A stretch of DNA of 64,000 nt from Curtobacterium sp. MCBA15_001 (GTDB lineage Bacteria > Actinomycetota > Actinomycetes > Actinomycetales > Microbacteriaceae). Positions within the stretch are counted from its first letter, which is position 1; each line of letters opens with the position of its first letter. This document shows positions 1 through 64,000 of this stretch, piece by piece. A program made the translations under genes and the position numbers. The stretch lies in assembly GCF_001864835.1 (NCBI RefSeq), contig NZ_MJGI01000003.1, positions 1 to 64,000 of the forward strand, in the 5' to 3' direction. A model generated the notes under the pieces. The model was not told where the DNA came from, did no database searches, and saw nothing but the letters and a program-made list of their open reading frames with translations.

Positions 1-20
1 GGCACCGGGCCTCCAGGCGG

Positions 21-770
21 CTAGGCGCCGACGCGCGCCAGGAACTCGACCAGCGCCGGGTGCTGCGGGGCGTCGAGCACGGCGGCGGGCGGGCCCTGCT
101 CCACGACCTCGCCGCGGTGCAGGAACACGATGCGGTCGGCCACGTTCCGCGCGAAGTGCATCTCGTGCGTGGTCATCAGGATCGTGGAGCCCTGCTGCTT
201 GAGCTCGCGGACGAGGTCGAGGACCTCCCCGACGAGCATCGGGTCCAGGGCACTCGTGACCTCGTCGAGCAGCAGCAGCTCGGGGTCGGACGCGATCGCG
301 CGGACGATCGCCACGCGCTGCTGCTGCCCGCCGGAGAGCCGGTCCGGGTACGCCCCGGCGAAGTCGGCCAGCCCGATCCGGTCGAGCAGCCGTCGGGCGG
401 TCTGCTCCGCGGTGGCCCGGTCGACCCCGTGCACCTTCCGCGACGCCAGCGTCACGTTGTCGAGCACGGTCATGTGCGGGAACAGGTTGAACTGCTGGAA
501 CACCACGCCGATGCGCGCACGGGTGGCGTCCACGGCGACGCGGGGGTCGGAGACGTCCGTGCCCTGCAGGAGGACCTGACCGTCGTCGATGCCCTCGAGC
601 AGGTTCACGGTCTTCAGCAGCGTCGACTTCCCCGACCCGGACGCCCCGATGACGCAGATGACCTGGTGCCGGTGGAGCGTCAGGTCGATGCCGCGCAGGA
701 CCTGCTGGTCGCCGAACGCCTTGCGGAGGCCCCGGAGTTCCAGGACGGGGAGGGAGTCGTCGGACGTCAC
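21..770 (-). CDS. Polar amino acid ABC importer, ATP-binding protein
   Basis: Energises uptake of a polar amino acid at the inner face of the membrane (GlnQ/HisP family, 249 aa, normal length). Visible motifs: Walker A GASGSGKST at 42-50, Q-loop FQQFNLFPHM from 91, signature LSGGQQQR at 145-152, Walker B LLLLDE at 165-170 and a switch histidine near 205. The GTG start at 770 overlaps the permease stop as GTGA, so the two are translationally coupled. It is the last gene of a three-gene operon (binding protein, permease, ATPase). The family is certain; the exact amino acid cannot be read from the sequence. Confidence 0.95.
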   Translation of the reverse strand: MTSDDSLPVLELRGLRKAFGDQQVLRGIDLTLHRHQVICVIGASGSGKSTLLKTVNLLEGIDDGQVLLQGTDVSDPRVAVDATRARIGVVFQQFNLFPHMTVLDNVTLASRKVHGVDRATAEQTARRLLDRIGLADFAGAYPDRLSGGQQQRVAIVRAIASDPELLLLDEVTSALDPMLVGEVLDLVRELKQQGSTILMTTHEMHFARNVADRIVFLHRGEVVEQGPPAAVLDAPQHPALVEFLARVGA

Positions 771-1657
771 ACCGCACCGCCGATCTGTTCACGCCGCTGC
801 TGGCGTCGGGCGATGGCGTCCGTGACCCGGATGAGCGGCAGGCTGATCACGACGAAGAGCAGGCCGGCGACCAGGTACGGCGTGAAGTTGTAGGTGTCGG
901 CCTGCGCGATCTGCGCACTCCGGACGGCGTCGACCGCGCCGAGGATCGACACCAGGCCGACGTCCTTCTGCATGGACACGAAGTCGTTCATCAGCGCGGG
1001 CGTGACCTTGCGGATCGCCTGCGGCAGGACGACCAACCGCAGCGTCTGGGTGTGGGACAGGCCGAGCGACCGGGCGGCCAGGCGCTGGGAGGGGTGCACG
1101 GCCTCCATGCCGGCGCGGAGCACCTCGGCGACGTAGGACGAGTACGTCAGGACGATCGCGATCGTGCCCCAGACCTCGGGGGCCAGACGTGGGAAGACCC
1201 CGAGGCCGGGCAACCCGAAACCGACCAGGTACAGCACGATGATGAGCGGCAGGCCGCGGAACAGGTCGGTGTACCCGGTCGCGAGCATCCGCAGCGGGAA
1301 GAACACCGGGCTCTGCAGGCCGCGGACCACGGCGAGCAGCGTGCCGAACACCGCGACGCCGATCGATGCGAAGAACAGGATCCGCACGTTCAGCCACAGC
1401 CCGAGCAGGACGTCGGGGAACGTCGACGCGGCGACGCCGGGGTCGAAGAACGACTGCTGGACGGCGGCCCAGCCGGGGGTGTTCACGACGCCGAAGTAGG
1501 CGATCACGAGCACGACCAGCGTCGACGCGACCGACACCAGGACCGCGCGGCGGCCTCGCTGGCGGCGCCAGATGCGCCGTTCGACCTCGACCTGGCTCGG
1601 CGCCGGGGCCGCCGAGGCGTCAGTCACCGGGGCACCGGCCCCTGCTGGCACGGACAC
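767..1657 (-). CDS. Polar amino acid ABC importer, permease
   Basis: Membrane channel of the same importer (HisM/GlnP family). A 40-residue basic cytoplasmic N-terminus precedes a first membrane helix at about 41-58. The conserved coupling-loop region sits around AARSLGLSHTQTLRLVVLPQ (EAA-like) before the last helices. It is a single 296-residue subunit, so it probably homodimerises. A GTG start at 1657 lies 6 bp after the binding-protein stop; a second GTG at 1624 is possible. The 3' end overlaps the ATPase start. Confidence 0.93.
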   Translation of the reverse strand: MSVPAGAGAPVTDASAAPAPSQVEVERRIWRRQRGRRAVLVSVASTLVVLVIAYFGVVNTPGWAAVQQSFFDPGVAASTFPDVLLGLWLNVRILFFASIGVAVFGTLLAVVRGLQSPVFFPLRMLATGYTDLFRGLPLIIVLYLVGFGLPGLGVFPRLAPEVWGTIAIVLTYSSYVAEVLRAGMEAVHPSQRLAARSLGLSHTQTLRLVVLPQAIRKVTPALMNDFVSMQKDVGLVSILGAVDAVRSAQIAQADTYNFTPYLVAGLLFVVISLPLIRVTDAIARRQQRREQIGGAV

Positions 1658-1663
1658 GGTCGG

Positions 1664-2485
1664 CTACTTCAGGACGGGCGTGTTCGTCTCGGACGACAGC
1701 CACTTCTTCTGCAGCGCGGCGAGGGTGCCGTCGGAGTCGAGCTTCTTCAGGGCCGTGTCGACCTTGCTCGTGAGCGCCGACCCCTTCGGCAGCACGAACC
1801 CGAACTGGTCGCCGGAGCCGTCGGCGGGGAACTGCGCCGACACGGTGCCGTCGTCGAGCTGCGCGGCACTCATGTAGAAGGCTGTGGGCAGGTCGGTGAC
1901 GATCGCGTCGATCTGGCCGGACTTGAGCGCGAGCACGGCGTCGTCGTTGGAGTTGAACACCTGCGGGGTGACGCCGAGGACCTGCTTCACGCTGGCGATG
2001 CTCGTCGACCCGGCAGCGACGCCGATCGTGTCCTGCTTGAGCTTCGCGACCGTGGTGTCCGCGACGGCCTTCGACTTCTGCGTCGTCACGACGGCCTGCG
2101 TGGTCGTGTAGTACGGCGTCGACATGTCGACGGCCTTCTTGCGCTGCGACGAGATCGAGAACTGCTGGACGTTGAGGTCCCAGTCCTTCGGGCCCGGCGC
2201 CACCGCGCTGTCGAAGGTGCTGCGCTTCCAGACGACGTCGGACTTCGCGTAGCCCATCTCCTTCGCGACGGCGTACGCCACGGCGGACTCGAAGCCCTTG
2301 CCGGACTGCGGCTTGTCGTCCTCCACCCACGGGGAGTACGCGGGTTGCCCGGTCGCGATCGTGAGCTTGCCCTGGGTGACGGCGCCGTCCGAGCCGCTGC
2401 TGCCTCCGGCCGAGCACGCGGACAGTGCGAGCGCGGCGACCGCGGCGGTCGCCAGGACGAGGGAGAGACGGAACGATCGAGTCAC
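1664..2485 (-). CDS. Amino acid ABC transporter substrate-binding lipoprotein
   Basis: Extracytoplasmic receptor of the importer (SBP family 3, 273 aa). The N-terminus is a lipoprotein signal: MTRSF, a hydrophobic stretch, then a lipobox ending ALSACS with the modified cysteine near 24. The mature part shows the two-lobe periplasmic binding pattern (for example GVAAGSTSIASVKQVL and VTDLPTAFYM). It is the first gene of the operon, so the promoter should lie in the stretch upstream of 2486. The ligand is not assigned. Confidence 0.92.
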   Translation of the reverse strand: MTRSFRLSLVLATAAVAALALSACSAGGSSGSDGAVTQGKLTIATGQPAYSPWVEDDKPQSGKGFESAVAYAVAKEMGYAKSDVVWKRSTFDSAVAPGPKDWDLNVQQFSISSQRKKAVDMSTPYYTTTQAVVTTQKSKAVADTTVAKLKQDTIGVAAGSTSIASVKQVLGVTPQVFNSNDDAVLALKSGQIDAIVTDLPTAFYMSAAQLDDGTVSAQFPADGSGDQFGFVLPKGSALTSKVDTALKKLDSDGTLAALQKKWLSSETNTPVLK

Positions 2486-2606
2486 GGTCGGGCCTTCGCG
2501 AGAGGGGGTGGGGGCAGCGATCAGCGTACGGGGAACTGGTACACCACGGCGACCTGGGCGTCACCGCGCGACGCTGACCCGCGCGGGGCAGCGCTCACGT
2601 CGGCGC

Positions 2607-3083
2607 TCAGGCCAGCGTGAAGTCGTCGAACGAGAAGCCGGGCGAGACCAGGCAGCTCAGCAGGACCTCGCCGTCCCCGGGGAGCGTGCGCTGCCAGACG
2701 CCGCCCCGCACGAACGCCTGCGCGTCGTTGACCCGGTCGCGTCCGGCGTCCGGCCCGAGCGTGATCGTCGCACCCGGCTCCGGCGCGTCCCCGTCGCCAC
2801 CGAGCTGCAGCTCGACGGCGTCCGGCCCGTGCCACATCCAGATCTCGTCGCTGGTGACCCGGTGCCACGCCGACGACTCCCCCGGGGGCAGCAGGAAGTG
2901 GATGAGCGTCGCTGCGGGGCGATCGCCGCCGGGGGTCGACACCGAGGCCGGAGAGGTCCACGTCCGGACGTACCACCCGCCCTCGGGGTGCGGCTCCATG
3001 CCGAGGGCCGCGGCCCGCTTCGGGACGTCGAGCCACTCGATGAGCTCGCCGTCGACCGTCCGTCGTGCCATCTGCCCGTTCAT
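2607..3083 (-). CDS. Cupin, DUF985 family
   Basis: A small beta-barrel cupin of about 158 aa. It carries the DUF985 hallmark HPEGGWYVRTW near the N-terminus and the pattern FLLPPGESSAWHRVTSDEIW, where the family places its metal or ligand site. The function of the family is uncertain; some members resemble sugar epimerases. The start at 3083 is the first in-frame ATG outside the upstream gene; a second ATG at 3071 is equally possible. It follows the deaminase gene by 7 bp and is probably the last gene of that unit. Confidence 0.85.
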   Translation of the reverse strand: MNGQMARRTVDGELIEWLDVPKRAAALGMEPHPEGGWYVRTWTSPASVSTPGGDRPAATLIHFLLPPGESSAWHRVTSDEIWMWHGPDAVELQLGGDGDAPEPGATITLGPDAGRDRVNDAQAFVRGGVWQRTLPGDGEVLLSCLVSPGFSFDDFTLA

Positions 3084-3090
3084 CCGACCA

Positions 3091-4380
3091 TCATCCCGCG
3101 AGACGACCGTCCTCCGCGCGCACCCGTCCGCGCACCACCGTCGCGACCGCTCGTCCGGCGCCGTCCTCGACCAGTTCGGCGAGCGCGTCGGGCACCGTGC
3201 GCGCGTCCACGTCGAACACCGCGAGGTCCGCGCGGGCACCGACCGCCAGGTGCCCGATCCGGTCCGGCCCGACCGCGAGCCCCATCGCGTTGGCACCCCC
3301 GAGCGTCGCCGCCGCGAGCAGCCGCTCGTGCAGGTCGCGCTCGCCGTACCCCTGCGCGCGGGCGATCCGGTGCAGCGCGGTGACGTCGGCCATCAAGTCG
3401 AGCGACGGCGACGACGACAGGGAGTCGGTGCCGATCGCGACGGGGCTGCCCTCGCGCAGGTAGTCGGCGACGGGCGGCGGGTCGAGCCCGATGACGGCGT
3501 TCGACCGTGGACACAGGGCGACGGCGGTCCCGCGGGCACGGAGGAGCGCCCGGTCGGCGGCGGTCATGTAGACGCCGTGTGCGATGTGGCAGTCGGGTCC
3601 GAGCACGCCGAGCCGGTCCACGAAGGACGTCGCGCTCGCGCCGAACCCGAGCGCGCGCATGGCCCGGAAGGACGGCACGTTCGCCAGGTGCCAGTCGGTC
3701 CCGTGTTCGTCAGGGCCGGCGAGCCGCTCGCCCTCGAAGGCGGCCTCGCCGAGGTGCAGGTGCAGTCGCAGGCCGCGCTGCCGCACGATGTCGGGCAGCT
3801 CCAGCAGCGGCGCGACGTCGAGCGAGTACGGCGCGTGCGGTGACAGGCCGGCACCCGGGGTCATCGGGATGCGCGCGAGCTCGTCGAGGACCTGGTCGCG
3901 CCCGTGGTCCTGCCACGCCGCGTTCTCCCAGTCCATCACCTCCCAGTACGCGATCCCGCCGAGGCCGTACGTCTCGAGTGCCGTGGCCGCCTCGATGTCG
4001 GTGACGACGTCCGCGATGCTCGTCACGCCGGCCAGGAGCGATCGTCGGGCACCGTCGGCGGCCTCGGCACGCCAGTCGTGCTCGCCCGCGTAGACCGTGT
4101 TGAAGGCGGCGGCCCAGTCCTCGAAACCCTCGTACTGGCCACGACCGACACTGGCCATGCCGGTGTACTGCAGGTGCGTGTGCGCATTCACGAGCCCCGG
4201 CAGCAGCGCACCCCGCCACCGCCGCTCGGTCCAGGGGGACCTGTCGAGCTGGTCGACCACCCAGCTGCGATCGCCGACGTGCAGGATCCGCCCGTCGCGC
4301 ACGGCCACCGCCCCGTCGGCGATCGGTGGCGCGGTCATCGGGACGACGATGCGCGCCGAGTGGACGGTCGTCTCGCTCAC
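3091..4380 (-). CDS. Amidohydrolase, SAH/MTA/aminofutalosine deaminase-like
   Basis: A metal-dependent TIM-barrel hydrolase of the ATZ/TRZ (COG0402) type, 429 aa. Metal and catalytic motifs are present in order: NAHTH (HxH), SPHAPYS, HLHLGE, AHG and GTDSLSSSP. The CPRSN motif is typical of enzymes that deaminate adenosine-containing metabolites such as S-adenosylhomocysteine, methylthioadenosine or aminofutalosine. A GTG start at 4380 overlaps the preceding gene by 4 bp (GTGA), tying it to the SAH-hydrolase homologue. A deaminase acting on the same metabolite is therefore a reasonable inference; the substrate is not proven. Confidence 0.85.
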   Translation of the reverse strand: MSETTVHSARIVVPMTAPPIADGAVAVRDGRILHVGDRSWVVDQLDRSPWTERRWRGALLPGLVNAHTHLQYTGMASVGRGQYEGFEDWAAAFNTVYAGEHDWRAEAADGARRSLLAGVTSIADVVTDIEAATALETYGLGGIAYWEVMDWENAAWQDHGRDQVLDELARIPMTPGAGLSPHAPYSLDVAPLLELPDIVRQRGLRLHLHLGEAAFEGERLAGPDEHGTDWHLANVPSFRAMRALGFGASATSFVDRLGVLGPDCHIAHGVYMTAADRALLRARGTAVALCPRSNAVIGLDPPPVADYLREGSPVAIGTDSLSSSPSLDLMADVTALHRIARAQGYGERDLHERLLAAATLGGANAMGLAVGPDRIGHLAVGARADLAVFDVDARTVPDALAELVEDGAGRAVATVVRGRVRAEDGRLAG

Positions 4381-6065
4381 GCGGGGTCCCCGAAACGGGT
4401 CGTCCGGACGGTCGGCTCGCGGTCCGCCGGGTGCTCGGCTGGTCGGACGGGAGGCTCGACGCTGCTCCCGAACGCGGCGAGCGCCGCGCGGGCGGTCGCC
4501 TCGTCCACCGCGGGGTCGATCGGCACGACGGCACGGTCGAGTTCGTCCCCGCGCTCGAGCAGCATCCGCACCGCGCCGAGCTGCACGGCGAAGGACAGGT
4601 CCATGATCTCGATCGGGTTGCCCTCGGCAGCGGTGATGTTGATGCACCCGCCATCGTCCAGCACGAGCACGCCGTGGTCGGCTCCGACGAAGGTGAACCG
4701 CTCGGCCTTCCGCCCCACCGGGGTCCGGTCCGCACCGGCGGCGAGGGCCTGGTCGATCGCGACCTCCTGGTCGACCCCACCCGCGACGGCGACGACCGCC
4801 TCGGGAGCGCAGGCTCGGAGCACGTCGACGCTGATCGTGTCCGCGACGCCGGTCGCGCTCATCACCAGGGCGGCGTCGCGCACGGCCTCGACGAGCGGTG
4901 CGACGGCGTACCCGGCGAACCGCGCCTGCAGGGCGCGGACGGGGTCCGTCTCGGCGACCGTGACCCGGAAGCCGAGCGCGCGGAGCACCAGGGCGACCCC
5001 TTCGCCGACGTGCCCGAACCCGGCGACGGCCGCCGGGCCTCCTGGGCGGACCCGATGCGTGCCGGACGGCAGCGCGTCGACCAGGTCGAGCGTCGCGAAC
5101 ACCGTCGACTGCCCGGTGCCGTACCGGTTGTCGAAGAACGTCTTGGTGCGGGCGTCGTTCACGGCGACCACGGGGATGCCGAGCTCGCCACGGGCTGCCA
5201 TCACGCGCAGGGGCCGCAGGCCGCTCGTGGTCTCCTCGGCCGCGCCGAGCATGGTGGGCAGCAGGTCCGGGCGCTCCTGGTGGGCGAGCCGGATCACGTG
5301 GGCACCGTCGTCGAGCAGGAGGTGCGGCCGCGTGTCGAGCATCGCGAGTGCGAGGGCCTTCTGCTCGGTCAGCGTCGCCGTGCTGTCAGCGTGCACCGTG
5401 AGCCCCGCGTCCCGCAGCACCTCGGCCACGGCGTCGTCGGTCTCGTCGGCGTGGGCGTACACGACGACCTCGGCGCCGGCCTCGCGGAGCAGCAGGCTCA
5501 GCACGGCGGTCTTCGGTTCCAGGACCATCGCGACGCCGACCCGGGTGCCCCGCAGGAGGCCCTGGTCGCGGAGTTCGGCGGCGACCGCTCGCGACACCGG
5601 CATCGCGCGGCGCGCCCAGCGCAGGCGGGCTGCGGCGGCGGGGTCGTCCTCGGGCTCGCGACCGGTCGAGACGAGGAAGACGTCGTCCGAGGTCATCGGG
5701 ACGCCGAGCACGCCGGGTCGGACGGGGGCGACGGGGCCGAAGGCGTCCTCGTCGACGGCGGGCTGGTACCGGCCCGCGTCGACGACGAGCAGGGTGGCGC
5801 CGCGGGGGCGGTCGGTCTCGTGCTCGACGGCCGCGGTGCTGGCGTCCGGGTCGCCCAGGCACCAGAGCTGGTCGGTCGGCTCGTCGGCCGTCGCGGCTCG
5901 GGCGCCGAGGCCGGTCAAGAGGCCGTCGAGCACTGCTGCGTCGCGGGGGTCACCGCCGACGATGCGGAAGCGGCGGGCGGCGAGGAGCAGGTTCGTCGTG
6001 CGGGCGACGTGCCGCACCGCTCGGGAGGCCCATGCCAGCGTGTCGGGGTCGGGGCGCAGCGGCAT
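4377..6065 (-). CDS. Divergent S-adenosylhomocysteine hydrolase homologue
   Basis: 562 aa. Residues about 145-510 align by eye to adenosylhomocysteinase: LEPKTAVL at 182-189, LDDG at 251-254, EETTSGL at 277-283, NDARTKTFFDNRYGTG at 303-318 and an NAD-binding GFGHVGEG at 349-356. The NDAxTK..FDNRYGTGQS form resembles archaeal/Thermotoga enzymes, and Lys at the human Glu59 position fits an inosyl rather than adenosyl substrate. Odd points: a 140-residue N-terminal extension, and replacement of human-type His55, His301 and His353 by Val181, Gly430 and Asn483. It may be a paralogue with altered chemistry. It is coupled to the deaminase gene by a 4 bp overlap. Confidence 0.85.
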   Translation of the reverse strand: MPLRPDPDTLAWASRAVRHVARTTNLLLAARRFRIVGGDPRDAAVLDGLLTGLGARAATADEPTDQLWCLGDPDASTAAVEHETDRPRGATLLVVDAGRYQPAVDEDAFGPVAPVRPGVLGVPMTSDDVFLVSTGREPEDDPAAAARLRWARRAMPVSRAVAAELRDQGLLRGTRVGVAMVLEPKTAVLSLLLREAGAEVVVYAHADETDDAVAEVLRDAGLTVHADSTATLTEQKALALAMLDTRPHLLLDDGAHVIRLAHQERPDLLPTMLGAAEETTSGLRPLRVMAARGELGIPVVAVNDARTKTFFDNRYGTGQSTVFATLDLVDALPSGTHRVRPGGPAAVAGFGHVGEGVALVLRALGFRVTVAETDPVRALQARFAGYAVAPLVEAVRDAALVMSATGVADTISVDVLRACAPEAVVAVAGGVDQEVAIDQALAAGADRTPVGRKAERFTFVGADHGVLVLDDGGCINITAAEGNPIEIMDLSFAVQLGAVRMLLERGDELDRAVVPIDPAVDEATARAALAAFGSSVEPPVRPAEHPADREPTVRTTRFGDPA

Positions 6066-6119
6066 GGGTCCAGCGTAGGGCGGGCCTGCGCGCAGGGCGT
6101 CTGGTGCGTCTGGTGCGCC

Positions 6120-7070
6120 TCAGCGCAGCGCGTGGGGTGGTGGGGCGTCGCTCCAGCCGCCCGCGTCGGTCGGCGCCGGGACGGCCTGCGCCCTGGCTCG
6201 TCTCCGGTAGTGCACCTGCACGCTGATCAGCAGCACCACCCCGATGGCGGACACGATCGCCAGCCCGACGAGGTACAGCGTCGTCGCGAGACCAGCGATC
6301 GATGCCGGGACCGTCCCGTTCTGCGCCGCTTCCAGGGGTGTCCCCGTGACGAGGAACGCCAGCAGGGTCGAGATCGTCGAGTTCGAGTCGTACAGCCCGT
6401 GCAGCACCGAGACCACCACGTACGTGACGGGGACCGCCCAGGACCAGCGGAAGCGCGGCCGTCCGTGCGCGACGCCGAACAGCACCGCGCCGAGGATCGC
6501 CGTCCACAGCACGTGACCGACGGGCGACAGGATCGCGCGGAGCACCTCGGTCTGCAGCAGCGACACCAGGTCGATGCCACGTGTGGTGATCGCCGCGTTG
6601 AAGGCGTACCCGGCCGACTCGAACGCCGCGAAGCCCGCACCCACCGTCGCACCGAGCAGGGCGCCCTGCCGCGCGGTCTTCGGGCGGACGCGCCACCCCA
6701 CGACGAGCAGCAGCACGCCCTTGACGAACTCCTCCGCGAGCCCGACACCCAGGTACGTGAGTGCCCCCTGGCGCAGGTCTGACTCGAGCAGTGACGCGCC
6801 GAGCACCCCCAGGATCCCGCCGACGAAGAACGCGGTGACGAGCTGCATCGTGCTCACCGTGCCCGTCACCCGTTCGATGACGAAGAGCACCACGGTGAAC
6901 GGCACCAGGAAGCTCCCGAGCAGGATGATCGTGGGGACGAGGTTGACGTTGCTCGTGATCACCGTGACGACGATCGTCACGACCCACAGCAGGAACCCGA
7001 CCAGCAGCGTCTTCCACCACCAGCCGTGCCGGTGGTGCGGGTGGTCCACGGGGAGGTCGGATGCGCTCAT
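6120..7070 (-). CDS. PrsW family intramembrane metalloprotease
   Basis: Multi-spanning membrane protein of about 316 aa with the PrsW signature EEFVKG in a helix (metal-binding EExxK type), followed by a conserved GATVGAGFAAFES stretch and a later HVLWTA segment carrying the expected histidine. PrsW proteins cleave membrane proteins such as anti-sigma factors; the target here is unknown. The start at 7070 (MSASDLP) is preferred over longer forms because the extra N-terminal residues run into the divergent redoxin promoter. It stands alone, divergent from the redoxin gene. Confidence 0.85.
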   Translation of the reverse strand: MSASDLPVDHPHHRHGWWWKTLLVGFLLWVVTIVVTVITSNVNLVPTIILLGSFLVPFTVVLFVIERVTGTVSTMQLVTAFFVGGILGVLGASLLESDLRQGALTYLGVGLAEEFVKGVLLLVVGWRVRPKTARQGALLGATVGAGFAAFESAGYAFNAAITTRGIDLVSLLQTEVLRAILSPVGHVLWTAILGAVLFGVAHGRPRFRWSWAVPVTYVVVSVLHGLYDSNSTISTLLAFLVTGTPLEAAQNGTVPASIAGLATTLYLVGLAIVSAIGVVLLISVQVHYRRRARAQAVPAPTDAGGWSDAPPPHALR

Positions 7071-7152
7071 CAGCCCAGGATGCTCGCCCGAGCGGCTGCT
7101 GATCCGGGCCAGGGCGGGAATGTCCTGACCGTCCAGGACGTAGGTTCTCAGC

Positions 7153-7416
7153 ATGACCGACACGACGTACGACCAGGTGACCATGTTCGGCGCTGACTGG
7201 TGCCGCGACTGCCGGCGCTCGAAGGCGCTGCTCGACGGACTCGGGATCGACTACACCTACGTCGACGTCGAGCAGGACCTGTCGGCGGCCGAGCGCGCCG
7301 AGGCGATCAGCGGGCGCAAGAACATCCCCGTGGTGGTGCTGCCGAACGGCAAGCACTTCGTGGAGCCATCGGACGCCGAGCTGCGCGCCGAGCTCGAGGC
7401 GTCCGGCATCGTCTGA
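7153..7416 (+). CDS. Mycoredoxin / glutaredoxin-like protein
   Basis: An 87-residue thioredoxin-fold protein. It has a CxxC active site WCRDC (Cys17/Cys20), the cis-proline loop NIPVVVLPNG and a C-terminal FVEPSDAEL typical of actinobacterial mycoredoxin-1, which reduces mycothiol mixed disulfides in the cytosol. Typical family members are 80-95 aa, so it is full length. The CRDC sequence between the cysteines departs from the usual CPYC. It is monocistronic and divergent from the PrsW gene. Confidence 0.88.
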   Translation: MTDTTYDQVTMFGADWCRDCRRSKALLDGLGIDYTYVDVEQDLSAAERAEAISGRKNIPVVVLPNGKHFVEPSDAELRAELEASGIV

Positions 7417-7497
7417 CGCACCGCCGGGCTCGCCGGGGCGAGCCCGGGCGCGCAGCGCCGCCGGGCAGACATCCGACCAGTCGGGCATGATGGCGGC

Positions 7498-8355
7498 GTG
7501 ATCCTCGACGCGCACCACCACCTCTGGGACCCGTCCGACCGCACCTACCCGTGGATGGACGACTCCGTCGCGCCCATCCGTCGGCGGTTCGACACCGACG
7601 ACCTGCGCGCGGCGATCGCGGGCACGGACGTCACCGCCACGATCGCGGTCCAGGCCGTGCACGACCCCGCCGAGACCGCCTGGCTCCTGACGCAGCCGTC
7701 CCCCGTCGTCGGCGTGGTCGGCTGGGTCGACCTCACCGCGCCGGACGTCGTGCAGCAGCTGGCCGCGCTGGTCGACCTGCAGCAGCCGGGCGGCCCCCGC
7801 CTGGTCGGCATCCGGCACCTGGCCCACGACGAGCCGGACCCCGACTGGCTCGGCCGCGACGACGTGGTCGCGGGTGTGCGGGTCCTCGCCGCCGCCGGGA
7901 TGCCCTTCGACCTGCTGATCCGCAACCGGGAGCACGCCGCTGCCGTGAGCCTGGTGGACGCCGTGCCCGACGGGGTGTTCGTGCTCGACCACGCCGGCAA
8001 GCCGGACATCGCCCACGACGACACCGACGTGCAGATCGCCTGGCGCGCCCGCATGGACGACCTCGCCGCCCGGCCGAACGTCCTGTGCAAGGTGTCCGGG
8101 CTGGTGACCGAGGCCGGGCCGGACTGGCAGGACCGACCGGTCGCCCGCTACGCCCGCGAAGCCGTCGAGGCGTTCGGCCCGGACCGTTCCCTCTTCGGTT
8201 CGGACTGGCCGGTGTCGACGCTGCAGGCCGACTACCGCACGGTGCTGGCCACCGCGACCGACGCCCTCGCCGACCTGTCCCACGACGAACGCGAGGCGGT
8301 GTTCCACCGGACGGCCGAACGCGTCTACCTTGCCGACCCCGCACCCCAGACATAG
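7498..8355 (+). CDS. L-fucono-lactonase-type amidohydrolase
   Basis: A 285-residue TIM-barrel amidohydrolase-2 protein with the opening motif DAHHHLWD (HxH), FVLDHAGKPD, CKVSGL and the terminal FGSDWPV metal-binding aspartate. This set is typical of L-fuconolactonase / 4-sulfomuconolactonase-like enzymes (COG3618). In this locus it would open L-fucono-1,5-lactone to L-fuconate. GTG start at 7498. Its stop codon lies inside the operator and -10 region of the next operon, so it is probably transcribed separately from the gene that follows. Confidence 0.86.
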   Translation: MILDAHHHLWDPSDRTYPWMDDSVAPIRRRFDTDDLRAAIAGTDVTATIAVQAVHDPAETAWLLTQPSPVVGVVGWVDLTAPDVVQQLAALVDLQQPGGPRLVGIRHLAHDEPDPDWLGRDDVVAGVRVLAAAGMPFDLLIRNREHAAAVSLVDAVPDGVFVLDHAGKPDIAHDDTDVQIAWRARMDDLAARPNVLCKVSGLVTEAGPDWQDRPVARYAREAVEAFGPDRSLFGSDWPVSTLQADYRTVLATATDALADLSHDEREAVFHRTAERVYLADPAPQT

Positions 8356-8361
8356 GATGTC
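8330..8361 (+). promoter_or_regulatory. Promoter with ACAT-N3-ATGT operator of the fucose gene pair
   Basis: A -35 TTGCCG (8330-8335) and -10 TAGGAT (8353-8358) are separated by 17 bp. The palindrome GACATAGGATGTC (8349-8361) covers the -10. The same core, ACATCGGATGT, occupies the spacer of the promoter at 18769-18797. Both are read here as binding sites of the FadR-type regulator encoded at 10220. Confidence 0.6.
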
Positions 8362-8437
8362 TGCACGGTCACCGAGACCGTGAAGCGGCTCGAGGGTCGC
8401 GGTCGCTGCAGCGGAGCAGCGCGGAGAGCGAGGAACA

Positions 8438-9301
8438 ATGCGGTTCGCACGACTCGGCCCGGCGGGTGGAGAGATCCCCGTGGCCATCGACCCCGACGGC
8501 ACGACGTACGACCTCCGTCCGGTCACGTCCGACGTCTCGGGGGCGTTCCTGGCCGATGACCCCGTCGCGACGGTCCGGCGCGCGATCGAGGCCGGCGACC
8601 TGCCGCTGCTGCCCGACGCCGACTCCCAACGGCGTGGCGCACCAGTGGCGCGGCCCGGCAAGGTCGTGTGCATCGGCCTGAACTACCGCGACCACGCCGC
8701 GGAGACGGGCGCGGACATCCCCACCGAGCCGATCGTGTTCATGAAGGACCCGATGACGGTCATCGGACCCGACGACGAGGTCCTGGTCCCCCGCAACAGC
8801 CGCAAGACCGACTGGGAGATCGAGCTCGCGGTCGTGATCGGCACGACCGCCCGCTACTGCGAGTCCGAGGACGAGGCCCTCACCCACATCGCCGGCTACG
8901 TCATCGCGAACGACGTCTCGGAGCGCGAGTTCCAGATCGAGCGCGGCGGCCAGTGGGACAAGGGGAAGTCCTGCGAGACGTTCAACCCGCTCGGCCCCTG
9001 GCTCGTCACGCCCGAGGCACTCGCCGACGAGGGACTCGACCCGAACGCCCTGGCGCTGCACCTCAGCGTCAACGGCGAGGTCCGGCAGGACGGCTCGACC
9101 GCCGACATGATCTTCCGACCGAGCGAGGTCGTGCGGTACCTGTCGCAGTTCATGGTCCTGTACCCGGGCGACGTGATCAGCACCGGGACCCCAGCGGGCG
9201 TCGCGCTCGGCAGCGGTGCCCCGTACCTGCAGCCCGGCGACGTGGTCGAGCTCAGCGCGGACGGCCTCGGGTCGCAGCGCCAGACGATGGGTGCCGCCTG
9301 A
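8438..9301 (+). CDS. Fumarylacetoacetate hydrolase family, 2,4-diketo-3-deoxy-L-fuconate hydrolase
   Basis: 287 aa with the FAH fold: GLNYRDHAAETG, the metal ligands in DWEIELAVVIG, NDVSERE and GDVISTGTPAGV. In the oxidative L-fucose route such enzymes split 2,4-diketo-3-deoxy-L-fuconate into pyruvate and L-lactate. The downstream gene starts on the last base of its stop (TGATG), so the two are coupled. A promoter with an operator lies immediately upstream. The family call is firm; the substrate rests on the locus, which encodes the preceding steps. Confidence 0.88.
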   Translation: MRFARLGPAGGEIPVAIDPDGTTYDLRPVTSDVSGAFLADDPVATVRRAIEAGDLPLLPDADSQRRGAPVARPGKVVCIGLNYRDHAAETGADIPTEPIVFMKDPMTVIGPDDEVLVPRNSRKTDWEIELAVVIGTTARYCESEDEALTHIAGYVIANDVSEREFQIERGGQWDKGKSCETFNPLGPWLVTPEALADEGLDPNALALHLSVNGEVRQDGSTADMIFRPSEVVRYLSQFMVLYPGDVISTGTPAGVALGSGAPYLQPGDVVELSADGLGSQRQTMGAA

Positions 9302-10083
9302 TGGCCGGCGCCGACGCGGCCAGCACTGCAGCGGCCGGCTCGCACGCCGGGATGCGCGCGATCGTCACCGGAGGCGCCTCGGGCATCGGCGCCGCGATCG
9401 TCCAGGCCCTCCGCGACCGCGGCGCCGAGGTCGCCGTGCTCGACCTCCGTGTCGACGGCCTGCCCGACGGCACCGTCGCCGAGCAGTGCGACGTCGGCGA
9501 CGACGCCTCGGTACGCCGAGCCGTCCACGCCGCGGTCCAGGCACTCGGCGGGCTCGACGTGCTCGTCAACAACGCCGGCATCGGCGCGCAGGGCACCGTG
9601 GAGGACAACCCGGACGACGAGTGGCGCCGCGTGTACGAGGTCAACGTGCTCGGAGCGGTGCGGCTGAGCCGCGCCTGCCTGCCGTCCCTGCGGGAGTCGA
9701 CCCGGGCCTCCATCGTGAACACCTGCTCGATCGCCGCGACCGCCGGGCTGCCCCAGCGTGCCCTGTACTCCGCGACGAAGGGCGCGATCGCCGCGCTCAC
9801 CCGGGCGATGGCCGCCGACCACCTGCGCGAGGGCATCCGCGTCAACGCCGTGAACCCGGGGACCGCGGACACCCCGTGGGTCGGTCGCCTGCTCGAGTCC
9901 GCTGACGACCCGGCTGCGGAGCGCGCGGCGCTCGAGGCGCGGCAGCCCCACGGGCGGCTCGTCGCCCCGGAGGAGGTGGCCGAAGCCGTCGCCTACCTGA
10001 CGAGTCCGATGGCGAAGTCGACGACGGGTGTCGACCTGGCGGTCGACGGCGGGATGCAGGCGCTGCGGCTCCGGCCGGAATGA
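9301..10083 (+). CDS. SDR dehydrogenase, 2-keto-3-deoxy-L-fuconate dehydrogenase candidate
   Basis: 260-residue short-chain dehydrogenase with cofactor motif TGGASGIG, NNAG, a catalytic Ser in NTCSIAA, and YSATK (YxxxK). The C-terminus GVDLAVDGGM is typical of classical SDRs. In bacterial L-fucose oxidation an SDR oxidises 2-keto-3-deoxy-L-fuconate at C4 with NAD+. Being coupled to the diketo-acid hydrolase (1 bp overlap) makes that the most likely role. An SDR oxidising L-fucose itself would be the alternative, but an aldo/keto reductase in the other operon can do that. Confidence 0.85.
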   Translation: MAGADAASTAAAGSHAGMRAIVTGGASGIGAAIVQALRDRGAEVAVLDLRVDGLPDGTVAEQCDVGDDASVRRAVHAAVQALGGLDVLVNNAGIGAQGTVEDNPDDEWRRVYEVNVLGAVRLSRACLPSLRESTRASIVNTCSIAATAGLPQRALYSATKGAIAALTRAMAADHLREGIRVNAVNPGTADTPWVGRLLESADDPAAERAALEARQPHGRLVAPEEVAEAVAYLTSPMAKSTTGVDLAVDGGMQALRLRPE

Positions 10084-10219
10084 TGCTGCTCTGCCTGGGC
10101 CCCCGCCGCCGGTTCCGGATCGACGCGCCAGCGGCGAGCCGGCCGTGCCGGTGGGGAGAGGCCCGGTGCCGGTATCGTCGAGCCGTCCCGACCCAGCGTG
10201 GTCGGGTGGAGGGACCGCC

Positions 10220-10897
10220 ATGGCTTCGCTGACCGACGACGCGATCGCACGCATCCAGGAGATGATCGTCACCGGCGAGCTCACGCCGGGGCAACGGCTG
10301 CCGCCCGAGAAGGAGCTCAGCGAGTCCCTCGGGCTGTCGCGGAACAGCCTGCGCGAAGCGGTGAAGGCCCTCGAGCTGATCCGCGTGCTCGACGTCCGAC
10401 GGGGCGACGGGACGTACGTGACCTCGCTCGAGCCGTCGGTGCTCCTCGAGGCGGTCTCGTTCGTGGTCGACATGCACCACGACCGGTCCCTGGTCGACCT
10501 GCTCGAGGTCCGGCGCATCCTCGAACCGGCGTCCGCCGTCCTGGCGACCGCGCGCGCCTCCGAGCAGCAGATCGACCAGCTCGCGACCCTGATGGCGACG
10601 GTCGACGACAGCACCGGGGTCGAGGAGCTCGTCGCGCACGACCTGCTGTTCCACTCCACCATCGCGGGCATCGGCGGCAACCAGTACCTGTCCGGGTTGC
10701 TCGACGCACTGTCGAGCAAGACCGTGCGCGTGCGGGTCTGGCGTGGCCTCACCCAGAACGGCTCGGTGCAGCGCACGCTCGACGAGCACGCGGCGATCGT
10801 CGACGCGATCCGGCGGCGCGACCCGCAGCTCGTGCAGGCCCTCGTGGTGGCGCACGTCGAGGGCGTCGAACGGTGGCTCCGCCGGTCGCTCGACTGA
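10220..10897 (+). CDS. FadR/GntR family transcriptional regulator (FCD domain)
   Basis: 225 aa. The N-terminal winged helix (IQEMIVTGELTPGQRLPPEK, then LSRNSLREAVKAL) is followed by an all-helical FCD ligand domain with the metal-site pattern D..FH and later H residues (HDLLFHSTIA, DEHAAIVDAI, VVAHVEG). Such regulators usually repress sugar-acid catabolism and release DNA on binding a pathway acid. It lies directly after the fucose SDR gene. The start at 10220 follows the purine-rich GGTGGAGGG. The repeated ACAT-N3-ATGT palindromes in both fucose promoters are its candidate operators. Confidence 0.88.
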   Translation: MASLTDDAIARIQEMIVTGELTPGQRLPPEKELSESLGLSRNSLREAVKALELIRVLDVRRGDGTYVTSLEPSVLLEAVSFVVDMHHDRSLVDLLEVRRILEPASAVLATARASEQQIDQLATLMATVDDSTGVEELVAHDLLFHSTIAGIGGNQYLSGLLDALSSKTVRVRVWRGLTQNGSVQRTLDEHAAIVDAIRRRDPQLVQALVVAHVEGVERWLRRSLD

Positions 10898-11020
10898 ACC
10901 CGTCGCGGGGTCCGATCCGCGCAGATGTGCACGTGACCAGCGAGCGGCGTGTTCACTCAGGGGCTGACATCGACTCGGACTGACCCGTCCGGGTCGCAGC
11001 CCCACCACCAGGAGGACACC

Positions 11021-11299
11021 GTGATCGGTCTCATCATCAGCTTGATCATCATCGGCCTGATCGCCGGCGCCCTCGCGCGCCTGATCATCCCCGGCAAGCA
11101 GAACCTGTCCATCCCCATGACGATCCTGCTCGGCATCGTCGGGTCGTTCGTCGGCGGGTTCCTCGGGTTCCTGATCTTCCAGCACGACCCCATGGACGGC
11201 TTCTTCCAGCCGGCCGGCATCATCGGGTCGGTCATCGGCGCCGTCATCGTGCTGTTCCTGTACACCCGGTTTGCGGGTCGGAGCGCTTCGCGCCGCTGA
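11021..11299 (+). CDS. GlsB/YeaQ/YmgE family small membrane protein
   Basis: A 92-residue, mostly hydrophobic protein with three membrane helices and the family pattern GLIAGALARLIIPGKQ near the start, then GIVGSFVGGFLGF. The family belongs to general stress regulons; the molecular role is unknown. The GTG start at 11021 has a strong AGGAGG ribosome site 6 bp upstream, which decides it over an earlier ATG. It is monocistronic, ending just before a long palindrome. Confidence 0.88.
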   Translation: MIGLIISLIIIGLIAGALARLIIPGKQNLSIPMTILLGIVGSFVGGFLGFLIFQHDPMDGFFQPAGIIGSVIGAVIVLFLYTRFAGRSASRR

Positions 11300-11326
11300 G
11301 CCGCAGGGCCGCTGAGCGCCGCTGCC

Positions 11327-11394
11327 GTTCGCACAACCAGAAGCGGCTCGCACCACGGGATCCCGTGGTGCGAGCCGCTTTCGGTTGTGCGAAC
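11327..11394. terminator. 68 bp near-perfect palindrome between convergent genes
   Basis: Two 34-base arms (11327-11360 and 11361-11394) are reverse complements except for two adjacent positions, with no loop. It begins GTTCGCACAACC and ends GGTTGTGCGAAC. It lies between the convergent genes ending at 11299 and 11444, so a bidirectional terminator is the simplest reading. Its length and symmetry also fit a palindromic repetitive element. Confidence 0.7.
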
Positions 11395-11443
11395 GCGAAC
11401 CGCGCCGCCGCCCGCACACGGGTCACCGCACGGGTCCCGCGGG

Positions 11444-12394
11444 TCAGGCGGTGAGCAGGCCCTCGGCGCGCAGGTCCTGCCAGAGCGCCTCGGGGACGGC
11501 CGCGGCGGCGCGGGCAGCGTTCTCGCGCACCTGCTCCGCCGACTGCGCCCCGACCGCCACCGCACGGACCGCCGGAGCCCGTCGGGGGAAGGCCAGTGCG
11601 GCCTCGGGCAGGGTGACACCGTGCCGCGAACAGACCGCGGCGAGCGCCCGGGCCCGCTCGACCAGCTGCGCCGGCGCCGGGGCGTAGTCGTACGTGGTGT
11701 CGGCAGCGGGCAGCGGACGGCTCAGCAGCCCGGAGTTGTACACGCCGACCGCGACGACGTCCACGCCGAGGTCGGCACAGCGCGCGACGAGCTCCGCCGC
11801 GGGCTGCTCGAGCAGCGTGTACCGACCGGCCAGCATGACGACGTCGCACAGTCCGGTCGCGACCGCGTCGGTGAGTGCCGCGACCGAGTTCGACCCGACG
11901 CCCACCGCGCGGACGACGCCCTCGTCCCGCAGCGCCGCCAGGGCCGGCAGCGCCTGGGTGAGCCCGGCGGACAGGTCGTACACGTCGGGGTCGTGCAGGT
12001 AGGCGATGTCGACGTGGTCGAGCCCGAGCCGCCCGAGGGACTCGTCGAGCGACCGTCGGACGCCGTCGGCCGTGGGGTCCCACTGCCGCACGGGGTCGTT
12101 CGGCACCGCGAACCCGTCGTCGTCGACGCCGTCACCGGGACCAGGGACGAGCCGCCGTCCGACCTTCGTGGAGATCGCGTACTCGCCGCGGGGCCGACCG
12201 GCCAGCGCGTCCCCGAGCCGTCGTTCGGACAACCCGACGCCGTAGTGGGGAGCGGTGTCGAAGCCGCGGACCCCGACCTCCCAGGCGGCATCGACCGTGG
12301 CGCGGGCCTGGTCGTCCGTGACCTCGCGCAGCAGGTTGCCGATGCCCGCGCCGCCGAACCAGAACGGTCCGCGGTCGAGGTCCACGTCGCTCAT
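11444..12394 (-). CDS. Aldo/keto reductase, L-fucose dehydrogenase-type
   Basis: 316-residue TIM-barrel oxidoreductase resembling D-threo-aldose 1-dehydrogenase / L-fucose dehydrogenase. Catalytic residues: Asp in FDTAPHYG, Tyr in APHYGVG, Lys in STKVGR; the cofactor end is AVGAQSAEQV. These enzymes oxidise L-fucose to L-fucono-1,5-lactone, the step feeding the lactonase at 7498. Its ATG at 12394 overlaps the mutarotase stop (ATGA). It is the last gene of the seven-gene fucose operon. Confidence 0.86.
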   Translation of the reverse strand: MSDVDLDRGPFWFGGAGIGNLLREVTDDQARATVDAAWEVGVRGFDTAPHYGVGLSERRLGDALAGRPRGEYAISTKVGRRLVPGPGDGVDDDGFAVPNDPVRQWDPTADGVRRSLDESLGRLGLDHVDIAYLHDPDVYDLSAGLTQALPALAALRDEGVVRAVGVGSNSVAALTDAVATGLCDVVMLAGRYTLLEQPAAELVARCADLGVDVVAVGVYNSGLLSRPLPAADTTYDYAPAPAQLVERARALAAVCSRHGVTLPEAALAFPRRAPAVRAVAVGAQSAEQVRENAARAAAAVPEALWQDLRAEGLLTA

Positions 12395-12711
12395 GCCTGC
12401 CCTTCGAGCGTCCACACGAGCGGGACGCCGTCGTCGTTGCCGGAGTAGTCGTCGTCGGCCTCGAGCAGCGGGTTGATGACGTCCTGCCACGCGGCGTTCA
12501 CCGGGTCGTCCGCCAGTGACCGACGCATGGCACGGTAGTCCTCGACCTCGATCAGGTGGACCAGGTCCTGCCCGTCGCGCCAGATGCTCCAGTTCGCAAC
12601 CCCGGCACCGCGCAGCCGTTCGGCGAGCTCGGGCGGGATCGTGGCGTGGGTCTGGTCGTACTCGTGTTCGCGGCCGGCGCGCAGGCGGGTCCGCGACAGG
12701 ATGCGCTGCAT
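12391..12711 (-). CDS. L-rhamnose/L-fucose mutarotase family protein
   Basis: A 106-residue dimeric alpha/beta barrel protein of the RhaM/DUF718 type: MQRILSRTRLRAGREHEYDQTH, then ANWSIWRDG and HLIEVEDYRAM, which carry the His/Tyr/Trp pattern of the family. It interconverts alpha and beta anomers of 6-deoxysugars, here most likely L-fucose, to supply the anomer used by the dehydrogenase. Start at 12711 shares a base with the fucosidase stop (TGATG). Confidence 0.86.
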   Translation of the reverse strand: MQRILSRTRLRAGREHEYDQTHATIPPELAERLRGAGVANWSIWRDGQDLVHLIEVEDYRAMRRSLADDPVNAAWQDVINPLLEADDDYSGNDDGVPLVWTLEGQA

Positions 12712-14036
12712 CAGTCGCGCAGGAAGAGCTCGACGACGGGCACCGCGACGTCGGGTCGGACGATCGGCAGGGTCAGCGTCAGGGTGCCCGCCGGCTGCCC
12801 GCCGAGGCCGGTGTTCTGCGCGCGGGTCCCGGGCGGGATCTCGCGGAAGTGGATCTCCGACGCGTCGTTGAGCAGCTGCGCGTACGCGACCTTGCCGGCC
12901 AGGTCGGGCAGGTGCACGTGCTCGAACGGCCAGGTGAACAGGTGCAGGTAGAGCCGGTCGCCGCGCTGGGTGAACACCGTGCCGGCAGGTGCGCGGAACG
13001 TCGAGGGACCGGCGCCGTACACGGAGCGGTCGTGGCGGCGCATCCACTCCCCGATGCCGGCGAGTGCGTGCTGGGCCACCCCGTCGAGCTCGCCGCGGCC
13101 GGTCGGCCCGACGTTGAGCAGCATGTTGCCGTTGTTCGCCACCCCGTCGACGAGCATGCGGACGAGCAGGTCGACGCTCTTGACGTTGAGGTTGTCACGG
13201 TCGTAGCCCCACGAGCCGTTGAGGGTCTGGCACGCCTCCCACGGCACGGGTACCCCGTCGAGCTCCATCGGCTTGTCCGGCTGGTACTGCTCCGGTGTGA
13301 CGATGTCGCCCGGGATGTCGAGCCGGTCGTTGACGATGATGCCCGGCTGCAGGCGCTTCGTCAGCGCCATCAGTTCCTCGGAGCCCCAGTCGTCGCGGCC
13401 CTTGCCGCCCCAGCGGTCCTCGTGGTCGTTGTCGCGGTACGAGAAGTCGTAGAACAGGTAGTCGATGCGGCCGTAGTCGGTCAGCAGCTCGGTGACCTGG
13501 CCGTGCAGGTACTCCCGGTAGCGGGCCATGTCGCGGCCCTCGTTGAGCCGGGCGATCTCCTCGGCGCTGTCGTCGCGCCGCGGGTGCACCCCGTCGATCG
13601 TGAAGTCCGGGTGGTGCCAGTCGATCAGCGAGTGGTAGAAGCCGACGCGGAGCCCCTCGGCGCGGACGGCGTCGACGAACTCGCGGACGATGTCCCGTCC
13701 GAAGCGGGTGTTCGTGGCCTTGTAGTCGGTGAGCGCGGAGTCCCACAGGCAGAAACCCTCGTGGTGCTTCGTGGTGAGGACGACGTACTTCATGCCGGCC
13801 TCGCGGGCACGACGGGCCCAGTCGGCCGGGTCGAACAGGTCAGGGTCGAAGTGGTCGAAGTACCGCTGGTAGTCCTCGTCCGTGATGCGCTCGTGGTTCT
13901 TCACCCACTCGTGCCGAGCCGGCAGGGCGTACAGCCCCCAGTGGATGAACATGCCGAATCGGTCGTGGCTGAACCAGGCGGGGAGGCCCGTGGCGTCGGT
14001 GTCGGTCTGCGGCTGGGCGGGTGCGGTGATGGTCAT
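12711..14036 (-). CDS. Alpha-L-fucosidase, GH29
   Basis: 441 aa. The opening GMFIHWGLYALPARHEW and KYVVLTTKHHEGFCLWDS are hallmark GH29 strands, and DYLFYDFSY contains the probable nucleophile aspartate. There is no signal peptide, so it probably acts on imported fucosyl oligosaccharides in the cytosol. It lacks the extra C-terminal carbohydrate-binding domain of longer members. The start at 14036 is preceded by GAAAGGAA. It lies between the importer permeases and the mutarotase in the fucose operon. Confidence 0.93.
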   Translation of the reverse strand: MTITAPAQPQTDTDATGLPAWFSHDRFGMFIHWGLYALPARHEWVKNHERITDEDYQRYFDHFDPDLFDPADWARRAREAGMKYVVLTTKHHEGFCLWDSALTDYKATNTRFGRDIVREFVDAVRAEGLRVGFYHSLIDWHHPDFTIDGVHPRRDDSAEEIARLNEGRDMARYREYLHGQVTELLTDYGRIDYLFYDFSYRDNDHEDRWGGKGRDDWGSEELMALTKRLQPGIIVNDRLDIPGDIVTPEQYQPDKPMELDGVPVPWEACQTLNGSWGYDRDNLNVKSVDLLVRMLVDGVANNGNMLLNVGPTGRGELDGVAQHALAGIGEWMRRHDRSVYGAGPSTFRAPAGTVFTQRGDRLYLHLFTWPFEHVHLPDLAGKVAYAQLLNDASEIHFREIPPGTRAQNTGLGGQPAGTLTLTLPIVRPDVAVPVVELFLRD

Positions 14037-14071
14037 GGGACCCGAAGTTCCTTTCGTGGAGGTGGAGATGG

Positions 14072-14989
14072 TCAGCGGCCGCCGAGGCCGGAGGTGACGA
14101 TGCCCTTGACGAGGTGCTTCTGCAGCAGGATCAGCAGGATCACGGTCGGCAGCATCGAGATCACCGACGCCGCCATGACGAGGTTCCACTCGCTCCCCTG
14201 CTGCCCGAAGAACTGCTGCAGGCCGAGCGGGATCGTGCCGTGCGCCTCGACGTCGTTCACGACGACGAGCGGCCAGAGGAACGAGTTCCAGTACGAGATG
14301 AACGAGAACACGGCGAGGACCGCCATGGTCGGCCGGGCGAGCGGGAGCATCACCGAGAAGAACGTCCGGACCGGACCGGCACCGTCCACACGGGCGGCGT
14401 CGTCGAGCTCCTGCGGCACCGTGAGGAAGAACTGCCGGATCAGGAATGCGCCGAGCGCGGTGAACGCCCACGGGATGATGAGCGCCTGGAACGTGTCGAC
14501 CCACCCGAAGCCCTGCATCATCACGTACATCGGGATGACGAGCACGTCCTGCGGGATCATCAGCGTGACCAGGAACAGCAGGAAGACGGTGTTCCGACCG
14601 CGCCAGCGCAGCCGTGAGAACGCGTAGCCGGAGAGCACGGCCACGGCGACGTTGATCGCGGTGCCGGCAGCGGCGACGAACACGCCGTTCAGGATGAACC
14701 GCGCGAAGGGCAGGTACGTGAACGCCTGCACGTAGTTGTCCCACTCGAGCGAGCGACCCCACAGCGTCGGCGGCGTGGTGAACACCTGGTCGGCGGGCTT
14801 CAGGCTGGTCGCCACCATGTAGATGAGCGGCGACACGAACAGCAGCGCGACGAGGCACAGCAGCGCGTAGCCGATCGCGTGCCGGACCCGGCCGGGCCGT
14901 GGTGCCGACTTCGTGCGGGCGACGGACCGGGGGTTGACCGTCCGGTTCGAGGTGGTCGCGCCGAGACGCGAACGGACCGCTTCACTCAT
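14072..14989 (-). CDS. Carbohydrate ABC importer permease, MalG type
   Basis: 305 aa with six predicted membrane helices and the conserved EAA-like loop DDAARVDGAGPVRTFFSVML typical of CUT1 sugar importers. A basic cytoplasmic N-terminus of about 35 residues precedes helix 1. It pairs with the MalF-type permease, whose stop overlaps this start by 8 bp. No ATPase gene lies in the locus, so a shared MsiK-like ATPase elsewhere is inferred, as is common in actinobacteria. Confidence 0.93.
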   Translation of the reverse strand: MSEAVRSRLGATTSNRTVNPRSVARTKSAPRPGRVRHAIGYALLCLVALLFVSPLIYMVATSLKPADQVFTTPPTLWGRSLEWDNYVQAFTYLPFARFILNGVFVAAAGTAINVAVAVLSGYAFSRLRWRGRNTVFLLFLVTLMIPQDVLVIPMYVMMQGFGWVDTFQALIIPWAFTALGAFLIRQFFLTVPQELDDAARVDGAGPVRTFFSVMLPLARPTMAVLAVFSFISYWNSFLWPLVVVNDVEAHGTIPLGLQQFFGQQGSEWNLVMAASVISMLPTVILLILLQKHLVKGIVTSGLGGR

Positions 14990-15962
14990 AGTGCACCCAC
15001 CGCTTCTGCCCGAGGAACTGGACGGCCGTGATCCCGAGGATGATGACGAACAGGACCCAGGCCCCGGCGGACGCGAGTCCGAGCTGCTGGTTCTGGAAGC
15101 CCGTGTTGTAGATGTACTGCACGAGGGTCTCGGTCGCGGTGCCCGGCCCGCCCTTGGTCAGGACGAACGGCTGCACGAAGACCTGGAACGAGGTGATGAG
15201 CGTCATCATCGTCGCGAAGAACACCGACGGCGAGATGAGCGGGAACTTGATCGCCCAGAACGTCTGCCAGGCGTTCGCCCCGTCGAGCTGCGCGGCCTCG
15301 ATCTGGTTCTCCGGGACGCCGTCGAGCGCGGCCGAGAAGATCAGCATGTTGTAGCCGAAGCCCTGCCACACGCTCATCGCGACGATGGCGAGCATCGCCC
15401 AGTGCTCGTCGGCCAGGAAGTTCGGGGCGTGCACCCCGACGGTCGACTGCAGCGACGCGTCGATCGCGCCGCCGGGCTGGTACAGCATCCGCCAGACGAC
15501 GACGTTCGCCACGATCGGCGTGATCGTCGGGATGAAGAACAGCACGCGGAAGACGTGGCGTCCCGCGATCCGCGGGGTCAGCCAGGCGGCCAGGCCGAGC
15601 GACACCACGAGGTTGAGCGGCACGTACAGCACCACGAACAGCGTGGTGTTGAGCGTGACCGTCCGGAACACCGGGTCGGAGAACAGCCGGACGTAGTTCT
15701 CGATGCCGGCGAACGAGCGGGCACCGAGCGTCGGCCAGTTCATGAAGCTCACGACGAGCGAGGCGATGATCGGGAACGCCGTGAAGGCGACGAGGCCGAT
15801 GGAGTGCGGCGCGGCGAAGGCGGCGCCCCACCACGAGCGGCGGCCGGCGGAGCTGTCCTCGCCGCCCGTCCGGCCCGGCGCAGCCGAGCCGGCCACGGCG
15901 GTGGCCACCGCGGGGACGGCGGGGACCGCTGCCTCGGCCGGTGGGTCCTGGATGGTGGTCAT
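14982..15962 (-). CDS. Carbohydrate ABC importer permease, MalF type
   Basis: 326 aa with an Ala/Pro-rich cytoplasmic N-terminus (about 45 residues), six membrane helices and the loop EAAQLDGANAWQTFWAIKFP characteristic of CUT1 permeases. The start at 15962 (MTTIQDP) is chosen over an upstream ATG because that extension is arginine-rich and unlike the family. It forms the importer channel with the downstream permease. Confidence 0.93.
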   Translation of the reverse strand: MTTIQDPPAEAAVPAVPAVATAVAGSAAPGRTGGEDSSAGRRSWWGAAFAAPHSIGLVAFTAFPIIASLVVSFMNWPTLGARSFAGIENYVRLFSDPVFRTVTLNTTLFVVLYVPLNLVVSLGLAAWLTPRIAGRHVFRVLFFIPTITPIVANVVVWRMLYQPGGAIDASLQSTVGVHAPNFLADEHWAMLAIVAMSVWQGFGYNMLIFSAALDGVPENQIEAAQLDGANAWQTFWAIKFPLISPSVFFATMMTLITSFQVFVQPFVLTKGGPGTATETLVQYIYNTGFQNQQLGLASAGAWVLFVIILGITAVQFLGQKRWVHYE

Positions 15963-16068
15963 GCGACGACCTCCTCGTCGTTCGCGGGGTCTGCAGGTGA
16001 GGTGGGACGGAACGGGAGGCACGGGGCGGGGTCGACCCGCGCCTCCAGTCCGACGGGTGGTGCGCTGG

Positions 16069-17304
16069 TTACTGCGTGCCGAGCTGGCCGGCGATGGAGG
16101 ACATGGTCTCCTTGCCGGTGGACTGCCCGTTCACCGCCTGCAGGGCGTACTGCGTGAACAGCTGCGACAGCTGGTCGCTCTGCTTGTTGCCGAGCAGCGG
16201 CGACGACTTCGCCAGCGCGGCCTTGAGCGCGTCCTCGGCCCCGGGGATGCCGGCGCTGGAGTACCACGAGGCCTGTGCCGCGGTGCGACCCGGGAAGGCA
16301 CGACCCTGCTCGGCGAGCGAGGTCAGGACCTTCTCGCTCGTCATCGTCTGGACGGCCTTGAACGCCTGCTCCGGGTACTTGCACTGCTTCGAGACACCGA
16401 AGCCGGAACCGGCGGCGAACGTCGACGGGCCGGACGTGCCGGACGGCAGCGTCGTGACGCCGAGGTCGAACTTGACCTTGGCCTTCTGGCTGATGAGCGA
16501 CCACGGACCGTCGGTGTACATCGCGACCTTGCCGGCGGCGAAGTCGTTGCTCGACTGCGACGAGTCGGACGACGCCTGCGAGGCGTAGCCCTTCTTCACC
16601 AGGGTGCTGAGCCAGTCCAGGCCGTCGGCGAACTTGCTGTCCGTCGCGTCGATCTTGCCGCCGGAGGTGATCACGCGGCCGCCGTTGTAGCCGTAGATCA
16701 TCGACTCGAGGTTCAGGTCGCTCACGGTCGAGCCGAACTCGGTGATGCCCTTGTCCTTGAGCGCCGCGCCGGCCTGCTCGAACTGGTCGGTCGTCCAGCC
16801 CGGCTCCGGGTCGGCGACGCCGGCCTGCTTGAAGAGGTCCTTGTTGTAGAACATCATGATGGGGCCGGTGTCGTAGGGCAGGCCGTAGAGCTTGCCGTCG
16901 ACCTTCATGCCGTCGAGCGCGGTGCTGTCGAAGGCGGACAGGTCGGTGCCGTCCTTCTTCGCCAGGTCGTCGAGCGGCAGGAGCGACTCGGTGTAGTTCG
17001 CAGCACGCAGGGACTGCATGCTGACGACGCACTGGGCGCTGCCGGTGCTCAGCTGCGTGCTGAGCTTGGTGAAGTAGTTCTCGAACGGGGCGCCCTGGAT
17101 CTTCAGGGTGATGCCGTCCTCGCTCTTCACGGTGTCGGCGACCTTCTGCCAGGCGGCCTGGTCCTCTTTCCCGGCGATCCACATGGACCAGGTCATCGAG
17201 TCCTTGGACTGGCTGCCGTTGGCACTGCTGCCGGAGGAACAGCCTGTCAGCACGAGGGTCGCGGCAGCTGCTGCCGCGAGCCCCGCGATGAAACGTCGTT
17301 GCAT
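16069..17304 (-). CDS. Sugar ABC importer substrate-binding lipoprotein
   Basis: 411 aa. Signal peptide MQRRFIAGLAAAAAATLVL with lipobox LTGC, then an SBP family 1 body (for example YDTGPIMMFYNKDLF and MYTDGPWSLISQ). It captures the sugar or fucosyl oligosaccharide outside the membrane. ATG at 17304 has a GGAG site 7 bp upstream; a GTG four codons earlier is possible. It follows the dehydratase gene in the operon. Confidence 0.92.
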   Translation of the reverse strand: MQRRFIAGLAAAAAATLVLTGCSSGSSANGSQSKDSMTWSMWIAGKEDQAAWQKVADTVKSEDGITLKIQGAPFENYFTKLSTQLSTGSAQCVVSMQSLRAANYTESLLPLDDLAKKDGTDLSAFDSTALDGMKVDGKLYGLPYDTGPIMMFYNKDLFKQAGVADPEPGWTTDQFEQAGAALKDKGITEFGSTVSDLNLESMIYGYNGGRVITSGGKIDATDSKFADGLDWLSTLVKKGYASQASSDSSQSSNDFAAGKVAMYTDGPWSLISQKAKVKFDLGVTTLPSGTSGPSTFAAGSGFGVSKQCKYPEQAFKAVQTMTSEKVLTSLAEQGRAFPGRTAAQASWYSSAGIPGAEDALKAALAKSSPLLGNKQSDQLSQLFTQYALQAVNGQSTGKETMSSIAGQLGTQ

Positions 17305-17385
17305 CGGTGTCTCCACTTCGTCGTGGTGCTGGGATGTGTCGGGGGTGTTCAGGCGGGTCGGGGGTGCGCTGGTGTCCGCGCCGGC

Positions 17386-18726
17386 TCAGGCGACGCGGAT
17401 CGCGTCGCGGACCGGGTCGGCCGCCGAGGCCGCCGCCCAGACCGGGCCGTCGGGGTAGGTGTACGTGTCGAGGGAGTCGGCGAGCATCTCGGTACCGGCT
17501 CCGGGGGCGGTCGGGGGCCAGTACCGGCCGCCGTGCACGTCGACCGGGGTCACGAAGTGCTCGTGCAGGTGGTCGACGAACTCGATGTAGCGCCCCTCGA
17601 GTTCGCCGGTGAGTGCGACCGCGTCGAACATCGACAGGTGCTGCACCGCCTCGCACAGGCCCACACCGCCGGCGTGCGGGCAGACCCGGACGCCGTGCTT
17701 GGCCGCCAGCAGCAGGATCGCGATGTTCTCGTTGACGCCGGCGACCCGGGTGGCGTCGATCTGCAGCACCCGCATGGCGTCCGCCTGGATGAGCTGCTTC
17801 GCGATCACCCGGTTCGCCATGTGCTCGCCCGTCGCCACCGGGATCGGGGCGATCCGGCGGGCGATCTCGGCGTGGCCGAGGACGTCGTCCGGGCTGGTCG
17901 GTTCCTCGACCCAGGCGATGTCGAACTCCCGCAGCCGGTCGACCCACGCCACGGCTGCGTCGACGTCCCACCGCTGGTTCGCGTCGATCGCGATGCGGAT
18001 GTCCGGGCCGACGACGTCGCGCGCGATGCTCAGACGTCGGACGTCCTCGTCGACGTCGCCGCCGACCTTGAGCTTGATCTGGGTGAAGCCCTCCTCGACG
18101 GCCTCGCGGCACAGGCGGGCGAGCTTGTCGTCGTCGTAGCCGAGCCAGCCGGGGGTGGTCGTGTACGCCGGGTACCCGAGCTGCTCGAGCTTCCGGCGGC
18201 GTTCGGCACGCAGGGGTTCGGCGCGGCGGAGCAGCTCCAGCGCTTCGTCCGGGGTAATGGCGTCGGTCAGGTACCGGAAGTCGACGAGCTCGACGAGGTC
18301 CTCGGGGGTCATGCCGGCCAGCAGCGCCCAGAGCGGCTGCCCGGCACGCTTGGCGCGGAGGTCCCACAGCGCGTTCACCACGGCGCCGATCGCCATGTGC
18401 ATCACGCCCTTCTCGGGACCGAGCCACCGCAGCTGCGAGTCGTGGACCATGCTCCGCCACGTGCCGCCCATGTCCGCCAGCAGCGCCTCGGCGTCCCGGC
18501 CGACGACGTGCCCGCGGAGGGCGGCGATCGCTGCCTCCTGCACCTCGTTGCCACGGCCGATCGTGAAGACGAACGCCGAGCCGCTGTGGCCGTCGAGGGC
18601 GTCGGTGGTCACCTCGACGTAGGCGGCGGAGTAGTCGGGGTCGGGGTTCATCGCGTCGGATCCGTCGTGTTCCCGCGAGGTGGGGAACCGGATGTCGCGG
18701 ACCCGCAGACCGGTGATGCGGCTCAT
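17386..18726 (-). CDS. fucD: L-fuconate dehydratase (enolase superfamily)
   Basis: 446 aa, the length of known L-fuconate dehydratases. The active site can be read position by position: Lys218 and Lys220 in IKLKVGG, Asp248 in IDANQRW, Glu274 in EEPTSP, Glu301 in GEHM, and His351 in CPHAGG. These match the metal ligands and acid/base residues known for Xanthomonas FucD (Lys220/His351). It dehydrates L-fuconate to 2-keto-3-deoxy-L-fuconate. It is the first gene of the fucose operon, with its start at 18726. Confidence 0.94.
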
Positions 18727-18768
18727 CGTTGCTCCTGCCCGTCCGGTCACCGTCGACCGAACGAGGCA

Positions 18769-18797
18769 ATCAAAACATCGGATGTCTACCGCGTCAA
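18769..18797 (-). promoter_or_regulatory. Fucose operon promoter with operator in the spacer
   Basis: On the minus strand, -35 TTGACG (18797-18792) and -10 TTTGAT (18774-18769) are 17 bp apart. The spacer contains the palindrome ACATCGGATGT (18775-18785). A regulator bound there would block RNA polymerase. The same core sits on the promoter at 8330-8361. Confidence 0.65.
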
Positions 18798-18909
18798 GCA
18801 CTTCTTTCGTGACGATTGCGCGGATTCTGCAGCGTAAGCGTCCGATGACTTCCGGGGCCGGAACGCGCGCGGGAGGACGGAACGCGCGCGGTCCGGGACG
18901 CACGACGAG

Positions 18910-18954
18910 CCGGACGGGAGGCGCGGGGCGGCTGGACCCGCGCCTCCCGTCCGG
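18910..18954 (-). terminator. Strong hairpin downstream of the TetR gene
   Basis: A perfect 18 bp stem (18910-18927 with 18937-18954) and 9-base loop lies 23 bp past the stop of the TetR gene. It has no U tract, as is common in high-GC actinobacteria. Just beyond it two copies of GGAACGCGCGCGG occur at about 18858-18891. Confidence 0.7.
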
Positions 18955-18977
18955 CACTGCGCGCGACCGCCGCCGGA

Positions 18978-19562
18978 TCAGGAGGCGGCGAGCACGCCCA
19001 TCTCGCGCACGACCGCGCGGACGCGGGCGGCGAACTCCTCCGACGAGCCGACCGTCGCCCGGTGCGCGGTCTCGATGACCGCTGCCATGACCAGCGTGAC
19101 GGCGGTCCGGGCGGTGTCGGCATCCGTGCGCTCGCACGCCACCTGGTGCACCGCGACCCGCGCGTCGGCCATCCACTGCAGCATCGTCGGGACCATCTCG
19201 GGCCGAGCGCGCAGCAGGACCTTCATCCGCGCCCGGTCCGCCGGCAGCTCGAGGGTCCCAGCCACCAGGTCGCACAGATCGGCGACCACCGAGCCGGTCG
19301 CAGCGACGAAGGCCGCGCGTGCATCGGCGGGGACACTGACGGTCGGCAGGCCGAGCGCCGCGTTCCCCTTCGACGGGAAGTAGTTGAAGAACGTGCGCGG
19401 GGAGACGCCCGCGTCGTCGCAGATCTCCTCGACCGTGACGCCCGCGAGCCCGCGGTCCGTGACGAGTCGGAGCGCCGAGGCGTGGATGGCCTGGCGGGTG
19501 CGCTGCTTCTTGCGCTCCCGGAGGCCGCAGGTCTCGAGGTCCGGTTCGGTGATGCTGCTCAC
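18978..19562 (-). CDS. TetR family regulator of the adjacent drug exporter
   Basis: 194 aa. The N-terminal helix-turn-helix ([20 protein letters not shown], then [14 protein letters not shown]) is of the AcrR type common in actinobacteria; the C-terminus is the variable ligand domain. GTG start at 19562 with AGGAG 6 bp upstream. It lies downstream of the MFS exporter on the same strand, separated by a terminator hairpin, and probably represses it through the TTGC-N7-GCAA sites at 21825-21873. Confidence 0.85.
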
Positions 19563-19581
19563 GGGGTGCTCCTGGTGCGGG

Positions 19582-19614
19582 TCGGGGCCTCCCACCTGGT
19601 GTGGGAGGCCCCGA
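19582..19614 (-). terminator. Hairpin between exporter and TetR genes
   Basis: A perfect 14 bp stem (19582-19595 with 19601-19614) and 5-base loop sits 13 bp after the exporter stop, with no clear U tract. It would end or attenuate transcription from the exporter into the regulator. Confidence 0.65.
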
Positions 19615-19626
19615 GGGTGCTGGTCG

Positions 19627-21780
19627 TCAGCGCGTGCGCTGGACGGGGATCGAACCGGTGGACGGCGCCGTGGGCGAGCCCATCGTGTTCGCGGCGGACA
19701 CGGCCTGGACCTCGAGGTCGTCGGCGGTGCCGTCAGCGTCGGCCTGTTCCTGCAGGGCCGAGCTCTTGCGGAGCGGCGGCGCCTTGAAGAACCAGCTGAG
19801 GACGAACGCCAGCAGGATCACGCCGAAGCCGACCCAGTAGACGGTCACGGCCGAGGTGTTGAACCCGGACATGAACGGGCGGGTCAGCGCCGGTGCGGCG
19901 CCGTTCAGGAACGACGTGTCGCTGGTGTCGGCGCTCGAGCTCGACGACGACCCGGTGCCCTTGTCGAGCTGCTTGACGATCGACGGGACGACCTGGTCGA
20001 CGTAGTACTGCCGGTCGGACGCGTTCGACCAGTCGACGACGAGGGTGCCGTCCTGGACGGTGGCGTGCGCCTTGTCGGCCGCGGCGGCGAGCGCGGAGGC
20101 CTCGGCGGACGGGGTGGCTGCGGCGACCTGCTGGTCGATGACCGACTGTGCGGCCGCTGCGGGGACGGTGCCGGCGGCGACCTGCGTCTGCACGGCAGCG
20201 GTGACCTGCTGCGTGACAGCCTGGTCGGCTGCCTGCTTGGCGGCCGTGGTGCCGGACGCCAGCCCTTCGGACACCTGCTGCTTGATCGGGGTGACGATCG
20301 GGGTCCAGATCTGGTCCATGACGCCCTGGTTCGCCTTCGCCGACGCGACGGTCGGGTTGAGCGCAGCGTCGAGGCCGTCCGTCAGGTTGCCCTTGTCGGC
20401 GGTGGCGCTGAGGATGTTCGCCGGCATCACCGAGAACAGGATCGAGAGCAGCACGGCGGTGCCGAGTGTGCCACCGATCTGGCGGAAGAAGGTCGCCGAC
20501 GACGTGGCCACACCCATGTCACGCGGCTGCACCGAGTTCTGCGACGCCAGGGTGATGCTCTGCATGAGCTGCCCCAGCCCGAGGCCGATCAGGAACATGC
20601 CGACCATCAGGAACCAGAGCGGCTTGTCGATCGTCATGAACGTCAGCACGACGTACCCGAGCGACACCAGCGCCGTGCCGATGACCGGGAAGATCCGGTA
20701 GCGGCCCGTGCGGGCGACGATCTGGCCGGACGCGATCGAGGCGATCATCAGCCCGCCGATCATCGGCAGGGTCGCGAAGCCCGACTCGGTGGGCGTCAGA
20801 CCGGTGACGATCTGCAGGTACAGCGGGATGGTCAGCATGGCGCCGAACATCGCGAAGCCGACCAGGAAGCCGAGCACCGTCGCCATCGAGAACACACCCG
20901 AGCGGAACAGCTTGAGCGGGATGATCGCGTCGTCCTTCATGAGCGTCTCGACGACCAGGAAGGTGACCAGGCCCACGGCACCGATCACGTAGCAGGCGAT
21001 CGCGCCGGCGGAACCCCAGCCCCACGTGCGGCCCTGTTCGGCGACGAGCAGCAGCGGCACCAGCGTGGCGATGACCGAGGTCGCACCCCACCAGTCGATG
21101 CGCGGCTTCGACTTGGCGTCACCGAACTTCGGCAGGTGCAGGAACGCGATGACCATGAGCAGGGCACCCACGCCGATCGGCACGTTCACCAGGAAGACCC
21201 AGCGCCAGCCGGTGATGCCGAGGATGCTCGACGCGCCGGCGAACAGGCCGCCGATGAGCGGGCCGATGACGCTCGAGATGCCGAACACGGCGAGGAAGTA
21301 CCCCTGGTACTTGGCACGCTCACGCGGGGCGAGGATGTCGCCCATGATCGCCAGCGGCAGCGACATCAGCGCGCCGGCACCGATGCCCTGGAAGGCGCGG
21401 AACGCCGCGAGCATGACCATCGACGTCGACATCGTGGACAGCAGCGAGCCGATGATGAACACCGCGATGCCGAAGATGTAGAGCGGCCGGCGTCCGAAGA
21501 CGTCGGAGAGCTTGCCGTAGATCGGCGTGGTGATGGTGCTGGCGATGAGGTACGCCGTGGTGACCCAGGCCTGCTGGTCGAGCCCGTGCAGGTCGTCACC
21601 GATGGTGCGGATCGCGGTGCCGACGATCGTCTGGTCGAGCGAGGACAGGAACATCCCGGCCATCAGGCCGTAGATGACCAGCAGGATCTGGCGGTGCGAC
21701 ATGATCGGCTTGCCCGGCGTGGTCGCCGATGCTGCCGATCGCCCGCGCGACACCTCGACGGGTGCGGTGGCTGTTGACAT
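19627..21780 (-). CDS. MFS drug exporter, DHA2 (EmrB/QacA) family
   Basis: 717 aa with 14 predicted membrane helices. Motif A-like GKLSDVFGRRPLY follows helix 2, and the DHA2 motif C region is GIGAGALMSLP and neighbours. An unusually long outside loop of about 170 residues, Ala/Thr/Gln-rich (about 500-660), lies before the last helix; this is seen in actinobacterial members. It is a proton-driven exporter of hydrophobic drugs; the substrate is not predictable. The promoter region at 21781-21936 holds two TTGC-N7-GCAA palindromes. Confidence 0.92.
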   Translation of the reverse strand: MSTATAPVEVSRGRSAASATTPGKPIMSHRQILLVIYGLMAGMFLSSLDQTIVGTAIRTIGDDLHGLDQQAWVTTAYLIASTITTPIYGKLSDVFGRRPLYIFGIAVFIIGSLLSTMSTSMVMLAAFRAFQGIGAGALMSLPLAIMGDILAPRERAKYQGYFLAVFGISSVIGPLIGGLFAGASSILGITGWRWVFLVNVPIGVGALLMVIAFLHLPKFGDAKSKPRIDWWGATSVIATLVPLLLVAEQGRTWGWGSAGAIACYVIGAVGLVTFLVVETLMKDDAIIPLKLFRSGVFSMATVLGFLVGFAMFGAMLTIPLYLQIVTGLTPTESGFATLPMIGGLMIASIASGQIVARTGRYRIFPVIGTALVSLGYVVLTFMTIDKPLWFLMVGMFLIGLGLGQLMQSITLASQNSVQPRDMGVATSSATFFRQIGGTLGTAVLLSILFSVMPANILSATADKGNLTDGLDAALNPTVASAKANQGVMDQIWTPIVTPIKQQVSEGLASGTTAAKQAADQAVTQQVTAAVQTQVAAGTVPAAAAQSVIDQQVAAATPSAEASALAAAADKAHATVQDGTLVVDWSNASDRQYYVDQVVPSIVKQLDKGTGSSSSSSADTSDTSFLNGAAPALTRPFMSGFNTSAVTVYWVGFGVILLAFVLSWFFKAPPLRKSSALQEQADADGTADDLEVQAVSAANTMGSPTAPSTGSIPVQRTR

Positions 21781-21824
21781 GGGGAGTCCTTCAGAGCGGT
21801 TCGTGTGGAGTGCGGTCCGCCTCT

Positions 21825-21873
21825 TTGCAGACGCTGCAACTTTACATCACGAGCAGTGTTGCGGGCAACGCAA
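21825..21873 (-). promoter_or_regulatory. Two TTGC-N7-GCAA operators in the exporter promoter
   Basis: TTGCAGACGCTGCAA (21825-21839) is a perfect 6+3+6 palindrome. TTGCGGGCAACGCAA (21859-21873) shares the TTGC-N7-GCAA frame, 34 bp away. Between and over them, on the minus strand, a TTGCCC / TGTAAA pair could be the -35/-10. They are likely binding sites for the TetR protein encoded at 18978. Confidence 0.55.
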
Positions 21874-21936
21874 TCTTGCCATCACCGCAGGTTCGTGAGT
21901 GCTCCTTCAGCAAGTCGTCCGCTACGGTCGGTCGTC

Positions 21937-22875
21937 ATGGTGAGGACGACGTGGGGGGACGTACCGGTCGAGCTCCGGACGAAGGTCGAGGACGTGCTCG
22001 GGGGCAGGGTGGTCGGCGCGACGTCGCAACCCGGTGGGTACTCCCCCGGCGGTGCCGACCGGGTGGTCACCGAGACCGGCATCCGGGCGTTCGTGAAGAC
22101 CCTCTCGCGCGCGCGGAACCCGGACGGGTTCGCCTTCCACGAACGGGAGGCCCGGGTCGTGTCCGCGCTGCCGTCCGGCGTGCAGGCACCCCGGCTCCGG
22201 GCGGCGCTCACCGCCGACGTCGACGGTGACCGCTGGATCGCGCTGGTCCTCGACGACGTCGAGGGACACCACCCCGGCCTCGCCCGGGACGGCTCCGACG
22301 TCACCGCTGTCCTCGACGCGCTGCACACGCTGCCCCGTGCCACCGGGGACCTCGCCGACCTGCCGCACGCGGGGCCGGACCTCGCCCCGGAAATCGCGGC
22401 GTGGGACCGGATGCTGGCGGACGGCCTCCCGGACGTCGTCCCCGCCGAGGTGGCTCGGGACGCACCAGCGTTCGCGGTGGCGGCGCGGACTGCCGCAGCA
22501 GCGGTCGACGGCGAGCACCTGGTGCACCTGGACTGCCGGGCGGACAACCTGCTGGTCGACCAGGACGGTGTCGTCTGGGTGGTCGACTGGCCGTGGGCCG
22601 GCATCGGCGCGCACTGGCTCGACCCGCTGACCTACCTGCTCGACACGCTCGTCCGGGGCGAGGACGTCGACGTGGAGCACCACCTGTCCTCGCACCCGGT
22701 GTTCGCCGGGCTGTCGTCGGACTCGGTCGACGCGGTGCTCGCCGGCCTCGCGGGCATGTTCCTCGAGAAGGCCGCGATGCCCGCGCCGCCGGCCATGCCC
22801 ACGAACCGGGCCTTCCAGCGCGCGGAGGGGCTGGCCGCGGCGGCCTGGCTGCAGCGACGCGGGGGCCGGAACTGA
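21937..22875 (+). CDS. Aminoglycoside phosphotransferase-like kinase (APH family)
   Basis: 312 aa with the APH/choline kinase fold. The catalytic loop is HLDCRADNLLVD (HxDxxxxN) and the metal-binding segment is VVDWPWAG. The family phosphorylates small molecules or confers antibiotic resistance; many chromosomal actinobacterial members have unknown substrates. Start at 21937 (MVRTTWG). It is divergent from the exporter. No resistance phenotype should be assumed from sequence alone. Confidence 0.8.
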   Translation: MVRTTWGDVPVELRTKVEDVLGGRVVGATSQPGGYSPGGADRVVTETGIRAFVKTLSRARNPDGFAFHEREARVVSALPSGVQAPRLRAALTADVDGDRWIALVLDDVEGHHPGLARDGSDVTAVLDALHTLPRATGDLADLPHAGPDLAPEIAAWDRMLADGLPDVVPAEVARDAPAFAVAARTAAAAVDGEHLVHLDCRADNLLVDQDGVVWVVDWPWAGIGAHWLDPLTYLLDTLVRGEDVDVEHHLSSHPVFAGLSSDSVDAVLAGLAGMFLEKAAMPAPPAMPTNRAFQRAEGLAAAAWLQRRGGRN

Positions 22876-22946
22876 TCCGCGGAGGACGAGCTCCGGTCCC
22901 CCATCTGTCCAGGAAGCGCGCTGGTCCCGCGCGTACGGTCCAGCCA

Positions 22947-23477
22947 ATGAACGACGAGCACGCAAGCCACCGTCCCGAAGAGGACGCCGCACGTCTCGGA
23001 CTCGTCGTTGTCGGTGAGGCAGCAGCGCTGCACTCCGGTGACGAGTCCGCTCTCGACGCCAGCGAGGAGAACATCCGCGAGACCGTCGACGGCATGGTCG
23101 ACCAACCGCTCACCGACCGGCAGGAAGAGGTCGTCCAGCGACTCGCGTCCGCCGGCGGCACGCTCACCGCGGGCCTGAGCGGGGCACTCGCCGCACAGAC
23201 CGGTCGGCCGGTCGACGAGGTGCTCGAGGGCGCTGCCCGCAGCATCGTGTGGCAGGAGCGGATGGCGGCGGACCGCGACCGGAACGAGGCAGAGCTCGCC
23301 GCGGGGCTGCCGGAACAGCACGACAAGGACGCACCGCACCACGAACAGCGCCGCGCCTCGGACGACCAACGCCAGCGGTCGAGCGAGGACACCCGCCGCG
23401 ACACCGAGGACACCGCCGACGAGGGTCGCGGTCGCGGCTCAGACGAGCACCGACGCCCGGGGTCCGACGAACGCTGA
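22947..23477 (+). CDS. Hypothetical hydrophilic protein
   Basis: 176 aa, not recognised. Residues 1-110 look folded and alpha-helical (ENIRETVDGMVDQPLTDRQE and following). Residues 120-176 are a low-complexity, highly charged Arg/Asp/Glu/His tail, probably disordered. No signal peptide or membrane segment is seen. It lies between the kinase and the LLM monooxygenase on the same strand, with gaps of 71 and 54 bp. Confidence 0.65.
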   Translation: MNDEHASHRPEEDAARLGLVVVGEAAALHSGDESALDASEENIRETVDGMVDQPLTDRQEEVVQRLASAGGTLTAGLSGALAAQTGRPVDEVLEGAARSIVWQERMAADRDRNEAELAAGLPEQHDKDAPHHEQRRASDDQRQRSSEDTRRDTEDTADEGRGRGSDEHRRPGSDER

Positions 23478-23531
23478 CACACGCGGTCACGAACGAGCAC
23501 GCGTCGGCGGACGTTCCGTAGCGTTGCCGCC

Positions 23532-24896
23532 ATGCCGAAGCGACTGCTGCTCAACGTCTTCGAGATGAACTGCGTGGGGCACATCACCCACGGCCTGTGG
23601 CGCCTGCCGGGCAACAACCGGCACCGCTACACGGACATCCGCTACTGGACCGAGTTGGCCCGGACCGCCGAGGCCGGCCAGTTCGATGCGGTGTTCATCG
23701 CCGACGTCCTCGGCGCCTACGACGTGTACGGCGGCTCCCCCGCGCCGGCACTGCGCGAGGGACTGCAGATCCCGAACAACGACCCGATGCTGGTCGTCCC
23801 GGCGATGGCGGCGGTCACCGAGCACCTCGGCTTCGGCATCACGGCCTCGACCAGCTACGAGCCGCCGTTCGCGTTCGCCCGCCGGATGTCGACGCTCGAC
23901 CACCTGACGAACGGCCGGGTCGGCTGGAACGTCGTCACGAGCTACCTGCCGAACGCCGCACGCAACTTCGGGCTCGCCACGGAGATCCCACACGACACCC
24001 GGTACGAGATCGCCGACGAGTACCTCGACGTCGTCTACCAGCTGTGGGAGGGCTCGTGGGAGGACGACGCCGTGCTCCGTGACGCCGACCAGGGTGTGTA
24101 CACCGACCCGACGAAGGTGCACCCGATCGACCACGTCGGACCGCACTTCAGCGTCGCTGGCCCGCACCTCTCCGAGCCGTCACGGCAGCGCACCCCGACG
24201 CTCTTCCTGGCGACCGGCTCCCCCGCCGGCATCGCCCGCGCTGGACGCCACGCCGAGGTGGTCTTCACCGGCGGGCACGGCGTGCAACGGACCGCCGATG
24301 CCGTCCGTGACGCCGCGGCGTCGGCAGGACGTGACCGCGACGACGTCCGGTTCGTCACGCAGGCCGCGGTGATCACGGCACCGACCCAGCGCGAGGTCGA
24401 GGACAAGGTCGCGCAGTACCGGGCCTTCGCCAGTGAGGAGGGTCCACTCGTGCACGGGAGCGTCCCCTTCGACGCCCTGTCGCACCCGCGGAGCCGCACG
24501 GTGCGGGACGCCCTCGAGGCGGAGGGGGTCGCAGGCGGTGAGCGACTGGTCGGCCGCGTCGCGCTCGACGCCACCGTCGGCGAGCTGCTCGACCGGGTGG
24601 ACGAGGCCTGGCACGGTGCGTTCTGGGCCGCCGGCGTGCCCGAGGCGGTCACCGAGCAGATCGAGGGCTGGCTGGACGACGACGGGATCGACGGCATCAA
24701 CCTGCGGCAGTACCACTCGTTCGACACCGTGCGCGACTTCGGCACGCACGTCACCCCGCTGCTGCGCGAGCGTGGGCGTCTGCCCGAGCGGTACACCGAC
24801 GGCGAGACCCTGCGCGAGCGCGTGACGGGAGGCTCCGCTCGGCTCCCGGGGTCGCACCCGGCCGCCGCACACCGCCGCACGACCGTCCCCGCCTGA
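23532..24896 (+). CDS. LLM-class flavin-dependent monooxygenase, NtaA/SnaA/DszA type
   Basis: 454 aa, a TIM barrel of the bacterial luciferase superfamily. Family signatures: FDAVFIADVLG near 52, LTNGRVGWNVVTSYLPNAARNFG near 130-150 and DEYLDVVYQLWEGSWEDDAV. These enzymes use reduced FMN from a separate reductase to oxidise xenobiotics such as nitrilotriacetate or sulfones. The substrate is unknown. No reductase gene is adjacent. Confidence 0.9.
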   Translation: MPKRLLLNVFEMNCVGHITHGLWRLPGNNRHRYTDIRYWTELARTAEAGQFDAVFIADVLGAYDVYGGSPAPALREGLQIPNNDPMLVVPAMAAVTEHLGFGITASTSYEPPFAFARRMSTLDHLTNGRVGWNVVTSYLPNAARNFGLATEIPHDTRYEIADEYLDVVYQLWEGSWEDDAVLRDADQGVYTDPTKVHPIDHVGPHFSVAGPHLSEPSRQRTPTLFLATGSPAGIARAGRHAEVVFTGGHGVQRTADAVRDAAASAGRDRDDVRFVTQAAVITAPTQREVEDKVAQYRAFASEEGPLVHGSVPFDALSHPRSRTVRDALEAEGVAGGERLVGRVALDATVGELLDRVDEAWHGAFWAAGVPEAVTEQIEGWLDDDGIDGINLRQYHSFDTVRDFGTHVTPLLRERGRLPERYTDGETLRERVTGGSARLPGSHPAAAHRRTTVPA

Positions 24897-24934
24897 CCGG
24901 CCCCGCCCGACGAGCCGCACCCGCTGGCCGCCGC

Positions 24935-25513
24935 TCACCCGACGAGCAGCCGACGCACCCCGTCCGTCACGACGCGGCGCGTGACGTCACCGTCCCGCCG
25001 CGCCTTGGCCCGCAGCGCCGCACCCTCCCAGAGGTCGACCAGCTGCGCGCCGAGGAGGTCGGGGTCCCGGTCGGCGCCGACGTCGCCCTGCGCCTGCGCC
25101 TGCCGGACCGCACTCGCCAGCCGGTCGACCCACTCGTCGAACAGCCCGTCGACGTGGGCGGCCACCGCGGGTTCGTCCGTGGCGGTGTCGACGGCCAGGT
25201 TGCCGAGCAGGCAGCCGTACCGGAAGTCGATCCCGGCCAGGCGGTCGAGCATGACGTCGAAGTACCGGGTGATCCGGTCGAGCGCCCGCGGCACGGAGTC
25301 GTCATCGAGCACGTCGATCGGCGATGCCGCAGCGAACCGGTCCGCGACCTCGCGGGCCAGGTCGGCCTTGGACCGGAAGTGGTTGTAGAAGGAGCCCTTC
25401 GGTGCACCGGCAGCCCCGGTGATCGCGGCGACCCCGGTGCCGGCGTACCCGTGCTGGTGGAACTCGACCAGGGCGGCATCCACGATGGCATCGCGCAGGC
25501 TCGGTTTCGGCAT
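24935..25513 (-). CDS. TetR family regulator
   Basis: 192 aa with the helix-turn-helix AAITGAAGAPKGSFYNHFRSKADL near residues 27-50, the subfamily (NemR/YxaF-like) that senses electrophiles or quinones. The C-terminal domain contains RYGCLLGNLAVD, whose cysteine is at the spot often used for sensing. It is divergent from the SDR gene, and the perfect palindrome ACGACCGGTCGT lies in between, so it probably represses that gene and itself. Confidence 0.88.
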   Translation of the reverse strand: MPKPSLRDAIVDAALVEFHQHGYAGTGVAAITGAAGAPKGSFYNHFRSKADLAREVADRFAAASPIDVLDDDSVPRALDRITRYFDVMLDRLAGIDFRYGCLLGNLAVDTATDEPAVAAHVDGLFDEWVDRLASAVRQAQAQGDVGADRDPDLLGAQLVDLWEGAALRAKARRDGDVTRRVVTDGVRRLLVG

Positions 25514-25541
25514 GCACCGATCTTCGCACTCCGGGAATGAG

Positions 25542-25553
25542 ACGACCGGTCGT
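25542..25553. promoter_or_regulatory. TetR operator between divergent TetR and SDR genes
   Basis: A perfect 12 bp palindrome, ACGACCGGTCGT, centred in the 93 bp divergent region. The GACCGGTC core is typical of operators bound by NemR/YxaF-type TetR repressors. Confidence 0.65.
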
Positions 25554-25606
25554 TTTGCTGACCTCCACAGCAGCATCGCCGGATGCCCCGACGGAAGGAA
25601 CCCACC

Positions 25607-26305
25607 ATGACCACACTCGCCGGACAGATCGTCCTGGTCACCGGAGCGAACGGCGGACTCGGTACCGAGTTCGTCCGCCAGGCCCTGAAGCGCGGCGCGA
25701 CGAAGGTGTACGCCGCAGCACGCCGACCTCGCGACTGGGACGACGCCCGCGTCGTCCCGCTCGTCCTCGACGTCGCCGACGAGGCATCGGTCGCCCTCGC
25801 AGCGTCCGAGGCAGCCGACGTCACCGTCGTCGTCAACAACGCCGGACAGCTGCGCCCGGGCGGACTCGTCGACGGCCCGCTGGAGGACGTCCGCGCCCAG
25901 ATCGAGACCAACCTGATCGGACCGCTGCTGGTGACCCGCGCGTTCGCCCCCGCCCTGCGACGCGCGCACGGTGCCGTCGTCAACGTCGCCTCGGTGCTCA
26001 GCTGGCTCGCCGGCAGCGGCGCGTACGGCGTCTCGAAGGCCGGGCTCTGGTCCGCGACGGACTCCACCCGGATGGAGCTCGCGGGCGACGGGGTCCAGGT
26101 CGTCGGGGCCTACCTCGGCTACACCGACACCCCGATGACCGACGGAGTCGACGCCCCGAAGAACACCCCCGAGCAGGTCGTCACGGCCGTGTTCGACGGC
26201 CTCGAACAGGGCGAGCCCGAGGTGCTCGCCGACGAACTGACGCGCGCGGTGCGAGCCGGTCTCGGCGCGTCACTGGCCGACCGGTACGCAGCGCTCGGCG
26301 CCTGA
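25607..26305 (+). CDS. Short-chain dehydrogenase/reductase
   Basis: 232 aa with cofactor loop TGANGGLG (TGxxxGxG), NNAG, a Ser in NVASVLSW and YGVSK (YxxxK). The GGAAGGA ribosome site before 25607 decides the start. As the target of a NemR-like TetR, a role in aldehyde or quinone detoxification is plausible, but this is inference. Confidence 0.85.
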   Translation: MTTLAGQIVLVTGANGGLGTEFVRQALKRGATKVYAAARRPRDWDDARVVPLVLDVADEASVALAASEAADVTVVVNNAGQLRPGGLVDGPLEDVRAQIETNLIGPLLVTRAFAPALRRAHGAVVNVASVLSWLAGSGAYGVSKAGLWSATDSTRMELAGDGVQVVGAYLGYTDTPMTDGVDAPKNTPEQVVTAVFDGLEQGEPEVLADELTRAVRAGLGASLADRYAALGA

Positions 26306-26315
26306 GGCGCCCACC

Positions 26316-26367
26316 CTGACGGACGGAAGGCCCGGTGCCAGCTGGCACCGGGCCTCCTGTCCGTCAG
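26316..26367. terminator. Bidirectional terminator
   Basis: A long imperfect stem of about 24 bp begins CTGACGGACGGA and ends TCCTGTCCGTCAG, with its centre at GCCAGCTGGC. It lies between the convergent SDR and NAD synthetase genes. A smaller 9 bp stem follows at about 26372-26397. Confidence 0.75.
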
Positions 26368-26397
26368 TCGGTACGGACCGTCAGACGGGACGGTCCG

Positions 26398-27219
26398 TCA
26401 GGAACGCCACCAGGCATCGAAGGGCGTCGCCGGGACCTGCCGCTTGTGCTCCGTGGCGTGGTAGCGGGCCTCGATCGCCTCGGCGACCTCGACCGGCACG
26501 TCGCGCCCCTGCAGGTAGGCGTCGATCTCGGCGTACTGCATGCCGAGGTTGGCCTCGTCGGTCTGTCCGGGCAGGTCGTCGAGCAGGTCCGCGGTCGGGG
26601 CCTTCTCGTACAGGCGGGCCGGCGCCCCGAGGTGCTCGAGGAGCTGGCGGCCCTGGCTCTTCGTCAGGCCGGTGAGCGGTGTCAGGTCGACGCCGCCGTC
26701 GCCGTACTTCGTGAAGAAGCCGGTCACGGCCTCGGCCGCGTGGTCCGTGCCGACGACCAGCAGACCCTGCTGCCCGGCGACCGCGTACTGGGCGACCATG
26801 CGCATCCGGGCCTTGACGTTGCCCTTGACGAAGTCACTCAGCTCGACGCCCGACTCGAGCGTGTCACGGACGACCCCGTCGACCCCGTGCTCGATGTTGA
26901 CCGTGATGCCGGGTGCCGCGGCGATGAAGCGCAGCGCGAGCTGGGCGTCGTCCTCGTCCGCCTGCACGCGGTACGGCATCCGCACCGTGGTGAACGTGGC
27001 GTCGTGCCCGTCCGCCCGCAGCGACTCGATCGCGAGCTGGCACAGGCGCCCGGCGAGGGACGAGTCCTGACCACCGCTGATCGCGAGGACGAGGCCCTTC
27101 GCACCGGTGGTCAGCAGGTAGTCGCGCAGGAAGGCGACGCGACGTTCGACCTCGTGGGCCGGGTCGATGTCGGGCTGGACGTTGAGTTCCGCGGCGATGG
27201 CCGCCTGCTGTTCGCGCAC
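26398..27219 (-). CDS. nadE: NAD synthetase, ammonia-dependent
   Basis: 273 aa, the length of the single-domain NH3-dependent enzyme, lacking the glutaminase domain of longer actinobacterial forms. The PP-loop SGGQDSS at 48-54 binds [22 protein letters not shown] and [15 protein letters not shown] are diagnostic for NadE. It adenylates and amidates nicotinate adenine dinucleotide to NAD in the cytosol. Monocistronic. Confidence 0.95.
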
Positions 27220-27271
27220 CGCTCCAGTATCCCTCGCAGTGCCCTCCGGTGTCAGGACACCGAGCGGGCCG

Positions 27272-27439
27272 TCAGGTGCGCGGTGCGCCCAGTGGCGCGA
27301 CGGTGTTGTCGTGGTCGACGCCGATGGCGCACCGGCAGACGACGTGCAGCGTCTCGCCGGGGGTCGTCAGGAGCCGGAAGCGCTCGGCGTGGACGGGGCC
27401 GGCGATGCGGTCGTGGGGGTGCGTGTCGTGGGTGTGCAC
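27272..27439 (-). CDS. Small hypothetical protein
   Basis: A possible 55-residue protein, GTG start at 27439. It begins [20 protein letters not shown] and includes [13 protein letters not shown] (two cysteines, many histidines). The reading is protein-like rather than arginine-rich shadow sequence, and an AGGA lies 6-9 bp upstream. Not recognised. The alternative is a non-coding gap between nadE and the surface protein. Confidence 0.4.
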
Positions 27440-27563
27440 GGTGGTCCTGTCGTTCTCGTGGTCGTTCGTCGGTGTGGTCGTTCGTCGGTGGCGTCAGCGC
27501 GGTGGTGGCGACCGGCGAGGCGGTGCGGCGGGCGCCCGAACGCCCGTCGCACCGCCCGGTCAC

Positions 27564-29671
27564 TCAGCCGCGTCGCACCCGGCGCAGGACGAACGTCCCA
27601 CCACCGGCGGCGAGCAGCAGACCGGCGACGAGCAGGAGCATCCCCATGCCCTCAGCGCCGGTGTAGGCGAGGGTCCCGCCACCGGTCAGACCGGTGCCGT
27701 TCCCGACGGGTCCGACCTGGCCGGCCAGCCCGGCCGGTCCCTGCGGCCCGGCGGGGCCATCGGCACCAGGCGCACCCGGGGCGCCCGGCGTTCCGGGCGT
27801 TCCGGGTGTTCCGGGCGTGCCCGGGGTCCCCGGGTCGGCGACGACGACGAAGCCGACGGCCACCGGCCCACTGGTGAGCCCACCGATCGTCTCGGTCGCC
27901 GATGCGACGTGGTCACCCGTGCCGACCGCTGGGAACGTCACGGTCCACGAGCCGGTGCCGTCCGCGGTGGTGCTGACCGGCGTCCCGCCGTCGAGCGTCA
28001 CGTCGACCGTGGCGCCGGGCTCCGCGGTGCCCACGACGGGGACGTCCACGGTGTCGTCGTCCGTGGCGACGGGGATCTCGGTGCCGTCCTCCGGGTCGGT
28101 GATCGTGATGCCGGCGAACGGGTCCGCCTGCACGGTCGAGCTCGCCAGGTCGACGGTCGCCAGGTCGGCGGCCGGCAGCAGCTGCAGGCGCACGGCCCGC
28201 ACCGTCGTGGCCCCGGTGGCGTCCGCGGTCGGCTCGGTGAAGCGCGGCGCGGTCTGCGAGTTCAGCGTGATGCTGACGAGCTGGTTCACGGTCGCCAGCA
28301 GCGGCTGGAGTGCGGTCACCGTCTCGGTGACGGTGGTCAGCAGCGTCGCGACGGTGTCCTGCACGACGTCACCACCGAGCACTTCACCCACGCCGGCGAC
28401 GAGTGCCGGTACCAGGGTCGTCGCCAGGAGCGGCTGCAGCGCCGCGTCGAGGAGGCCGACCGCCGGGCCGACGAGGCCATCGCCCGCGACCGTCAGGGTC
28501 GGCGTGCCGGCACCGGTGCCGAGCAGCTGCCCGACGGTGGTGTCGACGGTCAGGTCGACGGTCGCGGCCGGGATGCCCAGCGCGGTGACGCCGGACGAGA
28601 GCTGCACCTGCACGGCGGCGGCGTCCAGGACGTCGGTGATGCTCGCCGTGAGCAGGTCCGGCAGCTGCGTCGTCAGGATGTCCGACAGCGCCCCGGTGAT
28701 CTGTGCGTTGACGGTGGCGTCCTGCAGCAGCGTCGTGTCCGCCGGTAGGTCGTTGAGCGTGTAGAGCTGCCCGAGGTCGATCAGGACCGTGCCCGTGGAC
28801 AGGTCGAGCGTGACGCGCCCGAGGTCAGAGGCTGCTGCGTCGCCGCTGCGAGCGCCTGCTGCAGGTCGACGTCCGCCGTGACCTGCGCGGTGGTGTCGGA
28901 GACGGTCAGCGCACCGAGGCCGAGTCCGTTGAGCGCAGTGGTCAGCGGGCCGGTCAGGGCCGCGACCGCACCGTCGGTGACGCCGTCCTCGCCGAGCAGG
29001 CCGTTCAGGGTGTCGCTCGACGTGCCGAGCGCGGTGTCGAGGTCGGCGACCAGGGCCTGGACGGCCGGGCTGACGAGCCGAACCTGGGCCCCGGCGACCT
29101 GGTAGTCGGTCGTCGTCGTGGCGCCGGTGAAGGTCCGCTGTGCCTCGGCGCGCGACGAGAGCGCTCCGAACCCGACGGCCACGTCGCTGACGACGTCCTG
29201 GGCTCCGAGGCCGGCGACGAGCGGACCGAGGTCGATCGAGGCGCCGGTGCCCGGCACTGCCGACCCGACCTGGATCGCGCCGTCCCCACCGACGGCGCCG
29301 GCAGCAGCCAGCGCGCCCGTGGTGGTCGTCGAGGCGACCTGGCCGGCGACGCCCACGTCGACCAGGCCGTTGGCGCCGAGCAGCTGGATGCCCCCGGGCA
29401 CCTGCACCCCGACGGTGTCCAGCACGGCGAGGTCGAGCGGGTCCGTCTCGGACGCCGCCACCCCTCCGGGAGCGGTGGCCGCGAAGGACCCGGCCAGGGC
29501 CGCGATCGTGTCCAGGTCGACGGAGCCGCTGCCGGCGACGAGCCGACCCTCGGCCTGGGTCGCGTCCGCGGTGGCCGCGTTCGCTGGGAGTGCGGCGCCG
29601 CCGATGACGACGGCCGCGACGGTGGCGGTCGCCCCGGCGCGGAGCGCGAGACGGAGTGCAGTGCGTGGCAT
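27564..29671 (-). pseudogene. Frameshifted sortase-anchored surface protein (choice-of-anchor G-like)
   Basis: One gene in two frames. The 5' part (29671 to about 28820) encodes a signal peptide (MPRTALRLALRAGATATVAA) and an Ala/Gly/Thr-rich beta-repeat body. The 3' part, in another frame to 27564, continues RVTLDLSTGTVLIDLG and ends in an Ig-like segment, a collagen-like Gly-x-x stretch (GTPGTPGAPGAPGADGPAG), a LAYTG sortase motif (class E type), a membrane helix and RRVRRG. Loss of one base near 28814-28820 in a C/G-rich run explains the break. Intact length would be about 700 aa. A sequencing error is as likely as a true mutation. Confidence 0.8.
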
Positions 29672-30073
29672 CGATGCCTCTTCCTCCGGCGGACCTGGTC
29701 CGCCGCTGATCCATCCCCCGTGGTGAACGAGGGATCCGACGGGACCGCTGGTGAGGCGGTTCCCGGATGTCTGGGATGCGCGGGCGTGCGCTCGTCGGAC
29801 TAGTCGGCGCGACCTCCCCCGGTGACGTCACGCCGCACGGATCCGCGCGGCTCGCCGACGGAGCGGGGCGCGTGCTGCGCTCGCTCGGTCCGTGGGCGTG
29901 ACATCCCTGATCCTCCCGGGACGGCGCGACATCAGTGTCGCGCTGTCGGACACGGATGGTGAGACCGTGTCGGCCGGCCCTGTCCACCGTTGTGGGGACC
30001 GGATCCGGTTGCTGTGCAATCTACAAGGGACTCCCCGGGGAAGGGCGATACCCCTGTTCGGGGGCTTGTCCGG
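29672..30073. other. Intergenic region upstream of the surface protein
   Basis: 402 bp without a convincing gene. It holds the GGAGGAAGAGG ribosome site of the surface protein just above 29671 and a perfect 8 bp hairpin GCGCGACA-TCAG-TGTCGCGC at 29924-29943. No riboswitch or tRNA was recognised. Confidence 0.5.
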
Positions 30074-31213
30074 TCAGCGGGCCCCGACCTCTTCGGAACG
30101 CTTCTGCCGCCACGGCTTGGCCGGGGTGTCCGGACCGTCCCAGACCTGGACCGCGCCCCACGCCGCCGCGAGCAGCGGGACGGACATGACGGCGCCGGTG
30201 ATGCCGGCGAGCACGGTGCCGGCGGTCAGGCCGACCAGGATCACGAGGCCGTGCAGCTGCAGCGTCCGGCCCATGAGCACCGGCTGGAGCAGGTTGCCCT
30301 CGAGCTGGTTGACCAGGACGACGATGCCGATCACGATGAGCGCCTGCACCGGGCCGAGCGTCACGAGGGCGACCAGCGCGGCGAGGACCCCGGCCGCGGT
30401 CGCACCGACGATCGGGATGAACGCGGTGATGAACACGACGACGGCGAGGGGCAGTGCGAGCGGCACCCCGACGATCGCGATGCCGACACCGATGCCGATC
30501 GCGTCGACCGCGGCGACGGTCGCCGTGCCGCGGACGTAGCCGCCGAGGGTCGAGACCACCCGGTCACCCACGCGGCGAGCGCGGGCGTACCGGGCGCCCG
30601 TGAACGGCCGGAGCAGGAACTCCCAGATCTTCGGACCGTCCTTGAGGAAGAAGAACAGCACGACGATCATCAGGACCAGCCCGGTCAGGAAGTTCGCGGT
30701 GGCGGATGCCCCGGCGAGCGCCCCGGACCCGAACTGCGCGCTCGTGACGAAGTCGGTCACGCCCTTCGTGGCGTCGTCGATCTGCTGGTCCGAGATCGAG
30801 AACGGCAGCGACGTGACCCATCCCTGGAGCTGCTGGAAGCCGTCGACCGCGGATGCCTGCAGGTCGGACCACTGGTTCTCGACCGCGACGACGATGAGCC
30901 ACCCGACCAGGGCCAGCACCGCGAGCACCCCGAGCAGGACGGCGAGCGTCGCGACCAGGGACGGCACGTGGTGCCTCCGCAGCCAGGACACGACCGGGTG
31001 CATCGCCGAGGCGATGATGAGCGCGATGAGCACCGGGATCGTCACGACGCTGATCGTCGACGCCGCGTAGACGATGCCGATCACGACGACCAGCACGATG
31101 ATGACCTGCAGGCACCGGGTCGCCAGTCCGCCGAACGCGTCGGCCCACGCCTTCCGCGCTCCGGACGCCGGGGCGTCGCTCGGGGTGAGGGCGGACGGAG
31201 TGAAGAAGGGCAT
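30074..31213 (-). CDS. AI-2E family transporter (YdiK/PerM type)
   Basis: 379 aa, with a cytoplasmic N-terminus, about seven to eight membrane helices and the family stretch VGATAAGVLAALVALVTLGP near the C-terminal third, preceded by the FFFLKDGPKIWEFL motif. Family members were named for AI-2 export but several move Na+/H+ or other solutes. ATG at 31213 with AAGGAT upstream is preferred; an ATG at 31231 adds six residues. It ends with a basic cytoplasmic tail. Confidence 0.88.
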   Translation of the reverse strand: MPFFTPSALTPSDAPASGARKAWADAFGGLATRCLQVIIVLVVVIGIVYAASTISVVTIPVLIALIIASAMHPVVSWLRRHHVPSLVATLAVLLGVLAVLALVGWLIVVAVENQWSDLQASAVDGFQQLQGWVTSLPFSISDQQIDDATKGVTDFVTSAQFGSGALAGASATANFLTGLVLMIVVLFFFLKDGPKIWEFLLRPFTGARYARARRVGDRVVSTLGGYVRGTATVAAVDAIGIGVGIAIVGVPLALPLAVVVFITAFIPIVGATAAGVLAALVALVTLGPVQALIVIGIVVLVNQLEGNLLQPVLMGRTLQLHGLVILVGLTAGTVLAGITGAVMSVPLLAAAWGAVQVWDGPDTPAKPWRQKRSEEVGAR

Positions 31214-31301
31214 GCGGATCCTTGTCGTCATGACGGCGGCGCGGTGCGGAAGCGGACGCTCCTGTCGATGATGACAGGGTGCGGGTGGTTACGCTCACGG
31301 T

Positions 31302-32684
31302 GTGACGACGACGTTCCCGCGCAGCACCCCGTCCGCCCTCGGCATCGACGCGACCGGGGTCAGCTCCCTCGTCCGTGCCCTCGAGACCACGACCGACGTG
31401 GAACCGCACGGCTTCGTGCTGCTCCGGCACGGCCAGGTCGCCGCCGAGGGCTGGTGGGCCCCGTACTCGGCCGAGCGCCCGCACCTGCTGTACTCGCTGA
31501 GCAAGAGCTTCACGGCGGCCGCGGTGGGGATCGCCGCGCGCGAGGGGCTGCTCGACCTCGACAGCACCGTCATCAGCCACTTCCCGGAGCTCGACGCCGA
31601 GGTCACCGACCCCCGCAGCCGGTCGATGACATTGCGGAACATCCTGGCGATGGCGAGCGGCCACCACGAGGAGACCCTCGAGCGTGCACGGGCGATCGAC
31701 CCGGACGACATCGTCCGCGGCTTCCTGCTGCTGCCCCCGGACCAGGACCCAGGCACCGTCTTCGCCTACAACCAGCCCTGCACCTACACGCTCGCCGAGG
31801 TCGTCCGTCGCGTGAGCGGCACGACGCTGGTCGAGTACCTGCGTCCGCGGCTGTTCGACCCGCTCGGCATCGAGCAGGTCTCGTGGAAGCGGGACGGCCG
31901 CGGCGAGCTCGGGTTCTCCGGCTGCTACGCGACGACGGAGTCGGTCGCGAAGCTCGGCCAGCTGTACCTGCAGCGGGGCGTCTGGGACGGCGAGCGGATC
32001 CTCGACGAGGACTGGGTCGCGGCAGCCACCCGCACCCAGGTCGAGAACCCCGACGAGGAGAACCCCGACTGGCGTCAGGGCTACGGCTACCAGTTCTGGA
32101 TGGCCCGGCACGGGTTCCGCGGCGACGGCGCCTACGGCCAGTTCTGCGTCGTCCTGCCCGAGCACGACGTGGTCCTCGCGATCACCGGGCAGAGCCTCGA
32201 CATGCAGGCGGTGCTCGACGCCGTCTGGGCCCACCTGCTGCCGGCCATCGACGGCAACGGTCCGGTCGACGACGACGCCCTCGCCGAGGTCACGGCCCAC
32301 CTGGCGCTGCCGCCGGTGGACGGGGAGCGGCTCGGCACCGCCGTCCGGGAGGACCGGGTCACCTTCACGGTCGCCGACCGGACCGCGGTCCCTGGCCTGG
32401 ACACCGTGGTGCTGGAGCGCGACGGTGACGGCTGGTCCGCGACCCTGACCCAGGACGGCTCGCCCGTGCGGGCTCCGCTCGGCGAGGGGTCGTGGGCGGT
32501 CTCCGGTGCGACCGCCGCGAGCGCCGCGGTCCAGTCCGACGGACGGGTCCTCGTGGCCGTGCGGTTCGTCGACACCCCACACCTGCTCTGGGTGCGCTGC
32601 GACCCGGACGCAGGGACCTTCGGTGCACGCTGGCAGACCGAGCCGCTGCACGACCGGATCTCCACGCTGCACCGCCCCGCCTGA
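31302..32684 (+). CDS. Serine hydrolase, beta-lactamase/class C family
   Basis: 460 aa. The active-site SxxK is Ser65-Leu-Ser-Lys68 in YSLSKSF and the YxN-like motif is Tyr156-Asn157 in AYNQPC. A C-terminal beta domain of about 130 residues follows. There is no signal peptide, so it is probably a cytosolic esterase or peptidase rather than a resistance enzyme. GTG start at 31302, 70 bp from the divergent transporter start. Confidence 0.87.
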   Translation: MTTTFPRSTPSALGIDATGVSSLVRALETTTDVEPHGFVLLRHGQVAAEGWWAPYSAERPHLLYSLSKSFTAAAVGIAAREGLLDLDSTVISHFPELDAEVTDPRSRSMTLRNILAMASGHHEETLERARAIDPDDIVRGFLLLPPDQDPGTVFAYNQPCTYTLAEVVRRVSGTTLVEYLRPRLFDPLGIEQVSWKRDGRGELGFSGCYATTESVAKLGQLYLQRGVWDGERILDEDWVAAATRTQVENPDEENPDWRQGYGYQFWMARHGFRGDGAYGQFCVVLPEHDVVLAITGQSLDMQAVLDAVWAHLLPAIDGNGPVDDDALAEVTAHLALPPVDGERLGTAVREDRVTFTVADRTAVPGLDTVVLERDGDGWSATLTQDGSPVRAPLGEGSWAVSGATAASAAVQSDGRVLVAVRFVDTPHLLWVRCDPDAGTFGARWQTEPLHDRISTLHRPA

Positions 32685-32694
32685 GCCCGGCGGG

Positions 32695-32892
32695 TCAGGA
32701 CCAGGCGTCGAGGACCGCGAGCACGATCTTGAGGACGACGATCACGACCGGCCGGACCAGGTACGTCCAGATCCACCGGAACGGCTGCGGCAGCCACATC
32801 GGCTGCTCGTCCGCCCGGCGCTTCGCGGTGCGCTCCCGGCGAGTCAGCGGCACGGCGCGTCGCCGCGTGCGCATGGTCGTCGGGTCGGTCAC
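32695..32892 (-). CDS. Small membrane protein
   Basis: About 65 aa (GTG at 32892; an ATG at 32874 is possible). A strongly basic N-terminus (RTRRRAVPLTRRERTAKRR) precedes one hydrophobic helix of roughly 20 residues (RPVVIVVLKIVLAVLDAWS). Not recognised. It is convergent with the serine hydrolase gene, ending 10 bp after it. Confidence 0.55.
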   Translation of the reverse strand: MTDPTTMRTRRRAVPLTRRERTAKRRADEQPMWLPQPFRWIWTYLVRPVVIVVLKIVLAVLDAWS

Positions 32893-32928
32893 CCGCTCAC
32901 GGTAGCGCCGGGGACCGCCTCGCACACG

Positions 32929-33444
32929 TCACCCGTTCGCGGCGGTCCCGGAGCCGGTGCCGTTCCCGGAGCCGGTCCGTGCACCGCGACCGAAGCCGGT
33001 CCCCTCGGTGACGGCGCGTGCCGTGATCGCGCTCGACCCGGACGGCGTCCCGATCACCGTGACGTGCTCCCCCTTCGTCAGCGCGGACAACGAGCTCGTG
33101 TCGGTCTTGCTGACCCGTGCGGTCGACGGCACCGTGACCGTCTCGGTCGACCCGCTGGCGGTCGTGACGGTCATGGTCGAACCGGACACCGAGGCGATGG
33201 TGCCGCTCACGGCGCCACCGGCACCAGCGGCACCACCGCTGGTGCCGCCTCCCGTCCCGAAGCCCGAGCGGGTGCCGAACTGCTGTGTGGTGCCGGCCGA
33301 CGCCGTCGTGGACGACTCGTGCCGTCCGATGAACACGCCGCCGATGAGTCCGGCGCCGAGGGCGACGACGACCGCGAGCGCGGGGATGAGCACCGTGGTG
33401 CGGCGTCGGGGAGCGGGCCCGTTGGGCGTGGGGAGGGCGGACAT
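32929..33444 (-). CDS. Membrane-anchored DUF5666-like protein
   Basis: 171 aa: a short cytoplasmic N-terminus, one membrane helix (VLIPALAVVVALGAGLIGG), a Gly/Thr-rich linker, then a small beta-rich domain (VSGTIASVSGSTMTVTTASG, then GEHVTVIGTPSG) resembling DUF5666. It is last in an operon with an ABC exporter, 15 bp after the permease, so it may be an accessory or sensor of that system. Confidence 0.72.
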   Translation of the reverse strand: MSALPTPNGPAPRRRTTVLIPALAVVVALGAGLIGGVFIGRHESSTTASAGTTQQFGTRSGFGTGGGTSGGAAGAGGAVSGTIASVSGSTMTVTTASGSTETVTVPSTARVSKTDTSSLSALTKGEHVTVIGTPSGSSAITARAVTEGTGFGRGARTGSGNGTGSGTAANG

Positions 33445-33459
33445 GGGGTTCCTCTCGGG

Positions 33460-34667
33460 CTAGACGCTGCGGAGCGCCTGGATGGGTCGCATCGACGCGG
33501 CGCGCGACGCGGGGTAGACACCGAAGAACACGCCGATGGCGACGGAGACCCCGAGCGCCAGGGGGATGCTCGCGAGCACCAGGACCGGGCGGGTGCCGTC
33601 GATCGGGAACTGGGCTCCGACGACCGCGACGAGCACGCCGAGCACGCCGCCGGTGAGCGTCAGCGCGGCGGCCTCCACCAGGAACTGTGCGGCGATCGAC
33701 CGACGCGTGGCGCCGACGGCCTTGCGGATGCCGATCTCACGGGTCCGTTCGGTGACGGTGACCAGCATCACGTTCGTCACGCCGATCCCGCCGACCAGCA
33801 GGCTGATGGCCGCGACGGCGGCGAGCAGGACGGTGAAGCTCGTCGCGCTCGCGGCGCGCGTCTGCAGGAGCGCCGACGGGCTGGTGACGGTGAACGGACT
33901 GGAGGCCGTGGTCGCCCCGACGAGCTGGTCCAGCTCGATCTGCACCTCGCTCTCGGCCGCGGTCACGTCGGCGGCGGAGCGCGCGGAGACGAGCAGCCCG
34001 GAGAGCGACCCGTAGCCGGTGAAGGAGCGCTGCACCGCGCTGACGGGGAGCACGACCTCGCTGTTCGGGTCGACGAACCCGGTCGCGGTCTGCTCCGCGA
34101 GGACCCCGGTCACCGTGAAGGGCACGCCGGCGACGGTGAGCTGCTGTCCCACCGCGGCACTGGTCCGCCCGAAGAGCTCCTGCGCCAGGGTCGGTCCGAC
34201 CACGGCGCCCTGCTGCGCGGTGGCACTCGTCGCGAAGGCCGCACCGGCTGCGACCTTCGCCGCGCTGACCGAGAAGTACGCGGGCGTCGTGCCGATGACG
34301 CTGATGTCGGTCTCCGAGGCGCTGGTCGTCGCGACGGTCTGGGTCGTCGTGGCCTCGGGGACCACCCGTGCGACGTGCCCGAGGCCGGCGTCCTGAAGCC
34401 GGGTCGCGACGGTCGTGGTGATCGGTCGCGTGGCTGATGCCGTCGCCGCACGCCCGCCGCCCGCGCCGGCGGACTCGGGCCGGACGGTCAGCGTGTTCGT
34501 GCCGAGCGAGTCGATCGAGCTCGACACCACCTGCGCCGAGCCGTTGCCGACCGCGAGCAGCAGGATCACTGCGGCGACGCCGATCATCACGCCGAGCAGG
34601 GTCAGGACGGAGCGGAGCTTGTTCGCGGTGACACCGTGCAGCGCGGACAGCAGCAGTTCGCCGGTCT

Positions 34668-34671
<4 letters not shown>
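33460..34671 (-). CDS. ABC exporter permease, MacB/FtsX type
   Basis: 403 aa. One N-terminal helix, a large extracytoplasmic MacB_PCD-like domain (about 45-260) and three C-terminal helices with the FtsX signature [16 protein letters not shown]. Such permeases drive mechanotransmission rather than a conventional channel. It overlaps the ATPase stop by 4 bp. With the adaptor and ATPase it forms a MacAB-like exporter of unknown substrate. Confidence 0.92.
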
Positions 34672-35368
<697 letters not shown>

Positions 35369-35372
<4 letters not shown>

Positions 35373-36778
35373 CGGGAACCGCCGGTGCCTGCTCCGGTGC
35401 CGGCGCCGGCTCCAGCGCCTCCTCCGGTGCCGCCGGTCCGGCCCGCGCGACCGCTGCCGCCACCGAACCCGCCCGCACCACCGCCGAAGGACCCGGAGCC
35501 GCCGCCGAACCCGGAGCCGCCCGTCCCGCCGGTGCCGGACGACGTGGTGGCGTTCGGGTCCACCGTGCCGATCGACACCTCGTCGCCGGCGTGGATCCCG
35601 GTGCCGGACACCTGCGTGCCGTCATCGCCGACGATCCCGGTCGTGACCCGGACCGTCGAGGTCGACCCGCCCTTGCCGACGAGCGTCACGGTCGAGGTGC
35701 CACCCGAGGTGTGCACGGCCGCGGTCGGCACGGAGAGAGCGTCAGCGGGACTCGACTTCGTGGTGACGGCGACGTCCGCGGTCTCGCCGTACCGGACACC
35801 GGTCGGCAGGGCGTCGAGCGTGATGACGACGGGGAACTCGACCAGCGAGTCCGTCGAGGTGCCCACCGGCGCGATCGAGGTGACCTTCGCCTGCGCCGTG
35901 ACCGTGGGCGCCGCCGGGAACGTCACTGCCGCGGTCATGCCGGTCGCCAGGGACGCGACGTCGGCCTCCGGGACCTCGGCGGTGACGGTGTCGGCGGTGG
36001 TGTCCGCGATCGTGACGAACCCCTGGGAGCCGGACGAGCCTCCCGTCGCACTGCCGGAGCCGGCGCTGCCGGAGCCGGCACTGCCGGAACCCGAGTTGCC
36101 GGAGCCGGCGCTGCCGGAACCCGACCCGCCGGAGCTGCTGCCGCTGCTGGCCGCCGTGCTGGCGGTCTCGGTCGACCCGGCGGAGACCTGCTGGCCGACC
36201 GAACCACCGACGGCGACGACCTCACCGGCGACCGGGGCCGTGAGCGTCGCGTCGGCGAGCGCCGTCTGCGCCGTCGTCAGCGCGGTCTCGTCGTTCGTGA
36301 CCTTGGACTCGTCACTGAGCAGCGTCGTCTGGGCCTGCGCCGACGACGAGGCGCTGGACTGCGCGGACCCGCCCGGCGACGAGGACGTCGTGGTGGCGGC
36401 GTCGGCGACGGTGCGCTCGTCCGCCTCGGCCGTCTCGTCGTTCGCCAGGGTGGTCTGCGCGTCCGTGACCTGCCCCGCCAGGGTGGTGGTCGCCAGCGTC
36501 GCGAGGGCCTGGCCGGCCTGCACGGTCTGACCGGGGGCGACGGCGACCGCGCTCACCGTGCCACCGACGGCGAAGTCGACCTGGGTCTCCGACACCGGGG
36601 CGAGCGAACCGGTCGCCGTGACCGAGCTCGACACGGTGCCCTGCTGCACCGTCGCCGTCAGCTGGGTCCGCGCGGACGCACCGTGCGCCGGCAGGACCAC
36701 GACGACCACACCACCCACGACGAGGACCGCCGTGACGCCCAGCGCCACCGTCGTCCACGTCCGCGTTCTGTTCTCCAT
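35369..36778 (-). CDS. Membrane fusion (HlyD/MacA-like) adaptor protein
   Basis: 469 aa. N-terminal helix (TTVALGVTAVLVVGG), a lipoyl half-motif around SVTATGSLAPVSETQVDFAV, an alpha hairpin, the second lipoyl half near ADATLTAPVAGEVVAVGG, beta-barrel domains and a Gly/Arg-rich tail. A Gly/Ser repeat of about 45 residues (GSGSAGSGNSGSGSAGSGSA) sits in the lipoyl/barrel linker. The start at 36778 (MENRTRT) excludes an unlikely Pro-rich extension. It links the exporter to the cell envelope. Confidence 0.9.
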
Positions 36779-36910
36779 GCCGGACACCCTCGACCCGCCG
36801 GCTCGCAGCGGGCTCTCGGGAGGTTCTGGGGATGCTGGCGGCGGCTGAGGGTGTTCCGAGTCAGCGTGGTGTGCTCCCAGCACGACCCGGCTCTGGCGGG
36901 CCCGATCCTG

Positions 36911-37681
36911 TCAGCCCTCGACGCCCGCTGCGCGCAGGTCGTCGAGCACGGCCCCCTCGAGCACCTGCTGCCCGGCGACCGTGGGGTGCTCGCTGTCCGC
37001 CTGCAGCAGACCGGTGCCGGTGGCGATCGGCTGCCCGACGTCGACGAACGTGCCGCCGACGGCCTGGACCGCCTGCTGCAGGTCCGCACTGCTGTCGGCG
37101 ACCTCGTCCGGCACCGTGCCCGGCTGGTCCCACAGGGTGCTCAGCCCGACGATGCGCGCGTCGGGCAGGGCGTCGTGCAGCGCTGCGATCGTGGTCGTCG
37201 TGGCCGAGGCGAGCGCCGTCGGGTCCTCCCCCAGGTCGTTGTCCGAGGACTCCACGAGGACGATGCCCGGCTTGGCGGCCACGGCGGCGCTGAGGAGGCC
37301 GGCGTAGTCCGACCCGCAGCTGCCCACCGCGACGAAGCCCGCGCCGCTGCACGAGTCGTTCGTGACCGACGCCCCCGTCTGCGCCCCGAGCAGGACCGGC
37401 CAGGCGTCCGACGCGTCGTCGAGCCCGTACCCGGCCATGATCGAGTCGCCGATCGTCACCATCGCGGCGTCGTCGTCGACGGGGGCGCCCTGGGCGGTCG
37501 ACGCCGGCAGGGTCGGCGTCGCGGTGCCGGACGCGGTTGCGGTCGAGGTCCCGCTCGCAGTGGAGCCCGCCGAGGTCGCCGACGTGCTCGTCGTGCTCGT
37601 GGCCGCGTCCCACCCGACCAGCCCGACCACGACGGTCAGCGTCATGGCCGAGGTGAGGACGACCGTGCGGGAGAGCTTCAT
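36911..37681 (-). CDS. Secreted SGNH/GDSL-type hydrolase
   Basis: 256 aa. A signal-anchor MKLSRTVVLTSAMTLTVVVG and a Ser/Thr-rich linker precede the SGNH core: IGDSIMAGYG (Ser nucleophile), GSCGSDYAG, SSDNDLG and DSEHPTVAGQ (Asp/His pair). It probably de-esterifies a cell-wall or external polymer. Monocistronic. Confidence 0.85.
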   Translation of the reverse strand: MKLSRTVVLTSAMTLTVVVGLVGWDAATSTTSTSATSAGSTASGTSTATASGTATPTLPASTAQGAPVDDDAAMVTIGDSIMAGYGLDDASDAWPVLLGAQTGASVTNDSCSGAGFVAVGSCGSDYAGLLSAAVAAKPGIVLVESSDNDLGEDPTALASATTTTIAALHDALPDARIVGLSTLWDQPGTVPDEVADSSADLQQAVQAVGGTFVDVGQPIATGTGLLQADSEHPTVAGQQVLEGAVLDDLRAAGVEG

Positions 37682-37794
37682 GACAGCCACGGTAGGTCGC
37701 GGGAGCCGCGCGTGTCCGGGACCTGGGAGCATCCATCGGAGGCTCATGGGCCGTTCATGGGAACCGCGTCACGCAGCGGTCCCGACGCGGCGGG

Positions 37795-38532
37795 TCACCA
37801 GGGGACGACGCCGTCCTCGTCGAACAGACCGCCGCGCGGGCCGTCGTCGGGCAGCGTCGCCAGCCGCACCACCGGCGCAGCCCCCTGCTCCGGCGACCGG
37901 TCGCCAGCGAACCCGTTGAAGTCGGTCGCGACGAGCCCCGGGCAGGCAGCGTTCACGATCACCGGGGAGTCCGCGAACGCACGGGCGTACTGCACGGTGA
38001 TGCTGTTGAGGAAGGTCTTCGAGGACGAGTACGCCGCCATGACCGGCCCCGGCTGCCGTCCGAGCGACCCCATGCTGCTCGACGTGTTCACGATCCGGGG
38101 CGCCGACGACCGACGCAGCAACGGCAGCACCGCGTTCGTGACCCGGACGACGCCGTACACGTTCGTGTCGACGATGCGTCGGAGTTCATCGAGGTCCATC
38201 GTCGTCGGGTCCTGCTCCCACGTGACGGGGTCGAACGCCCCCGAGATGCCGGCGTTGTTCACGAGGACGTCGAGCGTGCCGAAGTGCTCGTCGAGCGTCC
38301 GGGCCGCGGCGGCGACGCTCGCGTCGTCGGTGACGTCGAGCCGGACCGTCGACGCGTCGATGCCCTCGGCCACCAACCGTGCTGCGGCCTCGGACCCGGC
38401 CGTCTCGTCACGTGCGCCGACGACGACACGCATCCCGAGCCTCCCGAGCGACTGCGCGATCGCGAACCCGATGCCCTTGTTCGCCCCGGTGACCAGGGCC
38501 GTCTTCGTGGCTGTGCCTGTTGCTGTTGTCAT
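37795..38532 (-). CDS. Short-chain dehydrogenase/reductase
   Basis: 245 aa. TGANKGIG cofactor loop, NNAG, Ser in NTSSSMG, YSSSK (YxxxK). It resembles carbonyl-reductase-like SDRs. It is divergent from a LysR gene with a LysR-type box between them, so it is the likely regulatory target. The substrate is unknown. Confidence 0.88.
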   Translation of the reverse strand: MTTATGTATKTALVTGANKGIGFAIAQSLGRLGMRVVVGARDETAGSEAAARLVAEGIDASTVRLDVTDDASVAAAARTLDEHFGTLDVLVNNAGISGAFDPVTWEQDPTTMDLDELRRIVDTNVYGVVRVTNAVLPLLRRSSAPRIVNTSSSMGSLGRQPGPVMAAYSSSKTFLNSITVQYARAFADSPVIVNAACPGLVATDFNGFAGDRSPEQGAAPVVRLATLPDDGPRGGLFDEDGVVPW

Positions 38533-38588
38533 GTCCCGATCCTCCGGCTGCGTCGGTGACCGCGTCCAAGACCCGTCGGGTGGCTGGT

Positions 38589-38605
38589 GATACCCGCGCG
38601 GTATC
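38589..38605. promoter_or_regulatory. LysR-type operator
   Basis: GATACCCGCGCGGTATC, a 6+5+6 palindrome with the T-N11-A frame typical of LysR binding sites. It lies 22 bp before the LysR start and 57 bp from the divergent SDR start. Confidence 0.55.
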
Positions 38606-38626
38606 GCCGGACGTAGGCTCGTCGAC

Positions 38627-39511
38627 GTGGACGACCTCGAGACGCGTGAACTCCGGTACTTCGTCACCGTGGCCGAGGAACTGCACTTCGGGCGGGCCGC
38701 GGCCCGCCTGGCGATGTCGCAACCACCGCTGTCCCGCGCCGTGCAGCAGCTGGAGCGGCGGATCGGGACGCCGCTCTTCGAGCGGACACCGCGTGGTGTC
38801 GTCCTGACCCCGGCCGGTGCGGTGCTGCTCGAGGAGGCCCGGCCTGCGCTGGCAGCGGTGGCCGCGGCCGGGCGCCGCGCGCGACGGGCGGGCGCGACCA
38901 CGCGACGGCTCGTGCTCGCGGTCAAGGCGGGCGCCGACCACGACCTGCTGCAGGCGCTCCTCGACGTGCAGCAGGCCGATCCGCTGGGCCTGCCGCTCGA
39001 CGTGCGGTTCGGCGAGGTGCACGAGCAGGGCGCGTTCCTGCGCGACGGCACCGCCGACGTGGCGATCATGCACCGGACCTACGACGACCTGACCGGGTTC
39101 GACACCGAGGACCTGCGCACCGAGCAGCAGGTCGCGATCCTGCCGCGCACCCACCCGCTCGCCGCGCGCTCGGCACTGTCCCTGGCCGAGGTGCGGGACC
39201 TGCCCGACCTGCCGCCCGCACGGTGGCCGCGCGTCGACGGGTCCTACCCGGACGGTCCGGGGCCGGAGGTGCGCTCCCAGGCGCAGCTCGCCCAGCTCGT
39301 CGCGCTCGGGCACACCGTGATCGTCATCCCGAGGTCCAGCAGGACGCTGCAGTGGCCGGAGCACGTCGCGGTGCCGGTGCTCGACGCGCCGCTCGCGACG
39401 ACGGTCGTCGCGTGGCCGGCGTCGTCGACCTCGCAGGACGTCGCGCGGGTGGTGCGGAACGCGGTGCGTGGCGCCGCGGTCGTGGCGGGAGCGCCGGCGC
39501 AGACGGCCTGA
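38627..39511 (+). CDS. LysR family regulator
   Basis: 294 aa. The N-terminal winged helix-turn-helix (LRYFVTVAEELHFGRAAARL, SQPPLSRAVQQLE) precedes a LysR substrate-binding domain that looks somewhat divergent. GTG start at 38627. It probably controls the divergent SDR gene. Confidence 0.9.
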   Translation: MDDLETRELRYFVTVAEELHFGRAAARLAMSQPPLSRAVQQLERRIGTPLFERTPRGVVLTPAGAVLLEEARPALAAVAAAGRRARRAGATTRRLVLAVKAGADHDLLQALLDVQQADPLGLPLDVRFGEVHEQGAFLRDGTADVAIMHRTYDDLTGFDTEDLRTEQQVAILPRTHPLAARSALSLAEVRDLPDLPPARWPRVDGSYPDGPGPEVRSQAQLAQLVALGHTVIVIPRSSRTLQWPEHVAVPVLDAPLATTVVAWPASSTSQDVARVVRNAVRGAAVVAGAPAQTA

Positions 39512-39558
39512 CCCCGCGCGGCGACGCCGGGCCGCGGCGTGGCTGGGGCCCGACGTCG

Positions 39559-41508
39559 TCAGATCTCGACGTCGCTGCCCATCGTCACCGTGCGCTGCGG
39601 CGGCAGGCCGAAGCGGGACGACGGGTCGGCCGCGTTGTGGGCGAGCCCGACGAACAGGCGCTTCCGCCAGTTCACCATGCCGCCGTTGCCGCGCATCGGC
39701 CGCAGCGCACCGCGGGAGATGAAGTACGAGGCGTCCTGCATCGCGTCGGGGTCCAGGTCGAGGACCTCGGCCAGGCACGCGGCGTGCAGGGCGTGCGGCA
39801 GGTCCTGGTCGTCGGAGAAGCCGAACTTGATGGTGACGTGCTCGATGCCGTCGTCGGTGAAGCCGAGGTCGTCACGGGTGAACGCCTTCGCGTGGGGCAC
39901 GTGCGGCACGTTCGCGGTGATGACCGACACGATGATGACCCGCTCGTGCACGACGTGGTTGTGCTCCACGTTCGCGCGGAGGGCCAGCGGCGTCGTCTCC
40001 TTGTTCGGGTGTGGGAACACCGCGATGCCCCGGACTCGCGGCACGTGCTTGGTGTTGATCTTCGCGACGAACGCCTCGAGCGAGCCCTCGCGTTCGCGGC
40101 GCTCGTCCTGCACGAGCTGGCGGCCGCGGCGCCACGTGGTCATCACGGTGATCACGGCCAGGGCGATGAGCAGCGGCACCCACCCGCCGTGCACGACCTT
40201 GGACAGGTTGCCCGCCAGGAACGTCAGCTCGAGGCCGCCGAAGACGACTGCGGCGACGACGAGCTTCCACGTCGCCCAGTGCCACAGCGGCTTGACGACG
40301 AGCAGCAGCAGGATCGTGTCCGTGACGAGCGCGCCCGTGACCGACACCCCGTACGCAGTGGCCAGGCTGGCGGACGAGCGGAACGCCAGCATGATCGCCA
40401 TCACGCCGATGAACAGCAGCAGGTTCACGGCCGGCAGGTAGATCTGACCGCCCTCGCGCTTGGACGTCTGGCGGATCGTCAGCGGCGGCAGGAGCCCCAG
40501 CTGCACGGCCTGGCGGGTGAGGGAGAACGCGCCCGAGATGACCGCCTGGCTGGCGATGACCGTCGCGGCCGTCGCCAAGACCACCACGGGCAACTGTGCC
40601 CAGTTCGGGAAGAGCAGGAAGAACGGGTCCTTCGTCGCCTCGGGGTGCTCGAGCACCAGGGCGGCCTGCCCGAGGTAGTTGAGGACGAGCGCGGGGAACA
40701 CCACGAAGAACCAGGCCCGACGGATCGGCACCCGGCCGAAGTGGCCCATGTCGGCGTACAGCGCCTCGGCACCGGTGATGACGAGGACCACGGCCCCCAT
40801 CGCCACGAACGAGATGACCGGGTGCGCGAACACGAACGCGATCGCCCAGGTCGGCGAGAGGCCCTGCAGGACACCGGGGTGCTGGACGATGAACGGCAGT
40901 CCGGCGACGGCGATCACCACGAACCAGAGCAGCATGATCGGCCCGAACAGCGTGCCGACCTTGCCGGTGCCGAAGCGCTGCACCGCGAACAGGACGACGA
41001 GGATCACCGCGGCGATCGGCACGATGAGGTGACCGATCGCCGGGGTCGCGGTCTGCAGGCCCTCGACCGCCGACAGCACCGACACGGCCGGGGTGATCAC
41101 GGAGTCGCCGTAGAACAGCGAGACCCCGATGATCCCGATGACCAGGAAGATGGTCGCCCCACCACGGCGCTGCGCGTACAGCCGACGCGCCAGCGCGGCG
41201 AGCGCCATCACCCCGCCCTCGCCGTTGTTGTCCGCGCGCATGAGCACCAGGACGTACTTGATCGACACGACGATCGTGATGCTCCAGAACATCATCGAGA
41301 TGACGCCGTAGACGTCCTCGGGGATCGGCTTCACGATCCCGCCGTCGATGGTGAACACGGTGCGCAGCGCGTACAGCGGGCTCGTCCCGATGTCGCCGAA
41401 CACGACCCCGAGGGCGGCGAGCGCGAGCGCGGTGACGCCGGTACGGCCGCCGTGCTCCGGAGCCGCGGTGTCCTCGGTGACGGGTGCCGCGGAGTGGGTC
41501 TCGGTCAC
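39559..41508 (-). CDS. kup: Kup-type potassium uptake transporter
   Basis: 649 aa. The opening LGVVFGDIGTSPLYALRTVF is the Kup selectivity motif, followed by twelve membrane helices and a C-terminal cytoplasmic domain of about 160 residues ending RFGLPPQRTVTMGSDVEI. K+/H+ symport across the cytoplasmic membrane. The length and both ends match the family. No c-di-AMP riboswitch was recognised in the short leader. Confidence 0.96.
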   Translation of the reverse strand: MTETHSAAPVTEDTAAPEHGGRTGVTALALAALGVVFGDIGTSPLYALRTVFTIDGGIVKPIPEDVYGVISMMFWSITIVVSIKYVLVLMRADNNGEGGVMALAALARRLYAQRRGGATIFLVIGIIGVSLFYGDSVITPAVSVLSAVEGLQTATPAIGHLIVPIAAVILVVLFAVQRFGTGKVGTLFGPIMLLWFVVIAVAGLPFIVQHPGVLQGLSPTWAIAFVFAHPVISFVAMGAVVLVITGAEALYADMGHFGRVPIRRAWFFVVFPALVLNYLGQAALVLEHPEATKDPFFLLFPNWAQLPVVVLATAATVIASQAVISGAFSLTRQAVQLGLLPPLTIRQTSKREGGQIYLPAVNLLLFIGVMAIMLAFRSSASLATAYGVSVTGALVTDTILLLLVVKPLWHWATWKLVVAAVVFGGLELTFLAGNLSKVVHGGWVPLLIALAVITVMTTWRRGRQLVQDERREREGSLEAFVAKINTKHVPRVRGIAVFPHPNKETTPLALRANVEHNHVVHERVIIVSVITANVPHVPHAKAFTRDDLGFTDDGIEHVTIKFGFSDDQDLPHALHAACLAEVLDLDPDAMQDASYFISRGALRPMRGNGGMVNWRKRLFVGLAHNAADPSSRFGLPPQRTVTMGSDVEI

Positions 41509-41611
41509 GCTCGATCACTCCCGATCTGTGCCGCCAGGGAGACGGCCAGCGCTCATCCTGCCACCACGGTCCGCGCGCGCTCGCAACGGGCTGTCCGGGA
41601 CGCGTACTGCG

Positions 41612-41629
41612 TGCTTCTGATTCGAAGCA
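41612..41629 (+). promoter_or_regulatory. Candidate MarR autoregulatory operator
   Basis: TGCTTC-N6-GAAGCA inverted repeat directly before a TAGACT -10-like hexamer (41632-41637) and 15 bp from the MarR start. It also lies in the divergent region with kup. Confidence 0.45.
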
Positions 41630-41643
41630 CCTAGACTCGGGCG

Positions 41644-42195
41644 ATGACGAACGACCAGCCGCAGGAGCACGGCGCCGGCCCGCGCCCGCACGAGCACGAG
41701 CACGGCGCCGGACTGCGTCCGGAGGAACTCGGCGCCTACTTCGCCCTGATCGAGGTGAGCAGCCTGCTCCGGCACACCGTCGAGCAGCAGCTCCGGGACG
41801 CCGGCGACCTGAGCTACGTGCAGTTCCAGCTGCTCGCCACCCTGGGTGACGCGTCCGACGGCAGTCGGCGGATGACCGATCTGGCCGACGGGGTGGTCTA
41901 CAGCCGCAGCGGGCTGACCTACCAGGTCGGTCTGCTGGAGCACGCCGGGCTCGTCGCGCGGAGCCAGTCGCGCGAGGACGAGCGGGGCGTGACCGTGACG
42001 ATCACCGACGCCGGCCGTGACGTCCTGGCCGCGGTGTTCCCGGGGCACGTCGAGGTGCTGCGGCAGCTGTTCCTCGCCCCGCTCTCCCCCGACGACGTCG
42101 CCGACCTCGCTCGGGTGCTCGGGACGGTGCGGGACCACATGCGCACGGTGCCGCCGCGGTCGGCCAAGCCCCGTCGGAAGCGTCCGGCACCGTGA
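41644..42195 (+). CDS. MarR family regulator
   Basis: 183 aa. A His/Glu-rich N-terminus of about 25 residues (EHGAGPRPHEHEHGAG) precedes the MarR winged helix: QLLATLGDASDGSRRMTDLA, YSRSGLTYQVGLLE, and the wing RSQSREDERGVTVTITDAGR. The histidine-rich start could bind metal, which is inference. It is divergent from kup. Confidence 0.88.
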   Translation: MTNDQPQEHGAGPRPHEHEHGAGLRPEELGAYFALIEVSSLLRHTVEQQLRDAGDLSYVQFQLLATLGDASDGSRRMTDLADGVVYSRSGLTYQVGLLEHAGLVARSQSREDERGVTVTITDAGRDVLAAVFPGHVEVLRQLFLAPLSPDDVADLARVLGTVRDHMRTVPPRSAKPRRKRPAP

Positions 42196-42281
42196 CCTGT
42201 GTCCGAGGACACACTTCCGTCTCCAGGAGGATGTGACAGTCACTCGACCACGGCAGGGTGGAGGGGCGTGGGGAGTCCGAT

Positions 42282-42320
42282 GGGTCGTGACCGCAGCTGT
42301 GGGGGCCGCGGTCACGACCC
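42282..42320. terminator. Hairpin after the MarR gene
   Basis: A perfect 13 bp stem GGGTCGTGACCGC / GCGGTCACGACCC with a 13-base loop, 87 bp after the MarR stop and upstream of the LysR gene at 42439. Confidence 0.55.
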
Positions 42321-42438
42321 TCCTCCCCCGTCCTGCGGGACACGGACGTCCACCAGCGACTACCGACGCACGACCTGACGACCGCACGACCGCGCTACCG
42401 CCTGACCGCCCGACCGGGCGAGACCGTAGGCTGCCGCG

Positions 42439-43326
42439 ATGACCCTCGTGCAGCTCCGCGTCTTCGTCGCGGCGGCTCGTCTGGGCTCCTTCACCGCCGC
42501 GGCGACCACGCTCCTGATGTCGCAGTCCTCCGTCTCCGAGTTCATCCGTCGGCTCGAGGGCGCGTACGACACCCGGCTGTTCGTCCGCGGAGGCCGTCGA
42601 CTCGGCCTGACGGACGCGGGGTCGGTCCTGCTGCCGATCGCGGAGCGCATCATCGCCGAGGCCGACGCCGCGGACCGTGCCCTCCGGGCGGTCACCTCGC
42701 TCGTCGGTGGCACGGCCTCGTTCGGACTGCTGCGGAACGCCAAGTACTACGCCCTCGACGAGTTGCTCACGCGGTTCCACACCGCGCACCCGGCGGTCCG
42801 ACTCCGGGTGATCGGGCTGAACTCCGTCGAGGTCGCGCACGAGGTCGCGTCCGGTGGCCTCGAAGCGGGCCTGGTCGTCCTGCCGATCGACACCGACGGG
42901 CTCCGGGTCGCACCACTCCGCCGCGACGAGGTCGTCTTCGTGAGCCGCGACCCGTCGATCACCGACCACCCCGTCACGATCGAGGAGATGGCCGCACGCC
43001 GGCTGGTCCTCTACGACGCGCACTACGGCTGGCGCGACCCCACACGCCGGCAGTTCGCCGAGCGGGCCCGAGCCGCGGGTGTCACGCTCGAACCGCACGT
43101 CGAGGTCGAGCAGGTCGAGACCGCGCTCGCCCTCGTCGCCTCGGGTCTCGGCGACACCTTCGTGGCGCGTGCCGTGGCCGAGGCCGCCGTCGCGCGCGGT
43201 CTGCACTGGACCTCCTTCGCGGACCCGGTGTACGACACGGTCGCCCTGGTCGAGCGCGAGGGCGAGGTGCTGTCCGCCGCGACCGCCGAGCTCGCACGGC
43301 TGGCGCGGGAGCTCCTCAGCGGCTGA
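42439..43326 (+). CDS. LysR family regulator of the HisD/nitrilase cluster
   Basis: 295 aa. Helix-turn-helix (RVFVAAARLGSFTAAATTLL, SQSSVSEFIRRLE), then a LysR ligand domain. Its 3' end overlaps the convergent nitrilase gene by 11 bp. The neighbouring catabolic cluster is its probable target, although that cluster's promoter lies 3.7 kb away near 47.1 kb. Confidence 0.9.
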   Translation: MTLVQLRVFVAAARLGSFTAAATTLLMSQSSVSEFIRRLEGAYDTRLFVRGGRRLGLTDAGSVLLPIAERIIAEADAADRALRAVTSLVGGTASFGLLRNAKYYALDELLTRFHTAHPAVRLRVIGLNSVEVAHEVASGGLEAGLVVLPIDTDGLRVAPLRRDEVVFVSRDPSITDHPVTIEEMAARRLVLYDAHYGWRDPTRRQFAERARAAGVTLEPHVEVEQVETALALVASGLGDTFVARAVAEAAVARGLHWTSFADPVYDTVALVEREGEVLSAATAELARLARELLSG

Positions 43327-44143
43327 GCGGCCCGTACAGGTCCGGCCGTCGGTCGCCGTGCAGGTCCGCGTTCGGCGTCAGCGTCTTGTCGCGGTTCGCC
43401 GCCAGGTCGAGGTCGGCGATCGCCGCCCCCGGGCCGGGCCCGGTGCTGGCGACGACCCAGCCGTCGGCGTCGACGACGGACGTGCCCTCGTTCCAAGCGA
43501 CGCCCCGCTCCGTCCCACAGCGGTCCGCGCAGGCCATCGCCATCCGGTTCACCCGCGCAGCAGCCATCGCGATCTGCACCTCCGGCGCACGTTCGCCCTC
43601 CGGCCGGTCGACCCACGGCCAGTTGGTCGGGACCGCGAGCAGCTCCGCGCCGTCGAGCGCCGCCATCCGCGTCCACTCGGGGAACTCGACGTCGAAGCAG
43701 ATCGACACCCCGATCCGCCCGTGCACCGTGTCGACGACGAGCGGGGGTTCCGAGCCCGGCGTGAAGCACGCCTTCTCCCCGTCCCACAGGTGCACCTTGC
43801 GGTACACGCCGACCACGCCTGTCCGGTCGACGACGGCCGCGGCGTTGTACACGGCACCGTCGTCGCCCAGCTCCGCGAAGCCACCGACGACGATGCCGCC
43901 GGTGCCACGGGACAGCCGGGAGGCCGTGGTCGCCCACGCGGTCACGCTCGCGTCGTGCGCGGGGACGGCACACGACCTGGCCTCGGCCGCGTCCCGGAAG
44001 ACGTAGCCGCTGGTCGCGAGCTCCGGCAGGACGACCACGTCGACGTCGTCCGGCAGCGCGTCGAGCGCCGCCTGGACGGTCGCCGCGTTCGCGGCGAGCT
44101 CGCCGACCACCGGCGCGAGCTGGACCGCGGCGACGCGGGTCAC
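43316..44143 (-). CDS. Carbon-nitrogen hydrolase (nitrilase superfamily)
   Basis: 275 aa with the complete Glu-Lys-Cys triad: Glu41 in VVLPELATSGY, Lys116 in YRKVHLWDGEK, Cys149 in SICFDVEFPEW. It hydrolyses an amide or nitrile in the cytosol; the type is closest to omega-amidase/aliphatic amidases, but the substrate is unknown. GTG start at 44143 overlaps the permease stop (GTGA). Last of a HisD-permease-amidase operon. Confidence 0.9.
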   Translation of the reverse strand: MTRVAAVQLAPVVGELAANAATVQAALDALPDDVDVVVLPELATSGYVFRDAAEARSCAVPAHDASVTAWATTASRLSRGTGGIVVGGFAELGDDGAVYNAAAVVDRTGVVGVYRKVHLWDGEKACFTPGSEPPLVVDTVHGRIGVSICFDVEFPEWTRMAALDGAELLAVPTNWPWVDRPEGERAPEVQIAMAAARVNRMAMACADRCGTERGVAWNEGTSVVDADGWVVASTGPGPGAAIADLDLAANRDKTLTPNADLHGDRRPDLYGPLSR

Positions 44144-45663
44144 CGGACCACGTCCTCGGCGCCGTCACGGGCGGGACGGTCGGGTCCGCCGACCGGAGCG
44201 GTCCCTGGGGCCGCTGGAGGAGCCTCCTGGCCGGTGCCGGTGGACGCCGTCAGGGCGGCCCGGACCCGCTCGACCAGCCCCGTGCGGAACGTGATCGCCA
44301 GGCCGATGAGCAACCAGGCCGCGACGATGTACGGGAACCAGCTGTACGGGGCCTCGAGCCCGACGGCGTTCTTGTAGATCGTGTACAGCACCAGCGCGAG
44401 TGCCAGGACCGGGATGACGATCTGCCACTTCGGCGTCGCGGCACGGCCCGAGAAGAACAGGAACCGGACGGCACCGACCGTCGCGAGGACGTACGCGACC
44501 AGCAGCGCGATCGTGCCGACGGTCAGCGCCCAGTACGTCGCGTCCAGCACCGCGGCACCGGACAGCCGCTCGCCGATCACGATGAGCACCGCGACGACGG
44601 CCACCACGCTCAGGGCGTTGACCGGCGACCCCTGCGCGGACAGCTTCGACACCGGCCGCGCGAGCCCGGTGTCGCGGGAGAGCGCGAACAGGACGCGGGC
44701 CGCGCCGGACAGGGTGCCCAGGAAGATCGCGAAGAGGCTGACCACGGCGGCCAGGGTGAGCAGGTCCGCGAGCCAGGTGCCGACGTAGGTGCGAGCGAGG
44801 TCGCCGTACGGCGCGGCCGAACCGGCGAACTGCTTCACCCCGGTGGCCGACGTGCCGTAGCCGAGCGACTGCGCGATGATCGAGAGCAGGTAGAACGCCC
44901 CCACGACGACGATCGCGATCTTCAGGGCCTTGGGGATGTCCCGCTTCGGGTTGCTGGTCTCCTCGCCGAGGGTGGCGGCGCCCTCGAACCCGGCGAACGC
45001 CAGGAACCCGAACACCGCGGCGCCGGCGATCAGCCCGACGTCGGTGCCGCTCGGCAGCGCCAGGAAGTCCCAGCTGAGGTGCCGACCGGCCGGTGCGGCA
45101 CCGACGCCCAGGCGGACCAGGACCACGACGTTGAGGATGGTGACGAGCACCGCGCCGATGAGCTCCGCGTACAGGAGCGAGCGGGTGATGACGTGTACCT
45201 CGCGTCGGCCGAGCAGGACCACCACCGCCAGCGCGACCACCGTGATCCAGATCCAGTCCGGCGCGACGTCGAGCCCGAGGTCGTTCAGCAGCTGTGTGAC
45301 GAACAGGCTGATCTCGATCCCGGATCCCGCACCGATCGTGACGTAGGCGAAGAACAGCGCCCACCCCGCGATGAAGCCCGCGCGGGCGCCGAGTGTCAGG
45401 CCGACCGTGGCGTACACCGACCCGGTGTGGGCGATGTGCCGCGAGAGCTTGACGAACCCGTAGGCCACCAGTGACACGGCCACGAGGGCGAAGACGAACG
45501 CCCAGGTGGCGCCGCGTCCGAGGATCCCGGCGGCGCCGGCACCGAGCAGCGCCATGACGCCGACCGGTCCGATCAACCCGACCGAGAAGGCTGCCGCGTC
45601 GGCGACCTTGAGTTCACGCTTGAGGCCGGGAGCGGCCGGGGTGGGGTGGTGCTCGGTGGTCAT
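44140..45663 (-). CDS. APC family amino acid/amine permease
   Basis: 507 aa, twelve membrane helices, with the APC opening DAAAFSVGLIGPVGVMALLG and FLAFAGFEGAATLGEE in helix 6. Imports an amino acid or amine, presumably the compound handled by the HisD-like and amidase proteins encoded on either side. It follows the HisD gene by 48 bp. Confidence 0.9.
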   Translation of the reverse strand: MTTEHHPTPAAPGLKRELKVADAAAFSVGLIGPVGVMALLGAGAAGILGRGATWAFVFALVAVSLVAYGFVKLSRHIAHTGSVYATVGLTLGARAGFIAGWALFFAYVTIGAGSGIEISLFVTQLLNDLGLDVAPDWIWITVVALAVVVLLGRREVHVITRSLLYAELIGAVLVTILNVVVLVRLGVGAAPAGRHLSWDFLALPSGTDVGLIAGAAVFGFLAFAGFEGAATLGEETSNPKRDIPKALKIAIVVVGAFYLLSIIAQSLGYGTSATGVKQFAGSAAPYGDLARTYVGTWLADLLTLAAVVSLFAIFLGTLSGAARVLFALSRDTGLARPVSKLSAQGSPVNALSVVAVVAVLIVIGERLSGAAVLDATYWALTVGTIALLVAYVLATVGAVRFLFFSGRAATPKWQIVIPVLALALVLYTIYKNAVGLEAPYSWFPYIVAAWLLIGLAITFRTGLVERVRAALTASTGTGQEAPPAAPGTAPVGGPDRPARDGAEDVVR

Positions 45664-45711
45664 CGCTGGCTCCGATGCGGTCGGGGGTCGGGGGCTTCGG
45701 GGGGGGGTGGG

Positions 45712-47049
45712 TCAGTGGTCGGCGGGGACCGGGGCGAAGGTGTCCAGGCGCATCGTCGCGGTCGCACGGTGTGCGCTCATGCCCTCACTCGTGGAGATCA
45801 CGTCCACCGCGTGTGCCACCGACGGCGTCGCCTCGCGGGCGATGCGCTGGTAGGTCAGCGGCTTGAGGTAGCGCGACACCGACAGTCCGGCGCTGTGCTT
45901 CGCGCCCCCGGCCGTCGGCAGGGTGTGGTTCGTCCCGGCCATGCCCTTGTCGGAGTACGCCACGGTGCTCCAGTGCCCGAGGAACAGCGACCCGTAGTTC
46001 GCCAGGTGGTCGTGGTACCAGTCGTCCTCGGCCGTCTGCACCTCGAGGTGCTCCGGCGCGAACTCGTCCATCACCCGGACGGCGTCCTCGCGCGAACCGA
46101 CGAGCACCACCGAGCCGTGGTCCCGCCAGGCCGGGCCGCAGATCGGCTCCGTCGACAGGGTCGGCAGCTGGCGCTCGACCGCGGCCACCACGTCGTGCGC
46201 CAGGCGTTCGGAGGTCGTCACGAGCGCCGCCGGGGAGTTCGGTCCGTGCTCGGCCTGCCCGAGCAGGTCGGCGGCGACGACCTCGGCGTCCGCGGTGTCG
46301 TCGGCGATCACGGCGACCTCGCTCGGCCCGGCGAGCAGGTCGATCGCGACCGTGCCGAACAGCTGGCGCTTCGCTTCGGCCACGAAGGCGTTGCCCGCGC
46401 CGACGAGCATGTCGACCGGGTCCAGGTCGGTGTCGAGCAGCCCGAACGCCATCGCGGCGAGCGCCTGCACGCCGCCCAGCACGAACAGACGGTCGACGCC
46501 GGACAGGTGCGCGGCGTAGGTGACCGCGTCGTTGGCCCCACCGTCGGGCTGCGGCGGCGTGCACGCGACCACCGTCGGGACACCGGCGACCTTCGCGACG
46601 CCCACGGTCATGAACGCGCTCGCCGTCAACGGGAACCGGCCGGCGGGCAGGTAGGCACCGACCGCCCCGACGGGCACGTAGCGCTGTCCCACGACCAGAC
46701 CCTCGGCGAGCTCGGCCTCGAAGTCGACCAGGTGCTCGCGCTGCATCGCGGCGAACTGCTGCGTCCGCGTCGAGCCGAGCTCGATCGCGGCGCGGAGGTC
46801 CGGAGCAAGGCGGTCGCCGCTCGCCGCGATCTGCGCTGCCGTCAGTTCGACGGGGGCGTCCTGGCGGTCGAGCTCCTGCGCGTAGCGGCGGATCGCGTCC
46901 ATGCCGTCGCGCTCGATCTCGGCGAGCATCCGGCTGACCGTGGCCTCGACCTCGGGGTCGCGCTGCGCCGGCGGGACGTCGACGCCGGGGGCCTTGACGA
47001 ACCGGAAGCGGTCACTGTTCCGAGCGGTGAAGCGGGAGGAGAGTTGCAT
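45712..47049 (-). CDS. Histidinol dehydrogenase family protein, non-his-operon paralogue
   Basis: 445 aa. Zinc and catalytic residues of HisD appear intact: QAEHG (Gln/His ligands), SDKGMAGTNHTLPTAG (Asp ligand and conserved NH) and the C-terminal EGMSAHRA (His ligand), plus GPSEVAVIAD for NAD. Instead of a histidine operon it heads a permease-amidase cluster with a LysR regulator, so it more likely oxidises another amino alcohol or hydroxy acid; sulfolactate dehydrogenase is a known relative. The start at 47049 (MQLSSRF) gives the normal length. Confidence 0.85.
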   Translation of the reverse strand: MQLSSRFTARNSDRFRFVKAPGVDVPPAQRDPEVEATVSRMLAEIERDGMDAIRRYAQELDRQDAPVELTAAQIAASGDRLAPDLRAAIELGSTRTQQFAAMQREHLVDFEAELAEGLVVGQRYVPVGAVGAYLPAGRFPLTASAFMTVGVAKVAGVPTVVACTPPQPDGGANDAVTYAAHLSGVDRLFVLGGVQALAAMAFGLLDTDLDPVDMLVGAGNAFVAEAKRQLFGTVAIDLLAGPSEVAVIADDTADAEVVAADLLGQAEHGPNSPAALVTTSERLAHDVVAAVERQLPTLSTEPICGPAWRDHGSVVLVGSREDAVRVMDEFAPEHLEVQTAEDDWYHDHLANYGSLFLGHWSTVAYSDKGMAGTNHTLPTAGGAKHSAGLSVSRYLKPLTYQRIAREATPSVAHAVDVISTSEGMSAHRATATMRLDTFAPVPADH

Positions 47050-47088
47050 GCGATCAGCGTGGCCGCGGATGCCGCGCCGAGAAAGCCC

Positions 47089-47147
47089 GAACTCCGGGTC
47101 GCAGCCATCGGGAAACACGATGGCGCGATGACTTGCCCCCGGAGTTC
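47089..47147 (-). promoter_or_regulatory. Nested inverted repeats in the HisD-cluster promoter region
   Basis: GAACTCCGG (47089-47097) and CCGGAGTTC (47139-47147) flank an inner pair CCATCG / CGATGG (47105-47110, 47118-47123). The nested symmetry upstream of 47049 fits a LysR-type control region. Confidence 0.4.
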
Positions 47148-47178
47148 GTGCTTCCGGGTCGCGTCCTGTTCGTCTCGG

Positions 47179-47508
47179 TCAGGCGGTCATCTGGTCGTGA
47201 CTGGTCTGCCGAGCGACGTCCTGCGTGGCCATCCGGTAGTGGTCCTCCCAGCCGGGCGTCCCCTTGCCGGCCATGTGCAGCGCAGTGCGCGCTGCAGTGA
47301 TCGCGAGCACCATCGCATCGGCCTCACCGGCCGCTTCGAGGGTCATCGAGAACGTCAGCGAGTGCTCGTTCGCGTCGAGCTCGAGATCGGGGTCAGTGAT
47401 GCCCGGGAGATCGAACAGCGCATCGGCGATATCAGTGAAGTCAGCCTCGAGCTGCTCGGCTGACACGTCCGGTGCGACGCAGCCGATGCGGAGGAAGAAC
47501 GCGTTCAT
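47179..47508 (-). CDS. Small acidic hypothetical protein
   Basis: 109 aa, not recognised. Acidic N-terminal two thirds (for example DIADALFDLPGITDPDLELD), no signal or membrane segment. GGAGGCAAC ribosome site before 47508. The stop of a broken upstream frame overlaps this ATG (ATGA), showing it was once the second gene of a pair. Lower GC than the HisD cluster, so it may already belong to the accessory region. Confidence 0.6.
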   Translation of the reverse strand: MNAFFLRIGCVAPDVSAEQLEADFTDIADALFDLPGITDPDLELDANEHSLTFSMTLEAAGEADAMVLAITAARTALHMAGKGTPGWEDHYRMATQDVARQTSHDQMTA

Positions 47509-47669
47509 GGGGTTGCCTCCTGTGTCCAGCGGTGTAGTCGGGCGAGGTGGTGCCGCAGGTTGGTCAGGGAGTTGGGGTCTGACGGCGAGCGGTGCACGGT
47601 CTTCAGGTGCGCTCCGCAGGGACACTTCCCCCGGAAGTACTTCCTGCCCTTGATCAGGTGAAGTACCAG
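47505..47669 (-). pseudogene. Truncated Cys/His-rich gene remnant
   Basis: A frame ending at 47505 reads GRKYFRGKCPCGAHLKTVH, then LRHHLARLHRW, with a CxC and several histidines like a small zinc-binding fold. It is open upstream to about 47790 but has no ATG, GTG or TTG start. The stop overlaps the start at 47508 by 4 bp. I read it as a gene whose 5' end was lost at the accessory-region boundary. Confidence 0.4.
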
Positions 47670-47862
47670 TACATCAGGAGGAGTCGCGGTGGTACACGCG
47701 GCGGCTCCACCTGTGGAGAAGTCCCCTGGCTGGAGCGTGGGCTTCGCACCACTGGTGCCCCTGGGGGGAGCAAAACTTTACCCCCAACCCCACCGTTCTC
47801 TCGGGTCTGGTACGACTGAACGAGGCGGCCTGACGATCTGATGACGAAGCTATCCTGCGCCC

Positions 47863-49284
47863 ATGGTTGAGTCGTTGAAGACTATCGAGGAACAGGAGCC
47901 GCTCCTCGGCATCCTGGTAGACGGCGTAGCGGATAGCCCTTACCTCGGCGGCTTGCTGACGTTGGACCCCGCTCGGGGCGTTCGCGTGCGCTTCCCGTTC
48001 CTCGTCCACGACCAGACAGGTCAGTTCAAGCCGACCGATGACTGGTTGAGGAGCCGACAAGCATCACCTGGGATGCTCTTCCACTCGGACCGAGGCTCAG
48101 TCTCCCTCTTCCAATGCTCGATCGCCCAGACGGCCAGGCATTGGGGCGGGGGACGGGTTCCATCCGCAACCGTTGCCGCACGGGAGGCGGTGGTGGGTAT
48201 TCGTCGTGGGAGCCTGGACGCTCCGCTGCTCGTTCGCGCTCTTCGTTCGCACGCCGATGGCCTCTCGGAGTGGACTGGTTTCAAGGCTTCCGACTGGGAG
48301 CCGACGCTCAACGAGCATGGGCGCATCAGGAGCATCACCGCGACGGTGGAGACTCTTGAAGAGTTCTCCTGGACGCAGGGCGATGCTCGCATGACACTGA
48401 CGACCCACTGGGAGGGACGGAACGGTCGCGCAGGCTTGCACGTAGACGAGTCGGTGACACTGGCCAGTGATTTCGGAGAGAGCAGGTCGGTCGAGGACCA
48501 CCTGGCTCAACATCGGAAGGTCCGCTCCCTCCTCGTCCTTATCTTCGGCAGGGGCATCTACTTCCGTAAGCATGAGGTGAAGGACGAGGCGTTCGGCCCC
48601 GAGTCCCTCTCTGACGATGAACCCCGATTGAGCCTCCTTGACTGGCAGCATCTGGTTACGAGGTCCACGGTTCGTGAGCAGTCCAACGCCACCCCTGACA
48701 GCAACCTGCTGCGCAGAGACGGTTTGGTTGGCCTCGCGGACGTTGAAGTGGGCGGGTTGGAGCGTTGGGCGCAGCTACCCGACCAGTGGAAGCGGGTGAT
48801 TGACCCCACCGTCGGGCTTCTCATGCGCGAGCGACCCACTGTCGAGGATGTTGTCATCAGCACCAATTTGAGCTTGGAGGCCGCTGGTCATCTCCTCCCG
48901 CCTGCTCCTAACGAAGAAGAGACGTGTGTGGGCGGGACACGCCCGACGACCGCCACCTGGGTCCTACGGTGCCTGGCCCGCACGGGGCTGAACTTCTCTG
49001 CTTTCGCAGACAGCACTGTTGGTCTGGCGAGGGCAGTCGCGAACAACTACAACGGCATCAAGCACTTTGACCGCGGCGAGTTACCTGACCTGGTGCACAC
49101 CTGGCTCATCGGGCAGGTTTCGCTCTTGACAGTGCGAGTGGTCGCTCTGCGGGAGCTTGAAACGGACTCAGGACTTCTCAGTGACTTCGCCGCTTCCGAA
49201 CTCGCTCGCGACCTCAGCGGTGACTTTGAGGGTGAGCAGCTCTGCATCGGACGAGACGGGCAGTTCCACTCCACAGTCTCGTGA
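47863..49284 (+). CDS. ApeA-like HEPN defence protein
   Basis: 473 aa in lower-GC DNA. The N-terminal two thirds resemble the ApeA N-terminal domain (beta-rich; VTLASDFGESRSVEDHLAQH, then LLVLIFGRGIYFRKHEV near 198-238). The C-terminal helices end in a HEPN-like motif Arg390...Asn-Tyr-Asn-Gly-Ile-Lys-His401-Phe-Asp-Arg. ApeA proteins are single-gene anti-phage systems whose HEPN domain is thought to cleave RNA. The arginine is further from the histidine than in RxxxxH, so activity is uncertain. Family call is by eye. It is the first gene of the defence block. Confidence 0.6.
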   Translation: MVESLKTIEEQEPLLGILVDGVADSPYLGGLLTLDPARGVRVRFPFLVHDQTGQFKPTDDWLRSRQASPGMLFHSDRGSVSLFQCSIAQTARHWGGGRVPSATVAAREAVVGIRRGSLDAPLLVRALRSHADGLSEWTGFKASDWEPTLNEHGRIRSITATVETLEEFSWTQGDARMTLTTHWEGRNGRAGLHVDESVTLASDFGESRSVEDHLAQHRKVRSLLVLIFGRGIYFRKHEVKDEAFGPESLSDDEPRLSLLDWQHLVTRSTVREQSNATPDSNLLRRDGLVGLADVEVGGLERWAQLPDQWKRVIDPTVGLLMRERPTVEDVVISTNLSLEAAGHLLPPAPNEEETCVGGTRPTTATWVLRCLARTGLNFSAFADSTVGLARAVANNYNGIKHFDRGELPDLVHTWLIGQVSLLTVRVVALRELETDSGLLSDFAASELARDLSGDFEGEQLCIGRDGQFHSTVS

Positions 49285-49296
49285 GCGGTTGCGGCT

Positions 49297-49575
49297 TTAC
49301 CGCCGACTGACGGCGCTCCCCCACACCCAGACGGAGTGGGTCGCTCCGCCGTGCGTTGTGTACTGCACGAGGACCGCTTTGCTGGTATGAGCGATGACTC
49401 GCCCTTCTACCTGCACAGCCGTCTCGGGATACCTCACCCAGGCGGTGACGGGAACAGGGGTCTCTTCCTCCACCACGGGTCGCCCTTCCAACTCCTGCTC
49501 ACTGAGGCTGACGGGGCGGGGCCTGGTGATGAAGTCGTTGAGTGCGGCAGGTGATGGTGGCCGTTTGCTGCTCAT
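49297..49575 (-). CDS. Small hypothetical protein
   Basis: 92 aa, not recognised. A Pro/Glu-rich first half, then a short beta-rich domain (VTAWVRYPETAVQVEGRVIA, HTSKAVLVQYTTHGG). GGAGGAG ribosome site before 49575. It is divergent from the gene at 49651 and shares its SOS-box-containing promoter region. It is convergent with the ApeA-like gene, 12 bp away. Confidence 0.6.
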   Translation of the reverse strand: MSSKRPPSPAALNDFITRPRPVSLSEQELEGRPVVEEETPVPVTAWVRYPETAVQVEGRVIAHTSKAVLVQYTTHGGATHSVWVWGSAVSRR

Positions 49576-49618
49576 CGTGTTGCTCCTCCTGCCTGCTGGT
49601 GCGTACGCTGCACCCTAT

Positions 49619-49634
49619 TCGAACATACTTTCGA
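49619..49634. promoter_or_regulatory. Candidate LexA (SOS) box
   Basis: TCGAACATACTTTCGA matches the actinobacterial/Bacillus-type SOS box TCGAAC-N4-GTTCGA with one mismatch. It sits in the 75 bp divergent region between the genes starting at 49575 and 49651. Confidence 0.6.
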
Positions 49635-49650
49635 ACTGAGGGAGACGCGG

Positions 49651-49923
49651 ATGTTGCAGCGGGAGCGAGCAGCCCAGCAGGAGGTGGCCGTGTGGTTCGT
49701 GAACGGCGAACCCGCTCGGCTCGTGGTGGACGGGCAGAGGTGGAGAATCATCGCCGACACCGTGCAGACCCACCGCGGGGAGCTTCCGTACATCCCGCCG
49801 ATGCTCACGCATGCCCCTCAGAACGCCGTGATCGGCTACGAGTTCACCGCCGAACGCGCAAACGGCGGGCAACAGCAGGCCGTCACGATTCACGCCGAGG
49901 GACACAGTTGGGTGCTGGGATGA
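49651..49923 (+). CDS. Small hypothetical protein, DUF6504-like
   Basis: 90 aa. The pattern VAVWFVNGEPARLVVDGQRWRI (here split as VAVWFVNGEPARLVV and DGQRWRI) resembles the small DUF6504 proteins that accompany actinobacterial mutagenesis (ImuA/DnaE2) genes. No ImuB or DnaE2 is seen here. The SOS-like box 17 bp upstream supports a DNA-damage link. The family call is tentative. Confidence 0.55.
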   Translation: MLQRERAAQQEVAVWFVNGEPARLVVDGQRWRIIADTVQTHRGELPYIPPMLTHAPQNAVIGYEFTAERANGGQQQAVTIHAEGHSWVLG

Positions 49924-50005
49924 CGGCCAGTGTCGGCGGTTGCCGACAGACTTCGCCCGCGTACCTCACAATAGAGGGACCGTCCGATCCGAAGGAGAGC
50001 CCCCT

Positions 50006-51001
50006 GTGACTGCTGAGCTATCCAGCGTTGAGATTTGTGCTGGTGCTGGTGGTCAGGCTTCTGGGCTTGAAGCCGCAGGCTTCAACCACGAACTGGCCGT
50101 TGAGATCGAACCTCCTGCCGCGGCCACGCTGCGCCTCAACCGCCCCGAGTGGAACGTTCACGAGGGCGACGTGCGCGAGGTCAGCGGCAAGGACTACAAG
50201 GGCATCGACCTGATCGCTGGCGGTGTCCCCTGCCCTCCGTTCAGCGTTGCTGGCAAACAGCTTGGCGAGGCAGACGAGCGCGACCTCTTCCCCGAGGCGC
50301 TGCGCCTCGTGCGTGAAGCACGACCCGCTGCTGTCATGTTGGAGAACGTGAAGGGGCTGGCTTCGGCTCGGTTCGCTCCGTACCGCCAATCCATCCTTGA
50401 AGAGCTGGACCAGCTCGGGTATGACGCTGACTGGAAGCTTCTTGAAGCCGCTTCGTACGGTGTGCCGCAGCTGCGTCCTCGGTTCATCCTCGTTGGGATG
50501 AAGCGGAAGTACTTCCGTAAGTTCACCTGGGGTGTACACGAGGGCATCACCACGACTGTTGGTGAGGCGCTGCACCCCTTCATGGCTGCCGAGGGTTGGA
50601 GCGGCGCTGATGCTTGGGCTGCTCGTGCGAACCGTGTTGCTCCCACCCTTGTGGGCGGCAGCAAGAAGCACGGAGGAGCCGACCTCGGCCCGACGAGGGC
50701 GAAGGCCGCATGGCTGACCCTCGGAGTTGATGGACGCGGCATCGCGGACGAAGCGCCGAATGAGGACACTCCGCACAACCACATCCCTCGTTTGACCCTG
50801 CCGATGGCGGCAGCTATTCAGGGCTTCGCGCACGACTGGGAGTTTGCGGGCCGCAAGACCGCGGCGTACCGCCAGATCGGGAACGCGTTCCCTCCGCCCG
50901 TTGCAGCTGCTGTCGGTTCGCAGATCATGCGTGCACTCCACGGAGTGGCGGTGCAGCGCCACGAGGAACGAGCTGTCCCTCTGCTCTCAGCGGTCAGCTG
51001 A
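50006..51001 (+). CDS. DNA (cytosine-5) methyltransferase
   Basis: 331 aa. C5 motifs in order: I, EICAGAGGQASGLE; IV with catalytic cysteine, GGVPCPPFS; VI, MLENVKGL; VIII, QLRPRFILVG; X, QIGNAFPPPVA. It transfers methyl groups to cytosine at an unknown site. GTG start at 50006 has AAGGAG upstream. It is convergent and overlapping by 8 bp with an HNH endonuclease gene, so the two form a likely type II restriction-modification pair. Confidence 0.9.
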   Translation: MTAELSSVEICAGAGGQASGLEAAGFNHELAVEIEPPAAATLRLNRPEWNVHEGDVREVSGKDYKGIDLIAGGVPCPPFSVAGKQLGEADERDLFPEALRLVREARPAAVMLENVKGLASARFAPYRQSILEELDQLGYDADWKLLEAASYGVPQLRPRFILVGMKRKYFRKFTWGVHEGITTTVGEALHPFMAAEGWSGADAWAARANRVAPTLVGGSKKHGGADLGPTRAKAAWLTLGVDGRGIADEAPNEDTPHNHIPRLTLPMAAAIQGFAHDWEFAGRKTAAYRQIGNAFPPPVAAAVGSQIMRALHGVAVQRHEERAVPLLSAVS

Positions 51002-51824
51002 GGCCGTCGCTCTTTTTCTCTCGCTCCAAGCGACGGATCAGAGGAGCGAGTGGTTCGTCGGGTAGCGGTACCCACCTCGTCAGGGCGTAGTCCGTCACGA
51101 TGCGACCAGAAGGAAGCTTTCGCTTCTTCGTCTGGTAGTCGATACCGAGCTCACGAAGCTCACGCGTTCTCTTCTGCCAGTCCTCCTGGTACTGCTTCAT
51201 AGAAGCGACCGCGCCAAGCAGTTCTGATGGCACAAGCCCTCCGTCGAAGGCTTTGAGGAGCATGGCGATGCGGCGGTGCGGTTCGTCGTAAGTTGCCGCT
51301 TGCTGAATCTGCTGCCCGTACTGGTCGAACTCGCCGTAGTAGTCCTTTTTGCCAGCGTTGCAATCCACGCACAGAGGTTGAAGGTTCTCCTCCGCGTCGG
51401 ACCCGCCCCATGCTTGCGGCAGGATGTGGTCAACCGCGAGCTTCACGCCGTCCTCCCGAACAGTGCGTCCGCAGTTCTTGCACGCTCCCGATTGCAGCAC
51501 ATGGAAGCGAACACGGTTGCTGATGCCAGTCGCCTCAGCAAGTTCCTCAGGGAGCCACCCGACCAGGTGGTACCGATGACCCTTCAAGTTCTCTATGAAG
51601 AAAACCTCTTTGAGGTCACGGCGACGACGTTGCAGCTGAGAGTTACGCACGCCAGTTATCGCAGCCACGTAGTCGCTGATTTCCTTGTCCGTTGGCGGGT
51701 TGTGCCGCCACTCGTACAGGCAAGCGTAGATGTGCTGATGAGCGAGGCTGGCTCGGCTCCTCCGCTTCAACGCGGTCACGAGCTCGTCACTGTACGGAGA
51801 CGGGAGTGGGCGAGCATCGGTCAC
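50994..51824 (-). CDS. HNH endonuclease, probable restriction enzyme
   Basis: 276 aa. An N-terminal helical DNA-binding-like part (about 1-100) precedes the HNH core CKNCG...LAVDHILPQAWGG...NLQPLCVDCNAGKK (about 113-160), with two CxxC zinc pairs and the catalytic Asp-His. Next to a C5 methyltransferase, it is probably the partner restriction endonuclease; the site is unknown. GTG start at 51824. The stop overlaps the methyltransferase stop region by 8 bp. Confidence 0.85.
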   Translation of the reverse strand: MTDARPLPSPYSDELVTALKRRSRASLAHQHIYACLYEWRHNPPTDKEISDYVAAITGVRNSQLQRRRRDLKEVFFIENLKGHRYHLVGWLPEELAEATGISNRVRFHVLQSGACKNCGRTVREDGVKLAVDHILPQAWGGSDAEENLQPLCVDCNAGKKDYYGEFDQYGQQIQQAATYDEPHRRIAMLLKAFDGGLVPSELLGAVASMKQYQEDWQKRTRELRELGIDYQTKKRKLPSGRIVTDYALTRWVPLPDEPLAPLIRRLEREKKSDGLS

Positions 51825-51903
51825 GAAACTGGACCATAGCCGGCGATCGGCCGAGTCCCGACAAGCTCAGCTGCGGTTGCAGCACAGTGTCAGTTCAAGG
51901 ACT

Positions 51904-52755
51904 TCACTTCGCTTCTACGACGACTCCGCTGCGGAACCACCACACCAGTGTCGCTGCGAGCATCACGGCGGCTCGCGCCTGCTCAATCGTCACGTCTGAA
52001 TACTCCTTCGCCCCATGCCGCGAGTCATGGCCCCGCCAGAGCGTGCGGAGCATCGCAGCAAGACTCTTCGCCCCAGGAGCCTTGTCCGAGTCGCGGAGCG
52101 TCAGCTTCCACTTCGGGTTCTCGGCTTCCAGCACCGAGAAGAGGTTCGCAAGGGTCGGCTCGGGCATACCAACAGAGATGACGGCGAAGGCTGCGCTCTC
52201 CACCGCGACCACCGCGTTGTAGTAGGCGACAGACGCGCGCGGGTTCGTACCGAACGCATCCACCCAGGCTTCCTGCAACTTTTGCGCTGCAACGTCCGAC
52301 GCACCCAGAGCCTCGGTGACGGCGAGAGCAACACCCTCAGGTACCCGCTCCACGATGACGCTCCGCCCGCCAAGCACACCAGCCGTCCACTTGCTACCAG
52401 CACTGCTCAGCACTTGCTCAACGTCCGCGACCTGCGCGTCGTTCCCCTGGTACTGCGAGCGCGACCAAAGGACGTAGTGGAGAAACAGGAGGAACGTCTT
52501 GTCCTCCGCCGTCCGCAACCAGGGAACCATTTGGCTGGACCAGTGCACGTCCTCAGCGGTGAAGCCGAAGCTGCCCTTCATCGCCAACTGGAAGTCGGTC
52601 AGAAGCTGGGAACTGAACCAGTTTTTCCCCTGCGGCACGAGCCGCCGCTTGAACCACGGGACGAGAGCTTCACGAAGCCAGATCGGAAAGTCGTCAACCA
52701 ACACCCCCTCCGCTCCTGTCGGTACGGGAGGCTGCCAGTCGTCGGGTCCAGTCAC
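51904..52755 (-). CDS. Abi-like HEPN protein, putative abortive infection
   Basis: 283 aa, not firmly assigned. The C-terminal 110 residues (AVVAVESAAFAVISVG, then LAAMLRTLWRGHDSRHGAKE) look like the abortive-infection C-terminal fold, with a HEPN-type Arg241-GHDSR-His247-Gly and a closing helix rich in Ala/Trp. Neighbouring a restriction-modification pair and an ApeA-like gene, a defence role is likely. RNase activity is inference. Confidence 0.5.
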   Translation of the reverse strand: MTGPDDWQPPVPTGAEGVLVDDFPIWLREALVPWFKRRLVPQGKNWFSSQLLTDFQLAMKGSFGFTAEDVHWSSQMVPWLRTAEDKTFLLFLHYVLWSRSQYQGNDAQVADVEQVLSSAGSKWTAGVLGGRSVIVERVPEGVALAVTEALGASDVAAQKLQEAWVDAFGTNPRASVAYYNAVVAVESAAFAVISVGMPEPTLANLFSVLEAENPKWKLTLRDSDKAPGAKSLAAMLRTLWRGHDSRHGAKEYSDVTIEQARAAVMLAATLVWWFRSGVVVEAK

Positions 52756-52820
52756 ATGTGCAGGTTACACAGAGCGAACGACATCCCTGATGGTTCTTCA
52801 TCATCAGTGGTGTCGTCGGC

Positions 52821-52913
52821 TCATTCGTTCAGGTCAGACGCTGGCTCCTGCTCAGGCCAGTCCCAATCCTCAACTTCCACGAGGGCTTCCTGCTTTTGCC
52901 ACTTCTTGTTCAT
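52821..52913 (-). CDS. Possible 30-residue protein nested at a gene end
   Basis: ATG at 52913 with GGAG six bases upstream, reading MNKKWQKQEALVEVEDWDWP then EQEPASDLNE and a stop. It overlaps the last 44 bp of the gene at 52870 in another frame, an arrangement that allows coupled translation. Acidic and Trp-rich. No family recognised. Confidence 0.35.
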   Translation of the reverse strand: MNKKWQKQEALVEVEDWDWPEQEPASDLNE

Positions 52914-53274
52914 GCTCACTCCAATGCTCGGTTGTGCGGTGGAAGCTCACCAGCTGCCGAACGACGGACAGTTTTTCGGTGGTCAGTGATTCGTTGAACC
53001 CGATGACGGCTGCATGTTCGGTGAGCGTGTGAACGTCCTTGCCTGGGTTATCTGTCAGAGCCTCCTCGCAGCAGTAGATAAGCGTGAACAAAATTGTGGC
53101 CTCTGCGAGGGACAGCTGAACGCGGACCCGATTTGATGGCAGCCCCCACTCCGTGAAGATGCCTTCCTGGAAGTGCTGCCAGTGTTCAAGGATGTTGTTG
53201 TAGAACTCGTAGCGCTCCTCCTCATTGAGGGCGCGGCGAGATGCTGGTACTGCTGTGAGTGTGATGATGCTCAT
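52870..53274 (-). CDS. Hypothetical protein
   Basis: 134 aa, not recognised. Helical and acidic (NEEERYEFYNNILEHWQHF, LSLAEATILFTLIYCCEEAL); one hydrophobic patch but no clear membrane anchor. ATG at 53274 with AAAGGAAAC upstream decides the start. Divergent from the recombinase gene, with the TGATGCA repeat cluster between them. Confidence 0.6.
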   Translation of the reverse strand: MSIITLTAVPASRRALNEEERYEFYNNILEHWQHFQEGIFTEWGLPSNRVRVQLSLAEATILFTLIYCCEEALTDNPGKDVHTLTEHAAVIGFNESLTTEKLSVVRQLVSFHRTTEHWSEHEQEVAKAGSPRGS

Positions 53275-53312
53275 AATGTTTCCTTTTCGGTTGGTTACAA
53301 GCATTATCGGTT

Positions 53313-53417
53313 GTTGATGCAGAAACGACCGTTTGTGCATCAACTTTTTCGCGATCTATTTCTGGCATGATTCCACCCCAAATATGATGCAGAACTTGAT
53401 GCACATGGCCTGATGCA
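53313..53417. repeat. Cluster of TGATGCA sites upstream of the recombinase
   Basis: GTTGATGCA (53313-53321) and TGCATCAAC (53336-53344) form a 9 bp inverted pair. Further direct copies of TGATGCA lie at 53385-53391, 53397-53403 and 53411-53417. Paired and spaced short sites directly before a resolvase gene are what a res or recombination/regulatory site looks like. Confidence 0.5.
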
Positions 53418-53464
53418 GAAACCCTCACCGATAGGAATTGCATAACCAACACGAAAGGACCAAC

Positions 53465-54022
53465 ATGAACATTGGTTATGCGCGCGTCAGCACGAACAGT
53501 CAGGACACAGAAGCACAGGTAGAACAACTTACAACCGCAGGAGCGGAGCGCATCTACACAGACGAGGCCGAAAGCGGAACAAAGACTCACCGCCCAGGGT
53601 TGGACAGCATGCTCGATGCTTCACGAGCAGGGGATGTCATCATGGTGACGAAGATTGACCGCCTCGGGCGAAGCCTGATTGACCTCGTAAATCAGGTGAA
53701 CGGATTTCATGACCGAGGAATCCAGCTCCGTATCCTGGATCAGGACATTGACACCACCACCTCGCAGGGACGGCTGGTGTTCAACTTGTTCGCCAGCTTC
53801 GCTGAGTTTGAGGTTGAACTCATCCGTGAACGGACGCGGAAGGGCTTGGAACACGCTCGCTCACAAGGGAGAATCGGCGGGCAGCGGCCCGCCTTCACCA
53901 CGGAGCAGGTGAAGAAGGTTCGCAAGCTGTACCGCGTGAACAAGCTCTCGCAACGTGAGATAGCGGCCCAGCTCGGAGTGAACCAATCCACCGTGTCACG
54001 AGCGCTGCGCGACTCAGACTGA
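53465..54022 (+). CDS. Serine recombinase (resolvase/invertase type)
   Basis: 185 aa, full length. Catalytic domain: YARVSTNSQD with nucleophile Ser9, then ITVTKIDRLGRS-type segment MVTKIDRLGRSLIDL, FASFAEFEVELIRERTRKGL, and a C-terminal helix-turn-helix (LSQREIAAQLGVNQSTVSRA). It resolves or inverts DNA at short sites; it is too small to be a large serine integrase. Its likely target is the TGATGCA cluster immediately upstream. ATG at 53465 with AAAGGAC. Confidence 0.92.
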   Translation: MNIGYARVSTNSQDTEAQVEQLTTAGAERIYTDEAESGTKTHRPGLDSMLDASRAGDVIMVTKIDRLGRSLIDLVNQVNGFHDRGIQLRILDQDIDTTTSQGRLVFNLFASFAEFEVELIRERTRKGLEHARSQGRIGGQRPAFTTEQVKKVRKLYRVNKLSQREIAAQLGVNQSTVSRALRDSD

Positions 54023-54034
54023 ACCCAACCCGAC

Positions 54035-54066
54035 AACGACCCCCGTCAAAAACTTCGGGGGTCGTT
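54035..54066 (+). terminator. Terminator of the recombinase gene
   Basis: An 11 bp stem AACGACCCCCG / CGGGGGTCGTT with a 10-base loop, 13 bp after the stop. Its distal half also encodes the last residues of the convergent gene at 54046. Confidence 0.75.
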
Positions 54067-54699
54067 TCTGGTTCGCCAGTTCCCCGCGGCCTGCTCCCGC
54101 TCGTGGATGCGGTTGATGAGCGTCCATGCGGAACGACGGGTTTGCTCTTTACTGCTCGGTTCCAGTAACACTGCGGCAGCGACTACTCGACACGCTCCCG
54201 CCTGGTCAAGGTCAGGTAGGTAGGCGAAGTCCAGTCTTCGGACTGCTCGTTGCGCCTTTCGCAAGCCCGCTCGGAGGAAGCGTGAGGATCGGCCTGGGTT
54301 GCGGACAGCAGCAACCCAGCGCTCCGCCTCAGCATCAGTGAGCCGAGCGATTCGGAGCCAACGACGAAGCTCTCCCTCCCCCTGCGGTATCGCCATCAGG
54401 CGGTCCACTCCATCAAGGGGGCGCAGCGAACCAGCCGCGTCCTTCCACACCTGCTGCAACAACAGAAGGATGTAGCTGTTCACAAGCTGCGGGTGCGAGC
54501 AGCAAGTGTCCACCACGGCGCGCCAGCACGCGGTAGCGGCCCGGCCCTCGGGGACGAAGCTGTACCGCTGCACCGTGTCTGCGCGGATGAGGACGCACGC
54601 GAGCTGCACGACGTTGAGGAGGGCGGCACTACTATTCACGCGCCCCAAAGAGTGGAGGATGCTGTCCAGTTCCTCCCGCATGCCCTGTTGCTCGTTCAT
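54046..54699 (-). CDS. Hypothetical protein
   Basis: 217 aa, not recognised. All-helical look, with a hydrophobic stretch SYILLLLQQVW near 85-95 and a basic middle (RFLRAGLRKAQRAVRRLDF). No signal peptide. The start at 54699 is followed upstream within 6 bp by an ATTCCTATCGGG element. It is preceded on its strand by the long 54726-54780 hairpin. Confidence 0.6.
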   Translation of the reverse strand: MNEQQGMREELDSILHSLGRVNSSAALLNVVQLACVLIRADTVQRYSFVPEGRAATACWRAVVDTCCSHPQLVNSYILLLLQQVWKDAAGSLRPLDGVDRLMAIPQGEGELRRWLRIARLTDAEAERWVAAVRNPGRSSRFLRAGLRKAQRAVRRLDFAYLPDLDQAGACRVVAAAVLLEPSSKEQTRRSAWTLINRIHEREQAAGNWRTRNDPRSF

Positions 54700-54725
54700 G
54701 CCTGATTCCTATCGGGCATCAGCAG

Positions 54726-54780
54726 GGGACATCCTTTTGAGTACCCGTTTCCTTCAATCGGGTACTCAAAAGGATGTCCC
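54726..54780 (-). repeat. Long hairpin made of the dispersed GTACCCG repeat
   Basis: A perfect 22 bp stem, GGGACATCCTTTTGAGTACC-CG (54726-54747) with its complement at 54759-54780, and an 11-base loop. It immediately follows the stop of the gene at 54781 and can act as its terminator. Its arms are copies of the repeat also found near 56941, 58369, 58422 and 63517-63577. Confidence 0.7.
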
Positions 54781-55428
54781 TCACATCGAGGGAGCAAGCT
54801 GCTTTCCGAGTTGGTAGCGGAAGACATGCTTGCTCAGCTCTGGAAAGGCTTCATCCATGGCATCACTCACAGCGTCCACCACACGCTCATATACTTCATC
54901 GCCCCCAGGTTGGCCTTCGCACCGTCTGACGAGCGCATCATAGTTCGTACAAGAATGGCGGAGATAGTTGGTTGTGATCCGACCGAGGAACTCAGCGCTG
55001 GAAGCTGCGTCCGCATAATTCCGATCCCACGGTTGTAGTTCACGTGCTGCGTTGTACTCTGCGACAGCATAAGCGATAAGCTGCTCGTGTGAGCCATTGA
55101 AGAAAACGTGCACTTCTGGCGTTCCGAACTCCGAGAGGAACTTCTCCGCCGCCGCTTCCTCTGCTTCTGCCGCCCTGCGCCGCCGCTGCTGAGCAGCGTC
55201 TGCCGCGGTCAGGGAACGCTTGGTACTCTTCGCCGTCCATTCGCTCCAAGCAGGGGACGCTTCCACCTTCTCCACGCGCGAAAGATCGTAGAGCTTCATG
55301 GGAGCAGCCGAGCGGTATCGCGGGTTACTGCGAGTTGCGTCGGGCTGACCCAAAAACCTCTTGACTGCTGCGTCCGTCCAACCAGTTCGCTCCTTCACTC
55401 CACTGAGAGTGAGTTGTTGCTCTGCCAT
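54781..55428 (-). CDS. Putative DNA-binding protein with N-terminal WT/FLGxPD motif
   Basis: 215 aa. The N-terminus (GVKERTGWTDAAVKRFLG, PDATRSNPRYRSAAPMKLYD) matches a module I recall in many uncharacterised bacterial proteins (GWT..IKKFLGEPD..NP.YRSAAPMKLY). A charged coiled coil at about 70-95 (QQRRRRAAEAEEAAAEKF) and an alpha domain follow. Start at 55428 (MAEQQ) fits GGAAGG upstream; a longer form starts at 55458. Function unknown. Confidence 0.6.
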   Translation of the reverse strand: MAEQQLTLSGVKERTGWTDAAVKRFLGQPDATRSNPRYRSAAPMKLYDLSRVEKVEASPAWSEWTAKSTKRSLTAADAAQQRRRRAAEAEEAAAEKFLSEFGTPEVHVFFNGSHEQLIAYAVAEYNAARELQPWDRNYADAASSAEFLGRITTNYLRHSCTNYDALVRRCEGQPGGDEVYERVVDAVSDAMDEAFPELSKHVFRYQLGKQLAPSM

Positions 55429-55479
55429 GATGTCCTTCCCTTTCGTTGATGCTTTCATAATATCAGTATCGGCTATTCC

Positions 55480-55510
55480 ACCTCATTTTCAGCGATTTTC
55501 TCGTAGGTAC
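55480..55510 (-). promoter_or_regulatory. Shared upstream box, copy 1
   Basis: 31 bp, 28 identical to 58324-58354. It lies 51 bp before the start at 55428, as the other copy lies 50 bp before the start at 58273. Minus-strand core: GAAAATGAGGT with ATCGC before it. Likely a promoter or regulator site. Confidence 0.5.
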
Positions 55511-55559
55511 GCGGATGAGTTTCCAATCGGGCACCCGAGAAAGACATGAACAGATAGAA

Positions 55560-55600
55560 GAACCCCCTCACCTGGATTCGGGTTCCTGATGAGGGGGTTC
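55560..55600 (-). terminator. Terminator after the HTH/coiled-coil gene
   Basis: An 11 bp stem GAACCCCCTCA / TGAGGGGGTTC with a 19-base loop, 15 bp past the stop at 55615. Confidence 0.65.
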
Positions 55601-55614
55601 GCTTGCGAGGAGAA

Positions 55615-56352
55615 CTACGACTTCTTCTCCTCCATAATGGAGCGAGCAGCCGCCAGGTTCGCTTCTGCCTGCTTGAACTCAGCCTCCGCGTTCTGCACCG
55701 CCTCCTCCACGGCACGGCGAGCTGCACGGGCAGCGGCAGATGCCTCAGCCGCCTCAGCCTTCTTCTCCGAAGCCACCTGCTCTGCCAGTTCAGCCGCCAG
55801 CACCAGTTCGGGGATACTGAGAGCCGAAGGCGTGGTCGCCTCCGCCATGCGGGGATTGCTTGCACCACGGCCCCGCTGCGGCGCGACGGGTTTGCCCTGC
55901 GCGTCCAGCCAACCGACCTGCACGAGGTGCGAGCGGGTCACCTTCCACTCCTTCCCCTTACCACTGGTGTTTGCACCAGCAGCAGCCAGCTTCTCGGCGG
56001 AGGCGTTCACGCCTGCGTAGGAGCGGCCCGTGAGCGCCGCCACCTGGGAGAGGTTCAGGGTGTCCTCCTTCGGCTCCTGCGGCTTCTGAACCGCCTCGGG
56101 AGCGACGCGTGCGGTCACCGTAGCCTGCTGCCGCTCCTGCTTCTGCTCGGGCTTCACAGCGGTGTTCCGTGGCTTCTCCTGCGCCTTCTGCGGGGCGGTG
56201 GCGGCCTGTGGCTTGCTGTTCACCTTCTCCTCCTGCTTGCTCTCGGCGGGCTTCGTGGCTGTGGGAACCGTGGCGGTGGCGTTCATGGGGTTTTCCTTGT
56301 TGTTCTGCTCGGTGCTGTTGCTCTGCTCCTTTTTGACGCTCGTGTGGCTCAT
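55615..56352 (-). CDS. HTH-like protein with coiled-coil tail
   Basis: 245 aa. A Lys/Gln/Pro-rich disordered first third is followed by an excisionase-like helical domain (LNLSQVAALTGRSYAGVNAS near 125-145) and a long Ala/Glu coiled coil (about 185-240). Start at 56352 overlaps the preceding stop (ATGA); an ATG at 56286 with AAGGAAA upstream is equally good. Possibly a plasmid partition or regulatory protein, which is inference only. Confidence 0.6.
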   Translation of the reverse strand: MSHTSVKKEQSNSTEQNNKENPMNATATVPTATKPAESKQEEKVNSKPQAATAPQKAQEKPRNTAVKPEQKQERQQATVTARVAPEAVQKPQEPKEDTLNLSQVAALTGRSYAGVNASAEKLAAAGANTSGKGKEWKVTRSHLVQVGWLDAQGKPVAPQRGRGASNPRMAEATTPSALSIPELVLAAELAEQVASEKKAEAAEASAAARAARRAVEEAVQNAEAEFKQAEANLAAARSIMEEKKS

Positions 56353-56744
56353 GCGAACTTCCGCCCCCACTCCTGCCGCACCTGCGCCCAAGGGGTGGCC
56401 TGAGTCAGCTCCTCGTTGCGGATAACGGCGGGATGCCCTGGTGCCAGGAAGATGTCTGCCAGCTCCCACAGTGCGAAGTAGCCGAACTCGGCGTTCGCGG
56501 TGTCTCCTTGCAGGCACACGAAACCGAACGCGGTGTAGTTCTGCTCGGGCGACAGTTCCATCACGAACCAGTCGAACGGGAGCTGCTGCGAAGGGATGAA
56601 ATAGTGAGCATGAACGAGCTTCTGCTCTACGAGAACGTCCTCTGTGGCGTACAGCGCAGGGATACCGCGCAACACCTCCTCGGGAGGCATGAACGGCCGA
56701 TCACGGAAGGAATCTGTGCGGCTGGTGAAGGGTGGAAGCTGCAT
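56349..56744 (-). CDS. DUF2958-like protein
   Basis: 131 aa. The sequence IPALYATEDVLVEQKLVHAH, then FDWFVMELSPEQNYTAFGFV and FGYFALWELADI matches the DUF2958 pattern common on plasmids and conjugative elements (Y-F-P-....W....D.....G.V.G...E.GYFS..EL). Role unknown. It overlaps the next gene by 4 bp. Confidence 0.72.
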   Translation of the reverse strand: MQLPPFTSRTDSFRDRPFMPPEEVLRGIPALYATEDVLVEQKLVHAHYFIPSQQLPFDWFVMELSPEQNYTAFGFVCLQGDTANAEFGYFALWELADIFLAPGHPAVIRNEELTQATPWAQVRQEWGRKFA

Positions 56745-56801
56745 GGGTCGAAATGGTGCTCACAACCTCCGACATTTGCAACCCTCCGCCTCGAACTTCT
56801 T

Positions 56802-57812
56802 TCAGAAGAGCGTTGGATGCCCTGGTTCCTCCTGTGCGGTGGGTGCTACTACATGCTGCTCTGCATGGCGAGCCTGTTGCTCCCGTTCTCGTAGTTCCTT
56901 AGGCTCAACCGCTCGCAGATGCTGCCCACCGTTTTCTATGTCCCCTTTGGGTACCCGATTGATAACTTTCGTGTCTTTTTGCACTGATGGCCGAAGCACC
57001 TCCGCGAGAGCTACCCACGCACTGACGAACTCCCAGCCCTGCGCCTGTTGCGTAGCGCGGTCCAGGTTGTAGGTGAGGAACACGGCTGCTGGAACGGCCC
57101 CCTGCTTGCCCTGCCAGTGATGGCGGAAGCCCACCACCTTCGGAGCATCATTCCCCTTGCCCTCGGCATCGCCGCCCTCAGCGAGGTAGGAGCGAGGGCG
57201 AACGAAAAAACCCGTCACAACTTGACCTGCTCGCTCCTCCACCACCTGCACGTTCCAGAACTGAACCTCCCAAGGCTCAGCGAGGCGGAACGTACGGGCA
57301 CGGGAATCGTAGGCTCGCTGCTCCTCATCGCGAACCCGAGCTATCTCCTCGGAAGAGAGGACCACTCCCCTGTGGTCCTCAGCAGCACCCACGAGCGCAC
57401 CCACGGCTTCTTCCACCAGCTCGGGAGCTTCATCGCTGCCAAACTGCTCTTGCAGCCATGTGAGAGCCTGTCGCTTGATGCAGTACCCCTGCCATGTTTC
57501 ATCCACCGCGTGCCACAGAATGACTTTCAGCGCATCGGTGATGCTGAGCTTGCTCTTTGTTCGGGCGCTGAACCGCTCAGCATGCTGCTGCAAGCGCTCC
57601 CCCATGAACTGCACCCATAGCCGCTCCCACTCCTCACGTGAGGCAGGAGCCAAACAAGCAAGCAGCAGGTTCAAGTCCCCGAGGTACTTCCTCCCGTTCA
57701 GCCCAGGCTTGAATCTTGTGCCAGCCCAGATGCGGTGCCAACAGTGGAACTTCCCGCCGTGGCGGTAGGTGACGCGCTCCGTGTAGCTCGGTAGTTGTGG
57801 TGTTGGTTGCAT
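56802..57812 (-). CDS. Hypothetical protein, 336 aa
   Basis: Not recognised. Mixed alpha/beta; aromatic-rich N-terminus (KFHCWHRIWAGTRFKPGLNG), then a helical middle and an acidic/Gln-rich C-terminal 60 residues. The last part of the gene contains a copy of the dispersed repeat (56941-56961). The ribosome site AGGGG lies inside the stem of a hairpin ending 2 bp before the ATG at 57812, so translation may be structure-controlled. Confidence 0.6.
   Translation of the reverse strand: MQPTPQLPSYTERVTYRHGGKFHCWHRIWAGTRFKPGLNGRKYLGDLNLLLACLAPASREEWERLWVQFMGERLQQHAERFSARTKSKLSITDALKVILWHAVDETWQGYCIKRQALTWLQEQFGSDEAPELVEEAVGALVGAAEDHRGVVLSSEEIARVRDEEQRAYDSRARTFRLAEPWEVQFWNVQVVEERAGQVVTGFFVRPRSYLAEGGDAEGKGNDAPKVVGFRHHWQGKQGAVPAAVFLTYNLDRATQQAQGWEFVSAWVALAEVLRPSVQKDTKVINRVPKGDIENGGQHLRAVEPKELREREQQARHAEQHVVAPTAQEEPGHPTLF
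56941..56961 (+). repeat. Dispersed repeat copy inside a coding region
   Basis: TCCCCTTTGGGTACCCGATT (plus one G) differs by one base from the intergenic copies at 58421-58441 and 63555-63575, yet lies within the gene at 56802. Confidence 0.6.
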
Positions 57813-57813
57813 G

Positions 57814-57857
57814 AGATAACCCCTGGTAGATGATGTTGCTTCTACCAGGGGTTATCT
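57814..57857 (-). promoter_or_regulatory. Hairpin that covers a ribosome-binding site
   Basis: A perfect 17 bp stem, AGATAACCCCTGGTAGA (57814-57830) with its complement at 57841-57857, loop 10 bases. The AGGGG ribosome site of the 57812 gene is in the stem. It is 35 bp past the stop of the gene at 57893, so it may serve as terminator and as translational block. Confidence 0.6.
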
Positions 57858-57892
57858 GCTGTTCTACGTGATTTTCCGTGAAACTCTCGTAC

Positions 57893-58273
57893 TTATTTCG
57901 GCTGGGCATTCATTCGCTCCGCATAACGCCGCAACGCAGTTGCGAACGGCATACTTGGAATGAACCCGCGCGGGTCTGCTTCAAGCAGTTGAAATGCGGT
58001 GAACATGCTTGCACTAAGCCCGTAACACTCAGCTTGCTCCTGTACCCAGGCATAGGCCCGCAGGGGAATCTCAACCCGCACCACCGCCGAATCACGGCTG
58101 TGTTGGTTGAGATAGTTCACAAACGTTCGTTGTAGGTGCTGCTTCTCGGATTCGGCAGTTCGTGCAGGAAGATCGGTCACGAGCGCGAGGCGGTCCGCAT
58201 TTGGTACACCGATGAACTCACCCGCTACCTCAGCTGGGAGCGTTGCGAAGACGCTCTGATGTGTTTTTGGCAA
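57893..58273 (-). CDS. Small putative DNA-binding or mobilisation accessory protein
   Basis: 126 aa, TTG start at 58273 with AAAGGAAA upstream. A beta strand with helices (AVVRVEIPLRAYAWVQEQAE, then SMFTAFQLLEADP) suggests a ribbon-helix-helix-like part near 65-100, but this is weak. Not otherwise recognised. The shared upstream box (58324-58354) is 50 bp before the start. Confidence 0.55.
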   Translation of the reverse strand: MPKTHQSVFATLPAEVAGEFIGVPNADRLALVTDLPARTAESEKQHLQRTFVNYLNQHSRDSAVVRVEIPLRAYAWVQEQAECYGLSASMFTAFQLLEADPRGFIPSMPFATALRRYAERMNAQPK

Positions 58274-58323
58274 TTGTCTTTCCTTTTGTTGGTTTTTGTT
58301 ACACTACCTTTATCTGTTCGTTT

Positions 58324-58354
58324 ACCTCATTTTCGGCGATGTTCTCGTAGATAC
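58324..58354 (-). promoter_or_regulatory. Shared upstream box, copy 2
   Basis: 28 of 31 bases identical to 55480-55510, at an equal distance from its start codon. A shorter match (CATTTTCAGCGATTT) occurs at about 62843-62857 upstream of the Rep gene. Confidence 0.5.
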
Positions 58355-58368
58355 CTTGCGAAAAGTTT

Positions 58369-58441
58369 CAATCGGGTACTCAAAGGGGGCGTGATCGGCA
58401 TAGATACAACCATCAACATGTCCCCTTTGAGTACCCGATTG
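58369..58441. repeat. Inverted pair of the dispersed repeat
   Basis: CAATCGGGTACTCAAAGGGG (58369-58388) and its exact complement CCCCTTTGAGTACCCGATTG (58422-58441), separated by 33 bp, between the genes ending at 58500 and starting at 58273. Confidence 0.75.
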
Positions 58442-58448
58442 CATGCAC

Positions 58449-58480
58449 AAGGCCCCGCACTGTTTTCAATGCGGGGCCTT
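58449..58480 (-). terminator. Terminator of the surface-protein operon
   Basis: An 11 bp stem AAGGCCCCGCA / TGCGGGGCCTT with a 10-base loop, 20 bp past the stop at 58500. Confidence 0.75.
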
Positions 58481-58499
58481 CTCGGGGCGGGGGCCTTGA

Positions 58500-58694
58500 C
58501 TATTTGTTGAGCAGAACCTGGCCTGCCGCGTGTTCCTGCTGCTGTTCAAGTGTCTGCCCGAACTGGTTGCGGTCCGCGGGTCTGTCTCTCATTAAATGGA
58601 AGATGATAGTGACGAAGACAGCAATGACGGCTGCGAGAACAAGCAGGGTGGGCAAGCCGTAGATGACGAGTGGGCTGGTGGACAAAGTAATCAT
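58500..58694 (-). CDS. Small membrane protein
   Basis: 64 aa. One membrane helix (LPTLLVLAAVIAVFVTIIFH) after a short outside N-terminus, then a hydrophilic tail rich in Gln/Arg. Start overlaps the stop of the large surface protein (ATGA), so it is probably a partner of it. Not recognised. Confidence 0.65.
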   Translation of the reverse strand: MITLSTSPLVIYGLPTLLVLAAVIAVFVTIIFHLMRDRPADRNQFGQTLEQQQEHAAGQVLLNK

Positions 58695-60220
58695 GAGTTC
58701 TCTCCTCGGTTATAGATTTGTGCTGCTTCCTCTTGTGAAAGACGCGGCGGATTGCTGAGCTGCTGCAACTTCTTCCGACGCACTGCGCCATGGCGCATAA
58801 TTGCCACAAGGGAAATGAAGGCGATATAGAGCAGAATGAGGAAGAGAAGAGTGAGCTGCACCTGCTGCGCGGCTGAGAGCTTCAAGGAGTCAGGGCTTCC
58901 CACTGCTTTCACCTGGCCAGCTGCTGTTTCCTGCTTCGGTTCAGCGGTTGCGGTTCCGTTCGGGCTGCTCGGCGCATTGTTCGCATCGCTGGCGCTGCTG
59001 CCATTCGCTGCAACAGGTTCGCTCTCGCGGGGGCCAAGTTCAGGCTTCCCATTGGTACGTGTTGGTGCGCTCTTCCCAGGAGGTGCTGGTGTGTTTGGAA
59101 CAGCTACTGCTGGCTTCGTAGGGCCACTTGCAGGCTCAGTAGGAGTGCCAGGAGCGAAAGGCTCCGCAAGAGGCGCAGACGGCTTTTCAGGGGTTGCTGG
59201 CGCGGTTGGGGTGGTTGGTGCTACAACGGGGACGGTTGGCCCGCTGACCAGCGGAGGAGCGGGAGCAGTTGGCTTCGTTGTTGGCTCCGCAGGCTTCGTT
59301 GGCGCGGTTGGAGAAGTAGGGGTGGCTGGCTCAGTGCTTGCATGAGCAGTTGGCTCACTCGTTGCAGGAGCAGTTGGGTCGGTGCTTGGCCCACTGTCAC
59401 CTGGCTCGGCCGCGTAATCGTTCGCCTCGGCTACGGAGTAGCTGGTGCTGGTGAGTGGGTACACGACCCCACCAGCGCACAACTCGCCCTCCTTGCAGTC
59501 CACACCCTCATCACCCTTGGCCTGCTTCCATGCAGGGAGGTCGTACCAGCTGTCGCCCTGCACACTGGTGAGTTCAGAGAGGGTGAGCTGGTACTGCTTC
59601 CCGCTCTCAGCGGTGGCCGTCACGTGAACGTCCACGCGAGCCAACCAGCCCACCTGGTTCAGCTTGGAGCCTGTCTCCTCCTTGAAGGAGGGAGCCGCGA
59701 ACTTGACGTTCACGCGCTCCTCCGTACTCATGTCTTTTTTCACCACCGCTGTCGAGTCGCTGAGAATAGCGGTCACGTCAGGCTTCAAGGAGGTGACCTT
59801 CCCACTCGTGGAAGGAGCAACAGCGCCGTCAGGGGCCAGCTTCTTCCACTGGACAGGCGTGAGAGGTGTAGCGCTCACGCTCTCTACTTCCAGTTGTTCC
59901 CACTGGCCCGCCCCGAGTGTGAGAGGAACGGAGACTGAGGCTGGGACGTTCTCGAAATCGGTCACGCCGTCCAGCCCCTCAGAACTGGAACCATCGCACT
60001 GTTCCATCCCTCCCGCGAAGCCAGGAGAGGTGAGGGAGCTGGGTGTGTAGGTGGTACAGCCATCCCATGGTGAGTACTGGGAGGCGCTGTTCTGATACTG
60101 CACAGGAGGCAGCTCAGGGCTTGCACTACTACTGGTGCTGCTGGTGCTGTTCAAAGCAGGAGCCAGTGCAAGAAGCGGAAGAAGGAGAAGCGAAGTCGCT
60201 CCCCCAATGTATGAAAACAT
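58691..60220 (-). CDS. Surface protein with signal peptide, stalk and C-terminal membrane anchor
   Basis: 509 aa, not recognised. Order: signal peptide (about 1-25), Ser/Pro linker, an extracellular domain of about 200 residues with four or more cysteines, a Pro/Thr/Ala stalk of about 150 residues with many TxPTxP repeats, a membrane helix (VQLTLLFLILLYIAFISLVA) and a basic cytoplasmic tail. The layout suits a surface-exposed adhesion or mating-contact protein; this is inference. Upstream box ATTCCTATCGGG at 60248-60259. Confidence 0.65.
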   Translation of the reverse strand: MFSYIGGATSLLLLPLLALAPALNSTSSTSSSASPELPPVQYQNSASQYSPWDGCTTYTPSSLTSPGFAGGMEQCDGSSSEGLDGVTDFENVPASVSVPLTLGAGQWEQLEVESVSATPLTPVQWKKLAPDGAVAPSTSGKVTSLKPDVTAILSDSTAVVKKDMSTEERVNVKFAAPSFKEETGSKLNQVGWLARVDVHVTATAESGKQYQLTLSELTSVQGDSWYDLPAWKQAKGDEGVDCKEGELCAGGVVYPLTSTSYSVAEANDYAAEPGDSGPSTDPTAPATSEPTAHASTEPATPTSPTAPTKPAEPTTKPTAPAPPLVSGPTVPVVAPTTPTAPATPEKPSAPLAEPFAPGTPTEPASGPTKPAVAVPNTPAPPGKSAPTRTNGKPELGPRESEPVAANGSSASDANNAPSSPNGTATAEPKQETAAGQVKAVGSPDSLKLSAAQQVQLTLLFLILLYIAFISLVAIMRHGAVRRKKLQQLSNPPRLSQEEAAQIYNRGENS

Positions 60221-60287
60221 AATGCAGTTCCTTTCTTTGGTTCTTTGATTCCTATCGGGAGGAACGCGAAAGGCTGCGTATGGATGC

Positions 60288-60323
60288 GAAAACCCCGCTG
60301 GTAACGCATCCAGCGGGGTTTTC
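60288..60323 (-). terminator. Terminator after the pilin-like gene
   Basis: A 14 bp stem GAAAACCCCGCTGG / CCAGCGGGGTTTTC, loop 8 bases, followed on the minus strand by a short A-rich/GC-poor run; 60 bp past the stop at 60384. Confidence 0.75.
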
Positions 60324-60383
60324 AGAAACCTACAATACGTTCGCTTTCAGGGGCATAGCCTCCCTTCATTCGCTGAGTGAGTA

Positions 60384-61421
60384 TCAGTCGTTTGAGATGG
60401 CGCGGAGGCCAACCAAGCCGAGATTCGCAAGGCGGGAGCCATCTCCATAGGAGATGGTGGATTCGGGGAAGCTCTTACTGAGTTCCTTGTTGAGGCAAGA
60501 CGTGTCCTTAAATCCGCAAGCGTCGGTTGCATCAGCAGCTGCGTTCGCTACGTAGGATTCGGTATAGAGCTTTGCAGCATCATCACGCACGTTCTGAGGT
60601 ACGACCGAGGTCCCTGGTTTCTCCTCCACTTCACAACCTCCATCGCTCTGGGTGCACAGGATATTCCAGTAGTGCGCGTCTGCATCGCCTTCGGTGCCGT
60701 CAGAGTCAATCGGATAGATGTACGTACTAATCACGGAGAACTTGAACTGCACGGGTGCAACATAACCTCCGCCGCCGCCTGAACCGCAGTTCGGGCCTCC
60801 ATGTGAGCAATCAACGGGAGTGCTGCCACCGCTACCCGAACCGTCAGATGGGTTCGGCGTGTTACCAAGCTTCTCAATCACGGGGAAGTCGCCCGTGCAG
60901 TCAGGGTTTGGAAGCTCCTCAGCGGTGGTCTGCTGAGTCTTGCCGCCATTTTCGGTGTAGAACACCTTGCCAGTCTGAGAGAGCGAGGCCGCTACGTAAC
61001 AACTGCCATCCTGCCCAGTTGCAGCCCCAAGATATTGGGAAGGCTTACCAATCAAGCCCTGGTCCAGCAGCTGGTCATAGGTAGCGAAGTTCTTACCAGA
61101 TTCGGCTTGCGCAACAGTGCGCGTGCTGACGCTTGCCCCAACGAGTGAGGCGCTGTTGTCAGCGTCAGGAGAAGCAGCGAGGCCGCTGTATACGTTCTCC
61201 GCTGTAACGACGGAAGCGAGGGACGCTTTCGCCGCGTTGTCTTGCGCCCATGGAATCACAGCGAACACGGTTGCTGCAATCACGCCACCAATGAGACCGA
61301 TGACGATGATACCGACCATGATTGAGGCAAGGTCAATCGCGCCGTTCTCAGAAACGAAAGTTGAGCGGAGCGAGCGGGCGGAGGCAGTGCGTTTCGCACG
61401 AGACAGGAGGGAAGTTTGCAT
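60384..61421 (-). CDS. Pilin-like secreted/membrane protein
   Basis: 345 aa. A basic N-terminus, then a hydrophobic helix beginning after NGAIDLA (IMVGIIVIGLIGGVIAATVF) and a long exported domain with several cysteines and a Gly-rich segment (GGPNCGSGGGGGY). The short leader plus N-terminal helix is pilin-like, but no clear prepilin peptidase site (G/FxxxE) is visible, so the call is weak. Next to another surface protein gene in the same array. Confidence 0.5.
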   Translation of the reverse strand: MQTSLLSRAKRTASARSLRSTFVSENGAIDLASIMVGIIVIGLIGGVIAATVFAVIPWAQDNAAKASLASVVTAENVYSGLAASPDADNSASLVGASVSTRTVAQAESGKNFATYDQLLDQGLIGKPSQYLGAATGQDGSCYVAASLSQTGKVFYTENGGKTQQTTAEELPNPDCTGDFPVIEKLGNTPNPSDGSGSGGSTPVDCSHGGPNCGSGGGGGYVAPVQFKFSVISTYIYPIDSDGTEGDADAHYWNILCTQSDGGCEVEEKPGTSVVPQNVRDDAAKLYTESYVANAAADATDACGFKDTSCLNKELSKSFPESTISYGDGSRLANLGLVGLRAISND

Positions 61422-61614
61422 GATATACCTTTCATTGGTTGTGGTATATCTATCGGCTGTTTCACACAAACGTGCAAGAAATGCAGAAGAGCGGCGTGGT
61501 GGTTGCTATCCAAACCAATGAAGGGAACATAATGTTCTCCGCAGCCACCACGCCGCTCTACTTCTTATCCCTATCGGGCGGCAGAGCGGCTACGCGCTGC
61601 TTCCCGAAAAAGAA

Positions 61615-61645
61615 AGTTCCCCCGCCAGGGAATGGCGGGGGAACT
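61615..61645 (-). terminator. Terminator downstream of the Rep gene
   Basis: A perfect 13 bp stem AGTTCCCCCGCCA / TGGCGGGGGAACT with a 5-base loop, followed on the minus strand by TTCTTTTTC. Confidence 0.8.
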
Positions 61646-61680
61646 ACATCATGAACACGCAAGCACTTGCGTACTTCCGT

Positions 61681-61779
61681 TATCGGCTACTCACGCTGCT
61701 TCCGCTGCTTCCGCTCTACCTACTTTCTTCATCGGGGGGGGGGGGGTACACACCCAAATCAGGATATTCCCTGAAAGGG
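61681..61779. repeat. Duplicated segment, copy 1 (with G13 tract)
   Basis: Begins TATCGGCTACTCA, runs through a pyrimidine-rich stretch and 13 G, and ends GGGGTACACACCCAAATCAG then GATATTCCCTGAAAGGGC. It is a diverged copy of 62964-63060 and lies just past the Rep stop. Confidence 0.7.
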
Positions 61780-62715
61780 CTACTTTCTACTCGCTTCCCA
61801 AGCTTTGGCTCTACGTAATAGCTGCTTGGCTGCCTCGCGTGAAAGCTGCATGTTTTCCCCAACCTCGCGTGTGGTCAAGCCCGCCTCGGTGAGGGCGAGA
61901 GCCGTACGGTAACGCTCGGGCGCTGCTTTCACGTGCGGAGCTTGGGAGGAACGGAAGGCTTGCAGTTCGGAGAAACCCTCAGGGGTGATGTGTTTCCATG
62001 TCCAACCTGCAATGCTGCGGGCGATGGTGTACAGCTCGCTGCTCTTCAACTGCTGCTCGGAAGGGTAGAAGTAATCATGAAAGCGGTGAACCTCAACGGT
62101 TACTGCTTCCAGAAAGCTGTCGTAGTGCTGGTGGAACTTTCGCTGCTTGTACGCCCAGGTACGTACCGTCTCAAAGGTGGTGCTATTCCTGCCTTCCCCT
62201 GATTCCGTCAGGGTTGAGTGTTCGGTGGCGGCAGTACGAGGAGTGAACGGCTCAAACTCGGACAGCGGGAACAGATGGTCAGTGCCCCACTCGGTGATGA
62301 ACGCATCATGGAAGGGATTACTGGTGAGCTGTTCGGTGTACTTCGCATCCGCTCCGAGTGCTGCTCTGAGGCGCTGCATGATGTCGCTGCGGTAGCGGCG
62401 CGCAGCTTCGGTTCCCATGAAGCCTGCGAGGTTGAAGCGGATGTGAGCATGACCACTGGCTCGGCTCACCGTGGTGAGGCTCGGCTCAGGGATGATGCCG
62501 TCTTCCCATACGGCGGTTTTCACCGCCCAGGAAGCCTGAGGGTGGTCCAAATCAAGGGTAATGCAGTTCGGGGCCTGCTTTGCGGTGGTTTCAATGAGGC
62601 GGTAGCTGAGCGCATCTGAGCGGCTACGGCGGTACGACCCGAGCCGCTTCGGGTCGTTACTTGCGAGCGGGTAGCGAGGATTCCATAAATCGGTGAAGTC
62701 GTCGGCGGTGAGCAT
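61780..62715 (-). CDS. Plasmid replication initiator, ColE2/pAL5000 type
   Basis: 311 aa. An N-terminal replicase domain contains LDLDHPQA (54-61) and SGHAHIRF (87-94). A PriCT_1-like part has GEGRNSTTFETVRTWAYK (173-190) and LYTIARSIAGWTW (228-240). A C-terminal helix-turn-helix follows (LTTREVGENMQLSREAAKQL). This layout is that of theta-replication Rep proteins of small actinobacterial plasmids, which bind the origin and prime DNA synthesis. Start at 62715 with CCAGGAGAAA upstream. It shows that this end of the window is, or was, a plasmid. Confidence 0.85.
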   Translation of the reverse strand: MLTADDFTDLWNPRYPLASNDPKRLGSYRRSRSDALSYRLIETTAKQAPNCITLDLDHPQASWAVKTAVWEDGIIPEPSLTTVSRASGHAHIRFNLAGFMGTEAARRYRSDIMQRLRAALGADAKYTEQLTSNPFHDAFITEWGTDHLFPLSEFEPFTPRTAATEHSTLTESGEGRNSTTFETVRTWAYKQRKFHQHYDSFLEAVTVEVHRFHDYFYPSEQQLKSSELYTIARSIAGWTWKHITPEGFSELQAFRSSQAPHVKAAPERYRTALALTEAGLTTREVGENMQLSREAAKQLLRRAKAWEASRK

Positions 62716-62867
62716 GATGTTTTCTCCTGGTGATGTGCGTGTGTTCCTTTCGTTGACTGTCTGTATGAGCTGGTGATGAATCCAGCGCATCTGCGCTTTG
62801 CATATAACTATCGGCAGTCTCTCACATCTTTACGTTTCGTCACATTTTCAGCGATTTGGCATGAAGA

Positions 62868-62896
62868 AAGCCCACAGCTACAAGAGCTGTGGGCTT
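62868..62896. terminator. Hairpin upstream of rep
   Basis: A 12 bp stem AAGCCCACAGCT / AGCTGTGGGCTT with a 5-base loop. No gene ends next to it, so it may be a control element rather than a terminator. Confidence 0.55.
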
Positions 62897-62963
62897 CACT
62901 TCTATCTCCAAGAGTGGGGCCTTGTGTTCCCCTCGCAGGGCATCACACCTACATACTTATTAC

Positions 62964-63060
62964 TATCGGCTACTCATTCCGCTTCCCATCACTTTCCCCG
63001 CTCGTTACTTTCACCTCAGGGGGGTACACACCCAAGTCAGGATATTCCCTTGAAGGGCCT
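62964..63060. repeat. Duplicated segment, copy 2
   Basis: Starts TATCGGCTACTCA and ends GGGGGGTACACACCCAAGTC then AGGATATTCCCTTGAAGGG. Compare 61681-61779: the last ~35 bp differ by only a few bases; the G tract is 6 here and 13 there. Confidence 0.7.
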
Positions 63061-63076
63061 TCCGTACCCTCAAATG

Positions 63077-63115
63077 AATCAACCCCTCAGGCAAGTAGCA
63101 CCTGAGGGGTTGATT
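63077..63115. terminator. Strong hairpin in the rep-upstream region
   Basis: A perfect 15 bp stem AATCAACCCCTCAGG / CCTGAGGGGTTGATT with a 9-base loop, followed by TT. No gene ends at it inside the window. Confidence 0.6.
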
Positions 63116-63516
63116 TGGACCCACCAGCTCATCAAATGGAATGAGTGAACAACTTGAACACTCAAAAGCCGTTATCTGCTGGCTGATGTGGGTGGGAGGT
63201 AGAGAACAGACCGAGAGGTTAAGGTTGAACTCCCACCCACTTTTGATATCTATCGGAACCAGCACGGCCCCCTGCAACTGAGCTGCGGGAGGCCGTGCCA
63301 GGATTTCCATCCCGAGGATGTGGTGCTGCTGGTTGCAGCAATTGGAAGCGTAGCAGCCGTTTTGCGGGCTTGGAAGTCCGTTTTGACGCAACGACCCACG
63401 AGAACGCTACAAACACGCCAGCGGCCCTCCGGTGGCTTGCTGAGGCACATTCCGCGTTCATGCGGTGGCGAATGGGTCGGTGGGGTGGGTGTCGGGTACT
63501 GAGAGGACGGGTTGAT

Positions 63517-63577
63517 GAGTACCCGATTGCACGCCCAGCACGATACAGGCCATGTCCCCTTTGAGTACCCGATTGCA
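63517..63577 (+). repeat. Two direct copies of the dispersed repeat
   Basis: GAGTACCCGATTGCAC at 63517-63532 and the fuller ATGTCCCCTTTGAGTACC-CGATTGCA at 63552-63577, upstream of the secreted protein gene at 63669. Confidence 0.7.
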
Positions 63578-63668
63578 CTCCCACTTCGGGCTGGAAAAAC
63601 CTCTCGTTTGATTGCTGATTCGCCCTACGGCGATAGGAATACAGCACCCAACGAAAGGGAACTACATC

Positions 63669-64000
63669 ATGTTTCACGCAATCAGCTCGGGCTATGCGCT
63701 CCACATCCACTCACCGCACACCAGCAAGCAGCTTCTTCGCCGTCAAGTTCAGAGTAGGAGAAAGCAGCAACTCACCAGGCTCGCCGCAGGTGTTCTACTG
63801 GCGGCTACTTTCGTGTCTTTTCTGACCGCGGCGTTCACGGCAACCGCTGCTACCTCGCAACAGGCTCGCGCCAACGTGATTTCGGACCTGGTGTGCGTCA
63901 GTGTGAGCGACGGCTCCGAAGCAGGCAGCTTCTCCAAGTCCGAGCAGTTCAAGGCACTTGGTGGTTCCACCGCTTCCATGAGGGAAGTTCTCCCTGGCAC
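63669..64000 (+). CDS. Secreted protein, partial at window end
   Basis: The first 110 codons of a gene that runs off the window. A basic N-terminus of about 40 residues (ends RRKQQLTRL), a hydrophobic signal segment (AAGVLLAATFVSFLTAAFTA), probable cleavage near TAATSQQARA, then the start of an exported domain (VISDLVCVSVSDGSEAGSFS). ATG at 63669 follows GAAAGGGAAC. Function unknown; the opposite orientation from the rep array suggests a new transcription unit. Confidence 0.65.
   Translation, partial: MFHAISSGYALHIHSPHTSKQLLRRQVQSRRKQQLTRLAAGVLLAATFVSFLTAAFTATAATSQQARANVISDLVCVSVSDGSEAGSFSKSEQFKALGGSTASMREVLPG

Follow-up and report, generated by a model that had tools for sequence, protein, structure and literature searches.

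Subfamily of S-adenosylhomocysteine hydrolase homologs with three replaced active-site histidines and a relic partner domain, encoded together with a deaminase-like protein and an importer

S-Adenosylhomocysteine hydrolase (SAHH), a recycling enzyme of universal occurrence, ranks with the most highly conserved enzymes known. A gene for a homolog whose active-site histidines have been replaced is found in Curtobacterium sp. MCBA15_001, a soil and plant bacterium, in the 64,000-nucleotide stretch of DNA analyzed here (the window). It lies on the minus strand (4377..6065; all coordinates given below are on this strand) and encodes a 562-amino acid SAHH-family protein, designated SAHHx, with an eroded partner domain fused to it. 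The open reading frame begins with an ATG, and 6 nt ahead of it lies TACGCT (6072..6077), a weak candidate for a -10 box recognized by eye, which might point to a leaderless mRNA. A riboswitch search of the window and of seven related loci gave no hit at the Rfam gathering scores.

Fold, active site, and relatives of SAHHx

The AF2 model of SAHHx (pLDDT 90.3) contains the three-domain SAHH fold, and its comparison with solved SAHHs gave VIA Z 40.7 (400 residues, 2.4 Å; 3x2f_B). The glycines of the NAD site are kept, as seen from the GFGHVG motif in a MAFFT alignment with the ahcY product of the same genome. Among curated models, SAHHx passes NF004005 (329.7 against a cut-off of 275) and does not reach TIGR00936 (284 against 497.6); a plain ahcY annotation was rejected on the latter result and the missing histidine pair. 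An ordinary ahcY with all three histidines (586.8 bits; cut-off, 497.6) is present elsewhere in this genome (G000:C10:49889-51325). Twenty-five or 26 of 49 SAHHx genomes have no ahcY above the cut-off, so that a role of SAHHx in ordinary SAH turnover is possible there.

The search for SAHHx matched 49 genomes, with loci taken from 30 of the 49, and the sample of relatives comprises the best 80 of 240. The 111 SAHHx loci that were read include 44 from Curtobacterium or near kin, the rest covering 14 other named genera and one plasmid among others; some genomes are counted twice (e.g., L013/L103, L008/L113, L012/L120, and L009/L114). SAHHx is monophyletic in a tree of SAHH homologs (100/100), and its defining residues are fixed. 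The new subfamily proposed in the initial annotation is thus supported, and the changed chemistry suggested for it is plausible.

In a profile alignment with Thermotoga maritima SAHH, which has no gaps at the motifs, and in the MAFFT alignment with ahcY, Val181 (5523..5525), Gly430 (4776..4778), and Asn483 (4617..4619) fall on His55, His301, and His353, as first claimed. The replacement extends throughout the subfamily. Site 55 is occupied by Val, Thr, or Phe (His in 0/110 loci), and His is likewise found in 0/111 loci at site 301 and in 0/111 at site 353, where the residue is Asn in 110 and Gln in one. At site 430, 10 of the 111 rows of the tblastn alignments show a gap or a different letter; re-reading of these rows with MAFFT gave Gly in eight, while L113 repeats L008 and L151 has Met. 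No new conserved histidine fills the vacated sites: the one invariant His of the subfamily alignment, His262, is a His in canonical enzymes too, and a second alignment has no invariant His.

In PMC4647836, His55 is put forward as the general base for water, His301 is said to stabilize the intermediate, and the Gly-His-Phe gate is described as fully conserved in SAHHs from different species; in most SAHHx copies, the gate reads Gly-Gly-Val. The loss of His353 should matter least, because its contact with the base is described in PMC4647836 and PMC7765604 as main-chain only. With the loss of both residues that are credited with holding and activating water, changed chemistry becomes plausible. 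As to the base, PMC10978960 gives HxExK as the motif of S-inosylhomocysteine enzymes, and SAHHx has (V/T/F)xExK, i.e., the same motif minus its His (0/110). In the window protein, this is Glu183-Pro184-Lys185 (5511..5519), a base motif of the hypoxanthine type, and the Glu and Lys are found in 110/110 loci, which bears out the earlier remark that Lys occupies the Glu59 position as in S-inosylhomocysteine enzymes.

The other catalytic residues are retained, again in agreement with the initial annotation. Asp252-Asp253 (equivalent to Asp130-Asp131; 5307..5312) is kept in 111/111 loci, as are Thr157, Lys186, Asp190, Asn191, and Asn346; Glu156 is found in 108, with Gln in three. These three Gln aside, no variation is seen among the loci in the residues that serve 3'-oxidation, C4' deprotonation, and hypoxanthine binding. 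One residue has been gained: Arg259 (5289..5291; 110/111 SAHHx loci), at the site that we take to be human Asn137. In a comparison alignment, 30 of 31 SAHHx sequences carry this Arg, as do 8 of 9 paralogs from Rubrobacteraceae, against 0 of 11 canonical enzymes.

The Rubrobacteraceae paralog of SAHH (Pro/Gly/His at the three sites) has lost the same two histidines but, unlike SAHHx, keeps His353; Ser281, gained in SAHHx, accompanies Arg259 in eight of the nine paralogs read. A further search matched 230 genomes, and residues were read in 30 loci from it (L121-L150) and in additional loci. Of the 16 genomes found to carry the paralog, 11 have it abutting a QueT/PF07155-type ECF S component and five lack such a component at E 1e-5; in R. 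radiotolerans, the paralog adjoins a bile acid:sodium symporter instead. A clade of SAHHx with this paralog, which would fit a single loss of the histidine pair, is weakly supported (67/43) in a tree with SAHHx thinned to 11 and two long rows (oth_L039 and part_L106u) left out, and the other grouping was not rejected (p-AU 0.196).

The N-terminal domain and its partner gene

The 140-residue N-terminal extension mentioned in the initial annotation is present, and its nature can now be supplied: judging from hhalign, the AF2 model, and cross-HMMs, residues 1-140 (5646..6065) represent an eroded NAD domain inherited from another SAHH, the relic of a partner gene. The extension profile matches canonical SAHHs with Prob 80.3 (E 1.4e-5), the SAHHx core with Prob 18.6 (E 1.3e-3), and SAHH1 of XES5, a single sequence, with Prob 2.9; the controls, its own protein apart, gave at most Prob 2.9. 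The order of helices and strands in the AF2 model also supports an SAHH NAD domain. In Foldseek, the top row for the partner model was a 5-ketofructose reductase rather than an SAHH. On the matches to SAHH by hhalign and cross-HMMs, the reading of the extension as an unrelated new domain was rejected.

By cross-HMMs with controls, 110 of the 111 loci contain the partner relic; the E-values refer to a small set (Z = 300, --max), and only cross-matches count as evidence, because each HMM had been built from many of the forms that it represents. Fusion of the partner domain to SAHHx is seen in 96 of the 111 loci; in 14, an upstream gene of its own encodes it, and the remaining locus could not be assigned. 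Its forms grade from an intact SAHH through a dead full-length protein and an NAD-domain (Rossmann) remnant to the fused remnant. The partner of Rhizohabitans is placed with uncertainty owing to its long branch. An intact partner, SAHH1, with all three histidines is found in two operons (XES5 and G637/L151), which is why the putative mixed complex may once have been a plain S-inosylhomocysteine hydrolase. The extension, as the last remnant of the second subunit, is probably kept as the structural half of a mixed oligomer.

Purifying selection acts on both parts of the fused protein: in nine Curtobacterium comparisons, dN/dS was 0.17-0.41 for the SAHHx core and 0.21-0.54 for the extension. Decay of the SAHHx gene is ruled out by this selection and by the fact that His is absent from the three sites in all 110-111 loci while other catalytic residues are fixed. 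SAHHx might instead be a non-catalytic sensor of nucleosides or NAD that regulates the importer or the amidohydrolase (AMH) of its operon, much as AHCYL proteins are regulatory SAHH relatives; the loss of His55 and His301 and the translational overlap with AMH would suit such a role. It is nevertheless improbable, as a sensor would hardly account for catalytic residues fixed in 111 loci (Glu156 in 108), for the selection, or for a pair whose decayed member is the partner, not SAHHx.

The operon and a possible pathway

The operon with AMH and an importer was, like the partner gene, no part of the initial annotation. AMH (3091..4380) belongs by profile matches to the nucleoside/purine deaminase superfamily of amidohydrolases; its GTG start overlaps the SAHHx stop (GTGA), and it lies downstream of SAHHx on the same strand in 85/85 loci. 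His73, His213, Glu216, His272, and Asp323 are invariant in 21 of 21 AMH sequences and His71 is found in at least 90%; these are presumably the metal and catalytic residues of amidohydrolases. Its nearest curated models include 5'-deoxyadenosine deaminase. As AMH lies far below every curated deaminase cut-off (at best 118 against 532 bits; 108.6 against 522 for PRK07228 and 41.5 against 779 for PRK15493), its role as a deaminase is assigned at the superfamily level only.

The importer of the window consists of a GlnQ-like ABC ATPase (21..770), a permease of the HEQRo type (767..1657), and a family 3 solute-binding protein of the amino-acid type (1664..2485), all identified by profile matches. 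An importer is found in 77 of 85 loci (four of the remaining eight have <1.5 kb of sequence), and it is of the amino-acid type in 66 of 85. All 10 ECF loci carry fused EcfAA', T, and S genes, and Pfam assigns the S components of L089, L099, and L106 to the PF07155 type. The S genes of L097 and L156 were identified by homology. A Cupin_5 (DUF985) protein (2607..3083; 124.4 bits) is encoded between the solute-binding protein and AMH; it has no place in the scheme below. A survey of recurrent genes in 42 loci yielded, apart from SAHHx/partner, AMH, cupin, and importers, nothing that could be linked to the pathway: of three further recurrent groups, two overlap known genes on the opposite strand and one is an MFS transporter group (five genera). 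Among the papers listed in searches of the open-access literature, none on an SAHH subfamily associated with a deaminase or an ECF importer was noticed.

It is suggested, with a confidence somewhat short of even, that SAHHx is a functional enzyme of the SAHH superfamily that depends on NAD but is distinct from ordinary SAH hydrolase, and that it acts in an import-deaminate-process salvage of nucleosides. The ABC or ECF importer would take up an adenosine-type nucleoside with a 5' substituent, for which SAH or something closely related is the best guess, and AMH would remove the 6-amino group to give an inosine-type nucleoside. SAHHx would then bind the hypoxanthine nucleoside through Glu183 (to N1) and Lys185 (to O6), tightly bound NAD+ would oxidize the 3'-OH with the help of Lys308, Asp312, and Asn313, and Asp253 would remove the C4' proton (roles after PMC4647836, PMC10978960, and PMC7765604). 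As SAHHx lacks His55 and His301, the pair that holds and activates water at C5', SAHH-type addition of water is not expected; SAHHx may stop at elimination of the 5' group, a route that requires a good leaving group, or it may rearrange the sugar, perhaps with the aid of Arg259.

Two other catalytic roles have to be weighed. SAHHx could be an S-inosylhomocysteine hydrolase: AMH would turn imported SAH into SIH, and SAHHx would split the latter into inosine and homocysteine, with Arg259, Asp253, or ordered water replacing the histidine pair. The Glu/Lys motif, the frequent amino-acid-type importer, the nucleoside hydrolase additionally encoded in the XES5 operon, and the intact SAHH1 beside SAHHx in two operons are consistent with this, and the DadD + SIHH pathway follows the same two-enzyme logic (PMC10978960). 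The proposed general base and the intermediate-stabilizing His described in PMC4647836 are, however, missing from all copies read, and the gate conserved in SAHHs is changed in most, which leaves this role rather unlikely. Alternatively, the 3'-keto intermediate might lead to C4'/C2' epimerization or base release in a substrate without a C5' leaving group, such as 5'-deoxyinosine: SAHHx has lost the 5' contacts but retains what is needed for 3'-oxidation and C4' deprotonation, and 5'-deoxyadenosine deaminase is among the near models of AMH. Given an ancestry among 5'-cleaving enzymes and an operon in which no gene obviously uses an epimerized nucleoside, such chemistry is clearly unlikely.

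Compared with canonical adenosylhomocysteinase (EC 3.13.2.1), SAHHx shares the superfamily, fold, NAD binding, and 3'-oxidation residues and differs in the base motif, the histidine pair, and Arg259. With S-inosyl-L-homocysteine hydrolase (SIHH, EC 3.13.1.9) and the T. maritima/euryarchaeal SAHHs, it has in common the fold, NAD site, catalytic Asp/Lys/Asn, the Glu and Lys of HxExK, and a deaminase as pathway partner; in contrast to these enzymes, the HxExK His, gate His-Phe, and hinge His are all replaced, the operon holds a deaminase-like gene and an importer, and a relic partner is fused. AgmF (angustmycin dehydratase) is, according to PMC8599513, an SAHH homolog that uses bound NAD+ and does not act on SAH, and its His56 and His299 are speculated to help remove the 6'-OH. 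As SAHHx has V/T/F and G at these sites, an AgmF-like dehydratase is ruled out; moreover, AgmF is biosynthetic, whereas salvage is proposed for SAHHx.

Implications for the SAHH family

One tentative way to unite these features, more doubtful than even, is a new class of enzyme, a two-part obligate SAHH, in which a His-less "dry" eliminase or isomerase for imported deaminated nucleosides would work with a partner that was whittled down to a Rossmann scaffold and finally fused, the stages of this process surviving in different genera. More SAHHx genes are likely misnamed, as the XES5 gene is annotated as adenosylhomocysteinase and the window protein passes one curated model. Records of a subunit that dwindles to a structural domain are rare, and the graded series of partners is one of them; the roles of His55 and His301, in addition, become directly testable through a large subfamily under selection that lacks both. 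The SAHHx operon suggests an undescribed route for imported nucleosides, which may involve an unknown nucleoside chemistry and an unknown nutrient.

Active site of the SAHH-family protein

The ORF at 4377-6065 on the minus strand encodes a protein of 562 amino acids, here called SAHHx, which consists of an N-terminal extension (residues 1-140) and a core related to S-adenosylhomocysteine hydrolase (SAHH). NCBIfam assigns residues 142-537 to adenosylhomocysteinase, both SAHH domains are present according to Pfam, and the solved-structure relatives are SAHHs, on which the AF2 model (pLDDT 90.3) superposes with Z values up to 40.7. Among the best 80 of 240 relatives, the closest named ones are from Curtobacterium (66-87% identity); the other named genera are Frondihabitans, Leifsonia, Cryobacterium, Schaalia, Humibacter, Microbacterium, Galbitalea, Rarobacter, Rathayibacter, Mycobacterium/Mycolicibacterium, Demequina, Rhizohabitans, Pseudoclavibacter, and Actinomyces. 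The loci compared also include a plasmid labelled Roseateles sp. XES5 (locus L034, NZ_CP084754.1, UNVERIFIED_ORG), which is the sole non-actinobacterial source of SAHHx seen, carries an intact second SAHH (SAHH1), and has an uncertain host. No description of this subfamily was seen in the open-access literature searched.

The initial annotation proposed that Val181, Gly430, and Asn483 occupy the sites of canonical His55, His301, and His353; alignments bear this out, and the observation is real. Site 55 holds Val in 59, Thr in 30, and Phe in 21 of 110 loci, while site 353 is Asn in 110 of 111 loci and Gln in one. His is absent from site 301 in all 111 loci: tblastn gave Gly in 101, and among the other 10 rows, MAFFT placed Gly in eight, one repeats one of those eight, and one (L151) has Met. 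Invariant across 110 or 111 loci are Asp130, Asp131, Glu155, Thr157, Asn181, Lys186, Asp190, Asn191, and Asn346, as well as the base-motif Glu and Lys; Glu156 is replaced by Gln in three of 111 (L005, L007, L115). Since 44 of the 111 loci belong to Curtobacterium or near kin, the independent evidence is smaller than the count. SAHHx has also gained Arg259 (110/111 loci) and Ser281 (111/111); in a second alignment, these residues were found in 30 and 31 of 31 SAHHx proteins, respectively, each in eight of nine Rubrobacteraceae paralogues, and neither in any of 11 canonical enzymes.

In the mouse enzyme, the general base proposed for water activation is His55, the proton to C4' comes from Asp131, and His301 stabilizes the intermediate and gates the channel; the contact of His353 with the base is described as involving main-chain atoms only (PMC4647836; PMC7765604). 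In euryarchaeal enzymes, N1 and O6 of hypoxanthine are contacted by the Glu and Lys of the HxExK motif (PMC10978960). Judged from these roles and its own residues, SAHHx retains the set that serves in 3'-oxidation, deprotonation at C4', and recognition of hypoxanthine and has lost the residues for water handling and the gate. In a separate observation, an Ensifer plasmid (L039) encodes a very divergent SAHH homologue, the longest end branch of the tree, in which Ala-Glu replaces Phe189-Asp190 and Asn takes the place of His353.

A normal ahcY elsewhere in the genome, which the initial annotation suggested looking for, is present and encodes all three histidines. Among 49 SAHHx genomes of the order, ahcY scored above the cut-off in 23, is split in two pieces in one (G366), and is apparently absent from 25; thus, SAHHx neither replaces nor requires ahcY.

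The extension as a relic of a second SAHH

The SAHHx extension is what remains of a second SAHH. Its profile (n=48) aligns over 47 columns with the beginning of the NAD domain in the canonical SAHH profile (n=8; Prob 80.3, E 1.4e-5); the SAHHx core profile gives a weaker match (Prob 18.6, E 1.3e-3). With the canonical profile reversed, the score was 0.6, and 12 column shuffles reached at most 0.2. Against single proteins, the extension profile scored at most 2.9 in 14 of 15, with SAHH1 of XES5 on top; the fifteenth (99.9) was SAHHx itself, which holds the extension. In the AF2 model, residues 7-132 run helix-strand-helix-strand-helix-strand-helix-strand-strand-strand, an arrangement that by our reading matches the NAD domain (306-469) except for one missing strand and two missing helices. 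The curated model TIGR00936 gives a short match to a Demequina-type extension (positions 189-241; 18.4 bits) as well as to two separate partner ORFs at 192-272 (22.5 bits) and 192-279 (21.9 bits). Both parts of SAHHx are maintained: across nine pairings of the window gene with other genes from Curtobacterium, dN/dS ranged over 0.17-0.41 in the core and 0.21-0.54 in the extension.

The relic shares one stop-free frame with the core in 96 of 111 loci. In the 15 loci where SAHHx is without an extension, an SAHH-derived partner ORF lies directly upstream in 14, and the upstream sequence of the fifteenth (L118) comprises only 156 nt. The partners form a graded series. Those of XES5 (426 aa) and genome G637 (L151; 55% to XES5) are intact SAHHs with all three histidines; that of Rhizohabitans (368 aa) retains a match to the Pfam NAD domain (64.9 bits) but has lost the catalytic motifs; and those of Microbacterium, Mycobacterium/Mycolicibacterium, Rathayibacter, Cryobacterium, and two further genomes are 184-289 aa long. 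Of the 14 separate ORFs, an HMM of the fused form detected 11 with E-values between 1.6e-7 and 5e-16 and the remaining three at 2.4e-5 (Rhizohabitans), 8.7e-5 (L151), and 1.6e-2 (XES5). Conversely, an HMM of the separate form matched 95 of 96 fused forms at ≤8.6e-4 (the remaining one at 3.8), as well as the SAHH1s outside its training set (XES5, 2e-13; L151, 1e-18). Among 1138 reverse-strand and 111 reversed control pieces, neither HMM gave a match below 1e-3 (best, 0.032). Foldseek with a partner model (pLDDT 78.4) returned, by our count, 42 SAHHs among the 50 matches listed; the top match is not an SAHH, and generic Rossmann similarity contributes to these matches. In the tree, SAHH1 of XES5 clusters with the long-branched Rhizohabitans partner (95/96), this pair adjoins ordinary Rubrobacteraceae SAHH (93/93), and SAHHx forms a separate clade (100/100). 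The NAD domain may have outlasted the rest of the partner because the partner would provide the structural core of a mixed oligomer.

Operon context

The SAHHx stop codon overlaps the start codon of a downstream amidohydrolase gene (GTGA). In every one of 85 loci, the amidohydrolase gene follows SAHHx on the same strand, at ≤400 nt in 73, at 632 nt in the frameshifted record L091, and at 3.0-3.3 kb, with importer genes between, in 11. The superfamily of the enzyme comprises MTA/SAH, 5'-deoxyadenosine, 8-oxoguanine, and aminofutalosine deaminases, and among the matches listed it scores under every curated cut-off. In the mycobacterial homologue (L099:13211-14482), the region of the HxH metal motif reads NAYTHLQ, with Tyr in place of the first His. 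Both SAHHx and the amidohydrolase are apparently frameshifted in L091 (CP121450.1, Curtobacterium flaccumfaciens), possibly through sequencing error.

The importer is of the amino-acid ABC type in 66 of the 85 loci, ECF in 10, and sugar ABC in one; none was found at the thresholds used in eight, four of which have <1.5 kb of downstream sequence, and in L115 a sugar-type solute-binding protein lies ~4 kb downstream. Homologues of EcfAA', S, and T occur in all 10 ECF loci; the S components of L089, L099, and L106 match PF07155, and a fused ATPase and CbiQ-type T were identified in L089. A Cupin_5 gene is present in 73 of 85 loci. MFS transporters of one homology group (L077:16101-17633, L084:11961-13862, L095:14113-15585) lie ≤9 kb from SAHHx in five genera.

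Just upstream of SAHHx in the window, 6120-7184 encodes a PrsW-family membrane protease, a neighbour seen, among the loci listed, only in Curtobacterium and near kin. The genes at 7498-10083 resemble L-fuconolactonase (199 of 400 bits) and 2,4-didehydro-3-deoxy-L-rhamnonate hydrolase (314 of 500 bits), followed by an ORF that looks SDR-like by eye; this is a probable deoxysugar catabolism cluster.

SAHHs linked to ECF importers

Rubrobacteraceae (f34) genomes encode an SAHH in which the three sites read Pro/Gly/His; many have a full-His copy too. The Pro/Gly/His form has the His losses, Arg259, Ser281, and mostly Val431 in common with SAHHx, and the tree groups the two with weak support (67/43). 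The S component at locus L155 matches QueT (59.4 bits) and PF07155 (40.2 bits) in Pfam; its homologue occurs in 11 of 19 f34 genomes searched and adjoins the His-poor copy in all 11. At site 55, 10 of these copies have Pro and one has Ala; at site 301, eight have Gly and two have Ala, while in G597 the site lies beyond the sequence covered (contig end). The paralogue lacks an L155-type S component at E 1e-5 in G447, G479, G501, G575, and G586; the G447 paralogue is identical to the Rubrobacter radiotolerans copy, which on its plasmid is flanked by a HAD hydrolase and a bile acid:sodium symporter. EcfA and EcfT are also present in three fully read Rubrobacteraceae loci and were not found at the single full-His locus read. 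Moreover, two haloarchaeal plasmids (L038, L161) carry consecutive genes for QueT, EcfA, EcfT, and SAHH (adenosylhomocysteinase), the last with His present in L038. The coupling of SAHH-family enzymes to ECF importers thus recurs.
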